Shown: positions 1-64,000 of the stretch, one piece after another
How the letters are laid out: every line of letters starts with the position of its first letter
How positions within the stretch are numbered: the first letter of the stretch is position 1
Assembly: GCA_947494145.1 (NCBI GenBank)
Contig: CANLTZ010000003.1
Location: 124,001-188,000, forward strand
DNA length: 64,000 nt
DNA from: an uncultured Jannaschia sp.
GTDB lineage: Bacteria > Pseudomonadota > Alphaproteobacteria > Rhodobacterales > Rhodobacteraceae
Reading direction: 5' to 3'
The notes under the pieces: generated by a model
What the model was told of the DNA's origin: nothing
What the model saw: the letters and a program-made list of their open reading frames with translations, nothing else
Database searches by the model: none
Program-made: the position numbers and the translations under genes

Positions 1-672
1 GTTCACATGGCGGCCATGGTCGGGGCCCTGGATGCGAAAGTGATGGCAAATACCACCATCTGCGACATCGATTTCGGTCACGGTGTTGGCGCGCGCGCCA
101 GCTGTGCCCGATTTCAAAATGGTTACCTCGGCACCGCTTTCCACACGCACCACGTGGTGATGCAGCGGGTCGCCCGTGCCGGTGGTGCGGATGTGAACTG
201 GCTTTGCGACTGGGCCGGTGGCCCGGATCACCAGGCCATCGGCAGCAAAGGCCGTGTTCAGCATGGCAAGCGGGCGCGCCACGGGGCGTGAGCCTGCAGC
301 TTCCAGCACGCCGTAAAGGTCCCGGGCCCAATGAATATCGGCTTCCCCGGCTTGGGCCAGGGTCGAGATTTCCAACCCGTCGGGCAACGTGTCGGGCAAG
401 GTGATCCCGGCTGCGTCGATGGTCACGGTGATCGTGTCGATCCCCTCCCATGGGTCGCCATCGCTTGTCGGCGTGCTGATCGCGGGGCTGGGCGCCACAA
501 GTGCCGTGGGGTCAGTGTAACGCCAGTATTCGTCACGGCGTCCGGGCATGCCGACGGCTTTTAGACGCGCCAACGCATCCTCACGGGCGCGGCCCAGCCA
601 GCCCCCGCCCGCCGGTACGGTCAACGTGGCCAACCGGTCTTCGGTCGCCGTCATTTTGGCTTCGGCCACCAT
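1..672 (-). CDS. sufD: SufD, Fe-S cluster assembly scaffold subunit (partial, C-terminus outside window)
   Basis: SufD partners SufB and the ATPase SufC in the cytosolic SufBC2D complex that builds Fe-S clusters. An open frame of 224 codons starts at ATG 672 and runs off the left edge without a stop; family members are usually about 425 aa, so roughly half is seen. The N-terminal half contains the family-typical segment GRRDEYWRYTDP, and further on a beta-helix-like stretch. The start codon overlaps the sufC stop by one base (TAATG), showing translational coupling. A second in-frame ATG lies at 654. Identity rests on the sequence style plus the invariant position after sufC. Confidence 0.9.
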   Translation of the reverse strand, partial: MVAEAKMTATEDRLATLTVPAGGGWLGRAREDALARLKAVGMPGRRDEYWRYTDPTALVAPSPAISTPTSDGDPWEGIDTITVTIDAAGITLPDTLPDGLEISTLAQAGEADIHWARDLYGVLEAAGSRPVARPLAMLNTAFAADGLVIRATGPVAKPVHIRTTGTGDPLHHHVVRVESGAEVTILKSGTAGARANTVTEIDVADGGICHHFRIQGPDHGRHVN

Positions 673-1427
673 TACGCCACCTCGCCCAGCAGGTCGCCAT
701 AGCCGTTGCGTTCCACTTCCAGCGCCAGTTCGGGGCCGCCGGTTTTGACGATGCGTCCACCGGCCATGATGTGGACGACATCGGGTTTGATATGGTCCAG
801 AAGCCGCTGATAATGCGTGATCACCAGGAAGGCCCGCCCCGCATCGCGCAGCGCGTTCACCCCTTCGGAGACCAGCTTCATCGCATCCACATCAAGCCCG
901 GAATCGGTCTCATCCAAGATGCACATCTTGGGCTCCAGCATGGCCATTTGCAGGATTTCGTTGCGCTTCTTTTCGCCGCCCGAAAAGCCCACATTGACGG
1001 GCCGTTTGAGCATATCGGCGTCAATCTTGAGCATCTTGGCCTTTTCGCGGATGACTTTCAGAAAATCCCCTGCGCTGATCTCAGCCTCACCCCGGGCCTT
1101 GCGCTGCGCGTTCACGGCGGTGCGCAGGAACGTCATGTTGCCCACGCCAGGGATTTCGACCGGATATTGGAACGCCAGAAAAAGGCCTGCGGCGGCGCGC
1201 TCTTCTGGCTCCATCTCAAGGATGTCTTCGCCTTCCAAAGTGGCGGCACCATCGGTCACCTCATAGCCGTCGCGGCCCGACATCACGTAGCTGAGCGTGG
1301 ATTTACCCGACCCGTTCGGCCCCATGATCGCGTGGACCTTGCCTGCTTCCACCGTCAGATCGACGCCTTTGAGGATCTGCTTGTCCTCATCTTCCAGCTT
1401 CACATGGAGGTTCTTGATCTCAAGCAT
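672..1427 (-). CDS. sufC: SufC, Fe-S assembly ABC-type ATPase
   Basis: Cytosolic ATPase of the SufBC2D complex; ATP binding and hydrolysis remodel the SufB-SufD scaffold. 251 aa, normal length. Walker A GPNGSGKST at residues 36-44, ABC signature SGGEKKR at 149-155, Walker B/catalytic Glu in LDETDSGLD at 171-179. The start at 1427 is chosen because the upstream in-frame extension (to 1694) reads through the neighbouring small gene and a purine-rich Shine-Dalgarno sequence (AGAGGAAAAG) sits just before this ATG. The stop overlaps the sufD start (TAATG). Confidence 0.97.
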   Translation of the reverse strand: MLEIKNLHVKLEDEDKQILKGVDLTVEAGKVHAIMGPNGSGKSTLSYVMSGRDGYEVTDGAATLEGEDILEMEPEERAAAGLFLAFQYPVEIPGVGNMTFLRTAVNAQRKARGEAEISAGDFLKVIREKAKMLKIDADMLKRPVNVGFSGGEKKRNEILQMAMLEPKMCILDETDSGLDVDAMKLVSEGVNALRDAGRAFLVITHYQRLLDHIKPDVVHIMAGGRIVKTGGPELALEVERNGYGDLLGEVA

Positions 1428-1440
1428 TTCTCTTTTCCTC

Positions 1441-1791
1441 TCAGCGCTTTGTCGCGCGACGTTTATCCTCGAACCGCACCAATTCGCCGCGCCCGCGCGC
1501 TGCGGCCAGACGCCGATCCGTTTCTTTCCTGCGGTAGGCATCGGTTTCATCCGAAACCTCGGTTCGGCACCGCGCCTCGGCCCGTTCCAACCCGTTGAGC
1601 GCGGCAGCAAATACAAGTGGGCCCAACAGAGTGCCCACTTTCGCAAGCGGGTATCCGTCAGAGGCGAACAACACGTCCAAGACCCCACCCCCAAATGCCC
1701 CGACCACCATCGCGGGAAGCAGCAGATGAAACCCGATGCGCGGCAAGGCGCGGATAACCTCCCAAGGGTGCGGAATGCGAATATCCTTCAT
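1441..1791 (-). CDS. Small membrane protein of the suf operon, function unknown
   Basis: 116 aa from ATG 1791; a GTG five codons upstream (1806) is a possible alternative start. The protein begins MKDIRIPHPWEV, carries two hydrophobic stretches (about residues 18-40 and 48-65), then a charged, Arg/Glu-rich C-terminal tail of about 45 residues that is probably cytoplasmic. It lies 13 bp upstream of sufC and 14 bp after the YbjQ-like gene stops, so it is co-transcribed with suf. I do not recognise a characterised family; small membrane proteins at this position are common in Rhodobacteraceae suf operons. No function is inferred beyond the operon context. Confidence 0.75.
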   Translation of the reverse strand: MKDIRIPHPWEVIRALPRIGFHLLLPAMVVGAFGGGVLDVLFASDGYPLAKVGTLLGPLVFAAALNGLERAEARCRTEVSDETDAYRRKETDRRLAAARGRGELVRFEDKRRATKR

Positions 1792-1820
1792 ACCGGCGCG
1801 GCCCACCCGTCCTGTCTGCT

Positions 1821-2135
1821 TCAGCCTTCGACAGTCACGGCCGTGCCAGAGGCCGAGACCATTAACATGTTGTTGATGACCTCATAGTCCAGATCGACGC
1901 CCACGACGGCATTGCCACCCACCTCGCGCGCGCGGTCTTCAAGTTCCCGCATGGCGGTGGAGCGGGCCTTGTTGAGCGACTTTTCATAGGCGCCCGAACG
2001 GCCACCGATGATGTCCGTGATCCCGGCAAAGATGTCGCGAAAGACATTGGCGCCCATGATGGCCTCGCCGGCAACGACTCCGTGATAGGCGGTGATGCGG
2101 CGGCCTTCGATACTGGGGGTGGTGGTGCAGATCAT
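1821..2135 (-). CDS. YbjQ/UPF0145 family protein
   Basis: 104 aa, the usual length of the YbjQ (UPF0145, putative heavy-metal-binding) family. The fold-typical pattern is visible: an N-terminal strand ending in [21 protein letters not shown], a helix with [19 protein letters not shown], then [30 protein letters not shown]. The biochemical role of the family is unsettled; metal binding is inferred from family naming only. Its ATG overlaps the stop of the preceding DUF2513-like gene by 4 bp, and it sits inside the suf operon, a plausible setting for a metal-handling protein. Confidence 0.85.
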
Positions 2136-2494
2136 GGCAATTCAATCCCAATACGTTCGGTTACCTTCTGTTTGCCAAGCGCGACCGCGATCTGAGCGCG
2201 CTTATCAATCGTCTGCATCCCTGCCCTACCCGCAATTGCCTTCGTCCGGTTCCAGGTCGTGCCGTTACGGATGGTCTGAATGAAGTCATGCTCGGAACTT
2301 GTGATGCGGGCATAATGACCAGCGCGAGCCACGTAGACCACTAAGCCCGCATCAACGGCCAGCATACAATGGTAGGTTTTCTTCCTTTCTTCGGAGGACG
2401 CATCGTCTGTGTGGCCATCGGGATCAAAGAGATAATCCTCTGCGGCCTCCATCTCGAATAAAAGCTCTCGCAGGTAGTCATCGTCGCGCTTCAT
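2132..2494 (-). CDS. DUF2513-like small protein between sufB and ybjQ
   Basis: 120 aa from ATG 2494; the longer open frame upstream of it only shadows the 3' end of sufB. The N-terminal [17 protein letters not shown] and the central segment [21 protein letters not shown] resemble DUF2513, a family with winged-helix-like features often found in mobile or defence-adjacent settings. The start lies 1 bp after the sufB stop and the stop overlaps ybjQ by 4 bp, so it is locked into the suf transcript. It is not a standard component of SUF operons. No catalytic residues can be named; function unknown. Confidence 0.75.
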
Positions 2495-2495
2495 A

Positions 2496-4007
2496 TTAGC
2501 CGACGCTCCCCTCCAGCGAAATCGCCACCAACTGCTGCGCCTCCATGGCGAACTCCATGGGCAGGGCTTGCAGAACTTCCTTGCAGAACCCGTTAACGAC
2601 AAGGGCGACGGCCTCCTCCTCATCCATCCCGCGGGAGCGGCAGTAGAACAACTGGTCGTCATCCACCTTGGACGTCGTCGCCTCATGCTCGACGCGGGAC
2701 GAGTTGTTTTTAACCTCGATGTAAGGGACGGTATGCGCCCCGCAGGTCGACCCGATCAGGAGGGAGTCGCACTGCGTGTAGTTGCGGCTTTCTTTCGCCT
2801 TTGGGTGCATCGACACGAGCCCGCGATAGGTGTTCTGCGCATGGCCCGCGCTGATCCCCTTGGAGACGATCCGCGACCGGGTATTCTTGCCCAGATGCAC
2901 CATCTTGGTGCCCGTATCGGCCTGCTGGTAATTGTTGGCGATGGCGATGGAATAGAATTCGCCCACGCTGTCATCGCCACGCAGGATGCAGGACGGGTAT
3001 TTCCACGTCACGGCCGAGCCGGTTTCCACCTGCGTCCACATCACCTTCGACCGTGCGCCGCGGCAATCGGCCCGCTTGGTCACGAAGTTGTAGATACCAC
3101 CCTTGCCGTGTTCGTCGCCCGGATACCAGTTCTGTACCGTGGAATACTTGATCTCCGCATCGTCGAGCGCAACCAGTTCCACCACGGCGGCATGAAGCTG
3201 CGCGATGTCGCGCTGCGGCGCCGTGCAGCCTTCCAGGTAAGACACGTAGGAGCCTTCGTCGGCGATGATCAGCGTGCGTTCGAACTGGCCGGTATTCTCT
3301 GCGTTGATGCGGAAATAGGTCGACAGCTCCATCGGGCATTTCACACCCTTGGGGATGTAGACGAAGGACCCGTCCGAAAAGACCGCCGAGTTGAGCGTGG
3401 CGTAGTAGTTATCCGATTGCGGCACGACGGAGCCCAGATACTTCTTCACTAACTCGGGGTGATCCTTGATCGCCTCCGAGATGGAACAGAAGATCACCCC
3501 CGCCTTGGCCAGTTCTTCCTTGAACGTCGTCCCGACAGATACAGAGTCGAAGACGGCATCGACGGCCACCTTACGATCTTCCGGGCCGGGTTCCACACCC
3601 GCCAGAAGCGCCTGTTCTTTCAGCGGGATACCCAGCTTGTTGTAGGTCTCCAGCAGCTTCGGATCGACCTCATCCAGCGACTTTGGCTTTTCCGTCATCG
3701 AGGCCGGGCGCGCATAATAATACTGGTCCTGGAAGTCGATTTCCGGGTAATCGACCATGGCCCATTTCGGCTCTTCCAACTGGACCCAGCGCCGATAGGC
3801 CTGCAGCCGCCACTCAAGCATCCATTCCGGTTCTTCGTTCTTTTCCGATATCAGGCGGACGATATCCTCGGACAGCCCCTTGGGGGCATATTCCATCTCG
3901 ATTTCGGTTTCCCAGCCGTGCTTGTAGGTTCCCGACAGGGCTTTGACCTGTTCGACGGTCTCCGCGTCCACGCCGTCCTTCACCTGGATGTCATCCAAAG
4001 CCGTCAT
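2496..4007 (-). CDS. sufB: SufB, Fe-S cluster scaffold protein
   Basis: Core scaffold of the SufBC2D complex on which Fe-S clusters are assembled from sulfur delivered by the desulfurase. 503 aa, full length. The C-terminal beta-helix contains the family motif around Cys413 in QCDSLLIG, and 29 residues later Glu442 in [10 protein letters not shown], the spacing seen between the essential Cys405 and Glu434 of E. coli SufB; His441 is also present. The start codon overlaps the stop of the cysteine desulfurase gene by 4 bp (ATGA), so the two are translationally coupled. Confidence 0.97.
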
Positions 4008-5038
4008 GTCCGTCTCCTGTCTCTGAGCCGACGGAACGTGTCCACGAACCGCTCAAGCTGTTCTCTTGTCACGCCCGGCCCGAGGCTGACCCGGATCGCG
4101 CAATCGGCTTCACCCGGCCCGTAGCCCATCGCGCGAAGCACCGCGCTTTCGCGGACCTTCCCGGACGAACAGGCCGACCCCGCGCTGACCGCAAAGCCCG
4201 CCAGGTCCATCGCCATTACCTGGGTCTCACCCTTCCATCCGGGGGTGATCACGCAGGATGTGTTCGGTAACCGTCTTGATTCTTGTCCGACAAAAATAGT
4301 CGGACCAGCGACTTCCTCAAGACTTGTTTCTAGAAAAGTTCTAAATTCACCGATTTCGTCCCAAACACCCCGTTCCAGATCGGTATTCGCCGCCTCTGCC
4401 GCGGCCCCGAAGCCAGCGATCCCGATTATGTTCTCGGTCCCCGACCGCCGGCCCATCTCCTGACCACCGCCTTTGATCTGAGATACGACGTCCAGGCCCC
4501 GTCGGATCACCAAAGCCCCGATGCCCTTGGGCCCGCCCAGCTTGTGGGCCGAGACCAGCGCCATCTCCACGCCGCTCCAATCGAAGGCCAAGGGAACCTT
4601 TCCAAAGGACTGAGTCATGTCGCTGACGGCCAGACCTTCGGGCAAACTCTGCATCACGCCCGTTTCGGAATTGGCCAATTGCAAGACACTCTGCCCCGGC
4701 GCGTCCACATTGACCTGGCCCGCATGGTCCACCGCCAGGGCCCCATCGCCCCAGGCGGCCACGGCCTCATGCTCCACCGGCGCCGAATGCAGGCCGCGCC
4801 CCGCCATGGCGAGCGCGGCGGCTTCCGTTGCCCCCGACACGAAGACCACATCGGCCGCTTCGGCCCCCAAGGCCCGTGCCACTTGGCCCCGCGCCCGCTC
4901 CACCAAACCCTTGGCCACCCGCCCTTCCCCATGGACAGAGGATGGATTTCCCACCACATCCATGGCCGCGACCATGGCGTCCCGCGCCTCCGGTCGTAGC
5001 GGCGCCGTCGCGTTCCAATCCAGATAGACGCGCTCCAT
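4004..5038 (-). CDS. Cysteine desulfurase (class V aminotransferase, NifS/IscS-type)
   Basis: PLP enzyme converting cysteine to alanine and passing persulfide sulfur to the SUF scaffold. 344 aa, slightly short for the family. PLP-binding lysine in SAHK (K166) followed by [10 protein letters not shown]; catalytic cysteine C290 in [10 protein letters not shown], the flexible-loop type of group I enzymes rather than the RxGHHC loop of group II SufS. It sits second in the operon, 64 bp after the iscR stop; that spacer carries one copy of a dispersed repeat. A dedicated SufS is often found further down Rhodobacteraceae suf operons, beyond this window. Confidence 0.92.
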
Positions 5039-5045
5039 CTCGGGC

Positions 5046-5089
5046 CCTCATCTTGCCAAAAGTACCTCGGGGAGTCGGCCTTGGCCGAC
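5046..5089 (-). repeat. Dispersed hairpin-plus-core repeat, copy C
   Basis: Read on the minus strand: a perfect 7-bp hairpin GTCGGCC-AA-GGCCGAC (5089-5074) followed by CCCCGAGGTACTTTTGGCAAGAT and GAG. The core matches three other intergenic copies in this window (near 8883, 48873 and 56002). It fills most of the 64-bp spacer between iscR and the desulfurase gene, and could act as a partial terminator or processing site that separates regulator from operon expression. Confidence 0.75.
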
Positions 5090-5102
5090 GGGGGCAGCGG
5101 CC

Positions 5103-5561
5103 CTATTCGTCCACCACCTCGAAAAGCGAGGGCACAGCAGGACAGGGCGTCAATTCGTTCTGCACGACATCCGACAACCGCGTCTGATGCAGGAACACGT
5201 AGACATTGGCCGAAAGCGATTCCCACAGACGGTTCGTCATGGACTGCGCCCGGCTACCCGACACTGCGCCCTTGGCCCCGGCACCCGTTTCCATCGCGGA
5301 AACAGTCTCATCTACCGCCTCCAAAATATCTGACACCCGGATCTCAGACGCTGACCGGGCAAGGCGATACCCGCCCCCTGGGCCGCGCACGGAATGGACC
5401 AATTCGGCCCGGCGCAGCTTGACGAAAAGCTGTTCCAGATAGGGCAGCGAAATATCCTGCCGTTTCGAGATCTCGCCCAGCGATGACAGCGCCCCATTGG
5501 GCTGCATGGCCAGGTCGGCCAACGCCACCATGGCGTAGCGGCCCTTGGTGCTCAGCTTCAT
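5103..5561 (-). CDS. iscR: IscR, Rrf2-family Fe-S-responsive regulator
   Basis: 152 aa Rrf2-family transcription factor, first gene of the suf operon and presumably its autoregulated controller. The N-terminal winged helix begins MKLSTKGRYAMVALADLA, followed by the recognition region around ISLPYLEQLFVKLRRA and RGPGGGYRL. The region where E. coli IscR has Cys92, Cys98 and Cys104 reads ETGAGAKGAVSGSR with no cysteine; the only cysteine is C140 near the C-terminus. Single-cysteine IscR proteins are established for Rhodobacterales. The start at 5561 is the family start; the long upstream extension is antisense to the hydrolase gene. Confidence 0.93.
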   Translation of the reverse strand: MKLSTKGRYAMVALADLAMQPNGALSSLGEISKRQDISLPYLEQLFVKLRRAELVHSVRGPGGGYRLARSASEIRVSDILEAVDETVSAMETGAGAKGAVSGSRAQSMTNRLWESLSANVYVFLHQTRLSDVVQNELTPCPAVPSLFEVVDE

Positions 5562-5624
5562 CGCCCTGCCTCCGTTGACCTTGGCGCGGGGGGCGCATAA
5601 CTCTCCCGCACCCGCGAGCCCGGC

Positions 5625-5653
5625 AGATAGCCGCCCGCGCGATACCGCGTCAA
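5625..5653 (-). promoter_or_regulatory. Candidate sigma70 promoter of iscR-suf
   Basis: On the minus strand TTGACG (5653-5648) and CTATCT (5630-5625) are separated by 17 bp, about 65 bp upstream of the iscR ATG. The -35 is a good match, the -10 moderate. The spacer is GC-rich and imperfectly dyad (CGGTATCGCGC), where an autorepressor could bind. Inferred from sequence only. Confidence 0.4.
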
Positions 5654-5666
5654 TGCAGGAGCGACC

Positions 5667-6320
5667 ATGCCCGAAGTGATCTTCCCCGGACCCGAGGGCC
5701 GCCTCGAAGGCCGCTATCACCCGCAGAAGGTCAAGGATGCCCCGATCGCGATCATCCTGCACCCCCATCCGCAATTCGGCGGGACCATGAACAACCGCGT
5801 GGTCTATAACCTGCATTACGCCTTTATGGACCTCGGCTTCACCGTCTTGCGCTTCAACTTCCGCGGTGTGGGCCGCAGCCAGGGCGAATACGACCAGGGT
5901 ATCGGTGAACTCAGCGATGCCGCTTCGGCACTCGATTACCTGCAAAGCATGAACCCCAATTCCAAGCATTGCTGGGTGGCGGGCTTTTCCTTTGGCGCCT
6001 GGATCGGGATGCAGCTTCTGATGCGGCGGCCCGAAATCACCGGCTTCATCTCCGTCTCGCCGCCTGCGGACCGCTACGATTTCAGCTTTCTGGCGCCCTG
6101 CCCGTCTTCGGGCCTTATCATCAACGGCGCCGCCGATCGCGTGGCGCCACCCGCCGATACGACGACACTGGTCAACAAGCTGCATGAGCAGAAGGGCATC
6201 ACGATCACCCATGAAGAAGTCGAAGGCGCGGGCCACTTCTTCGAAGACCCCCATATGGACCCGATGATCGACAGCGTGAAATCCTACGTCTCTCGCCGCC
6301 TGACCGAGACCACCCGCTGA
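5667..6320 (+). CDS. Alpha/beta hydrolase (COG2945-like)
   Basis: 217 aa cytosolic alpha/beta-fold hydrolase. The nucleophile elbow is GFSFG with Ser108; the oxyanion-region motif LHPHPQFGGTMNN (residues 31-43) and NFRGVGRSQG (64-73) are typical of the COG2945 group; Asp in GAADRVAPP and His190 in EGAGHFF complete a triad. Natural substrate unknown. It is divergent from iscR; the start is preceded by GCAGGAGCG. The 105-bp gap contains the inferred suf promoter. Confidence 0.88.
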   Translation: MPEVIFPGPEGRLEGRYHPQKVKDAPIAIILHPHPQFGGTMNNRVVYNLHYAFMDLGFTVLRFNFRGVGRSQGEYDQGIGELSDAASALDYLQSMNPNSKHCWVAGFSFGAWIGMQLLMRRPEITGFISVSPPADRYDFSFLAPCPSSGLIINGAADRVAPPADTTTLVNKLHEQKGITITHEEVEGAGHFFEDPHMDPMIDSVKSYVSRRLTETTR

Positions 6321-6490
6321 CATCCACGCCTCCGATGCGACGGGCCTCGCCGCGTTTCTCACTTTCCCGGTGCACAGATTGGGAAAGATGACCTGACCTG
6401 TCGCGGTGCTTGTCGCGGCGATCCTCTTGCGTAGCGCACAGGAACGCGGTTGAACGCCCCTGCCCCCGCGCGCCCCGAACGGAGACACCC

Positions 6491-6907
6491 ATGGCCCTCG
6501 CAGACGACCTCGCCAATCAGCTTGCCGCCGACGTGATCCGCCATGTCGATGCCACGGGCGACGAGGACATCATTACCGCGATGGCCCGCGCCCTCGGAGA
6601 CCAGTCGCAGACTTTGCAGGAAGCCTTCGTGACCTCCGTCCGGGTGCAACGCGCCGCACAACGTGCTGCGGAAATGCTGGCCGCCCGGCGCGAGGAAATG
6701 GACCTTCCGCCCCTCGAAAGCGAGGCACCAACCGGCGCGGCCCCGATGGCGCGGCCCCTTCCTGCCGCGACGCCATCCCGTCCCCGGCCCCGTCCGGCCG
6801 CAACCAAGAAAGACGTGGAAGCGAAGACCACAGAAGAGCCGCCCGAAGAAAAGAAAGACGAACCCGCCGCCAAAGGGCCCTGGGACTTGGACCTTGACGA
6901 CCTATGA
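6491..6907 (+). CDS. Conserved hypothetical acidic/Pro-rich protein
   Basis: 138 aa from ATG 6491, chosen because GGAGACACCC precedes it and the upstream extension is Arg/Cys-rich shadow. The N-terminal half (about 1-75) is predicted helical and contains MALADDLANQLAADVIRH; the rest is a low-complexity Pro/Lys/Glu linker ending in an acidic-hydrophobic tail GPWDLDLDDL. No known family recognised. Such a disordered protein with a short C-terminal binding tail could be an adaptor. The stop overlaps the next gene by 4 bp (ATGA), so expression is coupled to the HD-domain enzyme. Confidence 0.75.
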   Translation: MALADDLANQLAADVIRHVDATGDEDIITAMARALGDQSQTLQEAFVTSVRVQRAAQRAAEMLAARREEMDLPPLESEAPTGAAPMARPLPAATPSRPRPRPAATKKDVEAKTTEEPPEEKKDEPAAKGPWDLDLDDL

Positions 6908-7476
6908 GCATGGCAGACCTGGATGCGCGCATGGCCTTCCTGATGGAAGCCGACCGCCTGAAATCGGTTGTCCGCGCCACGCGGCTGACGGATGAATCGC
7001 GCCATGAAAACAGCGCCGAGCATAGCTGGCACCTGACGCTCTTCGCGTTGACCCTGGCGCCCCATGCTCCACCCGGGGTGGACCGCGATCGCGTCATCCG
7101 TATGCTCATCCTTCACGATCTGGTGGAAATCGACGCGGGCGACACGCCGATCTTCGGCGAAGCGGGCGCGCAAGCAACCGATGAGCAGGCTGCCGCTGAC
7201 CGTATCTTCGGCCTACTACCGCCAGACCAGGCCGCGGAATTCCGCGGCCTTTGGGATGAGTTCGAAGCCGCCGAGACACCAGATGCGCGCTTCGCCAAAT
7301 CCTTGGACCGCTTCCAACCGCCAAATCTGAACCTTGCCAATGGCGGCGGGTCGTGGCGCGATTTCAATGTCGGCGAAGATGATGTGCGCGCCCGCGTCGG
7401 CACAAAGATCAACCACGGCGCCCCCGCGCTCTGGTCCTGGCTATCGCCCCGGATCTCCGCCTTCTTCAACCGCTGA
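6904..7476 (+). CDS. HD-domain phosphohydrolase (YfbR/5'-nucleotidase-like)
   Basis: 190 aa HD-superfamily metal-dependent phosphohydrolase. Metal-ligand pattern: EHSWH (H40), the HD doublet at residues 71-72 (LILHDLVEIDAGD), and a distal Asp in SLDRFQPPN. The layout RHENSAEHSWH resembles YfbR/HDDC2 deoxynucleoside 5'-monophosphatases, so nucleotide phosphate hydrolysis is likely but unproven. It overlaps the preceding small gene by 4 bp. Normal length for the group. Confidence 0.85.
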   Translation: MSMADLDARMAFLMEADRLKSVVRATRLTDESRHENSAEHSWHLTLFALTLAPHAPPGVDRDRVIRMLILHDLVEIDAGDTPIFGEAGAQATDEQAAADRIFGLLPPDQAAEFRGLWDEFEAAETPDARFAKSLDRFQPPNLNLANGGGSWRDFNVGEDDVRARVGTKINHGAPALWSWLSPRISAFFNR

Positions 7477-7615
7477 TCGGGCGCCGTTGACCCCAGGCAA
7501 ACGAATCAAACTGTGCGCTCGGATCAACATGTCGGTATGCGACGGCATACCACTGGCCCCTGATCCCGGAATGCGTTAGGAGAGCGGCGCAACGACCAAC
7601 CGTTCAGAGGCCCCC

Positions 7616-8824
7616 ATGACCAAGATCAAGGTAGAAAACCCCGTCGTCGAACTCGACGGGGATGAGATGACCCGCATCATCTGGCAGTTCATCAAAGACA
7701 AGCTGGTTCTGCCCTATCTCGATATCGACCTGCTTTACTACGATCTGGGGATCGAAGCGCGCGACGAAACCAACGACCAGATCACCATCGACGCCGCCGA
7801 GAAGATCAAAGAAGTTGGAGTCGGCGTAAAATGCGCGACCATCACGCCCGACGAAGGCCGGGTAGAAGAATTTGGCCTCAAGAAGATGTGGCGGTCGCCC
7901 AACGGCACGATCCGCAACATCCTGGGCGGCGTGGTCTTCCGCGAGCCGATCATCTGCTCCAACGTGCCACGCCTCGTGCCTGGCTGGACGCAGCCGATCG
8001 TCATCGGCCGCCACGCCTTCGGAGACCAATACCGCGCCACGGACATGAAATTCCCCGGGCCGGGCAAGCTTTCCATGAAATTCGAAGGCGTCGATGGCAC
8101 TGTGATCGAGGAGGAGGTCTTCGATGCCCCCGCCTCGGGCATCTATATGGGCATGTACAACCTGGACCAGTCGATCATCGATTTTGCGCGGGCCTCGTTC
8201 AACTACGGCCTCAAGCGCAAATACCCCGTCTATCTGTCGACCAAGAATACCATACTCAAGCAGTATGATGGCCAGTTCATGATCCTGTTCCAAAAGGTGT
8301 TTGACGAGGAATTCGCCGACAAGTTCAAGGAAGCGGGTATCACCTATGAACACCGGCTGATCGACGACATGGTTGCGGCTGCGATGAAGTGGTCCGGCGG
8401 CTATGTCTGGGCGTGCAAGAACTATGACGGCGACGTGCAATCGGACACTGTGGCCCAAGGTTTTGGGTCGCTCGGCTTGATGACGTCCCAGCTGATGACG
8501 CCTGACGGCAAGATCGTGGAGGCCGAAGCCGCCCATGGCACCGTCACGCGCCACTACCGTCAGCACCAAGCGGGTAAGGAAACATCGACCAACTCTATCG
8601 CGTCGATCTTTGCCTGGACGGGCGGGCTAAAGCACCGCGCCAAGCTTGACGACAACGCACAATTGAAGAGCTTCGCGGAAACCCTTGAAAAGGTTATCGT
8701 GGATACCGTGGAAAGTGGGCATATGACCAAGGATCTGGCTTTGTTGGTCGGCCCCGATCAGAAGTGGCTGACGACCATGGGGTTTCTGGAAAAGATCGAC
8801 GAAAACCTCCAGGCCGCGCTCTGA
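7616..8824 (+). CDS. icd: NADP-dependent isocitrate dehydrogenase
   Basis: 402 aa, the homodimeric eukaryote-like type (subfamily II) typical of alphaproteobacteria; oxidatively decarboxylates isocitrate to 2-oxoglutarate in the TCA cycle. N-terminus [21 protein letters not shown]; phosphate/substrate loop [12 protein letters not shown]; metal ligands in the [14 protein letters not shown] segment; NADP-region [12 protein letters not shown]. The start is at 7616 after AGAGGCCCCC. The upstream 139 bp hold no gene. A strong 10-bp hairpin 6 bp after the stop probably ends the transcript. Confidence 0.97.
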
Positions 8825-8830
8825 CGCTTA

Positions 8831-8855
8831 TCCGGCAGCCGTCTTGGCTGCCGGA
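8831..8855 (+). terminator. Hairpin after icd
   Basis: Perfect 10-bp inverted repeat TCCGGCAGCC / GGCTGCCGGA with a 5-nt loop, directly after the icd stop. It is followed by CGAAAG rather than a T-run, so it may be an mRNA-stabilising or Rho-assisted structure; a second hairpin of repeat copy A follows. Confidence 0.55.
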
Positions 8856-8860
8856 CGAAA

Positions 8861-8914
8861 GCGAGGGGGCCAGCCCCCTCGCACTCCCCCGGAGTATTTT
8901 CGCCAGGATGAAAG
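8861..8914 (+). repeat. Dispersed hairpin-plus-core repeat, copy A
   Basis: A 9-bp hairpin GCGAGGGGG/CCCCCTCGC (8861-8882, 4-nt loop) is followed by ACTCCCCC and the core GGAGTATTTTCGCCAGGAT (8891-8909) then GAAAG. The same hairpin-then-core order is found in copies B, C and D. It lies downstream of icd. Confidence 0.8.
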
Positions 8915-8974
8915 GGCGACCTTTTCGGGGCGGCGCCCGCTAGACAGGTTACTCCGGTGCCATAGGTCCGCGAT

Positions 8975-9619
8975 ATGCCGCGCTCTACTGCAACCGACAA
9001 TTCTCAGGAGCCACACCGCCGGTCCCCGCTGCTTCACTCACCAGTAGAAGACGCCCAGGCCTTTTTGCTCGGGACAGCGCTTTGCGCGCTTGGGCGTACA
9101 GTTCCTAACGGCGGCCGGGCTGGTAACCGGGCAGACAGCCGGACTGGCTGTGCTGCTGTCTTATGTCACTGATTTTTCGTTCGGTGTCTGGTTCTTCGTG
9201 CTCAACTCGCCCTTCTATGTCCTCGGCTGGATGCGCATGGGCCCGCGTTTCGTCGTCAAAACAGTGATCGCCGTCTCGCTCGTATCCGTCATGAGCGCAG
9301 CCATTCCCCGCTTCATTCAATTCAACTGTTTGGACCCCTGGGCGGCATCCGCCCTGGCGGGCGCTGTGATTGGTATGGGGCTCATTGTAGTCTTTCGCCA
9401 CGGCGCGTCGCTTGGTGGGATCGGCATTCTGGCACTCTGGATACAAGAACGCTTCGGGATCCAGGCAGGATGGGTTCAGCTGGCTTCGACGGCCTGCTGT
9501 TTGCCCTGGCCTTCGCCATCCTTGACACGTGGCTTGTTGCGGCGTCCTTGCTGGGGGCGGTGATTGTTAACTTAGTCATTGCGGTCAATCACCGCCGCGA
9601 CCGCTATGTGGGGCTTTGA
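8975..9619 (+). pseudogene. YitT/DUF161-family membrane protein with two frameshifts
   Basis: Three overlapping frames together read as one 215-codon YitT-type multi-pass membrane protein: EDAQAFLLGTALCALG, then VQFLTAAGLVTGQTAGLAVL with WFFVLNSPFYVLGWMRMG, then FDGLLFALAFAILDTWLVAAS to the stop. The first shift needs removal of one G in the GGG at 9092-9094; the second needs one G added at 9482-9483. They compensate, so start and stop are in the same phase. Both lie in G runs, so either recent decay or sequencing error is possible. Between the shifts a 157-aa frame remains open. The stop overlaps the SMR gene start (TGATG), implying an intact operon in the recent past. Confidence 0.75.
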
Positions 9620-9948
9620 TGCATTGGTTCTTTCTTGTTCTCGCCATCGCCGCCGAAACTGTCGGGACATCGGCGTTGAAGGCGTCGGATGGGTTTACCC
9701 GTCTGAGCCCTTCGATCCTGACGGCCGTGGCCTACGCGGTCTCTTTCTACCTTCTCGCGCAGGTCCTAAAAGTGGTTCCAGTCGGCATCGCCTACGCCAT
9801 CTGGTCAGGCCTCGGGATCGTGATGATCGCGCTTATCGGTTGGATGGTCTTTGGTCAGAAATTGGACGCGCCAGCGCTGCTGGGCCTTGGCCTCATCATC
9901 GCCGGCATTCTTGTCATGCAGCTTTTTTCAAACACGACAGGGCATTAG
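9619..9948 (+). CDS. SMR family multidrug efflux protein (EmrE/QacE type)
   Basis: 109 aa with four transmembrane helices. The membrane-embedded proton/substrate glutamate is present (E13 in LAIAAETVGTSALK), and GIAYAIWSGLG in helix 3 carries the conserved Trp and the G-rich dimer motif. Exports cationic drugs in exchange for protons as an antiparallel dimer; specificity cannot be told from sequence. The ATG at 9619 overlaps the stop of the YitT-like gene (TGATG); a TTG one codon upstream is a less likely start. Converges on alaS with a 12-bp gap. Confidence 0.88.
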   Translation: MHWFFLVLAIAAETVGTSALKASDGFTRLSPSILTAVAYAVSFYLLAQVLKVVPVGIAYAIWSGLGIVMIALIGWMVFGQKLDAPALLGLGLIIAGILVMQLFSNTTGH

Positions 9949-9960
9949 CGGGCGACGTTC

Positions 9961-12609
9961 TCACGCCTTCGCCAAGACCTTGCTGACCGCCTCAAGGGCT
10001 GCATCCGCTTGCGCGATATCTGCGCCCCCGCCTTGCGCCATCTCAGGGCGTCCTCCGCCACCGCGGCCGCCAAGTGCCTCGACAGCCGCCTTGACCAGAT
10101 CCACGGCCGACACTTTCTCGGCCAGATCCTTCGTAACCCCAGCCGCGACCGCAGGTTTTGCGCCAGTATCTGCAATAAGCACCACGATGCCGGAGCCGAG
10201 ACCCTGCTTTTGCGCATCAATCATCGGACCCAGATCTTTGCCTGAGACACCAGAAATCACTTGAAGAACGGCTTTCATGCCATTGATTTCACGTGCCTCG
10301 GCGTCTTCTGACATCGCTGCGTCGCGCCGGAGTTGAGCAATCTCGGCCTGCATCTTCTTGCGCTCATCCATGAGTGCCTTGACACGATCTGGTACTTCAT
10401 CCGCTTGAGCTTTGAACAGGTTGGCAAGCTCCGCCACGCGATGGTCTTGGGCCCGCAGGTAATCCATCGCGGCCTGCCCGGTAAGGGCCTCGATCCGGCG
10501 CACACCGGCGCTTGAAGCTTGATCGCCCAGCGTCACGAACGCGCCGATTTCCCCGGTCCGCGTCACATGGGTGCCGCCGCAAAGTTCGATGGAGTACGTC
10601 TCCCCGTCGCTCCCCTTGCCGGATCCATCCTGCGCGCCCATCGACACAACTCGGACCTCGTCGCCGTACTTCTCGCCAAACAAGGCCTGGGCGCCCAGTT
10701 CCCTTGCCGCGTCCGGTTCCATGATCCGCGTCGTCACTTCTGAATTCTGTCGGATGAAGGCGTTCACCTCCGCCTCGATCTGGTCCAACTGGTCTAGCGT
10801 CACCGCCTGTCCATGGGAGAAATCGAACCGAAGCCGATCATGCGCGTTGAGCGAGCCGCGCTGCGCAACGTGGTCACCGAGCGCACGACGAAGTGCCTCA
10901 TGCAATAGATGCGTGGCGGAGTGGTTTGCACGAATTGCGCTGCGTCGCCCGTGATCCACTTCAAGTTCAGCGGCTTGGCCGGGCTTTACTTCGCCCTCCT
11001 CTACCACTGCCACATGCATGAAGACGCCCGCCGACTTGCGTGTGTCGGTGACCTGCGCCCGGCCCGTTTCTGTCCGGATCACACCAGTATCGCCCACTTG
11101 GCCCCCGGCTTCAGCATAGAAGGGCGTCTGGTTCACCACCACAGACACGGCCTCACCGGCTTTCGCGGTATCCAGCGCCGCCCCGTCCCGGACGAGCGCC
11201 AAGACTTGGCCTTCGGCGAATTCGGTGTCGTAGCCCAGAAACTCAGTGGACCCGTGCTCTTCCGCCAGGTCAAACCAGATGGCGGCATCGGCCTGTTCGC
11301 CCGAACCGGCCCAAGCCGCGCGCGCCCGCGCCCTCTGCTCAGCCATTGCGGCATCGAACCCTTCCGTATCGACCGCCAAGCCTTTTTCGCGAAGCGCATC
11401 TTGCGTCAGGTCCAACGGAAATCCGTAGGTGTCATAGAGCTTGAAGGCTGCTGCGCCGCCCAACACGCCCTGTTCGGGCAGCTTGCTGACTTCATCTTCC
11501 AGAAGCCGGAGACCACGGTCCAGCGTCTTGCGAAAACGGTCCTCTTCGCCCCGAAGTGTTTCCTCGATCAATGACTTAGCGCGCACCAATTCGGGATAGT
11601 GGTCGCCCATCTCACGCACCAGCGTCGATACGAGACGATGCATCACCGGATCTTTCGCACCTGCCTGATGCCCATGTCGCATAGCCCGTCGCATGATACG
11701 CCGCAGGACATAGCCGCGACCCTCATTGGACGGCATCACGCCATCAGCGATCAGAAACGAGGTGGAACGAAGGTGATCGGCCATCACGCGATGATGGACG
11801 TTTTCGGGCCCATCCGGGTCGGTGGACGTCGCGTTTGCCGAGGCCTCGATCAACGCACGCATCAAGTCCGTGTCGTAATTGTCGTGCTTGCCTTGCAGCA
11901 GCGCGCCAATCCGTTCCAGCCCCATGCCGGTATCGATACTCTGCATTTCCAAGGGCGTCAGCGTTCCATCGGCAAACTGCTCGTTCTGCATGAAAACGAG
12001 GTTCCAGATCTCGATGAATCGATCGCCATCCTCATCGGGGCTGCCGGGCGGCCCACCTGGGATATGGCCGCCGTGATCGTAGAAGATCTCGGTGCAGGGC
12101 CCGCAGGGTCCCGTGGGGCCCATGCGCCAGAAGTTGTCGTCGGACGCAATGCGAATGATGCGCTCATCGGGCAGACCAGCGACGCGCTTCCAGATATCGG
12201 CCGCTTCGTCATCGGTATGGTAGATCGTCACGAGCAGACGGCCCGGGTCGATCCCGAATTCCTTGGTGATCAACTCCCATGCGAAGTGGATGGCGTCGTC
12301 CTTGAAGTAGTCTCCAAAGCTGAAATTTCCCAGCATTTCGAAGAAAGTATGGTGGCGCGCCGTGTAACCTACATTGTCCAAATCGTTGTGTTTTCCGCCT
12401 GCGCGGACGCATTTCTGACTGGTCGTGGCCCGCTGGTAATCGCGGTGTTCGACGCCGGTAAAGACGTTCTTGAACTGAACCATGCCGGAGTTGGTGAACA
12501 TCAAAGTCGGATCGTTGCGCGGCACCAGAGGGGAGCTATCAACGACCGCGTGCCCGTTCTTCGCAAAGTAGTCGAGAAACGTGGTGCGGATATCGTTCAG
12601 ACTGGCCAT
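9961..12609 (-). CDS. alaS: Alanyl-tRNA synthetase
   Basis: 882 aa, full length. The N-terminal class II aminoacylation domain starts [20 protein letters not shown] and includes [15 protein letters not shown]; the editing domain has the zinc motif [12 protein letters not shown] together with [12 protein letters not shown]; the C-terminal oligomerisation domain ends with the Gly-rich segment [16 protein letters not shown]. Charges tRNA-Ala and hydrolyses misacylated Ser/Gly. It follows recA on the same strand, separated by a terminator-like hairpin, so it probably has its own promoter in the 277-bp gap. Confidence 0.98.
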
Positions 12610-12783
12610 TGTAATCCCTCCGGGTCGGTGCGAGCGACTACCTATAGCGGTTTTCGAAGAAGCTGAATCAGAATCTCCGAGAACTGCCCCGACTTCGCGT
12701 TGATGTGGCTGCGTTTCTCAGAAAGCGAAAGGCGCTGATCTTCTGCGACAGCGCTTTAGACCCATGCTTATCAGCCAACAAGC

Positions 12784-12814
12784 GAAAGGGGCCGCCCCGT
12801 CGGACGACCCCTTC
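12784..12814 (-). terminator. Terminator-like hairpin after recA
   Basis: About 75-100 bp past the recA stop the minus strand reads GGAAGGGGTCGTCC-GACG-GGGCGGCCCCTTTC, an imperfect GC-rich stem (two mismatches) with a short T-rich flank. The rest of the 277-bp recA-alaS interval shows no gene; upstream alaS control elements would lie there. Confidence 0.5.
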
Positions 12815-12886
12815 CGAGATATTCTCTCCAATCCGGCGTCCCGAATGGCGGGGACTTTACGGCCGCGTCCCTGACGGCGACCGAGT

Positions 12887-13957
12887 TCATTCGTCGAGAA
12901 TGTCGTCCTTGTCGACATCGCTCATCTGGAAATCAAGCCCGTGGGCGGCCCGGATCTTATCCTCGATTTCCAGCGCAATGTTCTGATTATCTTTCAGAAA
13001 CTGCTTTGAGTTCTCACGCCCCTGACCGATGCGTTCATCCCCGTACGAGAACCAGGCACCTGATTTTTCAACCACGCCAGCCTTCACGCCAAGGTCCAAC
13101 AACTCGCCCATCTTTGAGATGCCTTCGCCATACATGATGTCGAACTCGACCTGTTTGAACGGCGGCGCGACCTTGTTCTTCACGACCTTCACGCGGGTGG
13201 TGTTCCCGACGACTTCGTCGCGATCCTTGATCGCACCGATACGGCGGATATCTAGGCGTACCGAGGAATAGAACTTGAGTGCGTTCCCGCCCGTCGTCGT
13301 TTCAGGCGAGCCGAACATCACGCCGATCTTCATCCTGATCTGGTTGATGAAGATAACCATGCAGTTGGATCGACTGATCGAACCGGTCAGTTTCCGCATG
13401 GCCTGGCTCATTAGACGTGCATGGACACCGACCGAGCTGTCGCCCATGTCGCCTTCCAGTTCAGACTTCGGCGTGAGCGCGGCCACCGAGTCCACGACAA
13501 CCATGCTCACGGCGCCGGACCGCACCAGTGTATCCGTGATTTCCAATGCCTGCTCGCCGGTATCGGGCTGAGAAATTAGCAATTCATCCAGGTCCACGCC
13601 AAGCTTGCGCGCATATTGTGGATCCAGCGCATGTTCAGCGTCGACGAAGGCACAGACGCCGCCCTTTTTTTGCTCCTCAGCTACCGCATGCAGCGTCAAA
13701 GTCGTCTTGCCCGAACTCTCTGGGCCGTAGATCTCGATGATCCGGCCTTTTGGCAAACCGCCGATGCCCAGAGCGATATCAAGGCCAAGGGACCCTGTGG
13801 ATGTTGCTTCGATCTCTGGCAGCGCATTGTCGCCCCCCAGCTTCATGATCGAGCCTTTGCCAAACTGCCGCTCAATCTGCGCCAACGCGCTATCGAGGGC
13901 CTTTTGCTTGTCTGCGCTGTGTTTATCGCCCATGTCGAGTAGGTTCGCCGTTGCCAT
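12887..13957 (-). CDS. recA: RecA recombinase
   Basis: 356 aa from ATG 13957 ([14 protein letters not shown]); a further in-frame ATG 13 codons upstream adds a non-family extension. Walker A GPESSGKT at 78-85, Walker B segment [10 protein letters not shown], and the L2 DNA-binding region with [20 protein letters not shown] are intact; the C-terminus is acidic. Catalyses strand exchange and triggers LexA self-cleavage in the SOS response. Two LexA-type boxes lie 51-92 bp upstream of the start, indicating SOS control. Monocistronic by appearance. Confidence 0.98.
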
Positions 13958-14007
13958 GATCTCGGCCCTTGTTGCATGCTGCCGCGAAAGCGACAATCGT
14001 GGTTTAT

Positions 14008-14022
14008 GTTCTTGCCTTGTTC
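14008..14022 (+). promoter_or_regulatory. LexA (SOS) box 1 upstream of recA
   Basis: Exact alphaproteobacterial LexA consensus GTTC-N7-GTTC (GTTCTTGCCTTGTTC), 51 bp upstream of the recA start. Oriented as a direct repeat on the plus strand. Confidence 0.85.
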
Positions 14023-14034
14023 TATACTTACCTG

Positions 14035-14049
14035 GAACGTAAGTGGAAC
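14035..14049 (-). promoter_or_regulatory. LexA (SOS) box 2 between recA and the sulfotransferase gene
   Basis: GAAC-N7-GAAC on the plus strand (GTTC-N7-GTTC on the minus), opposite in orientation to box 1 and 13 bp away from it. A TTGACT hexamer on the minus strand (14057-14052) abuts it, so LexA bound here would cover a possible recA -35 region. It could also affect the divergent gene at 14117. Confidence 0.75.
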
Positions 14050-14116
14050 ATAGTCAAGCCCCTGAGAAAGAGCGTAGGACGGGATTGGTAAACAAAGTCT
14101 TACCCATGGAGGGGAC

Positions 14117-14695
14117 ATGCTGATTTTTTGGAAGCAGCGGTTTGTCCTCTTGGCTGTACCGAAAACGGGCACAACGGCTATCGAGTCGGCCCTTGGACCG
14201 ATGGCCGATGCGGCCATATCGAACCCTCCTGGCCTAAAGCACTGCAATGTTAAGAAATATAGGCGAGAGCTTTCCCCTTTCTTCGAACAGAAAGGGAGAA
14301 GGCCGCTCGAGCTCGTTGCCGTGATGCGCGAACCTACGGATTGGCTCGGAAGTTGGTACAGATATCGAACGCGGCCTGCCTTGAATGGTCAGCCCAATTC
14401 CACAGCACAGGTCGATTTCGAAGAGTTCGTGGAAAACTATCTAGCTGACCCGCAGCCGGATTTCGCCCGGGTCGGTTCGCAAGCCCACTTTTTGGAAGGT
14501 GGCGTCGATCACCTTTTTCGATATGGCGCGCGTGAAGCGTTGCTTCACTTCCTGGAAGATCGCTTCGGCAAAGCCATAACCCTGCCGCGGCTTAACGTGT
14601 CACCACCAGGAGATGTTCGGCTCAGTCGAACTCTGAAGGATCGTCTGAGACGGGAACGTGCGGCCGATTTCGACCTTTGGTCATCGCTTGCTTAA
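14117..14695 (+). CDS. Small sulfotransferase-fold protein
   Basis: 192 aa. The N-terminal strand-loop VPKTGTT (14-20) is the 5'-phosphosulfate-binding loop of PAPS-dependent sulfotransferases, and REPTDWLGSWYRYR near residue 75 matches the 3'-phosphate-binding motif area. The size is near the minimum for the fold. Acceptor substrate unknown; in Rhodobacteraceae such proteins are thought to act on surface glycans, which is inference here. A good Shine-Dalgarno (GGAGGGG) precedes ATG 14117. It is divergent from recA, with two LexA boxes in the shared 159-bp interval, and converges with cckA. Confidence 0.78.
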   Translation: MLIFWKQRFVLLAVPKTGTTAIESALGPMADAAISNPPGLKHCNVKKYRRELSPFFEQKGRRPLELVAVMREPTDWLGSWYRYRTRPALNGQPNSTAQVDFEEFVENYLADPQPDFARVGSQAHFLEGGVDHLFRYGAREALLHFLEDRFGKAITLPRLNVSPPGDVRLSRTLKDRLRRERAADFDLWSSLA

Positions 14696-14697
14696 GA

Positions 14698-17502
14698 CTA
14701 TGCCAAGACTTTCTCGACCGTCCGGGTCAAGTCGTTCAGGGAGAACGGCTTCGGCAAGAAAACTGCATTTGGTACAGGTATCTTATGATCAGATAGAGTA
14801 TCCTGCGTGTAGCCAGACATGAAGATGGTCCTAACGTCGGGGCGCACTTCCTGAGCCTGCCGCACCCAACTGGGCCCGTCGAGCCCTGGCATCATGACGT
14901 CAGTGACGAACAGATCAACCTCAAGGGACTTGTCCGAAAGCTCTTCGAGAGCCTCTTCGGCACTTCCAGCTTCGATCACTGAATAGCCGCGAAGACGCAG
15001 CGCACGCGATGCGAAGGCCCGAACAGGAGCTTCGTCTTCCACGAGAAGAACAACAGGACGATCCTTGTCACCCATCGCTTGACCGGCCTCATTCCCAAGC
15101 TGTTCCCGCTCTTGATCTTTCCGATCATCATTGGCGATTTCTGGAAATGACTGGGTCGACAGACCTTGCGCTTCGCGTGTCTCGACAGCCTCGCCTTTGT
15201 TTTCTTGAGGCAAAATTGGCTTAGAGGCTTCTTCTGTGGCTTTATCCGCACCGTCGAGCGCGACATTGGACTTCGAGACGGCCGCCAACGCGGCGCTAAT
15301 GGCCTTCTCTGCGCCTTGGTCTGCAACTTCTTCCATGTCAGCTTCAGTGACTTCCGCTGTCTGACGCAAGCCCAGGTCCTTTTCTTGCGGATCTGCTATG
15401 TCAACATCCACTAGTTCCGCGTCTGGAATATCGGTCGCAAGACGCGCCGCCGGCTTTTCCAGTTCATGCGTGTTGGCGGGAATTTCCGGGAATTCCAGTA
15501 TGGGAGGATGGTTGCCAACCGGTGTCGGCAGGCGATCCAGACCCGCAATTGCAGCATTTTCACCGACAGGCGCCATATCGCCGGAGGTATCCGCAGGAAA
15601 GTACAGACTGAATCGCGTCCCACGGCCAGGGGTACTATCGGCAAAAATATAACCACCTGACTGCTTTACGATCCCGTATGCCATGGACAACCCAAGGCCC
15701 GTGCCCTCGCCGGGTCGTTTTGTCGTAAAGAAAGGCTCGAAAATGCGTCCGAGATTGTCCGGCGATATGCCTTTGCCTTGATCTGTCACATCAACGACGA
15801 CGAACTGGCCCGCGGGCACCGTGACCCGATCACGGGACATGGGGCGATCCAAGTAGCGGCATCGCGTCTCGATCAAAATCTCACCACCGTCAGGCATCGC
15901 ATCGCGCGCGTTGACGACCAGATTCATGAGAACCTGCTCCAATTGTCGCCGATCCCCGCGGATCGGAAGGAGTGCAGGATCGTGCTCCAGCCGCAAGCGA
16001 ACGCGTTCCCCGACCAGACGGTTGAGCAGATGGCCCAGATCTCCGAGCGTGTCGCGCAAGTCCACTTGCTGCATTTGAAGCGTTTGCTTACGCGAGAATG
16101 CCAGAAGTTGTCCCACAAGTGCAGCCGCGCGATTGGCGTTCTGAGTAATCTGGGTCAAATCGGCGAAGTCTTCATCGCCTTCCGCGTGGCGCAACAGAAG
16201 CAGATCGCAATGTCCCGAAATGGCCGTGAGCAGGTTGTTGAAGTCATGGGCGACGCCGCCTGCGAGTTGGCCAATCGCCTGCATCTTCTGGGACTGGACG
16301 AACTGCGCTTCCATCGTTTTCAGTTCGGTTGCGTCGCTTAGAACCGCCAGCAGACCGCCCTGACCTTGCTGGATCGGCCGCCCTAAAGTGATTTGGAGAT
16401 ACGTATCCGTTTCGGCATCGGTCAGACGGACAATTTCTGGCCGATAGAGCCCGCGCCCGGCAGCAGCTTCGCTTACCCATTCGCGGATGCCGCGGCCAAG
16501 CCCCTCGACCATGGCTGCAAGTTGCGTTTCGGTCCCAAAATCCACATTGGGCAAAAGGTCGCGTGCCAAGCGATTGGCAAAGACGACCCCGCCGTCCGTG
16601 TCGAGTTGGAGAAGTGCTACCGGCAGAGCGTCCAAGGCCACGCGGCCATCGGCTTCGTCATTGGCAGGCAGCACGAAAACCTCTTGACGACCATTAACCG
16701 GCTCGGAAACGACAACGCGCACCCGTTCCAGCCTATCCGGAGTCCGAATACGGTTAAGCGCGCCATTCTGAAGCGGCACATCCTCAAACAAGTCGCGCAG
16801 CCGCTTGGTGCGGCGCCCTACCATCGTGCGCAAAACTTCGTTCATATAAAGCACAGTGCCGGACGGCCCGAAGGTCAAGATAGGAAGACCAACACCATCA
16901 GCCGCGCGCTGGGGTCGATCAACAAGGTCTTCAAGACGCCAGAGAAACCCGCCAGGAATACGATGAACCGCCACCCGCACGTGGCCGCGGCGCGTGACAA
17001 CATCTTCGCGCGCAGATGTCCGACCTTGCGCGGCCGAGCGCAGCCGATGCACGACAGCATCAGGGTTGGCGAAAAGCGGCTCTAACACATGGGTCATGGT
17101 GGCGCCGTCTTTGGCCCCGAAGCGATCCATCGCCGCGCGGTTCTGCGCGAAGACGGCACCGTCTTCATCGCAGCAGAAACCGGGCGCACTGTCATGTTCC
17201 AAGAAAGACATGACGATCGTCAGCCTGCGCCGCGCCAGGAAATTCGCCCCGAACGCCATAACGTGAAGTGCTACGAATATGGTGCCCAAAGCCACTGCTA
17301 CGGTCACCAAAAGGGTCCGAGAACCTGCGGCCTGCGTCGCAAAAGACGTCGCCAGCGCACCTAATGCGATCAATAGGAAGACGGCCGATCCGGTCCGCAA
17401 CCGTCGCAAGATAAAGGCGGTCTGGCTCAAAGGTAGGCCTCCCTTTCCCCCCGGCAGCGGGAGGGTGAACTGAGAATCATCCACCTTCTCTATCAACGGC
17501 AT
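14698..17502 (-). CDS. cckA: CckA, cell-cycle hybrid histidine kinase
   Basis: 934 aa inner-membrane hybrid kinase that feeds phosphate through ChpT to CtrA. Two N-terminal transmembrane helices (about 38-58 and 62-88), PAS-like sensor region (about 100-395), DHp with phospho-acceptor His419 in [11 protein letters not shown], ATPase with [10 protein letters not shown] (N box), DQGKGIS and [11 protein letters not shown] (G boxes), then a receiver at about 815-934 with acidic pocket VEDE (821-824) and Asp868 in VTDVMMPG. Between ATPase and receiver lies an unusual ~175-residue acidic, Ala/Glu-rich segment (about 640-814). Caulobacter CckA is about 690 aa with a short linker. A CtrA-like palindrome overlaps the translation start region. 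Confidence 0.93.
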
Positions 17503-17503
17503 T

Positions 17504-17522
17504 CGTTAAGACCCCCTTAACG
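17504..17522. promoter_or_regulatory. CtrA-type box (TTAA-N7-TTAAC) at the cckA start
   Basis: CGTTAA-GACCCCC-TTAACG is a perfect 6-bp inverted repeat with a 7-bp spacer, which includes the canonical CtrA consensus TTAA-N7-TTAAC. It begins 2 bp upstream of the cckA ATG (17502), and its spacer on the coding strand (GGGGGTC) is also the Shine-Dalgarno. It could be an autoregulatory CtrA site and/or an RNA hairpin enclosing the SD. Confidence 0.65.
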
Positions 17523-17551
17523 GCGAGCCTAGCACCAAGCCTCGCGCGCCC

Positions 17552-18718
17552 CTAGGCCTTGCGCAAAAGAGCAAGATAGAAGCCATCGCAGCCATCAAGC
17601 GGCGTGCAACGCCACTCGTGTTTCAGGGTTGCTTTGCGTCCTATTGCCGCTGAAACAACAGCACGGTTTTCAACGTCAAAGAGCGAACAGGTCATATAGG
17701 CGATCCAGCCGTCCGGGACCGTCAGATCAATGGCACGCTGCAGAATTTCGACCTGCACCGCATTTAATTCGCTCAACCTTTCAGGCGATAATCGCCAGCG
17801 CGCTTCGGGACTGCGTCGCCATGCGCCAGAGCCGGAACAAGGTACGTCCGCCACCACACCGTCAAAAGGCGCAGCATCCTCGGGCGCATTCGTTACACTT
17901 ATTTCGACGCCCGCGCGGTCGGCCCGCGAAGCAAGGTCGCGCAACCGCCGGGGTGCGGCATCATGGGCCCATAGTTGCACAGACGCCCTTGCAGCAATGG
18001 CCAGGGATTTCCCCCCACCACCAGCGCAAAGGTCGAGAATGCGCGCGCCTTGCGCCAAAGGAAGCCGGTCCACAAGGGCCTGTGCCCCGGCATCTTGCAG
18101 CTCAAACAAGCCTGACAGATAATCGATATCAGTCGCCAGTCCGCGGGCCGCGCCTTCCAGCTTGATTGCCGAAGGCGAGGCCGGATGCGCCACCGCGTCA
18201 AGCCCGCGGCTGCGCAGGCGCTCCACCAGAGAATCGCGCTCAATCCGTGCCAGATTGGCCCGCAGGATAACGGGCGCACGGTCGCGAAGCGCGGCCAAGA
18301 CCGGGCTCGCGTCCTCACCTAATGCTCCATCGAAATGGGCTAGCAACCAATCCGGCATGTCGCATACAACACCGCGGGGCGGCGTCCCGACTTCGGGCAT
18401 AGCACCCAAGGGATCAGGGGCATGGCGCGCCCCGGTGAAGATATCCTCCGGTGCAATCCCCTGGTTCTGAAGCAACCCGGCCATCACCCGGCGCGCGTCC
18501 ATATCAGAAGGCGGCACGTCTCCAAGCCCCCCGGCCCAGGCCGACGAGCGCAACCGCCGCAGCGCGTCAAATACGTGGTCGCGCACCGCCGCACGGTCCT
18601 TTGACCCCGCAAATCGGCTGCGCCGGGCCCATCGTGTCAATTCCCGTTCCGCCGGTGCGCCGGACAGCACGGGCGAGAGCACCTCAATGGCAGCTTGGAC
18701 ACGGGCGGCTGGGGTCAT
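17552..18718 (-). CDS. RsmB/NOP-type 16S rRNA (cytosine-C5) methyltransferase
   Basis: 388 aa from ATG 18718; the longer upstream frame overlaps the divergent gene region and lacks family features. SAM-binding motif ILDLCAGGGGKSLAIA; catalytic motif DVPCSGSGAWRR and the second cysteine in YMTCSLFDVENR, both typical of RsmB-like m5C enzymes. An N-terminal NusB-like/RNA-binding region with RWARRSRFAGSKDRAAV occupies about the first 130 residues. Modifies rRNA in the cytosol; the exact position is inferred. Lies just upstream of cckA on the same strand (29 bp before its SD region). Confidence 0.9.
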   Translation of the reverse strand: MTPAARVQAAIEVLSPVLSGAPAERELTRWARRSRFAGSKDRAAVRDHVFDALRRLRSSAWAGGLGDVPPSDMDARRVMAGLLQNQGIAPEDIFTGARHAPDPLGAMPEVGTPPRGVVCDMPDWLLAHFDGALGEDASPVLAALRDRAPVILRANLARIERDSLVERLRSRGLDAVAHPASPSAIKLEGAARGLATDIDYLSGLFELQDAGAQALVDRLPLAQGARILDLCAGGGGKSLAIAARASVQLWAHDAAPRRLRDLASRADRAGVEISVTNAPEDAAPFDGVVADVPCSGSGAWRRSPEARWRLSPERLSELNAVQVEILQRAIDLTVPDGWIAYMTCSLFDVENRAVVSAAIGRKATLKHEWRCTPLDGCDGFYLALLRKA

Positions 18719-18840
18719 ATCCGCCCCTTCGCCCACCGCCCCTATGTCGTCAAGCGCCCTGCTGGGCCGTTTTGACTGTCCGGCAGCCCGCTGGAATGGC
18801 AGATACGGGCAAATGCCCCGCACCCAGACAGAGGCCTGAA

Positions 18841-19821
18841 ATGGACAGATCGAACCGGTTTCGCGACCTTCCCGACTACATCCTGAAGATCACGGAGGAG
18901 ATCTGGGAAGGCCGCGGGCTGGCCGCGCTTCATCACTATTACGGCCGCGATATCCCAATGCGTTTCCCTTCGGGCCTCGTCACCGGGAACCAAAGCGTCA
19001 TAGACGGCACCATGGCCACACTGGCCGAATTTCCCGACCGTATCCTGCTGGGCGAAGACGTGATCTGGTCCGAAGCCCCCCCTGGGCGCTTCCTGTCTTC
19101 GCATCGGATCGTCACCTCCGGCACTCATACTGGCCATGGCCAGTTCGGCCCACCCACGGGGCGGCGCTTTGAGGTGCGCACCATCGCCGATTGCGCCGCA
19201 AAGGACCACGTGATCGACGATGAATGGTTGATCCGCGATGTGGGCGGCATCGCACGGCAATTGGGATTTGAACCGCAAGACTTGGCCCGCACCCAGATCG
19301 TCAGCGAAGGCGGCCCGGACCATTGCGCCAAACCCTTCCACCCCGATCATGATGTGACCGGCCCCTATACCGGGCGCGGTAATGACCATGATATGGGTCA
19401 GCACCTGGCCGATATCCTGACCCGGCTGATGGAGAAGGACTTCACCGTCATCCGTCAGGACTATGACCGTGCCGTGCGCTGCGAACACTGGGGCGCGCGG
19501 GGCGGCTGGTCCTGGGGCTTTGCGGAGACCGACTGGATGCGATTGCGATCTTCCTTCCCCACGGCGCGTTTTGACATCCACCACCAGATCGGGCGCGCCG
19601 ACCCGGGCACCCCGCGCCGCGCCGCCATCCGCTGGAGCCTGACTGGCAAACATGCTGGCACCGGCGCCTTCGGCGCGCCAACGGGGGCGGAGGTCCATGT
19701 AATGGGGATCACCCATGCCGAATGGGGAGATTGGGGCCTGCGCCGCGAATTTACGCTGATCGACGAGGTGGCGATCTGGAAGCAAATCCACCTCCATACC
19801 GGGCTTGTCGATTCGCCCTGA
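18841..19821 (+). CDS. Two-domain SnoaL-like (NTF2-fold) protein
   Basis: 326 aa from ATG 18841; the upstream open extension is antisense to the methyltransferase gene. Two SnoaL-like polyketide-cyclase-type halves: residues about 1-150 (HHYYGRDIPMRFPSG, SSHRIVTSGTHTGHG, RRFEVRTIADCAAKD, DEWLIRDVGGIARQLG) and about 190-326 (IHHQIGRADPGTP, GAEVHVMGITHAEWG, FTLIDEVAIWKQI). SnoaL-type proteins act as cyclases, isomerases or dehydratases on small molecules; no substrate can be named. Upstream of the KDG-type kinase with a 72-bp gap, same strand, so a catabolic role is possible. Confidence 0.8.
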   Translation: MDRSNRFRDLPDYILKITEEIWEGRGLAALHHYYGRDIPMRFPSGLVTGNQSVIDGTMATLAEFPDRILLGEDVIWSEAPPGRFLSSHRIVTSGTHTGHGQFGPPTGRRFEVRTIADCAAKDHVIDDEWLIRDVGGIARQLGFEPQDLARTQIVSEGGPDHCAKPFHPDHDVTGPYTGRGNDHDMGQHLADILTRLMEKDFTVIRQDYDRAVRCEHWGARGGWSWGFAETDWMRLRSSFPTARFDIHHQIGRADPGTPRRAAIRWSLTGKHAGTGAFGAPTGAEVHVMGITHAEWGDWGLRREFTLIDEVAIWKQIHLHTGLVDSP

Positions 19822-19893
19822 CATGTCTGCACCGGCTGGCCCCGGCCGTCGCCTTGCCGCATAACTATCCCGGGGGTCGAAGGGGGAAACAAG

Positions 19894-20781
19894 ATGCGGC
19901 GTTTGACGGGCATTGGGGAATGCATGGTGGAATTCTCGCAGGCTGGCGCAGGCCTCTACCGCCGCGCATTCGCAGGCGACGTGGCCAACACCCTCTACTA
20001 TGCGCGCCGCGCCCTTGGGTCCGACTGGGCGGTGCGGTTCCATACTGGGCTCGGCACCGACCCGGAATCGCAGGCCCTGGCCGATTTCCTGCAAGACAAT
20101 GGCATCGACACGGACAGCGCCCTGCGCGTCCCGGATCGTCGACCCGGGCTCTATGTCATACACCTGAACGGGGCGGAGCGCAGCTTCAGCTATTGGCGCG
20201 ACCGGTCTGCTGCGCGCCTCTTGGCGTCGGACCCCGCGGCGTTGCGCGCCGGGCTCGCCGGGTCGGACATGATCTATCTTTCGGGCATCACCCTTGCCAT
20301 TCTGCCTCACCTCGATGTGGCCGAGCTGTTCCATGCCCTCAAAGAGGCGTCAGAGCTAGGGATCCCCATAGCCTTCGATCCCAACATCCGCCCTGCCCTT
20401 TGGCCCGACGCCGCCCAGATGGCCGAGACAATTACCGCTTGCGCCGCCCATGCCTCCATCGTGTTGCCCAGTTTCGCCGATGAGGCCGCCCATTTCGGCG
20501 ATGCGACCCCCGAGGCCACGGCCAGCCGCTATGCGGCGGCGGGTGCAGGCCTGGTCGTCGTCAAAGACGGCGAAAAGGACATCCTTGTCCGCCAAGATGG
20601 CACGGTTCGGACCTTTCCCACCGCGCCCGTCGCCGATGCCGTGGACACGACGGGCGCAGGCGACAGCTTCAACGGTGCCTTCCTGGCCGCGCTTTTGCAG
20701 GGCGAAGACCTCGACGCAGCCATTTCGGCGGCACAAGCCATGGCGGTCCATGTCATCCGCCATCATGGGGCGCTCTGCTGA
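19894..20781 (+). CDS. kdgK: PfkB-family sugar kinase, probable 2-keto-3-deoxygluconate kinase
   Basis: 295 aa ribokinase-fold kinase. N-terminal GIGECMVEFSQAG and FAGDVANTLYYARR match KDG kinases; the catalytic anion-hole signature DTTGAGDSFNG contains the base Asp near residue 253. Phosphorylates KDG to KDPG, feeding the lower Entner-Doudoroff pathway, a fit with the zwf-pgl-pgi operon elsewhere in the window. Preceded by a purine-rich SD (AGGGGGAAACAAG). Converges with cueR. Specificity within PfkB is inferred. Confidence 0.82.
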   Translation: MRRLTGIGECMVEFSQAGAGLYRRAFAGDVANTLYYARRALGSDWAVRFHTGLGTDPESQALADFLQDNGIDTDSALRVPDRRPGLYVIHLNGAERSFSYWRDRSAARLLASDPAALRAGLAGSDMIYLSGITLAILPHLDVAELFHALKEASELGIPIAFDPNIRPALWPDAAQMAETITACAAHASIVLPSFADEAAHFGDATPEATASRYAAAGAGLVVVKDGEKDILVRQDGTVRTFPTAPVADAVDTTGAGDSFNGAFLAALLQGEDLDAAISAAQAMAVHVIRHHGALC

Positions 20782-20870
20782 GATACCGTCTCGAAAACAA
20801 GACAAACCGGCGCCGGGTCGGTTCCAGCCGTCTCTTGGATGGTCTTGCCCAGAGCTCGACTGACTTAGCC

Positions 20871-21266
20871 CTAAACCTTTCCGCCAGGCCCGAGCGATTC
20901 AAGAATGGGACAATCGGGGCGATCATCGCCCGCACAGCGCGACACGAGCTCGGCCAGCGTGTCGCGCATCCGCCGCAGATCGGCGATCTTGCGGTCAATT
21001 TGTTCGATCTGATGTTGTGCAATGGCCTTCACCTCGGCCGAGGCGCGGCTTTCATCCTCATAGAGCCCAAGCAAGGCGCGGCAATCTTCGATGGAAAAGC
21101 CAAGGGCCCGCGCGCGACCCAGGAAGGTCAGCTTGTGAACGTCGCTGTCACGAAACGCGCGGTAGCCATTGGCCGAGCGCGCAGGCTTCACCAGACCGAT
21201 ATCCTCATAATAGCGGATGGTTTTCGACGGCACGCCCGATTTGGCAGCCACGTCTCCGATATTCAT
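20871..21266 (-). CDS. cueR: CueR/HmrR, MerR-family copper-responsive regulator
   Basis: 131 aa. MerR helix-turn-helix MNIGDVAAKSGVPSKTIRYY, wing RSANGYRAFRDSDV, dimerisation helix, and the Cu(I)-binding loop C111-(N7)-C119 (SRCAGDDRPDCPIL), the spacing of CueR Cys112/Cys120; S76 aligns with the Ser77 typical of monovalent-ion sensors. Activates copA by twisting its 19-20 bp-spaced promoter. Located 10 bp downstream of copA on the same strand, so it is autoregulated in the copA-cueR operon. The start at 21266 is set by the family N-terminus. Confidence 0.93.
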   Translation of the reverse strand: MNIGDVAAKSGVPSKTIRYYEDIGLVKPARSANGYRAFRDSDVHKLTFLGRARALGFSIEDCRALLGLYEDESRASAEVKAIAQHQIEQIDRKIADLRRMRDTLAELVSRCAGDDRPDCPILESLGPGGKV

Positions 21267-21276
21267 CGCATCCTCC

Positions 21277-23739
21277 TTATTCTGCGGGCTGCACTTTCGG
21301 CAAAGTGCCCTGCAATTCGGGTGCCGCTTGGCCCCGCGCCACGCCCCGCAAGCGCAGCGCATTGCCCAGCACGAAGATCGACGACAATGCCATGGCCCCC
21401 GCCGCCAGCATCGGCGACAACAAGACCCCGGCCACAGGGTATAGCACGCCCGCCGCCACCGGGATCAGCGCCGTATTATAGGCGAAGGCCCAAAACAGGT
21501 TCTGGCGAATGTTGCGCATGGTCGCCCGGCTCAGCGCAACCGCCTGCACCACGCCCTCTAGCGCACCCGACATCAGGACGACGTCCGCCGATTCCATGGC
21601 GATATCGGTGCCCGTGCCGATGGCCAGCCCGGTCTCGGCTTCGGCCAAGGCAGGCGCATCGTTGATGCCATCGCCGACGAACGCTACGGCGCCACGGGCC
21701 GCGCGCAAGGCCTGCACGGCCTCCACCTTGGCGCCCGGCAAACACTCGGCCACAACGTGGTCAATCCCCACCTGCGCCGCCACGGCCCGGGCCGGGGCCT
21801 CCGCATCGCCAGTTACCAGCGCCACGTGCAGACCCATCTCGCGCAGGGCAGCGATGGCCGCGCGGGCGCCGGGTTTCACGGGGTCGTCCACACCAACAAC
21901 CGCCAATGCCGTGCCGCCTGCTGCCACCACAACAGGACTGCGCCCAGCCTCCGCAACCCGTGCCAGCCCTGGGTGCAGCTGCCCGAGTTCTACCCCCTCA
22001 CCTTCCACAAACCGCCCCGAGCCAACCAGCACTTCGCGCCCTTCGACCACAGCACGTGCACCTAAGCCGGTCACACTCCGAAAACCCTGCGCCAAGGGTC
22101 GCGTCACGTCCTTTGCCTCGGCCGCCCGCCGGATCGCATGGGCGATCGGGTGTTCCGAGCCCGCCTCCACCGCGCTTGCCAGCGCCAAAACCTCAGCCCG
22201 CGTCGCACCCGGTGCCAATTCCAGCGCCGTCACCTCGGGGCGCCCCTGCGTCACCGTCCCCGTCTTGTCCAACGCCACCACCCGGGCGCCCTGCAAGGCC
22301 TGCAACGCATCACCCTGCCGAAACAGCACGCCCAATTCCGCCGCACGCCCCGACCCCACCAAGATCGAGGTCGGTGTGGCCAACCCCATGGCACACGGGC
22401 AGGCCACGATCAGCACCGACACGCCCGCCACCAGCGCCATGGCCGGCCCAGCGCCAAAGGCCAGCCAAGCCAGAACCGTCGCCAAGGCGACCGTCATCAC
22501 CACGGGAACGAAAACGCCCGTGACCCGGTCCACCAGCGCCTGGATCGGCAACTTCGCGCCCTGGGCATCGGAGACCATGCGCGCGACCTGGGCCAGGACC
22601 GTCCCGTCGCCCACCGCGGTGGCGCGCATGGTCAGAAGGCCCGTCCCGTTCACCGTGCCGCCGATCAGTGCCGCCCCTGGCGCCTTTTCCACCGGGATGG
22701 GCTCACCGCTGACCATGCTTTCATCCACATAGCCGTGGCCTTCCATCACCGCGCCATCCACCGGCACCCGCGCGCCGGGCCGCACCTGCAAAACGTCGCC
22801 CACAGCAACTGAGCCAAGCGCAATTTCTTCAACTGCGCCATCGGCCTGCACCCGCCACGCCGTGCGCGGCGCCAACCCGGCAAGCTGAGCGATGGCGGCG
22901 CCCGCGCGGCCCCTGGCCCGTGCTTCGAACCAGCGGCCCAACAGGATCAGCGTGCAGATCACCGCCGCCGCTTCGAAATAGACGGCGCGCGTGCCCTCCG
23001 GGAACAGGCCCGGCGCGAATAGGGCGAGCGTGGAATAGCACCAGGCAGCCGCGGTGCCCAAGGCCACCAGCGTGTTCATGTCCGGCGCCCCACGCAGCAG
23101 TGCCGGGACACCGCGGCGGAAGAAGCCGACCCCGGGGCCCAGCAACACGAGCGTCGTCAGCAGGAATTGCAGCACCCAGCTTGTGGTCTGGCCCAGATTG
23201 ACCTGCACGAACATATGGAACGCGGGCACCATGTGGCTGCCCATTTCCAACACGAAGACGGGCAGCGTCAACGCAGCCGCCAACACTGCATTGCGCCGCA
23301 AGGCCGCGCTTTCATCCTTCCTGGCCGCACCACCAGCAACAGCAACCGCCGGATAACCCGCCGAGTCGAACGCGGTGCGCAAATCATCTTCGGCCAATGC
23401 GCCGTCCAACCGCTGTACCTTGACCCGACCGGTGGCCACATTTGCGACCACCCGCGTGACACCCGGCAAGCCGCCCAAAGCCCGTTCAATCCGCCCCACG
23501 CAGGATGCGCAGGACATACCCTCGACCTCAAAGTCCGCCGTATCGACCCGCGCCGGATAGCCTGCGGCGTCCAGCGCCGACGCCAGTGATGTCGGCGCCG
23601 CATTGCCCTCCACCAACGCCTGCCCCGTGGCCAGATTGACCCGCGCATTGGAAACCCCAGGAACCGCTTGCAACGCAAGCTCCGCCCGGGCGACGCAGGA
23701 TGCGCAGGTCAGGTTTTCCAAGGTCAGGTTTAGCGACAT
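21277..23739 (-). CDS. copA: CopA, Cu(I)-exporting P1B-type ATPase
   Basis: 820 aa inner-membrane copper exporter. Two N-terminal heavy-metal-associated domains with CASC motifs (C12/C15 and C77/C80), eight predicted membrane helices, the transmembrane metal site ACPCAMGLATP, phosphorylation motif DKTGTVTQGRPEV, ATP-binding SEHPIAHAI, and hinge VGDGINDAPALAEA. The P1B-1 assignment follows from CPC plus the partnering CueR. First gene of copA-cueR; a CueR operator lies about 40-60 bp upstream. Confidence 0.96.
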   Translation of the reverse strand: MSLNLTLENLTCASCVARAELALQAVPGVSNARVNLATGQALVEGNAAPTSLASALDAAGYPARVDTADFEVEGMSCASCVGRIERALGGLPGVTRVVANVATGRVKVQRLDGALAEDDLRTAFDSAGYPAVAVAGGAARKDESAALRRNAVLAAALTLPVFVLEMGSHMVPAFHMFVQVNLGQTTSWVLQFLLTTLVLLGPGVGFFRRGVPALLRGAPDMNTLVALGTAAAWCYSTLALFAPGLFPEGTRAVYFEAAAVICTLILLGRWFEARARGRAGAAIAQLAGLAPRTAWRVQADGAVEEIALGSVAVGDVLQVRPGARVPVDGAVMEGHGYVDESMVSGEPIPVEKAPGAALIGGTVNGTGLLTMRATAVGDGTVLAQVARMVSDAQGAKLPIQALVDRVTGVFVPVVMTVALATVLAWLAFGAGPAMALVAGVSVLIVACPCAMGLATPTSILVGSGRAAELGVLFRQGDALQALQGARVVALDKTGTVTQGRPEVTALELAPGATRAEVLALASAVEAGSEHPIAHAIRRAAEAKDVTRPLAQGFRSVTGLGARAVVEGREVLVGSGRFVEGEGVELGQLHPGLARVAEAGRSPVVVAAGGTALAVVGVDDPVKPGARAAIAALREMGLHVALVTGDAEAPARAVAAQVGIDHVVAECLPGAKVEAVQALRAARGAVAFVGDGINDAPALAEAETGLAIGTGTDIAMESADVVLMSGALEGVVQAVALSRATMRNIRQNLFWAFAYNTALIPVAAGVLYPVAGVLLSPMLAAGAMALSSIFVLGNALRLRGVARGQAAPELQGTLPKVQPAE

Positions 23740-23770
23740 CTTCCGCCCCCAATGGCATTGCTTGGGATGT

Positions 23771-23801
23771 CACATGGGGGTTCCAGTCGGTGGAAGGTCA
23801 A
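23771..23801 (-). promoter_or_regulatory. CueR-controlled promoter/operator of copA
   Basis: Minus strand TTGACC (-35, 23801-23796) flows into the dyad TTCCA-CCGAC-TGGAA (23795-23781) and CCCC, with a weak -10 (CATGTG) about 19 bp from the -35. This is the classical CueR/HmrR arrangement TTGACCTTCCA-N5-TGGAA with an over-long spacer. Confidence 0.82.
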
Positions 23802-23853
23802 GGGCATAAACGCGGCGCTTTGAACCGGGCCCGAACGCGCCTACCCTTACGGC

Positions 23854-24351
23854 ATGAACTTCGCCCCGACCCTCACCACCCATCGCCTGCACCTGCGCCA
23901 AATGCGCCTGCGCGATGGCCTGTTCTTCTTCCGTCTCATTGGAAACAATCAAGTTCGTCGCTATCTCGGCGGCCCCGTCCCATTGGGCAAACGACCAGGG
24001 CGCTTGAGGGATCATCTGCGCGGCTGGCGCGAGGCGGCGGCCTGGCTGGTCACCACACGATCTGCCCCCATGTCCCTCGGCCTGGTCTCCCTCACGCCGC
24101 ATAAGGACGGCACCGATTATGAGTTGTCCTACCAATTTCATCCAAACAGCTGGGGACAGGGTTTCGCGAAAGAAGCTTGCGCGCGTCTTTTGAGCCATGC
24201 GGCCGATGACCTTGGCCTGCTCCGTGTCATCGCTGAAACCCAAACCGCCAACACGGCTTCCTGCCATTTGCTGCAAGCCCTGGGGATGGTCGAAAGCCGC
24301 CGCCTAGAGCGCTTTGGCGCGGAACAGGCCATCTACACGACGCAGCCCTGA
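23854..24351 (+). CDS. GNAT-family N-acetyltransferase (RimJ/RimL-like)
   Basis: 165 aa GNAT fold. Begins LTTHRLHLRQMRLRDGLFFF, the RimJ/RimL-type start; the acetyl-CoA pyrophosphate loop is represented by NSWGQGFAKEACARLL (Q-x-G-x-A variant), followed by LRVIAETQTANTASCHLLQALGM, the standard C-terminal half. Acceptor unknown: ribosomal protein N-termini or small amines. Divergent from copA with the CueR promoter between; converges on the EnvZ-like kinase with a 9-bp gap. Confidence 0.85.
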   Translation: MNFAPTLTTHRLHLRQMRLRDGLFFFRLIGNNQVRRYLGGPVPLGKRPGRLRDHLRGWREAAAWLVTTRSAPMSLGLVSLTPHKDGTDYELSYQFHPNSWGQGFAKEACARLLSHAADDLGLLRVIAETQTANTASCHLLQALGMVESRRLERFGAEQAIYTTQP

Positions 24352-24360
24352 ACGCCGCCC

Positions 24361-25650
24361 TCAGTTCACCGCCTTCTCACGTGGCAGCACGATCTCAGCC
24401 TTGAGCCCGCCCAGATCGGACCGCCCCAACCGCAACGTTCCCCCATGGGTGCGTGCTACATCCTGCACAATGGACAGGCCAAGCCCCACATTTCCCACGG
24501 TGTTGCTGCGTGCCTTGTCCAGCCTGGCGAAGGGGCGCACCACAGCCTCCCGCTCGATTTCCGGGATGCCGGGGCCGTCATCTTCCACCGTGAGCACGAT
24601 CGTGCTTTCGGAGGCCGACAGCGACACCCGCGCTTGGCTGCCGTAGCGCATGGCATTGCTGACTAGGTTCATGACGGCCCGCGAAATACCTTCGGCATAT
24701 ACTTCCGCGTTGATTTCAGGCCCCGTCACCTCCACGCCGCCTTTTGGCGCAGCAAGGTCCACGGCGCGGCGCACCACATCGCCCAAGGCAACGCTTTCGC
24801 GCAGATCGCCCGCCCCTTCGCGCGCGAAATCAAGAAACGTGTCGATGATCCGCTCCATAGAGACGACGTCGTCCAGCAAGGCCTCCGCCTCGGCGCCCTC
24901 CATCATCGACAATTCCAACTTCATCCGCGTCAAAGGCGTGCGCAGATCATGGCTGACCCCCGACAGCAGAAGGGTGCGCTGCTCGATATGGCGCTCAATC
25001 CGGCTACGCATGGCCAAAAACGCTGTGCCCGCCGCCCGCACTTCTGACGCACCCTGGGGATGGAACCGAATGGTCTGCCCGCGCCCGAACGCCTCGGCCG
25101 CGCGGGCCAGTCGTTTGATGGGTCGGACTTGGCCGCGCATGAACAAGAACGCCAGAACGGTCATTAAGATGGCCACCAGCACCATCAGCACCAGCAATTG
25201 GTGTGGGTTGGCCGCGCTGACGTTGCGACGCGAAAAGGACATGCCCGTGCCGTCCGAAAAGCCAAGCGCCACCGTCTTGCGGCGACTGATCATGTCGATC
25301 ACTTCCAGATCGGGGAAGGTCTTGCGCAGCTCTTCCTGCATGGCCCGCGCCGACAGATCCCAGACGCGGATGCGTTCTTCCTGGGGCGGCGGCTCCAGGT
25401 TCACCGTCAGCCGCTCCGCCAGATCGGGCTGCTCGCGGATCAACGCGATCTCGCGCGCCATGTTCTTCGTCATCTGCACGGTGACGTCTTCGTAGTGGCG
25501 CTGCAGGAACATGATACCCACCGCCAATTGGATCGTTATGATCGGCACGATCAAGATCAGCGCCGCGCGCCCATAGAAGCTGCGCGGCAGCCAGCGGCGC
25601 GACACGGCCCGGCGCGCAAGGACCGGTGGCAAGTCGGAGGAGAGTGTCAT
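24361..25650 (-). CDS. EnvZ-like sensor histidine kinase
   Basis: 429 aa. TM1 about 29-50, periplasmic sensor about 51-150, TM2 about 151-172, HAMP starting GQVRPIKRLARAAEAFGRG, DHp with H234 in LLLSGVSHDLRTPLTRMK, ATPase with MNLVSNAMRYG, VEDDGPGIP and NVGLGLSIV. Overall like EnvZ of the OmpR system. No response regulator is adjacent, so it is an orphan here. Its ATG (25650) overlaps the ATG of the divergent metallo-hydrolase by two bases, leaving no intergenic promoter; transcription must start inside the neighbour, or a later start (e.g. TTG at codon 7) is used. Confidence 0.88.
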   Translation of the reverse strand: MTLSSDLPPVLARRAVSRRWLPRSFYGRAALILIVPIITIQLAVGIMFLQRHYEDVTVQMTKNMAREIALIREQPDLAERLTVNLEPPPQEERIRVWDLSARAMQEELRKTFPDLEVIDMISRRKTVALGFSDGTGMSFSRRNVSAANPHQLLVLMVLVAILMTVLAFLFMRGQVRPIKRLARAAEAFGRGQTIRFHPQGASEVRAAGTAFLAMRSRIERHIEQRTLLLSGVSHDLRTPLTRMKLELSMMEGAEAEALLDDVVSMERIIDTFLDFAREGAGDLRESVALGDVVRRAVDLAAPKGGVEVTGPEINAEVYAEGISRAVMNLVSNAMRYGSQARVSLSASESTIVLTVEDDGPGIPEIEREAVVRPFARLDKARSNTVGNVGLGLSIVQDVARTHGGTLRLGRSDLGGLKAEIVLPREKAVN

Positions 25651-26533
25651 GCCCCCAAACTACGCCACCCCCGAGGTCCTGGAAAGCGGCGTGATCCGTG
25701 TCCTGGCCCAAAACCCGTCGCCCATGACCTTTGAGGGTACCTGTTCTTATGTGCTGGGTGACGACGTGGCCGTTGTCATCGACCCCGGGCCCGCCCTGCC
25801 CGACCACCTTTCCGCGCTGGAAAGCGCGGTCGCCGCCCGCACGGTGGCCGCCGTGATCGTCACCCATTCCCACCTGGACCATTCGCCGGGTGCACGCGCC
25901 CTGGCCGCACGGCTTTCTGCCCCCGTCCTAGGCTTCGGTCCCTCGGGTGCCGGACGCTCCGCCACGATGCGAGCGCTGGCCGATCTGGGCGGTGGCGAAG
26001 GCGTCGACCGCGACTTCGCCCCTGATCGCGCCGTGGCTGCTAGCGATGTGATCACATTCGGTGAGCACCGCCTCCGCGTACGCCACATCCCCGGTCACAT
26101 GGCCAACCATATCGCCCTGGAATGGCTGGGCCGTCGCCTTGTCTGGACGGGCGATACCGTTATGGGATGGGCCTCCACCATGATTTCGCCGCCCGATGGC
26201 GATCTGGGCCAGTTCATGGCTAGCCTGGACACGCTGGAACAGCTGAAAGCCCGGCGCTTCTTCCCCGGGCACGGCGACCCGGTCGACGCACCGTCCGCGC
26301 GATGTCATGCACTGCGCGACCACCGCCTGGGCCGCGAAGCCGCCATCCTCGGGGCGCTTGATGCACCCACTCGCATCCCCGATTTGGTGGCCCGCATTTA
26401 TGCCGACACACCCCCTGCGCTACACGGTGCCGCCGCCCGCAACGTGTTGGCCCACCTGATCCACCTATCCGAAACGAACCGTGTCCGGGCCGACGGCCCC
26501 CTGGGACCTGACGTGCTTTGGCGGCGTTTGTGA
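25649..26533 (+). CDS. MBL-fold metallo-hydrolase (LACTB2-like)
   Basis: 294 aa. Zinc motif THSHLDHSPG (H73, H75, D77, H78); later ligands in HIPGHMANHIALEW, WTGDTVMGW and FFPGHGDPV; a C-terminal winged-helix-like region (about 215-294) as in LACTB2-type ribonuclease/hydrolases. Substrate unknown. A strong Shine-Dalgarno GGAGGAG lies 6 bases before ATG 25649, physically inside the first codons of the divergent kinase gene, so this start is well supported. Confidence 0.88.
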   Translation: MPPNYATPEVLESGVIRVLAQNPSPMTFEGTCSYVLGDDVAVVIDPGPALPDHLSALESAVAARTVAAVIVTHSHLDHSPGARALAARLSAPVLGFGPSGAGRSATMRALADLGGGEGVDRDFAPDRAVAASDVITFGEHRLRVRHIPGHMANHIALEWLGRRLVWTGDTVMGWASTMISPPDGDLGQFMASLDTLEQLKARRFFPGHGDPVDAPSARCHALRDHRLGREAAILGALDAPTRIPDLVARIYADTPPALHGAAARNVLAHLIHLSETNRVRADGPLGPDVLWRRL

Positions 26534-26591
26534 AAAATCACATCTGCCCTCTTGCGCCACGCCCGCCACGCCGCTAATTGCGCCTGCGTGG

Positions 26592-26666
26592 TCCGGCGTA
26601 GCTCAGCGGTAGAGCAGTTGACTGTTAATCAATTGGTCGTAGGTTCGATCCCTACCGCCGGAGCCA
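26592..26666 (+). tRNA. tRNA-Asn (GTT)
   Basis: 75 nt with encoded CCA. Acceptor stem TCCGGCG/CGCCGGA, D arm GCTC-AGCGGTA-GAGC, anticodon stem-loop TTGA-CTGTTAA-TCAA with anticodon GTT, T arm GTAGG-TTCGATC-CCTAC. All stems pair. Confidence 0.97.
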
Positions 26667-26817
26667 AAAACTTTCTCTCAGACTGAAGCGACGCCGCGTA
26701 TGCAAATAGCTGCGCTGACTGTCTTCCTGGCTATGACGACGTCAACCGCCGCCCATCGGCCTTGAGCTTTCCCGCCCACTATGGCACGTGCTGCCAGCGC
26801 CGCCTCTGGACGGCAAT

Positions 26818-26891
26818 GCGGGTATGGTGAAAAGGTATCACGCGAGCTTCCCAAGCTTAAGTTACGGGTTCGATTCCCGTTACCCGCTCCA
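26818..26891 (+). tRNA. tRNA-Gly (CCC)
   Basis: 74 nt with encoded CCA. Acceptor GCGGGTA/TACCCGC, D arm GTGA-AAAGGTA-TCAC, anticodon loop TTCCCAA (anticodon CCC), T arm ACGGG-TTCGATT-CCCGT, discriminator T. The anticodon stem CGAGC/GCTTA has a C-A mismatch at its outer end and a G-T pair, weaker than usual. The 151 bp between the two tRNAs contain no gene I can support. Confidence 0.93.
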
Positions 26892-26953
26892 ACCACTCTC
26901 GGATCGCGCGAATGTGCTTTGTAGGCAGACAAGCCGCGCTATAGCCTAGCCTT

Positions 26954-27268
26954 ATGCGTCCCGGTCCAATCATTGCCGCCCTCATGATCAGCATTGCGGC
27001 CCCGGCGGTTGCCGATGACTTCATTATCTTGCGCTGCAACAAAAAAGTTGGCGGCGGAAGCTGGCGCACCGGACTTGATGTGATCTTCCCCGATGAACGC
27101 GTTCGCCACCGTGTCGGCGAGCCGGGCTTGACGCGCCAGGTGGCGCAGGATGAATACCGCGCGGTGGCTTGGGTCCGCGCCCGCTATCCAGAACGGACCG
27201 CCCAAGGCCGCGCCTACTACAATGACAATTGCGGACGCCGACGCGACCCCGAAGACGACGAGAACTGA
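26954..27268 (+). CDS. Small exported protein, function unknown
   Basis: 104 aa. Signal peptide MRPGPIIAALMISIAAPAVA with a likely cleavage after AVA-D (about residue 20). The mature part has two cysteines (C28 and C93, possibly disulfide-bonded in the periplasm) and an Arg-rich, acidic-ended tail (GRRRDPEDDEN). It resembles DUF2845-like small periplasmic proteins in size and Cys placement, but I cannot assign it. Upstream is tRNA-Gly; 35 bp downstream starts the thioesterase gene. Confidence 0.65.
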   Translation: MRPGPIIAALMISIAAPAVADDFIILRCNKKVGGGSWRTGLDVIFPDERVRHRVGEPGLTRQVAQDEYRAVAWVRARYPERTAQGRAYYNDNCGRRRDPEDDEN

Positions 27269-27303
27269 TCTTGCGCCATCCCGCGGGCTGAGGCAGTGTT
27301 GCG

Positions 27304-27834
27304 ATGAATATAACGACCGTACGGGCCGCCACCGTCGTGACGAACAGCTATGACGGATTGGACCTCCTCCGGCCCCTACCTGTGGACACGCTGCGCGCTT
27401 GTGGCATACCTGCGCCGTTTACCTTCGGACAAGCAGATCGCGTGCGGTTTTGCGAACTCGACGTGCTTGACCATGTCAACAATGCCACCTATCTCAGTTG
27501 GTTCGAAACCTTCCGCATCGCTTATCTGAGGGCCCGCGGCCTGGGCGATTACAGCAGCGCAGAAAGCCGTCCTGCATTGGTTCTCAAAGCCGTGTCCGTT
27601 ACATTCCACCGTCCGCTGCATCTTGAGGACGTCTATATTGTCACGGGGCGGGCACGAAGCTATCGGCGCACATCTTGGACGATGGAATATCGCGTCTACG
27701 CGCATGGGCAGCATTGCACGACGGGCGACGCCGTCATTTGCCTGATGGCGCCGGATTTCGCGACCCGCCGCGCTTTGCCCGAGGCCTACTTGAACGTTTT
27801 CCGCGACGAGGACGGGGCGGTTTCGGACCGGTAG
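27304..27834 (+). CDS. Hotdog-fold acyl-CoA thioesterase (4-HBT/YbgC-like)
   Basis: 176 aa. A 4-hydroxybenzoyl-CoA thioesterase-type domain occupies about 38-160: VRFCELDVLDHVNNATYLSWFE carries the catalytic-Asp and HxNN motif, then RPALVLKAVSVTFHRPLHLEDV and RTSWTMEYRVYAHGQ. The first ~35 residues (starting MNITTVRAATVVTNSYD) are an extension with no recognised domain; an alternative start inside the frame is possible. Hydrolyses acyl-CoA thioesters in the cytosol; chain specificity unknown. Confidence 0.82.
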   Translation: MNITTVRAATVVTNSYDGLDLLRPLPVDTLRACGIPAPFTFGQADRVRFCELDVLDHVNNATYLSWFETFRIAYLRARGLGDYSSAESRPALVLKAVSVTFHRPLHLEDVYIVTGRARSYRRTSWTMEYRVYAHGQHCTTGDAVICLMAPDFATRRALPEAYLNVFRDEDGAVSDR

Positions 27835-28067
27835 TCCTTAACCGTCTTGCGCCTACGCATTCACCAACTTTCCGTTTGATGATCAAAGTTTTGCCACGCT
27901 TTGCCGACAACTGTAACGGGATTGTCATTAACGAAGGCCGGACGGCACGGACGAACGGATAAGTCAGGATGGCCTGTGGAAGAGATGGCGCTGCCAGCTC
28001 TCATCCGCAGGTGAATGCGTTCAGATGTCGCCCCGATCCAAAGACCTTGCACACAAACCGAGACCAG

Positions 28068-28670
28068 ATGGCCCAGATCGACCAATCCGACGAGATCACC
28101 GACAAGAGTGACGCACAGGGCCAAGATGCGCCCACGAAAGCCACAGCGCCACAAATGAAGCTGCTGCTTGTCGCCGCGCCGCTGGCGGTTTTGCTTGGCA
28201 TTGGGGCGATAGCAACCCTGGGCAGCAACAGCGATAGGACGCGCGCCGCCGCTGGTGATGAACAGGCCCGGATTGCAAATGCCATTGACACCGCGGCCAC
28301 ACCGACGACAACCAACGACGAAGCCGCAAATGTCCGCGTCCCTGCTCAACCCAGCTTTTCTGACGGCACGTGCCAATCAGCCATTGCCGGTCGCCTGACA
28401 CAGATGGAGATCGCCGCCGCCGATGGTACGCTTGCTTGGTCGGACCACCGGGCTGCGATGACGACCCTGGCTCAACAGGTTCTCGATTGTCCGGCCGCCG
28501 GGCTCGATGTTACGGGCAGCCTTGAGCTTCTGGACAGGGGTATGGCCGATCTAGACGTCCACTGGGATGGCCATTCTAACCGTCTGCACCTGCGGACGAT
28601 TTCGGTCGATACCCCGCCCGACGCCACCGCACCGGTCGACGCGGAAACGATCCGCTTCGTGCTTCGCTGA
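28068..28670 (+). CDS. Single-pass membrane-anchored hypothetical protein
   Basis: 200 aa from ATG 28068 (MAQIDQSDEITDK); the upstream in-frame ATG at 27969 adds an unconvincing Cys/Arg-rich leader. A cytoplasmic acidic N-terminus is followed by one transmembrane segment (about residues 31-52, KLLLVAAPLAVLLGIGAIA), then a Thr/Ala-rich stalk and a soluble C-terminal domain with two cysteines (in DGTCQSAI and VLDCPAAG). No family recognised. Converges with pgi; a bulged hairpin lies between. Confidence 0.65.
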   Translation: MAQIDQSDEITDKSDAQGQDAPTKATAPQMKLLLVAAPLAVLLGIGAIATLGSNSDRTRAAAGDEQARIANAIDTAATPTTTNDEAANVRVPAQPSFSDGTCQSAIAGRLTQMEIAAADGTLAWSDHRAAMTTLAQQVLDCPAAGLDVTGSLELLDRGMADLDVHWDGHSNRLHLRTISVDTPPDATAPVDAETIRFVLR

Positions 28671-28688
28671 CACCACCCGCTGACGTCC

Positions 28689-28712
28689 GCGCCCCAGGAC
28701 AGAGCTGGGCGC
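28689..28712. terminator. Bidirectional hairpin between convergent genes
   Basis: GCGCCCCAG-GACAGAG-CTGGGCGC: an 8-bp stem with one bulged C, 18 bp after the upstream gene and 33 bp beyond the pgi stop. No clear T-run on either side. Confidence 0.4.
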
Positions 28713-28745
28713 AGGGCGTCAAAGCGGCCAGCATGAGACAGTCGC

Positions 28746-30350
28746 CTAGTTTTGTGAGGCACGATATCCGCGGAGCGCCTCCAAAAGATGGCGTGTTGAG
28801 GCATCCTTCCCGGACGCATCTGCCCCTTCAACAAGGGGCCCAAGGGCGGTGGCCAATTCCTTGCCCAGCTCCACGCCCCATTGGTCGAAGCTGTTGATGC
28901 CAAGCATCGCGCCCTCAACGAACACGCGGTGTTCGTAAAGCGCCACGATGGCACCCAGCGTCGCGGGGTCGAGCCGCGGATAGATCACCGTGATAGAGGG
29001 ACGATTGCCTTCGAACACGCGGTGCGCGGCTTGGCGCGCCAATTCCGCCGCGGTGAACTTGCCCACCAGCTTCTCCTGCGCTTCCGCCAGGCTGCGTCCG
29101 CGCATCAGCGCTTCCGACTGGGCCAGGCAATTGGCGATGAGCAAGCGGTGATGGTGGTCCAGGTCGGGTTCATGGCCGTGGGCAGCCACCATGAATTCGC
29201 ACGGCACGGGGGTCCGACCCTGGTGGATGAGTTGGTAAAAGGCGTGCTGCCCATTGGTCCCCGGCTCGCCCCAGACGACGGGGCCTGCGGGACCGGGCAA
29301 GCCGGAGCCATCCATGGTGACGCCCTTCCCGTTGCTCTCCATCTCCAGCTGTTGAAGGTAGGCGGGCAGACGGGCCAGACGATTGTCATAGGGCAGCACG
29401 GCGCGGGTGGGGAAGCCGCAGACCTGATGATGCCAGATGCCCACAAGGGCCAGCAGGACCGGCATGTTGGCGGCCAGAGGTGCGGTGCGGAAATGGTCAT
29501 CCATGTCGCGCGCGCCGCCCAGGAAAGCATCGAAGGCGTCGGGGCCAATGGCGATCATCAGGCTCAGCCCGATCGGTCCCCACATGGAATAGCGCCCGCC
29601 CACCCAATCCTCAAAACCGAAGACACGGGACGGATCGATGCCGAAGGCGCTGGTCTTGTCCTGCGCCGTCGACAAGGCTGCGAATTGCGCCGCGGGGTCC
29701 GACACCTGCTGCGCCATCCAATCCTTGGCGGTGCGCGCATTGGTCAACGTCTCGATGGTGGTGAAGGTCTTGGACGCGACGATGACGAGCGTCTTGGCAG
29801 GGTCCAGGCCCTTGGCCGTCTCGGCCCAATCGGCGCCGTCCACGTTCGATACGAAGTGGCAGCGCGGTCCGTCATGAAAGGGCGCCAGCGCCAGCGTGGC
29901 CATGGCAGGGCCAAGATCAGAGCCACCGATGCCGATATTGACCACATCGGTGATTTTGCCGCCCTGCCCCGTGAAGCGGCCAGCGCGGACGTCATCGGCA
30001 AAGCCACGCATCCGCTCCAATGTCTCGCGCACGCCGGGCATGACATCTCGGCCATCGACCCGTACCACCGCCTCGGTCCCGGCGCGCAACGCGGTGTGCA
30101 ACACGGCGCGGCCCTCGGTCTCGTTGATGGGCGCGCCAGACAGCATGGCGTCGCGGCGCGCGGGCACGCTTTGGGCCATCTCCAGAAGCGTATCGAGGGC
30201 GGGGCCGGTGATCGCCGTCTTGGAGGCGTCAAACAGCAAATCACCCACCTGTGCCCGCAGGCGCGCGTTCCGGCCCCCGTCGTCCAGCAGGCTGGAAATC
30301 TGGCCACCCCTCTGGCCCTTAAGCACCTTAACACCGTCCCAGAAGTCCAT
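28746..30350 (-). CDS. pgi: Glucose-6-phosphate isomerase
   Basis: 534 aa, normal length. Interconverts glucose-6-P and fructose-6-P in the cytosol. SIS-type sugar-phosphate binding around [19 protein letters not shown] and the serine/threonine-rich [16 protein letters not shown]; catalytic segment [13 protein letters not shown] and [13 protein letters not shown]-type signature here as [14 protein letters not shown] near the C-terminus. Last gene of zwf-pgl-pgi, 15 bp after pgl; with zwf it directs fructose-6-P back into the oxidative/Entner-Doudoroff route. Confidence 0.97.
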
Positions 30351-30365
30351 GATATCTCTCCGGCT

Positions 30366-31037
30366 TTAAGGGGCCCAGTGGATGGTCGCATCTTTGAGGA
30401 AGGCGGCAATGGGTGCCTCCATCACGTTGCGGCCGCGGGCATCTTCTAGCACCGCGCGCTTTTCATCGCCCATGATCAGGACGTGGGTTTCCATGGCCCC
30501 CGCAAGCACCGGGCGCGACAGGGTCACCCGCGGCTCTCCAGCGCCCTCGGCGCGCATGGGCACCAAGGTCGGTGCGTCTTCTGCCATGGCTTCCGCCAAG
30601 CGATCGGCCCCCGGGAAAAGGCTGGCAGTGTGCATATCCGCCCCCATGCCCAACAGCAGCAGTGAGATGGGGAACTCGCCCGCGAACCCCGCTTCCAGCG
30701 TGGGGATCCCGTCTTCGGGCGTGGGCGCTTCGTTGACCATGGGCACCAACTGCGCTCGCGCGGCCTTATCGGTGAGCAGCGTGGACTTCAGAAGCGTCGT
30801 GTTTGAGCGCGCGTGGCCTTCCGGCACCCAGCGTTCATCATTGAGGAAGACATGGACACGGGACCAATCCAATTCTGCCCCCGACAGCGTGGCAAAGGTC
30901 TCGCCCGGCGACGTGCCGCCGGGGACGCAGAAGCTGGCATGTGGATGGGTGAGCAAGCAGTTCTTGAGCGCCGAGGCCAGCTTGTCGGCCAGCCCCATGG
31001 CCAGCATCTCGCGGTCGGGATAGGCCTGAAACTTCAT
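30366..31037 (-). CDS. pgl: 6-phosphogluconolactonase (DevB type)
   Basis: 223 aa from ATG 31037 (MKFQAYPDREM); the longer frame upstream overlaps the zwf 3' end and is not family-like. NagB/RpiA-fold motifs: VPGGTSPGETFATLSG, VFLNDERWVPEGHARSN, LLLLGMGADMHTASLFPG. Hydrolyses 6-phosphogluconolactone. The start is 4 bp after the zwf stop, so translation is likely coupled. Confidence 0.95.
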   Translation of the reverse strand: MKFQAYPDREMLAMGLADKLASALKNCLLTHPHASFCVPGGTSPGETFATLSGAELDWSRVHVFLNDERWVPEGHARSNTTLLKSTLLTDKAARAQLVPMVNEAPTPEDGIPTLEAGFAGEFPISLLLLGMGADMHTASLFPGADRLAEAMAEDAPTLVPMRAEGAGEPRVTLSRPVLAGAMETHVLIMGDEKRAVLEDARGRNVMEAPIAAFLKDATIHWAP

Positions 31038-31041
31038 ACAC

Positions 31042-32493
31042 TTACCCTTCCAAGTCGCGCCAGCGGCGGTGATCACGGTGGAGCAGCGCCAAGGCTTCCT
31101 CCGGCCCGCTGGATCCTTGGGCATAGAGGTTGGGCTTGTCGCCCCGCGCCTCCCAACCTTGAATGATCGGGTCGGTCCAGGCCCAGGCGGCCTCCACCTC
31201 GTCGCCGCGCATGAACAGTGTCTGATTGCCTCGGATCACATCCATGATCAGCCGTTCATAGGCGTCGGGGATTTCCTCTTCCCCGCCAAGCGCATCGGCA
31301 AAGGTCATGTCCAGCGGCACCGTGGTCAAGCGCATCCCGCCGGGACCGGGTTCCTTGATCGTCACGGCCAAGTCGATACCTTCATCGGGTTGCAGGCGGA
31401 TGGTCAGAGCATTGGCCTTGGAGGTGCCGTCGCGGTCAAAGATGGAATGGGGGGTGTCTTTGAACTGCACCACGATTTCCGAATGGCGCCGGGCCATGCG
31501 CTTGCCGGTTCGCAGGTAGAACGGCGTATGCTTCCAACGCCAGTTTGAAATCCCCACCTTCAGCGCCACAAAGCTTTCGGTGCGACTGTCGGGGTTTTCC
31601 GAATCTTCGGCATAGGACGGACCTTCCGACCCGGCCTTATATTGCCCGCGCACCACATCGCCCGGCTCGACCGGGTCGAGAGAGCGGATGACTTTCAGCT
31701 TCTCATCCCGCAACCGGTCCGGGTCGAACTGATTTGGCGGCTCCATCGCCGTCAGGCACAGAAGCTGCATGAGGTGGTTTTGCACCATGTCCCGCATGGC
31801 GCCGGACGTGTCGTAGTAGCTGCCGCGCCCACCCACGCCGACGGTTTCGGCTACGGTGATCTGCACGTGGTCGATGTAGCGTTCGTTCCAAAGCGGCTCA
31901 AACAGGACATTGGCGAAGCGCACCGCCATGAGGTTCTGGACGGTTTCCTTGCCCAGGAAATGGTCGATACGGTAAATCTGCGTCTCATCGAAGCTTGCAG
32001 CCAAGCTGTCATTGAGCGCGCGGGCCGTCTCCAAATCGGTGCCGAAGGGCTTTTCCACCACCAGCCGGGAATTGTCGCAGGCAATACCGTTGCTTCGCAA
32101 ACGGTCCGCCAGGTCACCGAAAATGGCGGGTGCAACCGAGAAGTAGAACGCCTTCACCACATCGTCGCGGACGGCTTTCTTGAGCTCTTTCCAGCCACCG
32201 GTGCCCTTGGCGTCGATGGGGATATAGCAGCATTGGGCCACAAACGCGTCGATCGTGGCCTTGTCCTTCTTGGCCTCGCTCACGAAAGCGTCGATGGCCT
32301 TGCGCACCGAGGTGCGGAAATCGTCGTCTGTCAGGTCCGAGCGGGCAGCGCCGATAATGCGCGCGTCACCCGGCATCTGGCCCGCCTGGAACCGCCGATA
32401 AAGCGAGGGCAGAATCTTGCGCGCCGCAAGGTCGCCGGTGGCCCCGAAAAGGACCAGATCGAAGGAATCGACGGGGATGGTGCGGGATACCAT
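31042..32493 (-). CDS. zwf: Glucose-6-phosphate dehydrogenase
   Basis: 483 aa. NADP-binding FGATGDLAARKILPSL near the N-terminus and the substrate signature RIDHFLGKETVQN; later VEPGDVVRGQYKAGS. Oxidises glucose-6-P to the lactone, the first committed step of the Entner-Doudoroff and pentose-phosphate routes. Starts MVSRTIPVDSF, 26 bp downstream of anmK on the same strand, followed after 4 bp by pgl. Confidence 0.97.
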   Translation of the reverse strand: MVSRTIPVDSFDLVLFGATGDLAARKILPSLYRRFQAGQMPGDARIIGAARSDLTDDDFRTSVRKAIDAFVSEAKKDKATIDAFVAQCCYIPIDAKGTGGWKELKKAVRDDVVKAFYFSVAPAIFGDLADRLRSNGIACDNSRLVVEKPFGTDLETARALNDSLAASFDETQIYRIDHFLGKETVQNLMAVRFANVLFEPLWNERYIDHVQITVAETVGVGGRGSYYDTSGAMRDMVQNHLMQLLCLTAMEPPNQFDPDRLRDEKLKVIRSLDPVEPGDVVRGQYKAGSEGPSYAEDSENPDSRTESFVALKVGISNWRWKHTPFYLRTGKRMARRHSEIVVQFKDTPHSIFDRDGTSKANALTIRLQPDEGIDLAVTIKEPGPGGMRLTTVPLDMTFADALGGEEEIPDAYERLIMDVIRGNQTLFMRGDEVEAAWAWTDPIIQGWEARGDKPNLYAQGSSGPEEALALLHRDHRRWRDLEG

Positions 32494-32519
32494 GGGGTCT
32501 CCTATGGGCCGTGTTACCG

Positions 32520-33662
32520 CTAACGGGGCCTCGCTAACCGCAGAATGCCTGACTGTCTAGCCGTGCCGCGCGCGGAGTCCAACGCCGTGGCCGGATCGCT
32601 CAGCTTTCCGCCGCTGACGGGCACGGCAACACCTGTGGTGCCGGGGAAAGATGTGGGAAGGCCCCGCAAGACGCGCACGGCCAGAAAGGCGAAGGCCTGC
32701 GCTTCAAGCATGTCGCCGTCTAGGCCCACCTCCTCCACCGGGGCCACTGATACGGGCAGCGCCTCCAGCGCGGCCATAATAGCCGGGTTGCGTCGCCCGC
32801 CCCCGGTGACCAGCAAGCGGTCGGGCGGTGCGGGGCAATGGCGCAGCGCGTGGGCCACCGTGGCCGCGATGACGGCGACCCAGGTGGCGGCAGCGTCGGC
32901 CGTTGGCAGGGCGCCGATGGCCGCGCCCGCGACACGAAAATCGTCGCGATCCAGGGATTTGGGCGGATTGCGTGCAAAGAAGGGTTGGGCCAGCAGGGTG
33001 TCGACTAAATGGGCATGGGCCTTGCCGGATCGGGCCAAATCCCCGTCGCGGTCAAAAGCTCGGTTCAGCCTTTCGCGGCAAAGGTCGTTGATGGGCGCAT
33101 TGGCCGGCCCGGTATCGAAGGCCAAAAGGCCGTCTTCCATGGGCTGGGCCGGGTCCACCCAAGTTAGGTTGCCCACCCCGCCAAGGTTAAGGAACGCGAG
33201 CGGTGTGCTGGCCCCGATATAGCGCGCGCAGGCATGGTGATAGGCAGGCGCCAAAGGTGCACCTTCGCCGCCTTGGGCGATGTCTTCGCTACGGAAATCC
33301 CAGATGACAGGGGCCCGCAAGGCATGGGCCAGCGCCGCGCCGTCGCCTGCCTGATGGGTGCGCGCCCCGGCGGGGTCATGGGCCAGCGTCTGGCCGTGGA
33401 AGCCCACAATGTCGGGACGGGGAAAGCGGGATAGAAGGCGCAGATGGGCGGCAAGCCCGACCTCTGCGGCCCGGTCCACACCCGCCTCACCGGGCCAACG
33501 ACCCAAAGCCGCAGCAAGGATGGCACGTTCATCCGCGCCGTATTCCAGGTAGTCGGAGGCACCGAAAGCGGTGATGGTTTCGCCGTCGGTGATCAACTCA
33601 GCCGCATCCACGCCGTCCAGCGATGTGCCCGACATGGCCCCCAAGGCGCGGATCGGCTCCAT
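32520..33662 (-). CDS. anmK: Anhydro-N-acetylmuramic acid kinase
   Basis: 380 aa ASKHA-fold kinase that phosphorylates and opens recycled 1,6-anhydroMurNAc from peptidoglycan. N-terminal phosphate loop [16 protein letters not shown]; central [15 protein letters not shown] and [16 protein letters not shown] region [11 protein letters not shown]. It lies directly upstream of zwf and is divergent from tyrS (65-bp gap), an arrangement common in Rhodobacteraceae. Confidence 0.94.
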
Positions 33663-33727
33663 ATCCCTTCCCCTTCGACCGCCCCCGCGTTAAGGCGGGA
33701 CACCTTCAGAAATGGACCGAAAGACCC

Positions 33728-34975
33728 ATGACCTACCACCCCAAATCCGACTTCCTGCGGATCATCAAGGCGCGCGGCTTCCTGGCCGATTGCACCGACC
33801 TGCAAAGCCTGGACGAGGCGCTCTGCGCCGGGGTGGTGCCCGCTTATATCGGCTATGACGCCACGGCGGCGTCGTTGCATGTGGGCCACCTGCTCAACAT
33901 CATGTTGTTGCGCTGGCTGCAAAAAACGGGCGGCAAGCCCATTACGCTGATGGGCGGGGGCACGACCAAGGTGGGCGACCCGTCCTTCCGGTCGGAAGAA
34001 CGCCCCCTGCTGGGGCCCGAACAGATCGACGCCAATATCGCAGGGATGCAGAAGGTTTTTGCGCGCTACCTCGACTACGGCGATGACGGCGCGCTGATGC
34101 TCAACAACGCTGAATGGCTGGATGACCTGAATTACCTCGATTTCCTGCGCGATATCGGGCGGCATTTTAGCGTGAACCGGATGCTCAGCTTCGAAAGCGT
34201 CAAGTCGCGCCTGGACCGGGAGCAATCGCTCAGCTTCCTGGAATTCAACTACATGATCCTGCAAGCCTATGATTTCATGGAACTCAACCGCCGCTATGGC
34301 TGCCTGCTGCAGATGGGCGGCAGCGACCAATGGGGCAATATCGTCAACGGCATCGACTTGACGCGCCGGGTGATCGACCATGAAGTTTATGGTCTGACCA
34401 CGCCCCTTCTGACCACGTCCGACGGGCGCAAGATGGGCAAAAGCCAGGGCGGCGCGATCTGGCTGAACGGCGATATGCTGTCGCCTTACGAATTCTGGCA
34501 GTTCTGGCGCAACACCACGGATGCCGACGTGGGACGGTTCCTCAAGCTTTACACCGAATTGCCGTTGGACGAATGCGACCGCCTGGGCGCGCTTGAGGGG
34601 TCTGAGATCAACGGGGCCAAGATCGTGCTGGCCAACGAGGTGACCACCCTTTTGCACGGGGCCGAGGCCGCGGCAGCGGCGGAAGCCACCGCGCGCGAGG
34701 TCTTTGAGAAGGGCGGCGCGGGCGACGACCTGCCGACGACGACGGTCACGGCGGAAGAGGCGGCGGGCGGCGTGTCCGTAGTGCAGCTTTTCGTGCGCTC
34801 CGGGCTGGCCAAGTCGGGCAAGGAAGCCAAGCGGCTGATCGCCGAAGGCGGCGCCCGGCTCAACGATGCCGATGTGACCGATGCCGGTTTGGTATTGGAT
34901 GCCGAAGCCCTGGCCGCGCCGGTCAAGCTTTCGGCGGGCCGCAAGCGCCACGCGCTGGTGCGTCTGGGGTCCTAG
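33728..34975 (+). CDS. tyrS: Tyrosyl-tRNA synthetase
   Basis: 415 aa class I synthetase. Tyr-pocket [14 protein letters not shown]-type motif HVGH (51-54), [16 protein letters not shown], and KMSKS-type loop KMGKS (235-239); C-terminal S4 RNA-binding domain from about 345 ([26 protein letters not shown]). ATG 33728 is chosen because it gives the family N-terminus [13 protein letters not shown]; the longer frame upstream overlaps anmK in antisense. Confidence 0.97.
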
Positions 34976-34987
34976 ACCGGACGGATC

Positions 34988-35012
34988 GCGGAAGGCGGCG
35001 ACCGCCCTCCGC
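34988..35012 (+). terminator. Hairpin after tyrS
   Basis: GCGGAAGGCGG-CGA-CCGCCCTCCGC, an 11-bp stem with one A-C mismatch, 13 bp beyond the tyrS stop and just before the small gene at 35036. No T-run follows. Confidence 0.4.
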
Positions 35013-35035
35013 CAAATTGCTGCAGGAGAGCCCGA

Positions 35036-35245
35036 ATGCCATCGCCGCAAAACACCCCCGAGACCTTCGGCACCAGCCGCGCCGGCCCCTGGGTCGGCGC
35101 GGCCGCCGTGGTGGCTTTCCTAACGATCTGCTTGTTCGCCTATCTGACCTTTGAACCCGATGCCGTCGAACCAGAGGAGGATGGGGCGGCTGTGGTTGAT
35201 GGGGACAGCCCGGCGACAGATGGGGATGCGGCCGAGGACGAATAG
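35036..35245 (+). CDS. Small single-pass membrane protein, function unknown
   Basis: 69 aa: a short polar N-terminus, one transmembrane helix (about 19-41, VGAAAVVAFLTICLFAYLTF) and a strongly acidic C-terminal tail (VEPEEDGAAVVDG...AEDE). A SD-like CAGGAGAG lies before ATG 35036. No family recognised. It follows tyrS after a hairpin on the same strand. Confidence 0.55.
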   Translation: MPSPQNTPETFGTSRAGPWVGAAAVVAFLTICLFAYLTFEPDAVEPEEDGAAVVDGDSPATDGDAAEDE

Positions 35246-35576
35246 TCATCGGTTGGCCTGACACCATCAGACGCGGTTCCAAGTCAGGGTGCGAGCCTGT
35301 CCATCGACGGGCCACGGGGCGGCGATCAAACGATGTCTCTGACGCGCTCAATGACTGTCAGATCATTGCTCCGCATCAGCGATATGCCAACGGTGACGGA
35401 TCGCCGGGCCGGGGCGCAGAATAGCCGATCAGAAACCGTATTGAGATCGCTGAGACACAAACCGGTACGGTAAGGGCGGCCTTTCGCGTATCCAACGCGC
35501 CGCACCTCAACCCTCTTCCCTAACGTCACCCCCTGCCCCCAAACTCAGCAGCGGAGGATATGAAAGGGAGGACACC
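35246..35576. other. 331-bp gap without a convincing gene
   Basis: Between the small membrane protein and the flavin monooxygenase. A 67-codon GTG-initiated frame on the minus strand (35326-35529) has no recognisable family or ribosome-binding site. The final 20 bp contain AGCGGAGG and AAGGGAGG, of which the second is the monooxygenase Shine-Dalgarno. Nothing else is seen apart from presumed promoter sequence. Confidence 0.6.
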
Positions 35577-37376
35577 ATGCTCGACACCAATGTGGCCGAT
35601 CAGGCGCAGGCATTTCTCAACGATTTCGGCGCGGCACTCGAAGCTGGCGACATCGACGCGGCCAAAGCGCTGTTTCTCGACGACAGCTATTGGCGCGACC
35701 TTGTCGCCTTCACCTGGAATATCAAGACGGTCGAAGGCCCTGCAGGCGTGGAAGACATGCTCAAACACCAGCTTGCCACCACCAAGCCCAGAAACTGGGC
35801 GCTGCAAGACGGCGAAATTCCCACCGAAGAAGGCGGCATCATCACCGCCTGGATCACCTTCGAGACCGCAGTCGCGCGCGGCAACGGTCTGCTGCGCCTG
35901 AAGGACGGCAAGGTCTGGACGCTGCTGACCGCCATGACCGAACTGAAGGGCCATGAAGAACCGAAGGGCCCGGCCCGGCCCATGGGCGCCCATCACGGCG
36001 CGCAAAAGGGTCACCCCACCTGGAAGGAAACCCGAGAAGACGAACTGGCCAAGCTGGGATATGAGGTGCAACCCCACACCCTGATCGTGGGCGGCGGCCA
36101 GGGTGGCATCGCCCTTGGCGCGCGGCTCCGACAATTGGGGGTGCCCGCGATCATCGTGGAAAAGAACGACCGGCCAGGTGATAGCTGGCGCAACCGCTAC
36201 AAGTCGCTCTGCCTCCATGACCCGGTCTGGTACGACCACCTGCCCTATCTCAAATTCCCCGAGAACTGGCCTGTCTTCAGCCCCAAGGACAAGTTGGGCG
36301 ACTGGTTGGAGATGTATACCCGCGTGATGGAGCTGAACTACTGGACGCGCACGACCTGCAAATCCGCCAGCTATGACGAGGCCAAGGGCGAATGGACCGT
36401 GGTGGTGGACCGCGACGGCCAAGAGGTCACGCTGCGGCCCAAGGAATTGGTGCTGGCCACGGGCATGTCCGGCAAGGCCAACATGCCCGACATTCCCGGC
36501 ATGGACAGCTTCAAGGGCGAACAGCACCATTCGTCCCAGCATCCGGGCCCAGAAGGCTGGGCGGGCAAAAAATGCGTCGTCGTGGGGTCCAACAATTCCT
36601 CCCACGACATTTGTGCCGCCCTTTGGGAGGAAGGCGCCGATGTCACCATGATCCAGCGATCGACCACCCATATCGTGCGCTCCGAGACGCTGATGGATGT
36701 GGGTCTGGGTGCACTTTATTCCGAAGAGGCCGTCAAGGCGGGGGTGACGACGGAAAAAGCGGATATGATCTTCGCCTCCCTGCCTTACCGCATCCTGCAC
36801 GAATTCCAGATCCCGGCCTATGCCGAGATGAAGAAGCGCGATGCCGATTTCTATGCGGGGTTGGAAAGGGCGGGGTTCAAGCTCGATTGGGGCGATGACG
36901 GCAGCGGGCTTTTCATGAAGTACCTGCGTCGCGGGTCGGGCTACTACATCGATGTGGGGGCGTCACAGCTTATCATCGACGGTGAGATCAAGCTGGCCCA
37001 TGGCCAAGTGGTCGAAGTCGTCGAAGACGGCGTGGTGCTGGATGACGGCACCAAGCTGGAGGCCGATCTAATCGTCTATGCCACGGGCTACGGCTCCATG
37101 AATGGGTGGGCCGCCGATCTGATCGGGCAGGACGTTGCCGACAAGGTTGGTAAGGTCTGGGGGCTGGGGTCTGACACGACGAAGGACCCGGGACCATGGG
37201 AGGGTGAGCAGCGCAACATGTGGAAGCCCACCCAACAGCCGGGCCTGTGGTTCCACGGTGGCAACCTGCACCAGTCCCGGCATTATTCGCTCTATCTGGC
37301 GCTGCAATTGAAAGCCCGCAAGGAAGGGATCGCGACACCTGTCTACGCCTTGCAAGAGGTGCATCACACGGGCTGA
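35577..37376 (+). CDS. Flavin-containing monooxygenase with N-terminal NTF2-like domain
   Basis: 599 aa. Residues about 1-125 look like a SnoaL/NTF2-type cone (AALEAGDIDAAKALFLDDSYWRDLV ... NGLLRLKDGKVW). The rest is a two-dinucleotide-domain FMO: FAD-binding GGGQGG (172-177) with IIVEKNDRPGDSW, the FMO motif FKGEQHHSSQHPG, and a second Rossmann motif VVVGSNNSSHDIC for NADPH. Uses NADPH and O2 to oxygenate a soft nucleophile or ketone; substrate unknown. The start is backed by GGGAGGACACC before ATG 35577. Converges on the cyclophilin pair. Confidence 0.88.
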   Translation: MLDTNVADQAQAFLNDFGAALEAGDIDAAKALFLDDSYWRDLVAFTWNIKTVEGPAGVEDMLKHQLATTKPRNWALQDGEIPTEEGGIITAWITFETAVARGNGLLRLKDGKVWTLLTAMTELKGHEEPKGPARPMGAHHGAQKGHPTWKETREDELAKLGYEVQPHTLIVGGGQGGIALGARLRQLGVPAIIVEKNDRPGDSWRNRYKSLCLHDPVWYDHLPYLKFPENWPVFSPKDKLGDWLEMYTRVMELNYWTRTTCKSASYDEAKGEWTVVVDRDGQEVTLRPKELVLATGMSGKANMPDIPGMDSFKGEQHHSSQHPGPEGWAGKKCVVVGSNNSSHDICAALWEEGADVTMIQRSTTHIVRSETLMDVGLGALYSEEAVKAGVTTEKADMIFASLPYRILHEFQIPAYAEMKKRDADFYAGLERAGFKLDWGDDGSGLFMKYLRRGSGYYIDVGASQLIIDGEIKLAHGQVVEVVEDGVVLDDGTKLEADLIVYATGYGSMNGWAADLIGQDVADKVGKVWGLGSDTTKDPGPWEGEQRNMWKPTQQPGLWFHGGNLHQSRHYSLYLALQLKARKEGIATPVYALQEVHHTG

Positions 37377-37519
37377 AGCCGGGCTGGGGGCGCTGCGCAA
37401 ATCGGTCAAGGCCGATTGTGCCGACGTAGTATTGGAAAAATGAGGGGGCGGCCGAGTGGTAACTGCCCTCTCTTTCATGATGCGACTCGCCGGTGTTTTT
37501 CCGGCCTACTACATGCGCC

Positions 37520-38057
<538 letters not shown>

Positions 38058-38065
<8 letters not shown>

Positions 38066-38558
38066 CGGCGGCCACCTTCACGCTGATCATCTTGTCGGGG
38101 TTTTGAGGCGGCTCACCGCGGGTGATCTTGTCGACATGTTCCATCCCCTCGATCACGCGGCCATAGACGGTGTATTGCCGGTTGAGGAAATGGTTGTCCT
38201 TGAAATTGATGAAGAATTGAGAGTTGGCGCTGTCAGGGTTCTGGGAGCGCGCGGCCCCCAGGGTGCCGCGGTCATGGGGCACGCCCGAAAACTCGGCCTT
38301 GAGGTCAGGCTTCGACGAACCACCGGTTCCGGCACGGTTCATGTCGGCCCCGTCGCGACCATGTTCCACATCCCCCGTCTGCGCCATGAAATCGTCGATG
38401 ACGCGGTGGAAGATCACCCCATCATAGGCGCCTTCACGGGCCAATTCCTTCATACGGTCGCAGTGGCCGGGCGCGACATCGGGCAGCAGCTCGATAGTGA
38501 CGACGCCGTCCTTAAGCTCAACGATGATGGTATTTTCCGGGTCTTTGATCTCGGCCAT
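38058..38558 (-). CDS. Cytosolic cyclophilin-type peptidyl-prolyl isomerase
   Basis: 166 aa from ATG 38558 (MAEIKDPENTIIVEL), no signal peptide. YDGVIFHRVIDDFMAQTGDVEHG and NSANSQFFINFKDNHFLNRQYTVYG give the cyclophilin active site. Catalyses Xaa-Pro cis/trans isomerisation. First of two overlapping cyclophilin genes; GGGAGGCCC precedes the start. Confidence 0.93.
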
Positions 38559-38722
38559 CTGGGCCTCCCTATTGGTCTTTGGCACGTGGCTACGGCATTG
38601 GGCGGATGAGGGAAAGCCCACGTGGATCACTGGCCCTTGGGCGTGCCGTTTCGCGCGGAACGGGACCGCCCGTACCCCCGGCAATCGTGTGAACTGCCTT
38701 TCGCGTGTGGCCCGCGCTGCGA

Positions 38723-39742
38723 TCAGTTGCGGGAAACCCGTGGCCCATCAGGCGTCGCGAAATCGAGCGTGACGCGGTGCCCGGCCGGCCCCGTCGTCTG
38801 GCCCATCGTCGCCTGGAGGCGGGCTGCCAAGTCGCGCACAACCCCGGCACGTGTTGGGTCAGTCTGTAGCCTATCGACGGATACGGTAGCTGGCGCCTCG
38901 ATAAGAAGGCGCGCGCCGGCCTCACTACGCCTAAGGCTCAGCAAAATGCGACCCGGTATCCGAGCCAAGAGAGGCGACAGGAGTTCGCAGAGCAAGAGGC
39001 CCATCCACGCGGCGCGACGGCTTGGCATGTAGATCGGATCAGCTACCACATCGACCCGTGGCGAGGTCCCACCTTCAAGCCCGTCGAGCACTGCCGCCAG
39101 ACGATGAAGATAGCTGCCCGCGGCGATCAGGTCCCGCGTGGGTGCGATCTGGGGCGGAGGCGGATGGAACTCATCATAAAGCGGCGCAAGCGCTTCAATC
39201 CGTCCGAAAATACGGGTGTGCAGCCCGCCATCGGGGCCATTCTCGACCGGCGCGCCGATCAGAGCGTCGAGCTTGCCAAGATGGCGTTTCACCCGCGCCT
39301 CCATATCGGCCAACCGTGCATCCAGGGTGGCGAGTGGTGCCGCGCCAGGACGGTGTAATTCTACTTCTGATTGCACGCCCAGAAAGGCCCAAAGGCGTCC
39401 CTGCCGGTCATGAACGGGCGAGACACGCAGACGATTCGTGAAGCTTGTCCCGTTTTCACGAAAGTTCGTCAGCGAACATGTAATCGCGCTGCGCATGCGA
39501 ATTGCATGGGCCAGATCAACAATGGCAGGTTGATCTCGGTCATCATTCTGCATGAACCGGCAATTGCGCCCGATCGATTGGGCAAGACTGTATCCCGTGA
39601 GGTCTTCAAAGGCATGGTTGATGTAGACGACCGGATTGTCAGGACGATTCGGGTCGGTCAACACAACCGAAAGGGGCAATTCGGCCAAGGTATCCGGGCC
39701 GAGTTGCATTGCATCGGTCGTCGCTGCTCGTCCCGTCTGCAT
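38723..39742 (-). CDS. LOV blue-light receptor fused to a degenerate histidine-kinase-like half
   Basis: 339 aa. Residues about 20-130 form a LOV domain: the photoactive Cys61 in GRNCRFMQ (short-LOV consensus NCRFLQ), plus FMN contacts N60, Q65, N93, N103 and Q124 (LGVQSE). Residues about 138-339 resemble HisKA_2/HWE kinases in layout, but the helix EARVKRHLGKLDALI lacks the phospho-acceptor His normally found before R-V-K, and no clear N-box (ELLSPLLARIPG in its place) or GxGxG can be found. It probably senses blue light and signals by another route (binding partner or pseudokinase). 77 bp downstream of the TRAP dctM gene, same strand. Confidence 0.82.
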   Translation of the reverse strand: MQTGRAATTDAMQLGPDTLAELPLSVVLTDPNRPDNPVVYINHAFEDLTGYSLAQSIGRNCRFMQNDDRDQPAIVDLAHAIRMRSAITCSLTNFRENGTSFTNRLRVSPVHDRQGRLWAFLGVQSEVELHRPGAAPLATLDARLADMEARVKRHLGKLDALIGAPVENGPDGGLHTRIFGRIEALAPLYDEFHPPPPQIAPTRDLIAAGSYLHRLAAVLDGLEGGTSPRVDVVADPIYMPSRRAAWMGLLLCELLSPLLARIPGRILLSLRRSEAGARLLIEAPATVSVDRLQTDPTRAGVVRDLAARLQATMGQTTGPAGHRVTLDFATPDGPRVSRN

Positions 39743-39819
39743 GAGGGGCCATCCCCTGTCCGAAAGCTACGGCAGTCAAACCGGCCCGACACCAGAAGGC
39801 AAGAACTGGAACAATCGCG

Positions 39820-42177
39820 TTAGTTGTTCGGCAAAAGGTCGGGCACAATCGTAACGATAGCTGGGAAGTACCACAGAATGGCGAGCCCGATCACCTGAAT
39901 CATCACGAAGGGAATCACGCCGCGATAGATATGGCCTGTCGTGACCTCCTTCGGGGCCACCCCTCGTAAATAGAAAAGCGCGAAGCCAAAGGGTGGCGTC
40001 AGGAACGAGGTCTGAAGGTTCACCGCGATCATGATCGTCACCCATTTCGGATCGAAGGTACCGCCATATATGACAGGCCCCACGATGGGGATGACGATGT
40101 AGATGATTTCCAGGAAGTCGAGAACGAAGCCCAGCACGAAGAGCACGATCATCACGATGATGAAGACCTTCAACTCATTGTCGAAGCTACGCAGGAACTG
40201 CTGGATGTAGTGTTCCCCCCCAAAGGATATGAGGACCAGGTTCAGGAGTTGCGAGCCGATGAGGATGGTGAAAACCATGCTCGTGACCTTGGCCGTCTCG
40301 CGCACCACGGGGCCCAGTACGCCAGTGCGGAACAAGACCCAACAGGCAAAGAGCAGCCCGATGAAGGCCCCGTGATAGGCCGCCTGCGCGATAAACAGCG
40401 CAATGGCATCCGCGGCCGACGTCCCTTCCAGCCCAGTGCGCAAGTCGAAATTAATGCCAAACAGCAACATCACCACCAGTGCCAGCGACGCCATCAGGAT
40501 CGACCCGCCGGAGCGGCCTTCTTCCTGCAACTTACGGTAGGCGGCCAGCATGATGGCGCCACCCGCGCCAAGGGCCGCGGCCGGGGTCGGGTTGGTGATC
40601 CCCCCCAGGATGGAGCCAAGCACCGCCACAATCAGCACCAACGGCGGGAAAACCACGCGCAATAGGTCATTCTGCGCCAATCTCCCGAAGGCGGGTGCCA
40701 CACCGTAGAGCGTGATGGCCATCGGGATCGCCATCAGAACGAAGGTGGTTCCCGACGACGTGGTGGGTGCGATCAGCGCGATGTCGATAGCCAGCGCCAG
40801 AAGGATGCCCCCTGCCCCGATTAGCAGTGGCTTGGGATCGGCCAGCGGGTTGATGCCGCGGGCCACCGAAAGGACCAGACCCAGACCCAGGAACAGGATG
40901 GCAATGCCGGTCCCGATGGGCGCTGCGCCCTGGATGGCAGCGTTGCGCGCCTCGATCAGTTCTTCGGCCGACAACTCGCGCGACAATTGCACACCGCCCG
41001 CATCGTTGATGGCGGCTTGCTGACTGACGGCCAGGTCCCATGCCGCTTGGCCATGCAGTTCGATCATGGCAGCTTGGCAGGCTTCCGAGACGTTGGTGCG
41101 CAGGCTGGCCTGCTCGCCCGCCTGGCTGAAGCTGGACACAAGGGTTGATTGGTTGCCGATCACATCGGCCAGGCCGAAAACGATGCCACCGCCTATGATG
41201 GCAACAGGCACCACCAGGAACCAGATCAACGCATCGTTGCGCGTCGTGGCCGATCCGCGGCCCGCATCCAATACCACGGCAGGTGCCTTGGCGGGGTTAA
41301 CCAGCGCGAAGCCGAACGCATAGGCGCCGTAGAGAAATGCCAGGAACACGCCCGGCAGCAGGGCCGCCTGGAACAGCGTGCCGACCGACACGACCGCCGG
41401 TTCCCCCAGATAGGTGAGCGCATCCGAGCAGCCCACAAGTTGCGCGCGCTGTTCCTGCGCAGTGGAATAGATGTCGCCCGCCAACGTACCAAGAAGCACG
41501 ATCACGATGGAGGGTGGGATGATCTGACCCAGCGTGCCGCTGGCCGCGATGACGCCCGTGGCCAGCTCTGGCGAATAGTTGTTGCGCAACATCGTGGGCA
41601 GCGCCAGCAGGCCCATGGTCACGACCGTCGCCCCCACAATCCCGGTGGATGCGGCCAGAAATGCCCCCACGATCACGATGGACACGGCCAGGCCGCCGGG
41701 CAGCGGACCGAAGACGCGCGCCATGGTGGTCAGCAGGTCTTCCGCGATTTTGGAGCGTTCCAGCGTGATGCCCATCATCACGAACATCAGCACCGCGAGC
41801 AGCGTCTCGATGGAGGCGCCCGCGATCACCCGCTCGTTCATGCGGTTGACGATAAAGGCGATGTTGCGGTCGATGGCCGTTTCCCACCCTTGGGGGAACA
41901 GCGGCTCTTCTATGCGGGGCAATTCCGGGTATCGGAAGACGGAGATGGCGTCGCGTGCCACACCCTCAGCCACCAGAGCGGCATATTCGGCACTGCCCGT
42001 GTCGATAGCCTGGTGGATCAAAATGCCCGCGGAATCGAGGGCGGCAATGATGCCGAAGCTGATCACGCCGGACCCGGCAATGGCAAAGGCGACCGGAAAG
42101 CCCGACATGATCCCGCCAAAGAGGCAAAGGAACACGATCACCAGGCCAATTTCGACCCCATCAAGTCCGAACAGCAT
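39820..42177 (-). CDS. TRAP transporter large permease (DctM), extended type
   Basis: 785 aa, much longer than the ~430-470 aa classical DctM (the other one in this window is 472 aa). TRAP-type signatures: IAASGTLGQIIPPSIVIVLLGTLAGD in the first half, FLTPPFGFALFYLRGVAP in the last. Extra material: a soluble segment after TM2 (about 50-110, with RYPELPRIEEPLFPQGWE) and a central insert of about 150-200 residues with extra helices and a Glu/Ala-rich soluble stretch. Sodium-driven uptake of an organic acid with DctQ and the TakP-like binding proteins upstream. The C-terminus ends IVTIVPDLLPNN. Confidence 0.9.
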   Translation of the reverse strand: MLFGLDGVEIGLVIVFLCLFGGIMSGFPVAFAIAGSGVISFGIIAALDSAGILIHQAIDTGSAEYAALVAEGVARDAISVFRYPELPRIEEPLFPQGWETAIDRNIAFIVNRMNERVIAGASIETLLAVLMFVMMGITLERSKIAEDLLTTMARVFGPLPGGLAVSIVIVGAFLAASTGIVGATVVTMGLLALPTMLRNNYSPELATGVIAASGTLGQIIPPSIVIVLLGTLAGDIYSTAQEQRAQLVGCSDALTYLGEPAVVSVGTLFQAALLPGVFLAFLYGAYAFGFALVNPAKAPAVVLDAGRGSATTRNDALIWFLVVPVAIIGGGIVFGLADVIGNQSTLVSSFSQAGEQASLRTNVSEACQAAMIELHGQAAWDLAVSQQAAINDAGGVQLSRELSAEELIEARNAAIQGAAPIGTGIAILFLGLGLVLSVARGINPLADPKPLLIGAGGILLALAIDIALIAPTTSSGTTFVLMAIPMAITLYGVAPAFGRLAQNDLLRVVFPPLVLIVAVLGSILGGITNPTPAAALGAGGAIMLAAYRKLQEEGRSGGSILMASLALVVMLLFGINFDLRTGLEGTSAADAIALFIAQAAYHGAFIGLLFACWVLFRTGVLGPVVRETAKVTSMVFTILIGSQLLNLVLISFGGEHYIQQFLRSFDNELKVFIIVMIVLFVLGFVLDFLEIIYIVIPIVGPVIYGGTFDPKWVTIMIAVNLQTSFLTPPFGFALFYLRGVAPKEVTTGHIYRGVIPFVMIQVIGLAILWYFPAIVTIVPDLLPNN

Positions 42178-42242
42178 CTATTAGGTCCCCCATGCCGCGC
42201 GCGGCAGCATCTCTTTTGTCGTTCGCCCGGTTGTCCCGGGTT

Positions 42243-43160
42243 TCAATGTATCTCAGCCACGCGTTCGGCGGCTTCATCGCCCAGGATGTCGCGGTCGAGG
42301 TAGCGGTCTTTGCTGATGTCGCCTTCGCGGTATTCCAGCCAAGATCGCCAGAAGAAGGTCAGCGCCTGGGCAAAGGCCGTGGCCGCGAAAAGCAGGATCA
42401 GCACCTTGAACAGGAAATACGCATCGAAGCCGTTGGGGCTGAAGCCGATGGTTTCGACATTCCAGCGCAGCGCGCGGGCCTTCAGCAGCAGCCGATCAAG
42501 ATCGTCACTGGCCGAGGTGGCGGGTGTGATCATCGACCGCCAGAAGAAGAACCACGAAAAGAGCCAGATCAGGATGAGCGATGGCACCATGAAAAGCATC
42601 GCGCCGCACATGTCGATCACACGCTTGGTGCGGTGGGACACGGCGGAATAGACAAGGTCCACGCGCACGTGGCCGCCCTGGATAAAGGTCCAAGCGACGC
42701 AAAGGCAGACGATCATGGCGTTGTAGAGCTTGAGTTCCTCCGAATACCACGACAGGTCGCGCGTGAAGGTGGCACCAAAGGGCCCCACGCTGATTTCCGA
42801 AACGCGGAAAATGCGTTGCAGGAACACGATCATGATCTGCTGTAGCACCATGATCAGCCCCGCCCAGGCCGCGATGCGGCCAATCCAGTTCAGGACGAAT
42901 TCGAAGCCGCGCACCACACCCCAAAGGAATTCGCGCCGGAAATAGCCGATGGCAGTGATGACCAGAAAAATCAGGAGGATGGCGAAGAAAAGCTCGACCG
43001 AAGCGCCGTAATAAATGAGGCGCATGAGGGTCTGTTTGTCCTCCGGCGTCTCGAAGGCGAAAGCCCAGCCGAGCCAGGAACCCGGATTGGCGATGGCGTA
43101 TCCGATATTCCAGACGGACATGGCGAGGTTCGTGAAGAACCAGGTGATGGCGTCGAGCAT
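42243..43160 (-). CDS. TRAP transporter small permease (DctQ), extended type
   Basis: 305 aa from ATG 43160 (MLDAITWFFTNLAMSVWNIG); upstream in-frame extension is not family-like. Longer than typical DctQ (about 170 aa); the core DctQ helices lie about 90-230 (GLIMVLQQIMIVFLQRIF, CVAWTFIQGGHVRVDLVYSAV), with an extra N-terminal membrane region and a C-terminal helix plus charged tail. The long form matches the extended DctM 65 bp downstream. Confidence 0.87.
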   Translation of the reverse strand: MLDAITWFFTNLAMSVWNIGYAIANPGSWLGWAFAFETPEDKQTLMRLIYYGASVELFFAILLIFLVITAIGYFRREFLWGVVRGFEFVLNWIGRIAAWAGLIMVLQQIMIVFLQRIFRVSEISVGPFGATFTRDLSWYSEELKLYNAMIVCLCVAWTFIQGGHVRVDLVYSAVSHRTKRVIDMCGAMLFMVPSLILIWLFSWFFFWRSMITPATSASDDLDRLLLKARALRWNVETIGFSPNGFDAYFLFKVLILLFAATAFAQALTFFWRSWLEYREGDISKDRYLDRDILGDEAAERVAEIH

Positions 43161-43342
43161 GGCGTCCCCCCGGGCGGGCTCGGTGGCCGGGGTTACACCT
43201 GCGCCTTCGCGCGCGGCCCCCGTGTGTCTTCTTAGTCTCGGGCCCGCCCCCCAGAAGGGACGGGCCGGATTTATCGGTTCCACGCGGGTATGGCACCGCG
43301 CGCTGCGCCCCCGACCGCGGTGTGGTGACGGGGGCTGGCAGG

Positions 43343-44425
43343 TCAGCCCATGACGCGGTCGCGTTGGGCGCGATAGACGCCTTCAGAACGTGTGATCCAG
43401 CCCGACGAGGCGCGCATGCTTTCCATGGCACTATCGTGGATCTTCTTGAAGAGTTCATCGCCCATGTTTTCGTCCAGCACCTCACGGGCAGCGACGCCCA
43501 TGGCATCCCAGACCGCATCGGGGAATTCGCGGATGGTGACACCGCCCGATTGCAAGCGCTGCAGCGCCGAGCCGTTGTTGTTGAGGTATTGCGACAGATT
43601 CCACTGGTGGCCCTCGCCCGCGGCGATCTCGACGATCTTCTGCTGGGCAGGGGTCAGGCTTTCGAACACGTCGCGGTTCACGGCCAGCGACAGGCCTGCG
43701 CCCGGCTCGTGGAAACCGGCGGTGTAGTAGATCTTCGTGATCTCCTGGAAGCCCGCCTTTTCGTCGGCCCAGGGTCCAATCCACTCGGTCCCGTCGATCG
43801 CACCGGAGGCCAGCGCCTGGTAAACTTCGGAACCAGGAAGGTTCTGGACGGAGGCGCCCATCTTGCCCAAAGCCTGGCCCCCCAGGCCCGGCATACGGAA
43901 TTTGAGGCCCTGGAAATCCTCGGGGCCAGAGATTTCCTGGCGGAACCAGCCGCCAGCCTGGGCGCCGGTGTTACCCGCCAGGAACGACTTGAGGCCGAAA
44001 ATCTGACCCAGCTCATCATGCAGGGCCGCACCATCGCCATGGTAGTACCAATTGGCCAATTCCTGCGCCGTCATGCCAAAGGGCACGGCGGTGAAGAATG
44101 CATAGCCCGGATGCTGGCCCACGAAGTAGTAATCGGCGCCGTGATACATGTCAGCCTGACCGGAAGTCACGGCGTCGAAGACTTCGAACGCGCCCACAAG
44201 CTCGCCTGCGGCCTTCAAATCGACGGTCAGCGCGCCGTCGGACATGGCGGTGATGCTATCGGCGGCCCGCTGAGCTGAATCGTGCACACCCGCGAGGCCG
44301 CGGCCCCAGGTGGTAACCAGCGTCAGCGTGCGGTTGCCTTGCGCATAAGCGGGCGCGGCAAGCGCGGTCGCGCCAGCAGCAGCGCCACCAATGGTGGATT
44401 TCTTAAGGAATGAACGGCGGTCCAT
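43343..44425 (-). CDS. TRAP substrate-binding protein 1 (DctP, TakP-like)
   Basis: 360 aa with a Tat signal peptide (MDRRSFLKKSTIGGAAAG, cleavage after AYA). Resembles the 2-oxoacid-binding TakP of Rhodobacter: ADYYFVGQHPGYAFFTAVPFGM, NTGAQAGGWFRQEI, GAIDGTEWIGPWADEKAGF. The motif GGWFR plus TEWIGP marks the sodium/oxoacid site in TakP. Binds its ligand in the periplasm and docks on DctQM. Very similar to a second copy at 45533-46609; the large majority of aligned residues are identical by eye. Confidence 0.92.
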   Translation of the reverse strand: MDRRSFLKKSTIGGAAAGATALAAPAYAQGNRTLTLVTTWGRGLAGVHDSAQRAADSITAMSDGALTVDLKAAGELVGAFEVFDAVTSGQADMYHGADYYFVGQHPGYAFFTAVPFGMTAQELANWYYHGDGAALHDELGQIFGLKSFLAGNTGAQAGGWFRQEISGPEDFQGLKFRMPGLGGQALGKMGASVQNLPGSEVYQALASGAIDGTEWIGPWADEKAGFQEITKIYYTAGFHEPGAGLSLAVNRDVFESLTPAQQKIVEIAAGEGHQWNLSQYLNNNGSALQRLQSGGVTIREFPDAVWDAMGVAAREVLDENMGDELFKKIHDSAMESMRASSGWITRSEGVYRAQRDRVMG

Positions 44426-44553
44426 TAACCCCTCCCCTGATGTTATCGCGTCGCCTGCCCTCCCGGCAGGTCAACGGCCCCTCGTTCGGGGCGTGGGGCG
44501 ACACTAGGCAATGGCGGGCCGGAGTCAAATACCCGAAAACACGTAGACTTGCG

Positions 44554-45448
44554 TCAGACGATGTCCGCCACGTGGTAGTCCAAGGCGCGGAGACCATCCG
44601 TCATCCAAAGGAACGGACCAAGACCGACCGGGCCCCGCCAAGCTTCGGTGCCGTCAGGCAAACCTGCCAGGCGGACAGCGCCCATTTCCTCTAGCCCAGG
44701 CATTCCAGTGCGGGCTACTCGGATATGTGTAGACACGTTGGGGCGAGCGGCCTTGCGATCTCTATACCCTGGCCCGACTACGACACATTTTCCACGGACG
44801 GCGATCGCATGGCCCCGCGCACCAGCGTCGGCCAGCTCGTCACTTCGCCTGTCTCGTCGATGCGCGTCAGATCGAAATCCGTGCAGGCGTAGAACCAGCA
44901 TTCGCTGCCCGTCTCGTTAGGCGCATAGAAGTCGTTTATAACAGCGCCCGTAACTTGGTCGTTAAACCACACCAGCGACCCGTCGGCATCGAAGCCAGTC
45001 AAACCGTGGGACGACACGGGATATCCAAGACGAGGGTCTGGCATATCACCGTAGACGCCTTGGTCAAAATAGCTCATCCAGAAGAGTCCCTGCCGGTCGA
45101 CTTGCACATCCAAGATTCTGTCGCCCACATGAAAGCTCGCGCGGTGCTCACCGCCCTTTCCAAAGACATGGGCATTGCGCGGGATTTCACCATAGACCGC
45201 TCACAGCAGGCATCCACAATCATGAAAGAACCGTCGTCTGCGCGGGCCATGATCGGGCATTCCACACCGTTGGGAAGACTGGCTGCCACCTCTCCCTCCG
45301 GGCCCCGCACAACGATTTTTCTGGACGCATGACGCGACAGGCCAGCAACGAATGCGCGCCCATGCCTGTCGAAGGCGATTGTGGTAATGTCGCCCTCCAG
45401 GCGAGGCAGGTTTATCTCAACCCGCGGGTACCAGTTCTTCTGAGACAA
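44554..45448 (-). pseudogene. Frameshifted beta-propeller-like gene between two DctP copies
   Basis: Three consecutive minus-strand frames read as one ~300-residue protein: LEGDITTIAFDRHGRAFVAGLSR and DGSFMIVDACCERS (from about 45448); then YGEIPRNAHVFGKGG, DRILDVQVDRQGLFWMSYFDQG, HGLTGFDADGSLVWFND; then HAIAVRGKCVVVGPGYRD and VRLAGLPDGTEAWRGP to the stop at 44554. Repeated strands of the form F-D-G-L/F-W suggest a gluconolactonase/beta-propeller fold. Two net single-base losses are needed, near 45195 and in the C-run at 44813-44816. Start TTG 45448 is uncertain. Shifts do not compensate, so no full-length product is made unless these are sequencing errors. Confidence 0.7.
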
Positions 45449-45532
45449 AGAAGATGTGCCGCATGACGCCTGCGTGTTTCACTAAGGGGCAAGGACCGCG
45501 TCCAAAACGCGGCCCCTGCCCTGATGTGGCAG

Positions 45533-46609
45533 TCAGACCCCGATCACACGGTCCCGCTGGGCGCGGTATAGCCCCTCGGACCGCGACAACCAAGCTGATG
45601 ACGCCACCATGCTTTCGGTGGCCGAGGCGTGGATCTTGGCGAACAGCTCATCGGACAGGTTTTCTTCCGTTACCTCTTGTGCGGCAGCGCCCATGGCATC
45701 CCAGACCGCATCGGGGAATTGCCGCACCTGCACACCTTCGCCTTGCAGGCGTGCCAGGGCCTTGCCGTTTTCGTTCAGGAACTGCGCCAGATTCCAGGCA
45801 TGGGCATCGCCCGCGGCCACTTCGATGATGGTCTGATGCGCCAGCGACAGGCTTTCGAACACGTCGCGATTAACGGCCAGCGTGTTGCCGGTGCCGGGTT
45901 CGTGGAAGCCAGCGGCATAGTAAATCTTAGTGATCTCCTGGAAGCCCATCTTCTCATCGGCCCAGGGCCCGATCCACTCCGTCCCCTCGATCGCGCCGGA
46001 GGCCAGTGCCTGATAGACCTCGGAGCCCGGCAAGTTCTGCACCGACGCGCCCATCTTGCCCAAGGCCTGGCCGCCCAGACCCGGCATACGGAACTTCAAA
46101 CCCTGAAAATCCTCAGGACTATTGATTTCGCGGGCATACCAGCCGCCCGCCTGCACGCCGGAATTGCCGGCGAGGAAGGATTTCAACCCGAAGATCTGCC
46201 CCAGCTCATCATGCAACTCGGCCCCGCCGGCATGGTAGTACCAGTTCGCCTGTTCCTGCGCGGTCATTCCAAACGGCGTCGACGAGAAATAAGCATAGCC
46301 CGGATGCTGGCCCACAAAGTAGTAATCCGCCCCGTGATACATGTCAGCCTGCCCCGCGGACACGGCATCGAAGACTTCGAAGGCGCCAACCAACTCTCCC
46401 GCGGCTTTCAGTTCCACCGTCAGCGTCCCGTCCGACATGGTGCTGATCATGTCCGCACAGCGCTGCGCCACGTCATGGACACCAGCAAGGCCGCGGCCCC
46501 AGGTGGTGACCAGTGTCAGCGTGCGGTTGCCCTCGGCATAGGCCGGTGCGGCCAAGGCGGTGGCTCCGGCTCCGGCAGTGGAAGCCTTTAGAAATGTACG
46601 ACGATCCAT
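45533..46609 (-). CDS. TRAP substrate-binding protein 2 (DctP, TakP-like)
   Basis: 358 aa from ATG 46609, Tat signal MDRRTFLKASTAGAGATALAAPAYA. Same architecture and motifs as copy 1 (ADYYFVGQHPGYAYFSSTPFGM, NSGVQAGGWYAREI, GAIEGTEWIGPWADEKMGF); differences cluster near the ligand-region segment (GGWY versus GGWF) and the C-terminal third, so ligand preference may differ. First gene of the minus-strand TRAP cluster; divergent from the Cache-domain kinase, with the promoter region in the 182-bp gap. Confidence 0.92.
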   Translation of the reverse strand: MDRRTFLKASTAGAGATALAAPAYAEGNRTLTLVTTWGRGLAGVHDVAQRCADMISTMSDGTLTVELKAAGELVGAFEVFDAVSAGQADMYHGADYYFVGQHPGYAYFSSTPFGMTAQEQANWYYHAGGAELHDELGQIFGLKSFLAGNSGVQAGGWYAREINSPEDFQGLKFRMPGLGGQALGKMGASVQNLPGSEVYQALASGAIEGTEWIGPWADEKMGFQEITKIYYAAGFHEPGTGNTLAVNRDVFESLSLAHQTIIEVAAGDAHAWNLAQFLNENGKALARLQGEGVQVRQFPDAVWDAMGAAAQEVTEENLSDELFAKIHASATESMVASSAWLSRSEGLYRAQRDRVIGV

Positions 46610-46791
46610 CGCGTCCTCTCCTGTCCTTCTTGATTGCGGCGCCGGCGCATCCCCCGCGCGCAGCCCGATGCACCGGACCTTGGGGCGCGGCCCCGGGGCG
46701 GCAACGCATCGGATAGATCTAGCAGGCATCACCACGGGTCACTGCCCAAGCCGCTGGCATCTTTCGCGCGTTTGCCGTTCAATTGGGCACC

Positions 46792-48192
46792 ATGCGCTTG
46801 CCCCGCCCCTCATATGGCCAGTCCTTGTTCCTTCTGGCGACCCTGCCGCTGATCCTGGCGGTCACGGCCATTGCCCTGCTTGTGACGCAGCAATCTGAGC
46901 GCGCCGCCGAGCGCGAGATCGCGGCGCTGGAATCCGCCATGATCGACGCCAAGCAGCGGGAGTTGCGCAATTACGTGCAGCTGGCGCGCACCGCCTTCAT
47001 CACCATCTACGGCAATGCCGCCCCCGACGATGCGGCGGCCAAGCTTCGGGTCACGCAGATCCTGTCTGCCATGGTCTACGGCCAAGACGGGTTCTTCTTC
47101 GTTTTCGACTATGAGGGCAACGCCCTGGTGGCGCCCCGCCATACCTGGCTTATCGGGCGCAATTGGGCCGGGCTGGAAGACCGCGAAGGCGTGGACGTCA
47201 CCGACACGCTGGTGGACCTAGCCCGCCAAGGCTCGGGCTATCACAGCTATGAATGGCGCAAACCGTCCACGGGCGAAGAAACCACGATCCTAACCTATGT
47301 GATCGGGCTTCAAGACTGGCGATGGGCCATCGGAACAGGTGTCTTTCTGGACGACATCCTCGCCCAAGCCGCCACCGCACGCGCCGAGGTGCGCGAACGG
47401 GTGCGCGCCCAATTCCTGACCATCGGCGCCATCGCGGGGGCGGCGCTTCTGCTGGTCTTTGCCTCGGGCTTTCTGATCACCGTCCGCGAACGGCGCCTGG
47501 CCGATGCCAAGCTCAAGCAACTCACCCAGCGGGTTCTGGACACCCAGGAAGAGGAACGCGGCCGCGTGGCGCGTGAACTCCATGATGGGATCAGCCAGCT
47601 TCTGGTGGGTATCCGCTTCAAACTGGAACTGGCGCGGCGCCTGACCGCCAAGGGCGACCCGAAGGCCGAAGAGGCCGTGGAAAGCGCCGTGGACGGCCTG
47701 CAATCGGCCATCGGTGAGGTGCGCCGCATCAGCCATGATCTGCGGCCCGGCGTGCTGGACGATCTGGGCCTGGGCCCCGCGCTGAAGGCGCTGTGCGAAG
47801 CGTTCGAGGCACGCACGGGCACGCCCGTCATCTTCCGCACGGTGGTCTTCCGCAACCGCCTGGATATCGACGCGAAGACCGCGCTCTACCGCATAGCTCA
47901 GGAAGCGCTCACCAATGTGGAACGCCATGCGGGCGCCAGCCGCGTCTCGGTCCGCGTCTTCGGCCATCGCAGCGGCGCAACCCTGCGGATCGAAGATGAC
48001 GGCACCGGCGTCGCGCAACCAGGCGGCGGCATGGGCCTGCGCAACATGGCCGAACGGATTGAACAGCTCGATGGCAAGCTCACCATCGGCCCCGGGACTA
48101 GCGGAATTGGCACACTCGTCGAAGCGACAGTGCCGCTGACGCATCTGCTGACCCCCGACAGCGCGGACGCGACAAAACATGCTGCGGAATAA
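46792..48192 (+). CDS. Cache-domain sensor histidine kinase (NarL/DesK type)
   Basis: 466 aa from ATG 46792. TM1 about 12-33, periplasmic single Cache domain (about 35-195: QDGFFFVFDYEGNALVAPRH, YVIGLQDWRWAIGTGVFLDDI), TM2 about 205-228, then HisKA_3 with EERGRVARELHDGISQLLVG (phospho-acceptor His in ELHDG), and ATPase with AQEALTNVERHAGAS and MGLRNMAERI. Cache domains bind small acids, so it plausibly senses the substrate of the divergent TRAP system. Its LuxR-type partner is likely the regulator at 48987. Confidence 0.9.
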   Translation: MRLPRPSYGQSLFLLATLPLILAVTAIALLVTQQSERAAEREIAALESAMIDAKQRELRNYVQLARTAFITIYGNAAPDDAAAKLRVTQILSAMVYGQDGFFFVFDYEGNALVAPRHTWLIGRNWAGLEDREGVDVTDTLVDLARQGSGYHSYEWRKPSTGEETTILTYVIGLQDWRWAIGTGVFLDDILAQAATARAEVRERVRAQFLTIGAIAGAALLLVFASGFLITVRERRLADAKLKQLTQRVLDTQEEERGRVARELHDGISQLLVGIRFKLELARRLTAKGDPKAEEAVESAVDGLQSAIGEVRRISHDLRPGVLDDLGLGPALKALCEAFEARTGTPVIFRTVVFRNRLDIDAKTALYRIAQEALTNVERHAGASRVSVRVFGHRSGATLRIEDDGTGVAQPGGGMGLRNMAERIEQLDGKLTIGPGTSGIGTLVEATVPLTHLLTPDSADATKHAAE

Positions 48193-48220
48193 TCTGTTTC
48201 AGATAGTTGGAACGTGACGT

Positions 48221-48751
48221 TCACGTTGCCCATTCGGCAATCACGTCCGCCGCTTCCGCCGCCGTCAGGTCAGTCACGTCCAGACGCAGCACCTGGTCCG
48301 TCCCACGCGCGATCAGCACCCGCTCATAGCGATCGGGCCGCAGCAAGGTTCCGTCGAGGGGTTTGCGCTTGCCCATCCGCTCCCGTCCCGCCAGACGCCG
48401 CTCATTTTCCGCCCGCGCGCAGTCAAGCGCCACGATGCGGTAGGCCCCGCCCCGCTGCGAAACCAAATCCAGCACGGCATCCCAGGCCTCTTGGGCGCGC
48501 GGCGAATCTTCGAACAGCGAATCCGTCAGAACCACCGGCATGTCCGGCGGCAGGTCAAGAATGCGCGCAAAAGCCACGGCTCGCGTCTCCGCCACCGTCT
48601 GCCGGCACAGTGCCGAGCCCACATCAGTCAGGGCGAAGGCGATGTTGTAGATGCTGTGATTGTCCAAAAGGCGTCCGCCCAATCGCTCGGCCAGATGGCG
48701 CCCGATGGTCAGCTTGCCCACGCCCGGCAATCCGTTGAGATGTAAGATCAT
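48221..48751 (-). CDS. P-loop kinase-like AAA protein
   Basis: 176 aa from ATG 48751. Walker A GLPGVGKLT (7-15) at the very N-terminus, DNHSIYN and VVLTDSLFE in place of lid/Walker B features, RRLAGRERMGKRKPLDGTLL as a lid-like Arg-rich segment. Resembles shikimate/chloramphenicol-phosphotransferase-like small-molecule kinases; substrate unknown. Inserted between the kinase and its presumed response regulator on the opposite strand. Confidence 0.78.
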   Translation of the reverse strand: MILHLNGLPGVGKLTIGRHLAERLGGRLLDNHSIYNIAFALTDVGSALCRQTVAETRAVAFARILDLPPDMPVVLTDSLFEDSPRAQEAWDAVLDLVSQRGGAYRIVALDCARAENERRLAGRERMGKRKPLDGTLLRPDRYERVLIARGTDQVLRLDVTDLTAAEAADVIAEWAT

Positions 48752-48872
48752 AGCTCCACCCTGCGCGCCTGCCCGCCCCCGGGACAATGGCGCTGCCGCC
48801 CAAGGCCCGCCGTCTGCCGCAATCCGCCGGGCGCAGCCCAAGCCGACGCCGCCGCCCACGCAAACCCCGCGC

Positions 48873-48903
48873 CCCTTCATCCTGGCAAAAATACTCAATT
48901 CCG
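48873..48903 (-). repeat. Dispersed repeat core, copy D
   Basis: Minus strand GGAATTGAGTATTTTTGCCAGGAT then GAAGG, matching the core of copies A-C. Here the adjoining strong hairpin is not evident (GGGCC on one side only), so it is a partial copy. It lies in the 235-bp gap between the P-loop kinase and the response regulator. Confidence 0.65.
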
Positions 48904-48986
48904 GCCCGTCGAACATACCACCCCGCCCGGGCCATGTCGCCCAACGCCTGGACAGGCCTGCCGCCCTCGGCCTATTGCGCCAGATC

Positions 48987-49628
48987 ATGTCCGCGCCAAT
49001 CCGCATTCTCATCGTCGATGATCACCCCATGGTGGCCGAAGGGATCCGCGCGCTTCTCGAAACCTTCGACGATCTGGAGGTTGTAGGCACCCTGCAAGAT
49101 GGGCAGGAGGCCATCGACCGCGCCGCCGACTTGGCGCCCGATGTGGTGCTGCTTGATCTCAACATGCCGCGGCTCAACGGGCTTTCCGCTACGGAAATCC
49201 TGCGGGAACGCCACCCGGATATCGCCGTGCTCATCCTGTCCATGCATGACGCGCCCGAATATGTCGCCACCGCCCTGCGCCACGGCGCCGCCGGTTACTG
49301 CCTCAAGGACCAACCGACCGAAGAGATCCGCCGCGCCATCGACGTGGTACATGGCGGCGGGCGCTACCTGTGCCCAGGCGCCGAAAGCGCGTTGGAGCCG
49401 TCGGGCGATGGAAGCGAGCCGCTCACCTCGCGCGAACAAACCATCCTGCTGCACCTCGCCCAGGGCCGCTCCAACAAGGAAGTTGCCCATGCGCTCGATA
49501 TCTCGGTGCGCACGGTGGAAACGCACCGCAAGAACCTCAAGCGCAAGCTGGGCATTTCCTCCACAGCCGGGCTGACGCGCTACGCTTTGGAACATGGCGT
49601 GCTGCAGGGGACCGGGTTGCTTCCCTAG
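48987..49628 (+). CDS. LuxR/NarL-family response regulator
   Basis: 213 aa. Receiver with acidic pair DD11-12, phospho-acceptor Asp57 in LLDLNMPRLNG, and switch residues LSMHD and KDQPT; C-terminal HTH about 145-205 (LTSREQTILLHLAQGRSNKEVAHAL, SVRTVETHRKNLKRKLG). NarL-class output matches the HisKA_3 kinase at 46792, its probable partner, despite the intervening opposite-strand gene. ATG 48987 gives the family start MSAPIRILIVDDHP; the long frame upstream is shadow. Confidence 0.93.
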   Translation: MSAPIRILIVDDHPMVAEGIRALLETFDDLEVVGTLQDGQEAIDRAADLAPDVVLLDLNMPRLNGLSATEILRERHPDIAVLILSMHDAPEYVATALRHGAAGYCLKDQPTEEIRRAIDVVHGGGRYLCPGAESALEPSGDGSEPLTSREQTILLHLAQGRSNKEVAHALDISVRTVETHRKNLKRKLGISSTAGLTRYALEHGVLQGTGLLP

Positions 49629-49647
49629 GGGGCCGAGCGTGCCCCCT
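49627..49647 (+). terminator. Hairpin at the response regulator stop
   Basis: AGGGGGC-CGAGCGT-GCCCCCT, a perfect 7-bp stem that begins within the stop codon. No T-run follows. The remaining 167 bp before the next gene hold nothing recognisable. Confidence 0.45.
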
Positions 49648-49814
49648 CAGCCCGCGGGCCAGGATCAAGCCCAGCGGGCGCATGGGCGGGCGGCCGACGT
49701 CAGCACGTCGTCCCAGTCATCAAAGGATTGCACCCGGAGTGCGTGATCGCATGACCGCCAGACACCGCACAACTGCTTTCGGGTCGACCAGTCCGCGCAC
49801 GATTTGGAGTGTAG

Positions 49815-50414
49815 TTAACCGCGCCCCATGATGATGCGCACGTAGTTCCGCGTCTCGCGAAACGGCGGCACGCCCCCATGCTTCTCCACCGCGCCTGGGC
49901 CGGCATTGTAGGCCGCCAAAGCCAGGCGCCAACTTCCAAACTTGCGATACTGCATGGCCAGATAGCGTGCGCCGCCTTCCAGGTTCTGTTTGGGATCAGC
50001 CGGGTTCACACCAAGCTGTCGCGCCGTGCCGGGCATCAACTGCGCCAGACCCATGGCACCTTTGTGGGACCGTGCATTCGGGTTCCAGCCGCTTTCCTGG
50101 CGCACCAGTCGCAGAAATAGGTCTTCGGGCACACCATGGCGTCGGGCCGCGGCCCGGGCCTCGCCGATGAAACGTGACCGTTGCGGGCCGTCATAGCGCG
50201 GGATGCGTTCGCGTCCCGGGATGGCGATGGGTGATCGCGTGATCGGCACCAACCGGTCGGAATGGGAATATTGCGACGATAGCCGCCGATCCATCAACTC
50301 GGTCTGACTGCGAAACAAATCCGTCCGCGAGCGTGAAGAAAAAGTTTGCGCTTCAAGCGCCGTCGCAAAAATCGTCGTGGCGCAAACGCCCACGACCCAG
50401 ACCAATCGCGTCAC
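49815..50414 (-). CDS. Lytic transglycosylase (SLT domain)
   Basis: 199 aa with signal peptide ([22 protein letters not shown]). Catalytic Glu107 in [13 protein letters not shown], followed by [20 protein letters not shown] and [12 protein letters not shown], the complete SLT motif set. Cleaves peptidoglycan glycan strands in the periplasm with anhydroMurNAc formation, the product recycled by AnmK encoded at 32520-33662. The N-terminal 60 residues after the signal are a Ser/Arg-rich linker. Confidence 0.93.
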
Positions 50415-50621
50415 GTGGAATCCCGCCTCTTGTTCAACTCATCCCGGTCCATTCCCTCGACGCCGCCCCTGTTCGTCGGAGCGTGCGCACGCGCGAACCA
50501 TACGCGAAGCGCGCCAGACCGCCAAGACCCGCCGCCCCCTTTCCTTCCCGGCCTCAATCTATAATTAACCACCCGGGTGCTGAGGTGCCGCAGACGATTC
50601 CACCAAAGGGGGAGGCACGGC

Positions 50622-51149
50622 ATGGCCGGCAGCGTGAACAAGGTCATCCTTATCGGCAATTTGGGTCGCGACCCCGAAACGCGGTCGTTTTCCAATGGCG
50701 GCAAGGTCTGCAACCTGCGCATCGCCACGTCCGAGACATGGCGTGACAAGAATTCCGGTGAGCGTAAGGAACGCACCGAATGGCACAGCGTAGCCATCTT
50801 CAGCGAACCCCTGGTGCGCGTGGCTGAGCAATATCTGCGCAAAGGCTCCAAGGTCTATATCGAGGGCCAGTTGGAAACCCGAAAATGGCAGGACCAATCT
50901 GGCCAGGACCGCTATTCCACCGAGGTCGTGCTGCGGCCTTATCGGTCGGAGTTGACGATGCTCGACAGCCGCGGCGAAGGCGGTGGCGGGGGTGGCGGCT
51001 ATGGCGGCGATGACCGCGGCGGCTCCTACGGGGGTGGCGGCGGGGGCGGTGGCTCCTATGGCGGGGGTGGTGGCCAAGGCGGTGGCAACCAAGGGGGCGG
51101 CTATGGGGGCGGCGGCCCGGCCGACATGGATGACGAGATCCCCTTCTGA
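50622..51149 (+). CDS. ssb: Single-stranded DNA-binding protein
   Basis: 175 aa from ATG 50622 ([21 protein letters not shown]) after GGGGGAGGCACGGC. OB fold about 1-115 with [25 protein letters not shown]; then a ~50-residue linker almost entirely Gly with regular Tyr/Ser/Asn, and the acidic tip DMDDEIPF that recruits repair and replication partners. The DNA of the linker is a string of GGC/GGG codons. No LexA box is seen upstream. Confidence 0.97.
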
Positions 51150-51208
51150 TCCGACAGCGCTTTGCGCTTGCGGGGTGTTCTGCGGGCGCCGCACCGGGCC
51201 AAACGGCC

Positions 51209-51234
51209 GCTTAGGCAGCGCCCGCCGCCTAAGC
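51209..51234 (+). terminator. Hairpin downstream of ssb
   Basis: GCTTAGGC-AGCGCCCGCC-GCCTAAGC, perfect 8-bp stem with a GC-rich 10-nt loop, 60 bp after the ssb stop. No T-run; may stop or stabilise the ssb mRNA. The 198-bp gap otherwise has no gene. Confidence 0.4.
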
Positions 51235-51347
51235 AGGCGCACTTAACCTCCGAACAAAGTCAGAGCCGCGCCCGGAGCGAGCGGTACTAGGCGACAACCC
51301 AAAACCATGATCAACAGCAACGGCCCCGTTCCCTGACGAGACCACCC

Positions 51348-52538
51348 ATGTCGCACCATATCGCCCCCGCCCTGGCCGCCACTTTCGCCCCCCCGGTGAT
51401 GGAAGCGCGGCGTTGGATCGCGGGCAAGACCTTCGCGCCAGACCGCCCGCTTCTCAACCTCAGCCAAGCGGCCCCCGCCGACCCGCCACCTACGGCGCTG
51501 CGCGAAGCCATGGCCCGCATCGTGATGGAGGAGGTCGAGGCACACCTATATGGGCCCGTCTTGGGCCTGCCCGCCCTGCGCGACAAGGTCGCCGCGCAAT
51601 GGACCCACGATTACGGCGGCGATGTCCGCGCCGACCAAGTGGCCATCACATCGGGCTGCAATGAGGCCTTTGCCGCGGCCATGGCCACGCTCGCCGCGCC
51701 GGGCGACAACGTGGTCGTGCCTATCCCCTACTATTTCAATCACCGCATGTGGCTCGATATGGTGGGGGTCGAGACGCGGATGCTGACCACCGATGCCGCC
51801 CTTCTGCCCGATGCGGATGGGGCCGAGGCGCTGATCGACCACCGCACCCGGGCCATCGTGCTGGTCACGCCCAACAATCCCGGCGGCGTGGAATACCCGG
51901 TCGACATCCTGCGCGCCTTCGCCGATTTGGCCCGTCGCCGGGGCTTGGCACTTATTGTGGATGAGACCTATCGCGATTTCCACAGCCGGGACGGCGCGCC
52001 CCATGACCTGTTCACCGACAGTGATTGGGATGATGTGCTGATCCAACTCTACAGCTTTTCCAAGGCGTACCGGCTGACCGGCCACCGCGTGGGTGCCATC
52101 TGCGCGGCCCCTGCCCGACTGCGGCAGGTGGAAAAGTGGCTCGATACGGTGACGATCTGCCCCGCGGGTCTGGGCCAGCGGGCCGCACTTTGGGGCATGG
52201 AAAACCTGGGCGATTGGCTGGCGGGCGAGCGCCGCGAAATCCTATCCCGCCGCGCCGCGATGGAGGCCGGGTTTGCCCAGCTTCCGGGTTGGGACGTGCT
52301 CGGCTGCGGCGCCTATTTCACCTATGTGCGCCACCCCTTCACCGCGCCCTCGGACCAGGTGGCCCCTGCCTTGGTGGACCAAGCCGCCCTTCTGGTGCTG
52401 CCAGGCACCATGTTCGGCCCAACGGGCACGGATGGCCGGGCCGAAGCCACGCTGCGCATCGCCTTCGCCAATGCAGATGCGGCAGGCATCTCCACGCTGT
52501 TTGACCGCTTGCGCGCCCTGCCCCCGGACACCATGTGA
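51348..52538 (+). CDS. Class I/II PLP-dependent aminotransferase
   Basis: 396 aa fold-type I aminotransferase. Dimer/PLP motifs: TSGCNEAFAAA, PNNPGGVEYP, VDETYRDF (D205 contacts the pyridine N), and Schiff-base lysine K239 in YSFSKAYRLTGHRVG; C-terminal Arg in ATLRIAFANAD. Substrate not determinable; annotated paralogues act on aromatic or short-chain amino acids. Upstream of the ppiD-trpE pair by 62 bp on the same strand, so an amino-acid role is plausible. Confidence 0.88.
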   Translation: MSHHIAPALAATFAPPVMEARRWIAGKTFAPDRPLLNLSQAAPADPPPTALREAMARIVMEEVEAHLYGPVLGLPALRDKVAAQWTHDYGGDVRADQVAITSGCNEAFAAAMATLAAPGDNVVVPIPYYFNHRMWLDMVGVETRMLTTDAALLPDADGAEALIDHRTRAIVLVTPNNPGGVEYPVDILRAFADLARRRGLALIVDETYRDFHSRDGAPHDLFTDSDWDDVLIQLYSFSKAYRLTGHRVGAICAAPARLRQVEKWLDTVTICPAGLGQRAALWGMENLGDWLAGERREILSRRAAMEAGFAQLPGWDVLGCGAYFTYVRHPFTAPSDQVAPALVDQAALLVLPGTMFGPTGTDGRAEATLRIAFANADAAGISTLFDRLRALPPDTM

Positions 52539-52600
52539 ACGGCTTGTGCCGAAGGGGCGCCGAAGGTATCGACGCACGGCATGATTGAGAGGGTCCGACC

Positions 52601-54448
52601 ATGGCCGAAGAACGCCGTCCGAAGAAGAAGACCAACATCGTCGTTTGGATCGTCCTGGGCCTCTTGATCCTGGCGCTTGGCGGCTTCGGCATCGGGGGTT
52701 TCGGCGGATCGCTTTCCAGCGTGGCCAGCGTGGGCAATCGCGATATCACGGTGCAGGAATATGCCAATGCCGTGCAAGGCGAACAGCGCCGCCTGCAAGC
52801 CCAGACCGGCCAGCCCCTGACCCTGCAACAGATGCAGCAATTCGGCATCGACCTGGCCGTCATGCAGCAACTTCTCACCTCGGCCGCCTTGGAAGAAGAA
52901 GCCGCGCGGCTGGGCGTGTCGGTGGGCGATGCCGAAGTGGCGCGCCGCATCCGCACCAATCCAGGCTTCGGGGGACTCGACGGCAATTTCGACCGCGAGG
53001 CCTATTCGTTCCAGCTGGACCGTTTGAACCTGAGCGAGCAACGCTTTGAGCGGCAAATCCGCAACGAGGCCGCGCGCGAATTGGTGCAGGCCGCCGTTGT
53101 CAGCGGCGTCGAAGTGCCAAGCGGCTACACCGACACGTTGCTGGGCTGGCTCGCGGAAACCCGCGACGCGACACTCATCACAGTGACGGTCAGCGACCTG
53201 ACGGGCGGCCCCCTGGCCCCCAGTGCCGACGACATCCAGGCCTTCTATGACGCCAACCCCGAGATGTTCGAACGACCTGAACGCCGCGCCATCACCTATG
53301 CCTGGAAGACGCCGGAAACCGTCGATGTCGAAATCGACGAAGATGCCCTGCGCGAGATGTATGAGGCGCGGGCCGATATCTTCCGCCAACCGCCCCGCGT
53401 TCTGGCCGAGCGTCTGGCCTTTGCCAATGACGCCGCAGCCGAAGCCGCCTTGGCCGCCATCGACGCCGGTGAAACAACCTTCGCGACCCTGGTGGAAGAT
53501 CGTGGCTTGACCCTTGCCGATGTGGATCAGGGGGAACTGGCGCGCGACGATTTGGACGAGGCCGTGGCCGATGCGCTTTTTGCGCTAGAAGAACCGGGCC
53601 TCGTGGGGCCGCTGCCCACATCGCTTGGCCCCGCACTCTACCGGGTAAATGCGGTGCTCGATGCCACTGAGACGCCCTATGAAGACGTCCGCGACGACTT
53701 GGCGCGGGAATTCACCCGCGACGCCGCGCGACGTCAGATCGACGGCAGCCGCGACGCTATCGATGACCTGCTGGCCGGGGGCGCGACGCTGGAGGAACTG
53801 GCCGATGAGACCGAGATGACCCTGGGCACCATCGAATGGTCGCGCGGCGACACCACGGGCATCGCGGCCTATGACAACTTTCGCGCTGCCGCAGCCAGCG
53901 TCACGGAAGACGATTTCCCGGAACTTGAAGGCCTGTCCGACGGAGGGATCTTCGCGTTGCGGCTGGATCGGGTCATTCCGCCCGCCGTGTCGTCCTTGGA
54001 CGAAGTCCGCGACGACGTGGCCGCGGCCTGGTCGCGTGACAGTCTGCGCACCCGCCTGCTGGCCCGGGCCGAGGAAATCGCCGCGGATGACGCCGATAGC
54101 GGCGCTGGCACGCCGGAGACGCTGACCGGCATCACCCGCGATGCCGTTCTTGAAAACACACCGCCCGCCGTCGTCGACCGCCTATTCGAAGCCGAAGCTG
54201 GCGACGTTTTCGCCATTGAAGGCGATGACGTGTCAGCTTTCGTCGTCCGCCTGGATTCGATCAATGACGCCGATCTGGAGGATGAAAACGTCCAACGTCT
54301 GCGCCAGGCCATCGAAACCCAGGCGCGCCAGGATCTGTCGGGCGACATCTTCGATGCCTATGCCCGCTCGGTCCAGGGGCGCATCGGCTTCAATGTGGAC
54401 CAGCGCGCGGTCGAAGCCGTGCAGGCGCAATTGCTGGGCGGCGGCTGA
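52601..54448 (+). CDS. PpiD-like periplasmic chaperone/peptidyl-prolyl isomerase
   Basis: 615 aa. N-terminal KKK cluster and one membrane anchor (about 12-35, IVVWIVLGLLILALGGFG), then SurA_N-type helical region (VQEYANAVQGEQRRLQAQ), a PPIC-like central region with weak conservation (RVLAERLAFANDAAAEAAL), and C-terminal chaperone helices. The protein is strikingly acidic. Anchored at the outer face of the inner membrane, assists folding of exported proteins. The stop overlaps trpE (TGATG), an arrangement common in Rhodobacteraceae. Confidence 0.88.
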   Translation: MAEERRPKKKTNIVVWIVLGLLILALGGFGIGGFGGSLSSVASVGNRDITVQEYANAVQGEQRRLQAQTGQPLTLQQMQQFGIDLAVMQQLLTSAALEEEAARLGVSVGDAEVARRIRTNPGFGGLDGNFDREAYSFQLDRLNLSEQRFERQIRNEAARELVQAAVVSGVEVPSGYTDTLLGWLAETRDATLITVTVSDLTGGPLAPSADDIQAFYDANPEMFERPERRAITYAWKTPETVDVEIDEDALREMYEARADIFRQPPRVLAERLAFANDAAAEAALAAIDAGETTFATLVEDRGLTLADVDQGELARDDLDEAVADALFALEEPGLVGPLPTSLGPALYRVNAVLDATETPYEDVRDDLAREFTRDAARRQIDGSRDAIDDLLAGGATLEELADETEMTLGTIEWSRGDTTGIAAYDNFRAAAASVTEDDFPELEGLSDGGIFALRLDRVIPPAVSSLDEVRDDVAAAWSRDSLRTRLLARAEEIAADDADSGAGTPETLTGITRDAVLENTPPAVVDRLFEAEAGDVFAIEGDDVSAFVVRLDSINDADLEDENVQRLRQAIETQARQDLSGDIFDAYARSVQGRIGFNVDQRAVEAVQAQLLGGG

Positions 54449-55947
54449 TGATCGCACCCGACTTCGCGACCTTCGAGGCGGTCCACGCGAAAGGCGCGAA
54501 CCAAGTCCTCTGGACCCGGCTGCCTGCCGATCTGGATACGCCCGTTTCACTGATGCTGAAATTGGCAGATGCCCAGCCCCATTCCTTCGTGCTGGAATCG
54601 GTCACGGGGGGTGAGGTGCGCGGGCGCTATTCCATCGTGGGCATGAAGCCGGACCTTATCTGGGAATGCCGGGGCGAGACGAGCCGCGTGAACCGCGCCG
54701 CCCGCTACGACCCCGATGCTTGGGTGGATGCGGGCCCGCCGCTGGATGCGATCCGGGCGCTATTGGACGAATCCCGCATCGACCTGCCGGGCGATTTGCC
54801 CGCCGCCTCGGCCGGGCTGTTCGGCTATCTGGGCTACGACATGATCCGCTTGGTGGAACACCTGCCGGATGTGAACCCCGACCCGCTGGACCTGCCCGAT
54901 GCCATGCTGATGCGTCCGTCGGTGGTGGCCGTACTGGATGGGGTGAAGGGGGAGGTCATCCTCGTCGCCCCGGTCTGGGGCTCCTCCGAGCAGACGGCGC
55001 GCCCGGCCTATGCCCAGGCCGCCGAGCGGTTGCAGGACGCATTGGCTGCCCTGTCGCGGCCAGTGATCGAGGCGCGCGACATGGGCGATCCGTTCGATCT
55101 GGCGGAGCCGGTGTCGAACTTCACCCGCGCCGATTACGAGGCCGCGGTGGAGTGCGCGCGCGACTACATCGCCGCGGGCGACATCTTCCAAGTGGTGCCC
55201 TCGCAGCGCTGGACCTACGACTTTCCACTGGCGCCCTTCAGTCTCTACCGCGCGCTCCGCCGCACCAACCCGTCGCCCTTTATGTTCCATTTCGACATGG
55301 GCGGTTTCCAGATCGTGGGGGCGAGCCCCGAGATTCTGGTGCGGGTCTTCGGCGATGAGGTCACCATCCGCCCCATCGCAGGCACCCGTCCCCGCGGCGC
55401 CACCCCCGACGAAGACCGCGCGATGGAAGCTGACTTGATGGCCGATGAGAAAGAATTGGCAGAACATCTGATGCTGCTGGACCTGGGGCGTAACGATGTG
55501 GGTCGCGTGGCCAAGATCGGCAGTGTCCGCCCCACTGAGCAGTTCATCGTTGAGCGCTATTCCCACGTCATGCATATCGTGTCGAACGTGGTGGGTGATA
55601 TGTCGCCCCACCACGATGCGCTGTCGGCCCTGCTGGCGGGCCTGCCTGCGGGCACGGTGTCGGGCGCGCCCAAGGTGCGCGCCATGGAAATCATCGATGA
55701 GTTGGAGCCCGAAAAACGCGGCGTCTATGGCGGGGGCGTGGGATATTTCAGCGCAGGCGGCGACATGGATATGTGCATCGCCTTGCGCACAGGCGTGGTG
55801 AAGGACGGCAAGCTTTACGTCCAGGCGGGGGGTGGCGTGGTCCATGACAGCGACCCGGGCGCCGAATGGGAAGAGACGGTGAACAAGTCCCGGGCGCTGA
55901 AGATGGCGGCCTCGGAAGCGGGACGGTTCGTGCGTCGGGGGAATTGA
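54448..55947 (+). CDS. trpE: Anthranilate synthase component I
   Basis: 499 aa. Converts chorismate to anthranilate with TrpG. N-terminal feedback region LESVTGGEVRGRYSIVG includes the LExS/GRYS Trp-binding elements; catalytic core with PFMFHFDMGGFQIVGASPEILVR, RPIAGTRPRG, DLGRNDVGRV, AGLPAGTVSGAPKVRAMEII. ATG 54448 overlaps the ppiD-like stop by one base. No leader peptide or terminator is seen upstream because the two genes overlap. Confidence 0.96.
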   Translation: MIAPDFATFEAVHAKGANQVLWTRLPADLDTPVSLMLKLADAQPHSFVLESVTGGEVRGRYSIVGMKPDLIWECRGETSRVNRAARYDPDAWVDAGPPLDAIRALLDESRIDLPGDLPAASAGLFGYLGYDMIRLVEHLPDVNPDPLDLPDAMLMRPSVVAVLDGVKGEVILVAPVWGSSEQTARPAYAQAAERLQDALAALSRPVIEARDMGDPFDLAEPVSNFTRADYEAAVECARDYIAAGDIFQVVPSQRWTYDFPLAPFSLYRALRRTNPSPFMFHFDMGGFQIVGASPEILVRVFGDEVTIRPIAGTRPRGATPDEDRAMEADLMADEKELAEHLMLLDLGRNDVGRVAKIGSVRPTEQFIVERYSHVMHIVSNVVGDMSPHHDALSALLAGLPAGTVSGAPKVRAMEIIDELEPEKRGVYGGGVGYFSAGGDMDMCIALRTGVVKDGKLYVQAGGGVVHDSDPGAEWEETVNKSRALKMAASEAGRFVRRGN

Positions 55948-55969
55948 GTCGCGACTTGGTCGCGGGGTC

Positions 55970-56030
55970 GGGGGGCCAGCCCCCCGTCGCGCAAGCGCGA
56001 CTCCCCCCGGAGTATTTTGGCCAGGATAAA
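55970..56030 (+). repeat. Dispersed hairpin-plus-core repeat, copy B
   Basis: Two perfect hairpins in series, GGGGGG-CCAG-CCCCCC (55970-55985) and GTCGCGC-AA-GCGCGAC (55986-56001), then TCCCCCC and the core GGAGTATTTTGGCCAGGAT (56009-56027) then AAA. It sits between convergent trpE and yaiI, a likely bidirectional terminator position. Confidence 0.8.
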
Positions 56031-56058
56031 CGAGCGGCGATTTTGTCGACTTGTCCCG

Positions 56059-56520
56059 TCAGGTTGGGCGGGTCAGGCGCGTCAGGACGCGGTCCAGGGC
56101 ATTCTTGAACGCTGCGCGATCCGCTTTGGCATAAGGGGGCGGCCCGCCGCCCTGCCCGCCGGTCTGGCCTTCAAGGCCGGGGCGCAGCTCGGCCATGAGG
56201 TCGCGGGTGGCGACGGTTTCGCCGATACTGGCTTCTGTAAATTCCCGGCCCCGGGGGTCGATGGCCGCGCCGCCTTTCTTGAGGACCCGGTCGGCCAGCA
56301 GGATATCGGCGGTGACGGTCACGCTGCCGGAGCGCGCCACTTCGACGATGGCATCATCGGCGGCATCGAAGCCGTCGCCCGCCACGTAGAGCTTGAGGAG
56401 CGGATGGTCGGTCAGCCGCAGGAAGCTGCCCGCCACGAAGACGGCCAGCACGTTGCGGCGCAGTGCGATCTCAGTGATTTCTGCCTTTACGGGGCAGGCA
56501 TCGGCGTCGATCAGGATCAT
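56059..56520 (-). CDS. YaiI/YqxD (DUF188) family protein
   Basis: 153 aa from ATG 56520. The family start MILIDADACPVKAEITEIA with the conserved acidic PIN-like residues (D5, D7), later TADILLADRVLKKGGAAIDPRG, and a C-terminal helical half. PIN-like fold suggests RNA/DNA nuclease activity, unproven. 17 bp after the aldolase gene, same strand. Confidence 0.93.
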   Translation of the reverse strand: MILIDADACPVKAEITEIALRRNVLAVFVAGSFLRLTDHPLLKLYVAGDGFDAADDAIVEVARSGSVTVTADILLADRVLKKGGAAIDPRGREFTEASIGETVATRDLMAELRPGLEGQTGGQGGGPPPYAKADRAAFKNALDRVLTRLTRPT

Positions 56521-56537
56521 GGGCGCCGGCGTGGTGT

Positions 56538-57251
56538 TCACAGAAGGGCTCGAAGGCCCGACGCCAGCACCATGCCGTCGGAGCCCATGGCCACGACGTT
56601 GGCCCCCGCCGCGATCCAGCGGTCGGGGTTGGCGGCGAAGATGCCCGCAGGACGACCGGCGGCGCGGATACGGACGATGGCGTCTTCGAGCGCCGTCAGC
56701 ACGGCGGCGTCGCTGGGGGTCAGCCCCATATCGCCGGCCAGATCGGCGGGGCCCAGAAAGACGCAGTCGACGCCGTCCACGGCGCAGATGGCCTCTAACG
56801 CGGTCAAGGCGGCGCGACTTTCGGCCTGCACCCAGACCGAGATCTCCGCATTGGCGCGAGCCGGATAGCCTGGATCGGCGCCGTAGGCACCGGCGCGGGC
56901 GACGAAGGCACCCATGCCGCGGGTGCCTGCGGGCGGGTAGCGCGCGGCGGCCACGGCGGCGGCGGCCTGGTCGGGCGTGTCGACCATGGGGACAAGCAGT
57001 GTCTTCGCGCCCAAGTCCAGGGCTTGCTTGATCACCCAAGCCTCCCCTACCGGGACGCGGACGATGGCGTCGGGCGCGGCGATTAGGCGGCGGCGCAGGT
57101 CGGTTGGATCCCACGGCCCGTGTTCACCGTCGAGGACAAGCCAATCGAACCCGGCGGCAGCCGCGATCTCGGCGGCCTCGGGGCCCGGCAGATTCTGCCA
57201 GAGCCCGCGCAGGACGGCCCCACTGGCCAGACGTTGCTTGAGCGCGTTCAT
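56538..57251 (-). CDS. HpcH/HpaI-family class II aldolase/lyase
   Basis: 237 aa from ATG 57251 (MNALKQRLASGAVLRG), four codons inside the open frame. TIM-barrel with LVLDGEHGPWDPTDLRR (phosphate/metal region), GTRGMGAFVARAGAYG (Arg for substrate), VWVQAESRAALTALEAI (metal Glu/Asp), VDCVFLGPADLAGDMG. Cleaves 2-keto-3-deoxy or 4-hydroxy-2-oxo acids to pyruvate plus an aldehyde. Divergent from the TRAP operon (115 bp), a pairing that fits uptake and cleavage of an oxo- or sugar-acid (inference). Confidence 0.88.
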   Translation of the reverse strand: MNALKQRLASGAVLRGLWQNLPGPEAAEIAAAAGFDWLVLDGEHGPWDPTDLRRRLIAAPDAIVRVPVGEAWVIKQALDLGAKTLLVPMVDTPDQAAAAVAAARYPPAGTRGMGAFVARAGAYGADPGYPARANAEISVWVQAESRAALTALEAICAVDGVDCVFLGPADLAGDMGLTPSDAAVLTALEDAIVRIRAAGRPAGIFAANPDRWIAAGANVVAMGSDGMVLASGLRALL

Positions 57252-57366
57252 GCCCCCGCGTCGCATGGTCGGAAGCGGCGGGCAAGTCTTGCCCGCACCG
57301 TTCCCTTGGCCTAGCTTTCGCCATCACACGCGGGGAGGGAGCCCCGCGCGACAGGGAGAAGACACA

Positions 57367-58377
57367 ATGAAATTGCTAACGACGACCACGGTCGCCGCGA
57401 TCACGCTCGCCTTTGCCGGAGAGGCCTTGGCCACGGAATGGAACGTCTCAGTATGGGGCAAGCGTCGCGCCTTCACCGAACATATCGAGCGCATGGCCGA
57501 GATTGTGGCCGAGCAGTCGAACGGCGAATTCACCATGAATATCAGCTATGGTGGCCTGTCCAACAACCGCGAGAACTTGGACGGCATTTCCATCGGCGCC
57601 TTTGAGATGGCCCAGTTCTGCGCGGGCTATCACCGCGACAAAAACCGCGCGATCACCGTGTTGGAATTGCCCTTCCTTGGCGTCCAGAACTTGGAACAGG
57701 AAGTGGCGGTGGCCTCGACGGTCTATGGCCACCCCGCCGTGGCCGAGGAAATGGCCAAGTGGAACGCAAAGATCCTGATGACCTCGCCCATGCCGCAATA
57801 CAACATCGTCGGCACCGGTGAGCCGCGTGACACGGTCGAAGAATTCGATGGCATGCGCGTGCGCGCCACTGGCGGCATCGGGTCGGTGATGGAAAGCGTT
57901 GGCGCGGTCCCGACCTCGGTAACGGCGACCGAAGCCTATAACGCCATGGAATCGGGCGTGGTGGATTCGGTGGCCTTTGCCCAACACGCCCACCTGTCTT
58001 TCGGCACCATCGACATCGCCGACTGGTGGACCGAGAACCTGAACCCCGGCACCGTCAACTGCCCCGTGGTGGTCAATATCGACGCATATGACGCACTGTC
58101 AGACGAGCATCGGGCCATTTTGGACAATGCCGTCGGCGCGTCGCTGGACCATTACCTAGACAACTACGCCGTGCTTCTGGAGGGCTGGGAAACCACGCTG
58201 GCAGAAAAGGGCGTGGAGAAGGTGACCGTGTCCGAGGCGGAGATCGAGAAGCTGCGCGCCAACGCGGCCCCGATCCACGAAGCCTGGATCGAAGAGGCGA
58301 CCGCCAACGGGTTGCCGGGTCAGGAACTCTATGAGCTGACCTTGGAAGCGGTGGCCGCCAACGCGCCCTCGAACTGA
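57367..58377 (+). CDS. TRAP substrate-binding protein (DctP) of second operon
   Basis: 336 aa, Sec signal MKLLTTTTVAAITLAFAGEALA. DctP-family body with NWNVSVWGKRRAFTEHIERM-type start after cleavage, MNISYGGLSNNRENLDG, FDGMRVRATGGIGSVMESVGA, SVTATEAYNAMESGVVDSV. Binds an organic acid in the periplasm. Start at ATG 57367 after GGGAGAAGACACA. Followed by three hairpins before the permease genes, suggesting excess synthesis of the binding protein. Confidence 0.92.
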   Translation: MKLLTTTTVAAITLAFAGEALATEWNVSVWGKRRAFTEHIERMAEIVAEQSNGEFTMNISYGGLSNNRENLDGISIGAFEMAQFCAGYHRDKNRAITVLELPFLGVQNLEQEVAVASTVYGHPAVAEEMAKWNAKILMTSPMPQYNIVGTGEPRDTVEEFDGMRVRATGGIGSVMESVGAVPTSVTATEAYNAMESGVVDSVAFAQHAHLSFGTIDIADWWTENLNPGTVNCPVVVNIDAYDALSDEHRAILDNAVGASLDHYLDNYAVLLEGWETTLAEKGVEKVTVSEAEIEKLRANAAPIHEAWIEEATANGLPGQELYELTLEAVAANAPSN

Positions 58378-58384
58378 ACGGTTG

Positions 58385-58470
58385 AAAAGTCTTTTAAAAC
58401 AAGACTTTTACAAAAACTCTTAATGTAAGAGTTTTCCTGCGCGGGCGGTCTAAGCCCGCGCTTTCTTCTC
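58385..58470 (+). terminator. Three consecutive hairpins between TRAP binding-protein and permease genes
   Basis: Hairpin 1: AAAAGTCTT-TTAAAAC-AAGACTTTT (58385-58409, 9 bp). Hairpin 2: AAAACTCTTA-ATG-TAAGAGTTTT (58413-58435, 10 bp). Hairpin 3: GCGCGGGC-GGTCTAA-GCCCGCGC (58439-58461, 8 bp) followed by TTTCTTCTC, a typical intrinsic-terminator tail. All stems are perfect; 1 and 2 are A/T-rich, unlike the surrounding GC-rich DNA. Confidence 0.85.
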
Positions 58471-58482
58471 AGCCGAGGCGCC

Positions 58483-59121
58483 ATGGCCACCACATCCTCT
58501 GTCCTGTCTGACGACACTCGCCTGTCGCGCACCGATCGCGCCCTGCTGCGCATGGAGAAAGCGCTGAACCTGGCCGCCGGCATCACGATCTTCGCGCTCG
58601 TCCTGCTGGCCATTGCCAATGTATTGCTGCGCAAACTGCTCAACGCGCCCGTGCCGGGCTACATCGACTGGACCGAGCAGTTCATGGCCGTTTTCGCCTT
58701 TCTAGGCCTGGCATACGTGCAGCGCGAGGGTGGGCATATCCGCATGGATCTGCTGGTGGGGAACCTGAAGGGGCGGCTTCTGTGGCTCTTTGAATTCCTG
58801 TCGGTGATCTTCATGCTGCTGGTGGTGACTGCGCTGATCTATGGCACGTGGTTCCATTTCGACCGTAGCTTCGACTGGAACGCACCGAACTGGTCCACCG
58901 ACAGCTCCATCGATATCGCGCTGCCGCTATGGCCATCCAAGCTGGCCGTGCCGGTGGCGCTGACCTTCCTATGGCTGCGGCTGGCCTTGCAAATATGGGC
59001 CTATGGGCGCGGCTTGCGGCTGGGGGGGACGGACATCGTGGCCGTGCCCCTTCCCGAAGACCCGGCAGAGCAGGCCAGCAAGGAAGCCGCCACCGTCGGC
59101 GCAGTTGGTCGCGATGGATAG
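58483..59121 (+). CDS. TRAP transporter small permease (DctQ), second operon
   Basis: 212 aa, near-classical DctQ with four membrane helices (about 30-50, 65-85, 102-122, 145-172): FALVLLAIANVLLRKLLNAPVPG, EQFMAVFAFLGLAYVQREGGHIRMDL. The conserved R-x-D after TM2 (HIRMDLL) is present. Preceded by the hairpin array; its stop overlaps the large permease start by 8 bp. Confidence 0.92.
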   Translation: MATTSSVLSDDTRLSRTDRALLRMEKALNLAAGITIFALVLLAIANVLLRKLLNAPVPGYIDWTEQFMAVFAFLGLAYVQREGGHIRMDLLVGNLKGRLLWLFEFLSVIFMLLVVTALIYGTWFHFDRSFDWNAPNWSTDSSIDIALPLWPSKLAVPVALTFLWLRLALQIWAYGRGLRLGGTDIVAVPLPEDPAEQASKEAATVGAVGRDG

Positions 59122-60532
59122 CATTATCGACATGAAGGCCCTGCTGGAGGGCGTGAGCATCTTTGAGGTGTCGCTGTGGCTGTCGGGCCTGCTGTTGGTC
59201 CTAGTGCTGATCGGCGTCCGCGTGGCTTTTGCCGCCGCGTTCATCGGCTTCATGGGGCTCTGTGCCTTCTTCATGCAGCGCCAGGGCTTCGATCAGGGGC
59301 TGGTGACGGCGGCGAAGTTGGCAGGCCAGGTGCCCCATTCCAAGGCCACGCAATATTCGCTGAGCCTGATCCCCACCTTCATCCTGATCGGCTACTTGGC
59401 CTATTACGCAGGGCTCACGACCTACCTGTTCGAGGCCGCAAAGCGTTGGGTCGGCTGGGTGCCCGGCGGCCTGGGTGTGGCAACCGTGTTCGCCACGGCG
59501 GGCTTCGCGGCGGTGTCTGGCGCCTCGGTGGCCACCTCGGCCGTCTTCGCGCGCATCGCCATCCCGGAAATGCTGCGCGAGGGCTATGACAAGCGGTTCG
59601 CGGCGGGGGTGGTGGCCGCAGGCGGCACGTTGGCCAGCCTGATCCCGCCCTCGGCCATTCTGGTCATCTACGCCATCATTGTGGAGCAGTCGGTGGGCAA
59701 GCTGCTGCTCGCGGGCTTTCTGCCCGGCCTGGTCTCGGCGCTGATCTATGGCGCGTTGGTCATGGGATTGGCCCGCCTGCGTCCCACGCTGGGCCCGCCC
59801 GTGGGCGGCTATAGCTGGAAGCAGAGGTTTTCGGCCCTGCCCGGCGCCATGCCCATCCTGCTGGTGGTCTTCATCATCGTCTATTCCATCTATTTCGGCT
59901 GGGCCACGCCCACCGAGGCGGGCGCCTTGGGCGCGGGCGTGGTGCTGGCCATGGCGATCTGGAAAGGCATGAAATGGCGCGACCTCCATGGCGCATTGAT
60001 GGAAGCGGCCAAGCTGACGGTGATGATCTTCGCCATGATCTGGGGCGTGCTGATCTATGTGCGCTTCCTGGGCTTCGCGAAGCTGCCCGACGCGTTCGCA
60101 GATTTCATCACCTCGCTCGATATGGGCCCCTATCAGATCCTGTTGCTGATCTTGCTGGTCTATGTCGTGCTGGGCATGTTCATGGACGCCATCGGGATGC
60201 TGATCCTGACGCTGCCCATCACCTTCCCCGCTGTCATGGCGCTGAACGGGGCTGAGGCCGGCGGCGTGGGTACGCTTGGCATGACCAACGAGGAAGCGGC
60301 CATCTGGTTCGGGATCATCGTGGTCAAAATGGCGGAGCTTTGTCTGATCACGCCGCCTATCGGGCTCAATTGCTTCGTGGTGGCGGGCGTGGCGCAGGAT
60401 TCGAAGATGGATATCTCAGTGCAGGACGTGTTCCGGGGTGCATCGCCCTTCTTTGCCGCCGATGTGGCCACCGTCGCCGTGCTGATCGCCTTCCCGGGCA
60501 TCGTGCTTTGGCTGCCCGGGCTGGTCGGATAG
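59114..60532 (+). CDS. TRAP transporter large permease (DctM), second operon
   Basis: 472 aa from ATG 59114 (MDSIIDMKALLEGV), which overlaps dctQ by 8 bp; the longer frame is shadow of dctQ. Classical DctM with about 12 helices: LIPTFILIGYLAYYAGL, VAAGGTLASLIPPSAILVIYAI, FGWATPTEAGALGAG, VVKMAELCLITPPIGLNCFV. Sodium-coupled uptake partner of the binding protein at 57367. Confidence 0.94.
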   Translation: MDSIIDMKALLEGVSIFEVSLWLSGLLLVLVLIGVRVAFAAAFIGFMGLCAFFMQRQGFDQGLVTAAKLAGQVPHSKATQYSLSLIPTFILIGYLAYYAGLTTYLFEAAKRWVGWVPGGLGVATVFATAGFAAVSGASVATSAVFARIAIPEMLREGYDKRFAAGVVAAGGTLASLIPPSAILVIYAIIVEQSVGKLLLAGFLPGLVSALIYGALVMGLARLRPTLGPPVGGYSWKQRFSALPGAMPILLVVFIIVYSIYFGWATPTEAGALGAGVVLAMAIWKGMKWRDLHGALMEAAKLTVMIFAMIWGVLIYVRFLGFAKLPDAFADFITSLDMGPYQILLLILLVYVVLGMFMDAIGMLILTLPITFPAVMALNGAEAGGVGTLGMTNEEAAIWFGIIVVKMAELCLITPPIGLNCFVVAGVAQDSKMDISVQDVFRGASPFFAADVATVAVLIAFPGIVLWLPGLVG

Positions 60533-60794
60533 CGCAGGCCGACGAATCGGGCCCGTAGGCTTCAAACCGGCGGAAACGGGCCCGAAGCGCGCACGCGGCC
60601 CGGTGCGTCGTTGCCGATACGGCAATGCGCGATTTTGACGTGCAGGAAGATGCGTAAGCAAAGTGCCTATTCCGGCAGCACCATGCGCGATTCCAACAGG
60701 TTGTGCCCTGCCCGGCGCATTGTCTCCGCGTCTCGGGTCTAAGGGTGCCGGGCGTCACGAGAACGCCTGTGGAGAGAAACCTGGAGTTAAAACC
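60533..60794. other. 262-bp intergenic region
   Basis: No gene seen. It contains several inverted repeats, including TTGCCG-ATA-CGGCAA near 60610 and a GGGCCCG/CGGGCCC pair (around 60550-60591) that could form a terminator-like structure for the TRAP operon, without a T-run. The last bases GGAGTTAAAACC are the ribosome-binding region of the EF-hand gene. Confidence 0.4.
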
Positions 60795-61025
60795 ATGAAA
60801 ACGTATCTGAGCACCGCCGCCGCCGCCCTTCTTCTGACCGTGCCTGCCTGGGCGCAGTCCGCCCTCGACACCAACGGAGACGGCCTGGTGACGATGGAAG
60901 AAGTGCAGGCCGCCTATCCCGAGGTGACCGCGGATGTCTTCGCATCCATGGATGCCGATGCGGACGGTGCGCTGAATGATGCAGAGATCGCGGCGGCAAC
61001 GGAAGCTGGCCTCTTGCCGTCCTGA
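60795..61025 (+). CDS. Small exported EF-hand protein
   Basis: 76 aa. Signal peptide MKTYLSTAAAALLLTVPAWA, then two EF-hand loops: DTNGDGLVTMEE (25-36) and DADADGALNDAE (53-64), with Ca2+ ligands at positions 1, 3, 5 and 12 of each. Periplasmic calcium binding is predicted; role unknown. Family relatives are frequent in Rhodobacteraceae. Followed by a textbook terminator. Confidence 0.88.
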   Translation: MKTYLSTAAAALLLTVPAWAQSALDTNGDGLVTMEEVQAAYPEVTADVFASMDADADGALNDAEIAAATEAGLLPS

Positions 61026-61061
61026 TCCCCGCGAGGGACGGCCCCCACCCGACCGTCCCGC

Positions 61062-61098
61062 AACGCCCGGCCGCCCCTGGCCGGGCGTTGTTTTATTT
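61062..61098 (+). terminator. Rho-independent terminator after the EF-hand gene
   Basis: Perfect 11-bp stem AACGCCCGGCC/GGCCGGGCGTT with a 6-nt loop, followed by GTTTTATTT. The best intrinsic terminator in the window. Confidence 0.93.
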
Positions 61099-61182
61099 CG
61101 GCGACCCCGCTTGGCGGTCCGAAGCAAGATGGGCGGGTCGGCGCCATTTCCTGGCGCGGCAAAACGTCTTAACGTTGCGTCC

Positions 61183-62262
61183 ATGTCCCTGCTTAAGGCT
61201 CTCAACCTGCGCCTCCCGATCATCCAGGCCCCCATGGCTGGTGTATCCACCCCCGACCTCGCCGCGGCAGTTTCGAATGCAGGCGGGCTGGGCTCGCTCG
61301 GCGTGGGTGCCACCCATGCGGACGGCGCGGCCCGGATGATCGATGCAACGCGCGCCCGTACCAACCGCGCGTTCAGTATCAACTTGTTCGTTCACGGCAC
61401 CGTCAAAGCCGACCCGGTGCGCGAAGCGGCATGGCTTGATGCCATGCGCCCGCTTTTTGCAGCCCAGAAAGCGGTCCCTCCTGATAGGCTGCGCCCCCTT
61501 TATCTCAGTTTCAACGAAGACGACGCGATGCTCGATATGCTGGTCGCCCGCGCCCCGGCTGTTGTCAGCTTCCATTTCGGCATTCCCCATGCCGACCGCA
61601 TTGCACGGCTCAAATCCGCGGGCTGCCACTTGCTGGCCACCGCAACCAGTTTGGATGAAGCCGAGGCCGCCCGGGCCGCAGGGATCGACGCCGTCGTTGC
61701 CCAAGGGATCGAGGCAGGTGGCCATCGCGGCGTCTTCGACCCAGACGCGCCCGATGCGGGACTTGGCACGCTGGCCCTGACCCGTTTGCTGGTCGCCAAG
61801 TCGGGCCTGCCTGTCATCGCTGCGGGCGGTATCATGGATGGCGCGGGGGTCCGCGCCGCCCTTGAGCTTGGCGCGATCGCCGCGCAATTGGGCACCGCTT
61901 TCATCGCCTGCCCGGAAAGCGCCGCCAATGAGGAATACCGCGCCGCCTTGGCCGGGCCAGGCGCAAACCAGACGACCATGACCCGCGTCATTTCGGGACG
62001 CCCTGCGCGGTGCCTGGGCAACCGCTTCACCGCCTGGGATGCGGGCAATTTGCCACCGGTGCCAGATTACCCCATCACTTATGACGCGGGAAAAGCGCTT
62101 CACGCTGCGGCAGCCGCGAACGGGGACCATGGCTACGGTGCCCATTGGGCGGGTCAAGGCGCGCCCCTTGCCCGCAGACTTCCCGCTGCCGAGTTGATGA
62201 CCCAACTTGCCGTCGAGCTTCGCGACCACCTGCCAGAGGCGCACGATTATTCGGCCGAATAA
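61183..62262 (+). CDS. Nitronate monooxygenase-type FMN protein
   Basis: 359 aa from ATG 61183; the longer frame upstream crosses the terminator. TIM-barrel NMO/NPD family: LRLPIIQAPMAGVSTPDLAAAV, FSINLFVHG, VVSFHFGIP, VVAQGIEAGGHRG (catalytic His region), PVIAAGGIMDG and GAIAAQLGTAFIACPES (FMN phosphate loop). Oxidises alkyl nitronates using O2; the exact class (NMO or a related dioxygenase) is not settled from sequence. Confidence 0.9.
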   Translation: MSLLKALNLRLPIIQAPMAGVSTPDLAAAVSNAGGLGSLGVGATHADGAARMIDATRARTNRAFSINLFVHGTVKADPVREAAWLDAMRPLFAAQKAVPPDRLRPLYLSFNEDDAMLDMLVARAPAVVSFHFGIPHADRIARLKSAGCHLLATATSLDEAEAARAAGIDAVVAQGIEAGGHRGVFDPDAPDAGLGTLALTRLLVAKSGLPVIAAGGIMDGAGVRAALELGAIAAQLGTAFIACPESAANEEYRAALAGPGANQTTMTRVISGRPARCLGNRFTAWDAGNLPPVPDYPITYDAGKALHAAAAANGDHGYGAHWAGQGAPLARRLPAAELMTQLAVELRDHLPEAHDYSAE

Positions 62263-62358
62263 TCGGAGCAGGCCCGTTAGATGCCAGCGCCCCGCCCGAC
62301 CGGCGCACGCAACATTCGGAATAATCCCACATCCTGCGAGAAACTTTCTCTTGCCCTG

Positions 62359-62386
62359 TTGACGACCCCCGCGCGATCCGTATGGT
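62359..62386 (+). promoter_or_regulatory. Candidate promoter of the ilvB leader
   Basis: TTGACG (62359-62364) and TATGGT (62381-62386) with a 16-bp spacer, about 27 bp upstream of the leader-peptide ATG. Confidence 0.5.
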
Positions 62387-62412
62387 CCCTGCCACGAACA
62401 AAGGAAACCGTG

Positions 62413-62460
62413 ATGGCCACGCTTCTCGTAATTGTAGGATCAGGGTGCATGGGTCGCTAA
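62413..62460 (+). CDS. ilvB leader peptide (attenuator)
   Basis: 15-residue ORF MATLLVIVGSGCMGR preceded by AAAGGAAACC. Residues 4-8 are Leu-Leu-Val-Ile-Val, the three branched-chain amino acids in a row. An intrinsic terminator begins 29 bases after its stop and ilvB starts 31 bases further on, the classic arrangement for ribosome-mediated attenuation. Too short for normal gene calling. Not matched to a named leader from memory. Confidence 0.85.
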   Translation: MATLLVIVGSGCMGR

Positions 62461-62518
62461 CCGCGACGGCCATATCGGCAACCATGCGCCCCCGGAGTTG
62501 ACCCCTCCGGGGGTTTTT
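62444..62518 (+). promoter_or_regulatory. ilvB attenuator: alternative pairing region and terminator
   Basis: Terminator: CCCCCGGAG (62489-62497), 7-nt loop, CTCCGGGGG (62505-62513), then TTTTT (62514-62518). Upstream GGTGCATGG (62444-62452, end of the leader ORF) can pair with CCATGCGCC (62482-62490), and ATGGCC (62413-62418) with GGCCAT (62468-62473). These alternatives would depend on where the ribosome stalls. Confidence 0.8.
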
Positions 62519-62548
62519 CGTGGGACGCCGCAGAAAGGAACAGGACAG

Positions 62549-64000
62549 ATGACCAAGCAGATGACCGGCGCACAGATGGTCGTGAAAGCGCTCAAGGACC
62601 AGGGCGTCGACGTCGTGTTCGGCTATCCCGGCGGCGCGGTCCTGCCGATCTATGACGAGATCTTCCAGCAGAACGATATTCGCCACATCCTGGTCCGCCA
62701 TGAACAGGCCGCCGTCCATGCGGCCGAAGGCTACGCACGCTCCACCGGCAAGGTTGGCGTCGCGCTCGTTACTTCTGGACCCGGTGCCACCAACGCGGTC
62801 ACGGGGCTGACCGACGCGCTGATGGATTCGATCCCGATCGTCGTGCTGTCAGGCCAGGTGCCCACCTTCATGATCGGCTCGGACGCGTTCCAGGAAGCCG
62901 ACACCGTGGGCATCACGCGGCCCTGCACCAAGCATAACTGGCTGGTCAAGGAGACGGATCGGCTGGGCGCTGTCGTGCATGAAGCGTTCCATGTCGCCCA
63001 ATCCGGTCGCCCCGGCCCGGTACTGGTCGACATCCCGAAGGATGTCCAATTCGCCTCGGGCGCCTATGTCAGCCCGGACGAGGCCGAGACGTCCCATTAC
63101 CAACCGCGCCTGCGCGCCGACCCAGACGCCGTGGCCCAGATGGTCGAGTTGATGGAAACCGCCGAGCGGCCGGTCTTCTATACCGGCGGCGGCGTCATCA
63201 ATTCCGGCCCGGCCGCCAGCACGCTTCTGCGCGAATTCGTCGAGGCCACGGGCTTTCCCATCACATCGACCCTGATGGGCCTGGGCGCCTATCCGGCGTC
63301 GGGTGAACATTGGCTGGGCATGCTGGGGATGCATGGTCTCTATGAGGCCAATATGGCGATGCATGGTTGCGATCTGATGATCAATATCGGCGCGCGTTTT
63401 GATGACCGGATCACGGGCCGCATCGACGCGTTCAGCCCCAAATCGCAGAAGGTCCATATCGATATCGACCCGTCCAGCATCAACAAGGTGGTCAAGGCCG
63501 ATGTCCCCTTGCTGGGGGACGTCTCCCACGTGCTGGAAGACGCGCTGCGCCTTTGGAAGGAACGCGGCCGCAAAGTGAACCGGGAAGGCTTGCAAAAGTG
63601 GTGGGCCCAGATCGAAACTTGGCGCGAAGTGCGCTGCCTGGCCTTCACCCAAGACGGGCCCACGATCCGGCCCCAGCACGCCGTGGCCCGGCTGGAAGCG
63701 CTGACCAAGGGGCACGACCGCTACATCTGCACCGAAGTGGGCCAGCACCAGATGTGGGCCGCGCAATATATGGGCTTTGAGGACCCCAATCGTTGGATGA
63801 CGTCTGGCGGCTTGGGCACCATGGGCTACGGCCAGCCTGCCGCCATGGGCGTTCAGGTGGCGCACCCCGATGCACTGGTCATCAACGTCGCAGGCGAGGC
63901 GTCGTGGCTGATGAACATGCAGGAAATGGGCACCATGGTGCAGTACCGCCTGCCCGTGAAGCAATTCATCCTTAACAATGAACGCCTTGGCATGGTCCGC
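62549..64000 (+). CDS. ilvB: Acetolactate synthase large subunit (partial, C-terminus outside window)
   Basis: 484 codons to the right edge, of an expected ~580. ThDP enzyme making acetolactate for Val/Leu (and acetohydroxybutyrate for Ile) synthesis. Catalytic Glu52 in VRHEQAAVHAAEGYAR; TSGPGATNAVTGL; FAD-region GARFDDRITGR. The ThDP/Mg motif, normally GDG...NN, reads GEAS (449-452) with Asn477 in ILNNERLGMV at the canonical distance, so the metal-binding Asp is Glu. Start ATG 62549 after AAAGGAACAGGAC. Regulated by the upstream attenuator. Confidence 0.95.
   Translation, partial: MTKQMTGAQMVVKALKDQGVDVVFGYPGGAVLPIYDEIFQQNDIRHILVRHEQAAVHAAEGYARSTGKVGVALVTSGPGATNAVTGLTDALMDSIPIVVLSGQVPTFMIGSDAFQEADTVGITRPCTKHNWLVKETDRLGAVVHEAFHVAQSGRPGPVLVDIPKDVQFASGAYVSPDEAETSHYQPRLRADPDAVAQMVELMETAERPVFYTGGGVINSGPAASTLLREFVEATGFPITSTLMGLGAYPASGEHWLGMLGMHGLYEANMAMHGCDLMINIGARFDDRITGRIDAFSPKSQKVHIDIDPSSINKVVKADVPLLGDVSHVLEDALRLWKERGRKVNREGLQKWWAQIETWREVRCLAFTQDGPTIRPQHAVARLEALTKGHDRYICTEVGQHQMWAAQYMGFEDPNRWMTSGGLGTMGYGQPAAMGVQVAHPDALVINVAGEASWLMNMQEMGTMVQYRLPVKQFILNNERLGMVR

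Follow-up and report, generated by a model that had tools for sequence, protein, structure and literature searches.

The gene studied here occupies positions 38723..39742 on the minus strand of the window, that is, of the whole 64,000-nucleotide stretch of uncultured Jannaschia sp. DNA that was analysed, and encodes a LOV-domain protein of 339 aa with an ATG start and no internal stop (hereafter the window protein). On the same strand it is preceded by three TRAP transporter genes, dctP for the solute receptor (43343..44425), dctQ for the small permease (42243..43283, identified by domain search) and dctM for the large permease of 785 aa (39820..42177), and it is followed by a cyclophilin gene (38058..38561, minus strand, its start at 38561 chosen inside the open-reading frame 38058..38684), which is a conserved downstream neighbour. 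A Cache-HisKA_3 histidine kinase gene is divergent from the TRAP operon (46783..48192, plus strand), and a LuxR-type response regulator gene is present at 48987..49628, also on the plus strand, its start inferred from a Pfam match inside the open-reading frame 48660..49628. The best solved relative of DctP is 2hzk, with the ketoacid-binding 7ug8 in third place; 2hzk was deposited as SmoM and we take it to be TakP, a receptor for 2-oxoacids in Rhodobacter sphaeroides; by homology these solved relatives suggest 2-oxoacids as the substrate. The dctP gene is duplicated in the window (43343-44425 and 45533-46735, 80% identical), with two small open-reading frames lacking a Pfam match between the copies, and the five orthologous loci described below have one copy each as judged from the open-reading frames picked.

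The preliminary description of this DNA had placed the LOV gene 77 bp after dctM on the same strand; this holds, and the linkage extends to other genomes. All 20 genomes of the genus carry dctM (80-87% identical to that of the window in the other 19), and in all six that carry the LOV gene it follows dctM on the same strand, directly adjacent in four (gaps of ~54-87 bp, with starts chosen by the analyst) and with one extra open-reading frame between in two. The cyclophilin gene comes next in 19 of the 20 genomes and was not found in the stretch examined of the remaining one (G394). The conserved synteny indicates that the gene order dctP-dctQ-dctM-[LOV]-cyclophilin is ancient and that the LOV gene was most likely inherited as part of it, and it is on this synteny that a link to TRAP uptake would rest. 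A scan of 38500..45000 returned one promoter-like site (1.8 in shuffled sequence) and 12 terminator-like sites (5.2 in shuffled sequence), none of either kind in the 77-bp dctM-LOV gap, which provides no evidence for or against co-transcription. The TRAP-linked LOV gene is present in 6 of 14 genomes with photosynthesis genes and 0 of 6 without, a difference that is not significant (Fisher 0.11). A DUF533 gene is often found in the dctM-cyclophilin slot, with or without the LOV gene (L065, L067, L082, L083 and others).

The LOV (PAS_9) domain spans residues 23-128 (39359..39676, minus strand; PAS_9 match to residues 27-124, E 2.4e-13). Residues 58-65 form the LOV motif GRNCRFMQ, which includes the adduct-forming Cys61 (codon 39560..39562, minus strand). 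The FMN-contact residues Asn93, Asn103 and Gln124 align with those of DsLOV and of EL346, the monomeric LOV histidine kinase of Erythrobacter litoralis (4r3a, 4r39), whose domain order is the same and whose length is similar. The PAS fold, the GRNCRF[LM]Q motif, the adduct Cys and the Asn/Asn/Gln set expected of a LOV photoreceptor are therefore all present, the completeness claimed for this domain beforehand is upheld, and the structural model of the window protein also matched LOV proteins when compared with VIA-align 2. Pfam searches at E<=1 found PAS families only, PAS_9 scoring best. NCBIfam gave partial, sub-cut-off matches to LOV protein models, one of which describes a blue-light-activated histidine kinase and matches residues 24-186 (104 bits against a cut-off of 450), and the top PDB match by sequence was EL346 (4r3a, E 1.2e-38, residues 19-262).

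The second half of the protein has lost every catalytic motif that we looked for. No match to HisKA_2, HWE_HK or HATPase_c was found in the window protein at E<=1, and the same Pfam library detects both HisKA_2 and HATPase_c in the two of the five same-slot orthologs that were scanned (L064:8664-9797 and L066:8128-9246). The H-box (residues 146-155; 39278..39307, minus strand) reads DMEARVKRHL against EMQHRVKNHL in the orthologs, with the acceptor His replaced by Ala149. The N-box (residues 252-264; 38951..38989, minus strand) is reduced to CELLSPLL, a five-residue deletion and ARIPG, the N-box Asn being replaced by Pro, and the D-box region (residues 281-295; 38858..38902, minus strand) reads IEAPATVSVDRLQTD and contains no DxGxG. 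Over the stretch that begins with the N-box and ends with the last helix, the ortholog L036 has 8 residues more than the window protein, 5 of these at the N-box, the gap placement within the lid varying by alignment, and an ATP lid motif is not recognisable. The D-box positions hold Pro/Ala/Thr in one alignment and Val/Asp290/Arg in another; in the latter Asp290 corresponds to the second Asp of DDGxG, which still leaves no DxGxG motif. In total, none of the six catalytic positions scored is canonical in the window protein, whereas all are canonical in each of the five TRAP-linked orthologs (L036-L040), which carry HRxKNHL, SNxxxH and DDGxG. The acceptor His itself is present in these five and in 31 of 31 other rows outside the LdaP-like group described below. 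The window protein thus has none of the acceptor His, N-box Asn, DxGxG and lid of an active HisKA_2/HWE kinase, and the clear ATP-binding domain with catalytic residues that would have spoken against a dead kinase half is absent.

Structure prediction addressed whether the fold outlived these motifs. AlphaFold2 models of the whole protein (four-row alignment; pLDDT 62.6, pTM 0.46) and of the kinase half alone (three-row alignment; pLDDT 66.0, pTM 0.65) are of modest confidence, with low confidence in the first DHp helix. The top Foldseek match of the whole model was full-length EL346 (4r3a, E 1.3e-20), at a TM of 0.41-0.44 and an rmsd of 20, so that the arrangement of the domains is not predicted, and in VIA-align 2 EL346 tied with the Brucella LOV-HK and short LOV proteins. 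For the kinase half, VIA-align 2 ranked 4r3a first (Z 15.8, rmsd 3.3 over 154 residues, spanning model residues 38-200, or protein residues 170-332), ahead of the Brucella LOV-HK (Z 13.2) and other kinases (~12). The predicted model thus supports a DHp-CA half that still folds like EL346, and the earlier view of a HisKA_2/HWE-like output region stripped of its acceptor His and ATP boxes agrees with the motif alignment, the Pfam searches and this best match.

To place the protein by descent, 29 rows besides that of the window were extracted from matches in 177 of 394 genomes, together with 28 of 33 further genus matches listed at E<=1e-20, L002 and L003 from the window's own genome, L004-L006 and LdaP. 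Motif counts cover extracted rows with loci; L003, L004 and L053 (partial) were left out of the trees and the residue count, and the careful tree further omits L005, L006, L047, L050, L051, L052, L054, L061 and L063. Within the genus, 5 of the other 19 genomes encode an ortholog of the window protein, at 40-44% identity (L036-L040), and the genome and genus searches found no full-length match above 44%. The best-scoring matches outside the genus are 33-38% identical (34-36% for the leading ones of the wider genome search), and matches confined to the LOV part reached 46% and 51% in separate searches. A scan of genome contigs added three relatives, one of them a LOV part only, a scan of viral contigs found no relative of the window protein, and 282 plasmid records all fell below 60% identity. 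An orthologous degenerate copy was sought among the 60 other extracted proteins; there was none, and none of the 60 lacks both the acceptor His and the ATP site. In the 52-row tree the window protein joins the five TRAP-linked kinases with support of 100/99, and a group of the five orthologs that excludes it is neither demonstrated nor rejected (AU p 0.234), so that the loss may have occurred within that group or beside it. The kinase half therefore has both the fold (4r3a, as above) and the descent of a HisKA_2/HWE kinase, and the gene shares slot and clade with the TRAP-linked LOV-HK orthologs of the genus. As intact LOV histidine kinases hold the same slot in five genomes, catalysis was lost from this kinase in one lineage. 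With the catalytic parts lost and the fold seemingly kept, signalling is probably by holding another protein, and our preferred reading, which we regard as probable, is that the gene encodes a blue-light receptor whose ancestor was a TRAP-linked LOV histidine kinase of the EL346 type and which is now a light-switched, protein-binding pseudokinase.

Because a single genome has yielded the degenerate form, the main rival is gene decay, in which a kinase that lost its use is drifting and its frame has survived through chance or because the decay began only recently. Several measurements lean this way. The window protein has an end branch of 2.24 in the 52-row tree against a median of 0.38, and GC3 is lowered, at 0.64 for the gene (0.58 for the LOV part) compared with 0.75-0.82 in 12 neighbour genes, whose 105-codon windows range from 0.68 to 0.90; this fits weak or relaxed selection. 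The LOV part, too, has changed to an unusual degree, having lost 9 of the 50 residues invariant among the orthologs, where single orthologs keep 86-98% when left out in turn. In favour of the pseudokinase, invariant residues were kept unevenly, at 41 of 50 positions in the LOV domain, 22 of 42 in DHp and linker and 17 of 42 in CA. Against decay, the FMN positions and Cys61 are intact, the length changes preserve the reading frame, and the kinase half has no stops and is hydrophobic at 53 of 61 core positions. When the kinase half of an ortholog was evolved neutrally to the observed divergence, none of 1000 runs in any of four settings combined freedom from stops with 53 or more hydrophobic residues at the 61 core positions, under a simple model of substitutions only, with two mutation spectra and one ortholog as the start. 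Both thresholds were reached in 0-2 of 1000 runs at 50% identity and in 7-21 of 1000 at 60%, so that most of the constraint may date from an earlier time. The absence of stops says little about constraint when taken by itself, as 0-26 of 300 runs, and up to 165 of 1000 in a second simulation, left the kinase half stop-free by chance. The all-polar positions of the kinase half are much less well preserved than the core: of 67, 39 are still polar and 21 are identical to L036. The simulations support a kinase half held by selection for its fold. We do not read the gene as dead; its product would be folded and constrained, with selection on it unusual or weak, although a single sequence cannot settle this, and we consider decay unlikely while leaving it appreciable weight.

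The closest functional parallel is LdaP (Dshi_1135) of Dinoroseobacter shibae, an EL346-like LOV protein of 338 aa with Cys61 and a replaced acceptor His, which showed no autophosphorylation and works by binding PpsR, in the authors' model in darkness but not under blue light (PMC10890935). Two published primers match genome G035 exactly and so identified LdaP there; it is 338 aa long, with Arg at the acceptor position, and this also puts the window's genome in one family with D. shibae. It belongs to a clade of 24 rows, LdaP included (support 96/96 in the careful tree and 97 in the quick tree), made up of L002, L010, L011, L014, L015, L018-L021, L025, L026, L034, L044-L046, L048, L049, L056-L060, L062 and L070:5286-6302. 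The acceptor His is lost in 24 of 24 (N, S, A, R, E, D, T or G instead), and the N, D and G of the ATP site are kept in 24 of 24. LdaP and the window protein are alike in size, Cys61 and the missing acceptor His, and differ in that LdaP and its 23 relatives keep the N-box, D-box and G residues, of which the window protein has none, and in that the ldaP gene lies by a CoA-transferase gene and the window gene by the TRAP operon.

These likenesses, together with a PpsR above the family cut-off and pufM in the window genome, are what a second LdaP, that is, a light-dependent PpsR antirepressor of photosynthesis genes, would lead one to expect. However, placement of the window protein inside the LdaP clade was rejected (AU p 3.5e-7, with the caution that the group was chosen once a first tree had been seen and that the window row is long), the ATP site that all 24 LdaP-like rows keep is gone, and the genome already has its own LdaP ortholog, L002, which shares 66-73% identity with its counterparts in 12 further genomes of the genus and is directly followed by a CoA-transferase gene, as ldaP is in D. 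shibae. We therefore hold a second LdaP to be improbable. As the window protein falls outside this clade, the acceptor His was lost independently, at least twice among the tree rows, and as L002 is already present, the window protein would be an additional switch; by its motifs and placement it is a LOV pseudokinase, independent of LdaP and more thoroughly disarmed. Of the 14 genomes that carry pufM, 13 have an LdaP ortholog (at least 66% identical to L002, L002 included), and of the 6 that lack pufM none does (Fisher 1.8e-4); throughout a genus, this agrees with the control of photosynthesis published for LdaP. The LdaP-like sequences further suggest that nucleotide binding may be a second input to this photosynthesis antirepressor; a term search of PMC10890935 returned no passage on this pocket.

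Still less probable is that the LOV domain alone matters, as a flavin or light sink or in the manner of short LOV proteins, with the kinase half as ballast: the LOV part did retain invariants better than the kinase half (41 of 50 against 39 of 84, Fisher 5e-5), and short LOV proteins exist (DsLOV and RsLOV are among the structure matches), but the kinase half retains its hydrophobic core and is not cut short by a stop. That the protein has kept enzymatic activity through some unconventional mechanism, for example as a phosphotransferase through His154, which remains from the HRVKNHL motif, or as a kinase with displaced motifs in which Asp290 may be the second D-box Asp, deserves almost no credence, given that His154 is not at the acceptor position and that N-box, DxGxG and lid motifs are lost.

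For the light-switched pseudokinase that we favour, EL346 offers a working model. In EL346, light loosens the packing of the LOV domain on the DHp/CA half. In the window protein, blue light would form a Cys61-FMN adduct, which by analogy may loosen the LOV packing in the same way and so expose or hide a surface of the DHp/CA half that a partner could bind. The protein would then act free of phosphate by holding a partner, perhaps the response regulator of the ancestral kinase or, as in LdaP, a transcription factor, and from the place of its gene it would most likely tune the TRAP uptake genes, for 2-oxoacids by homology. EL346 itself works as a kinase and has His142 as its acceptor (PMC10890935), whereas the window protein has Ala149 and no ATP-site motif. 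A subgroup of EL346-like LOV-HKs without the phosphoacceptor His has been reported (PMC10359499), which shares this loss with the window protein; the passages seen of that paper mention no function for it and no missing ATP site. Conversion of a histidine kinase into a binding module also has a precedent in DivL of Caulobacter, a PAS-linked histidine kinase with Tyr550 in place of the acceptor His and no autokinase activity, which binds an ATP analog weakly and acts by binding DivK~P; it has its role in cell fate and is not described as a LOV photoreceptor in the parts seen of PMC4211667, the source of these statements.

Light-sensing pseudokinases are barely known. Among the open-licence PubMed Central matches listed, LdaP is the only one with a demonstrated role, and, as judged by title and start of abstract, none describes a LOV pseudokinase besides LdaP and the subgroup remark in PMC10359499 and none concerns a TRAP-linked LOV protein. 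It is possible, although we consider it rather doubtful, that the window protein represents a second, independent conversion of a LOV kinase to a phosphate- and nucleotide-free light switch, wired to TRAP 2-oxoacid uptake. If true, light signalling through a histidine kinase scaffold would be possible without ATP and without transfer of a phosphoryl group, and the five apparently active same-slot orthologs and the window protein would form a matched before-and-after pair for the evolution of a kinase into an adaptor. As the ATP pocket is lost too and intact orthologs exist at the same position, the case offers a test of which parts of a LOV kinase pass on the light signal, it bears on how a two-component sensor becomes a binding switch, and it could tie light to carboxylic-acid uptake in bacteria with photosynthesis genes. 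Elsewhere in the same genome, locus L071 (G000:C12:105000-117000) encodes a BLUF protein (L071:10628-11041), and ~5 kb from its gene lies that of a PAS_9 protein with the LOV-like motif GRSLSFLQG, which lacks the adduct Cys.
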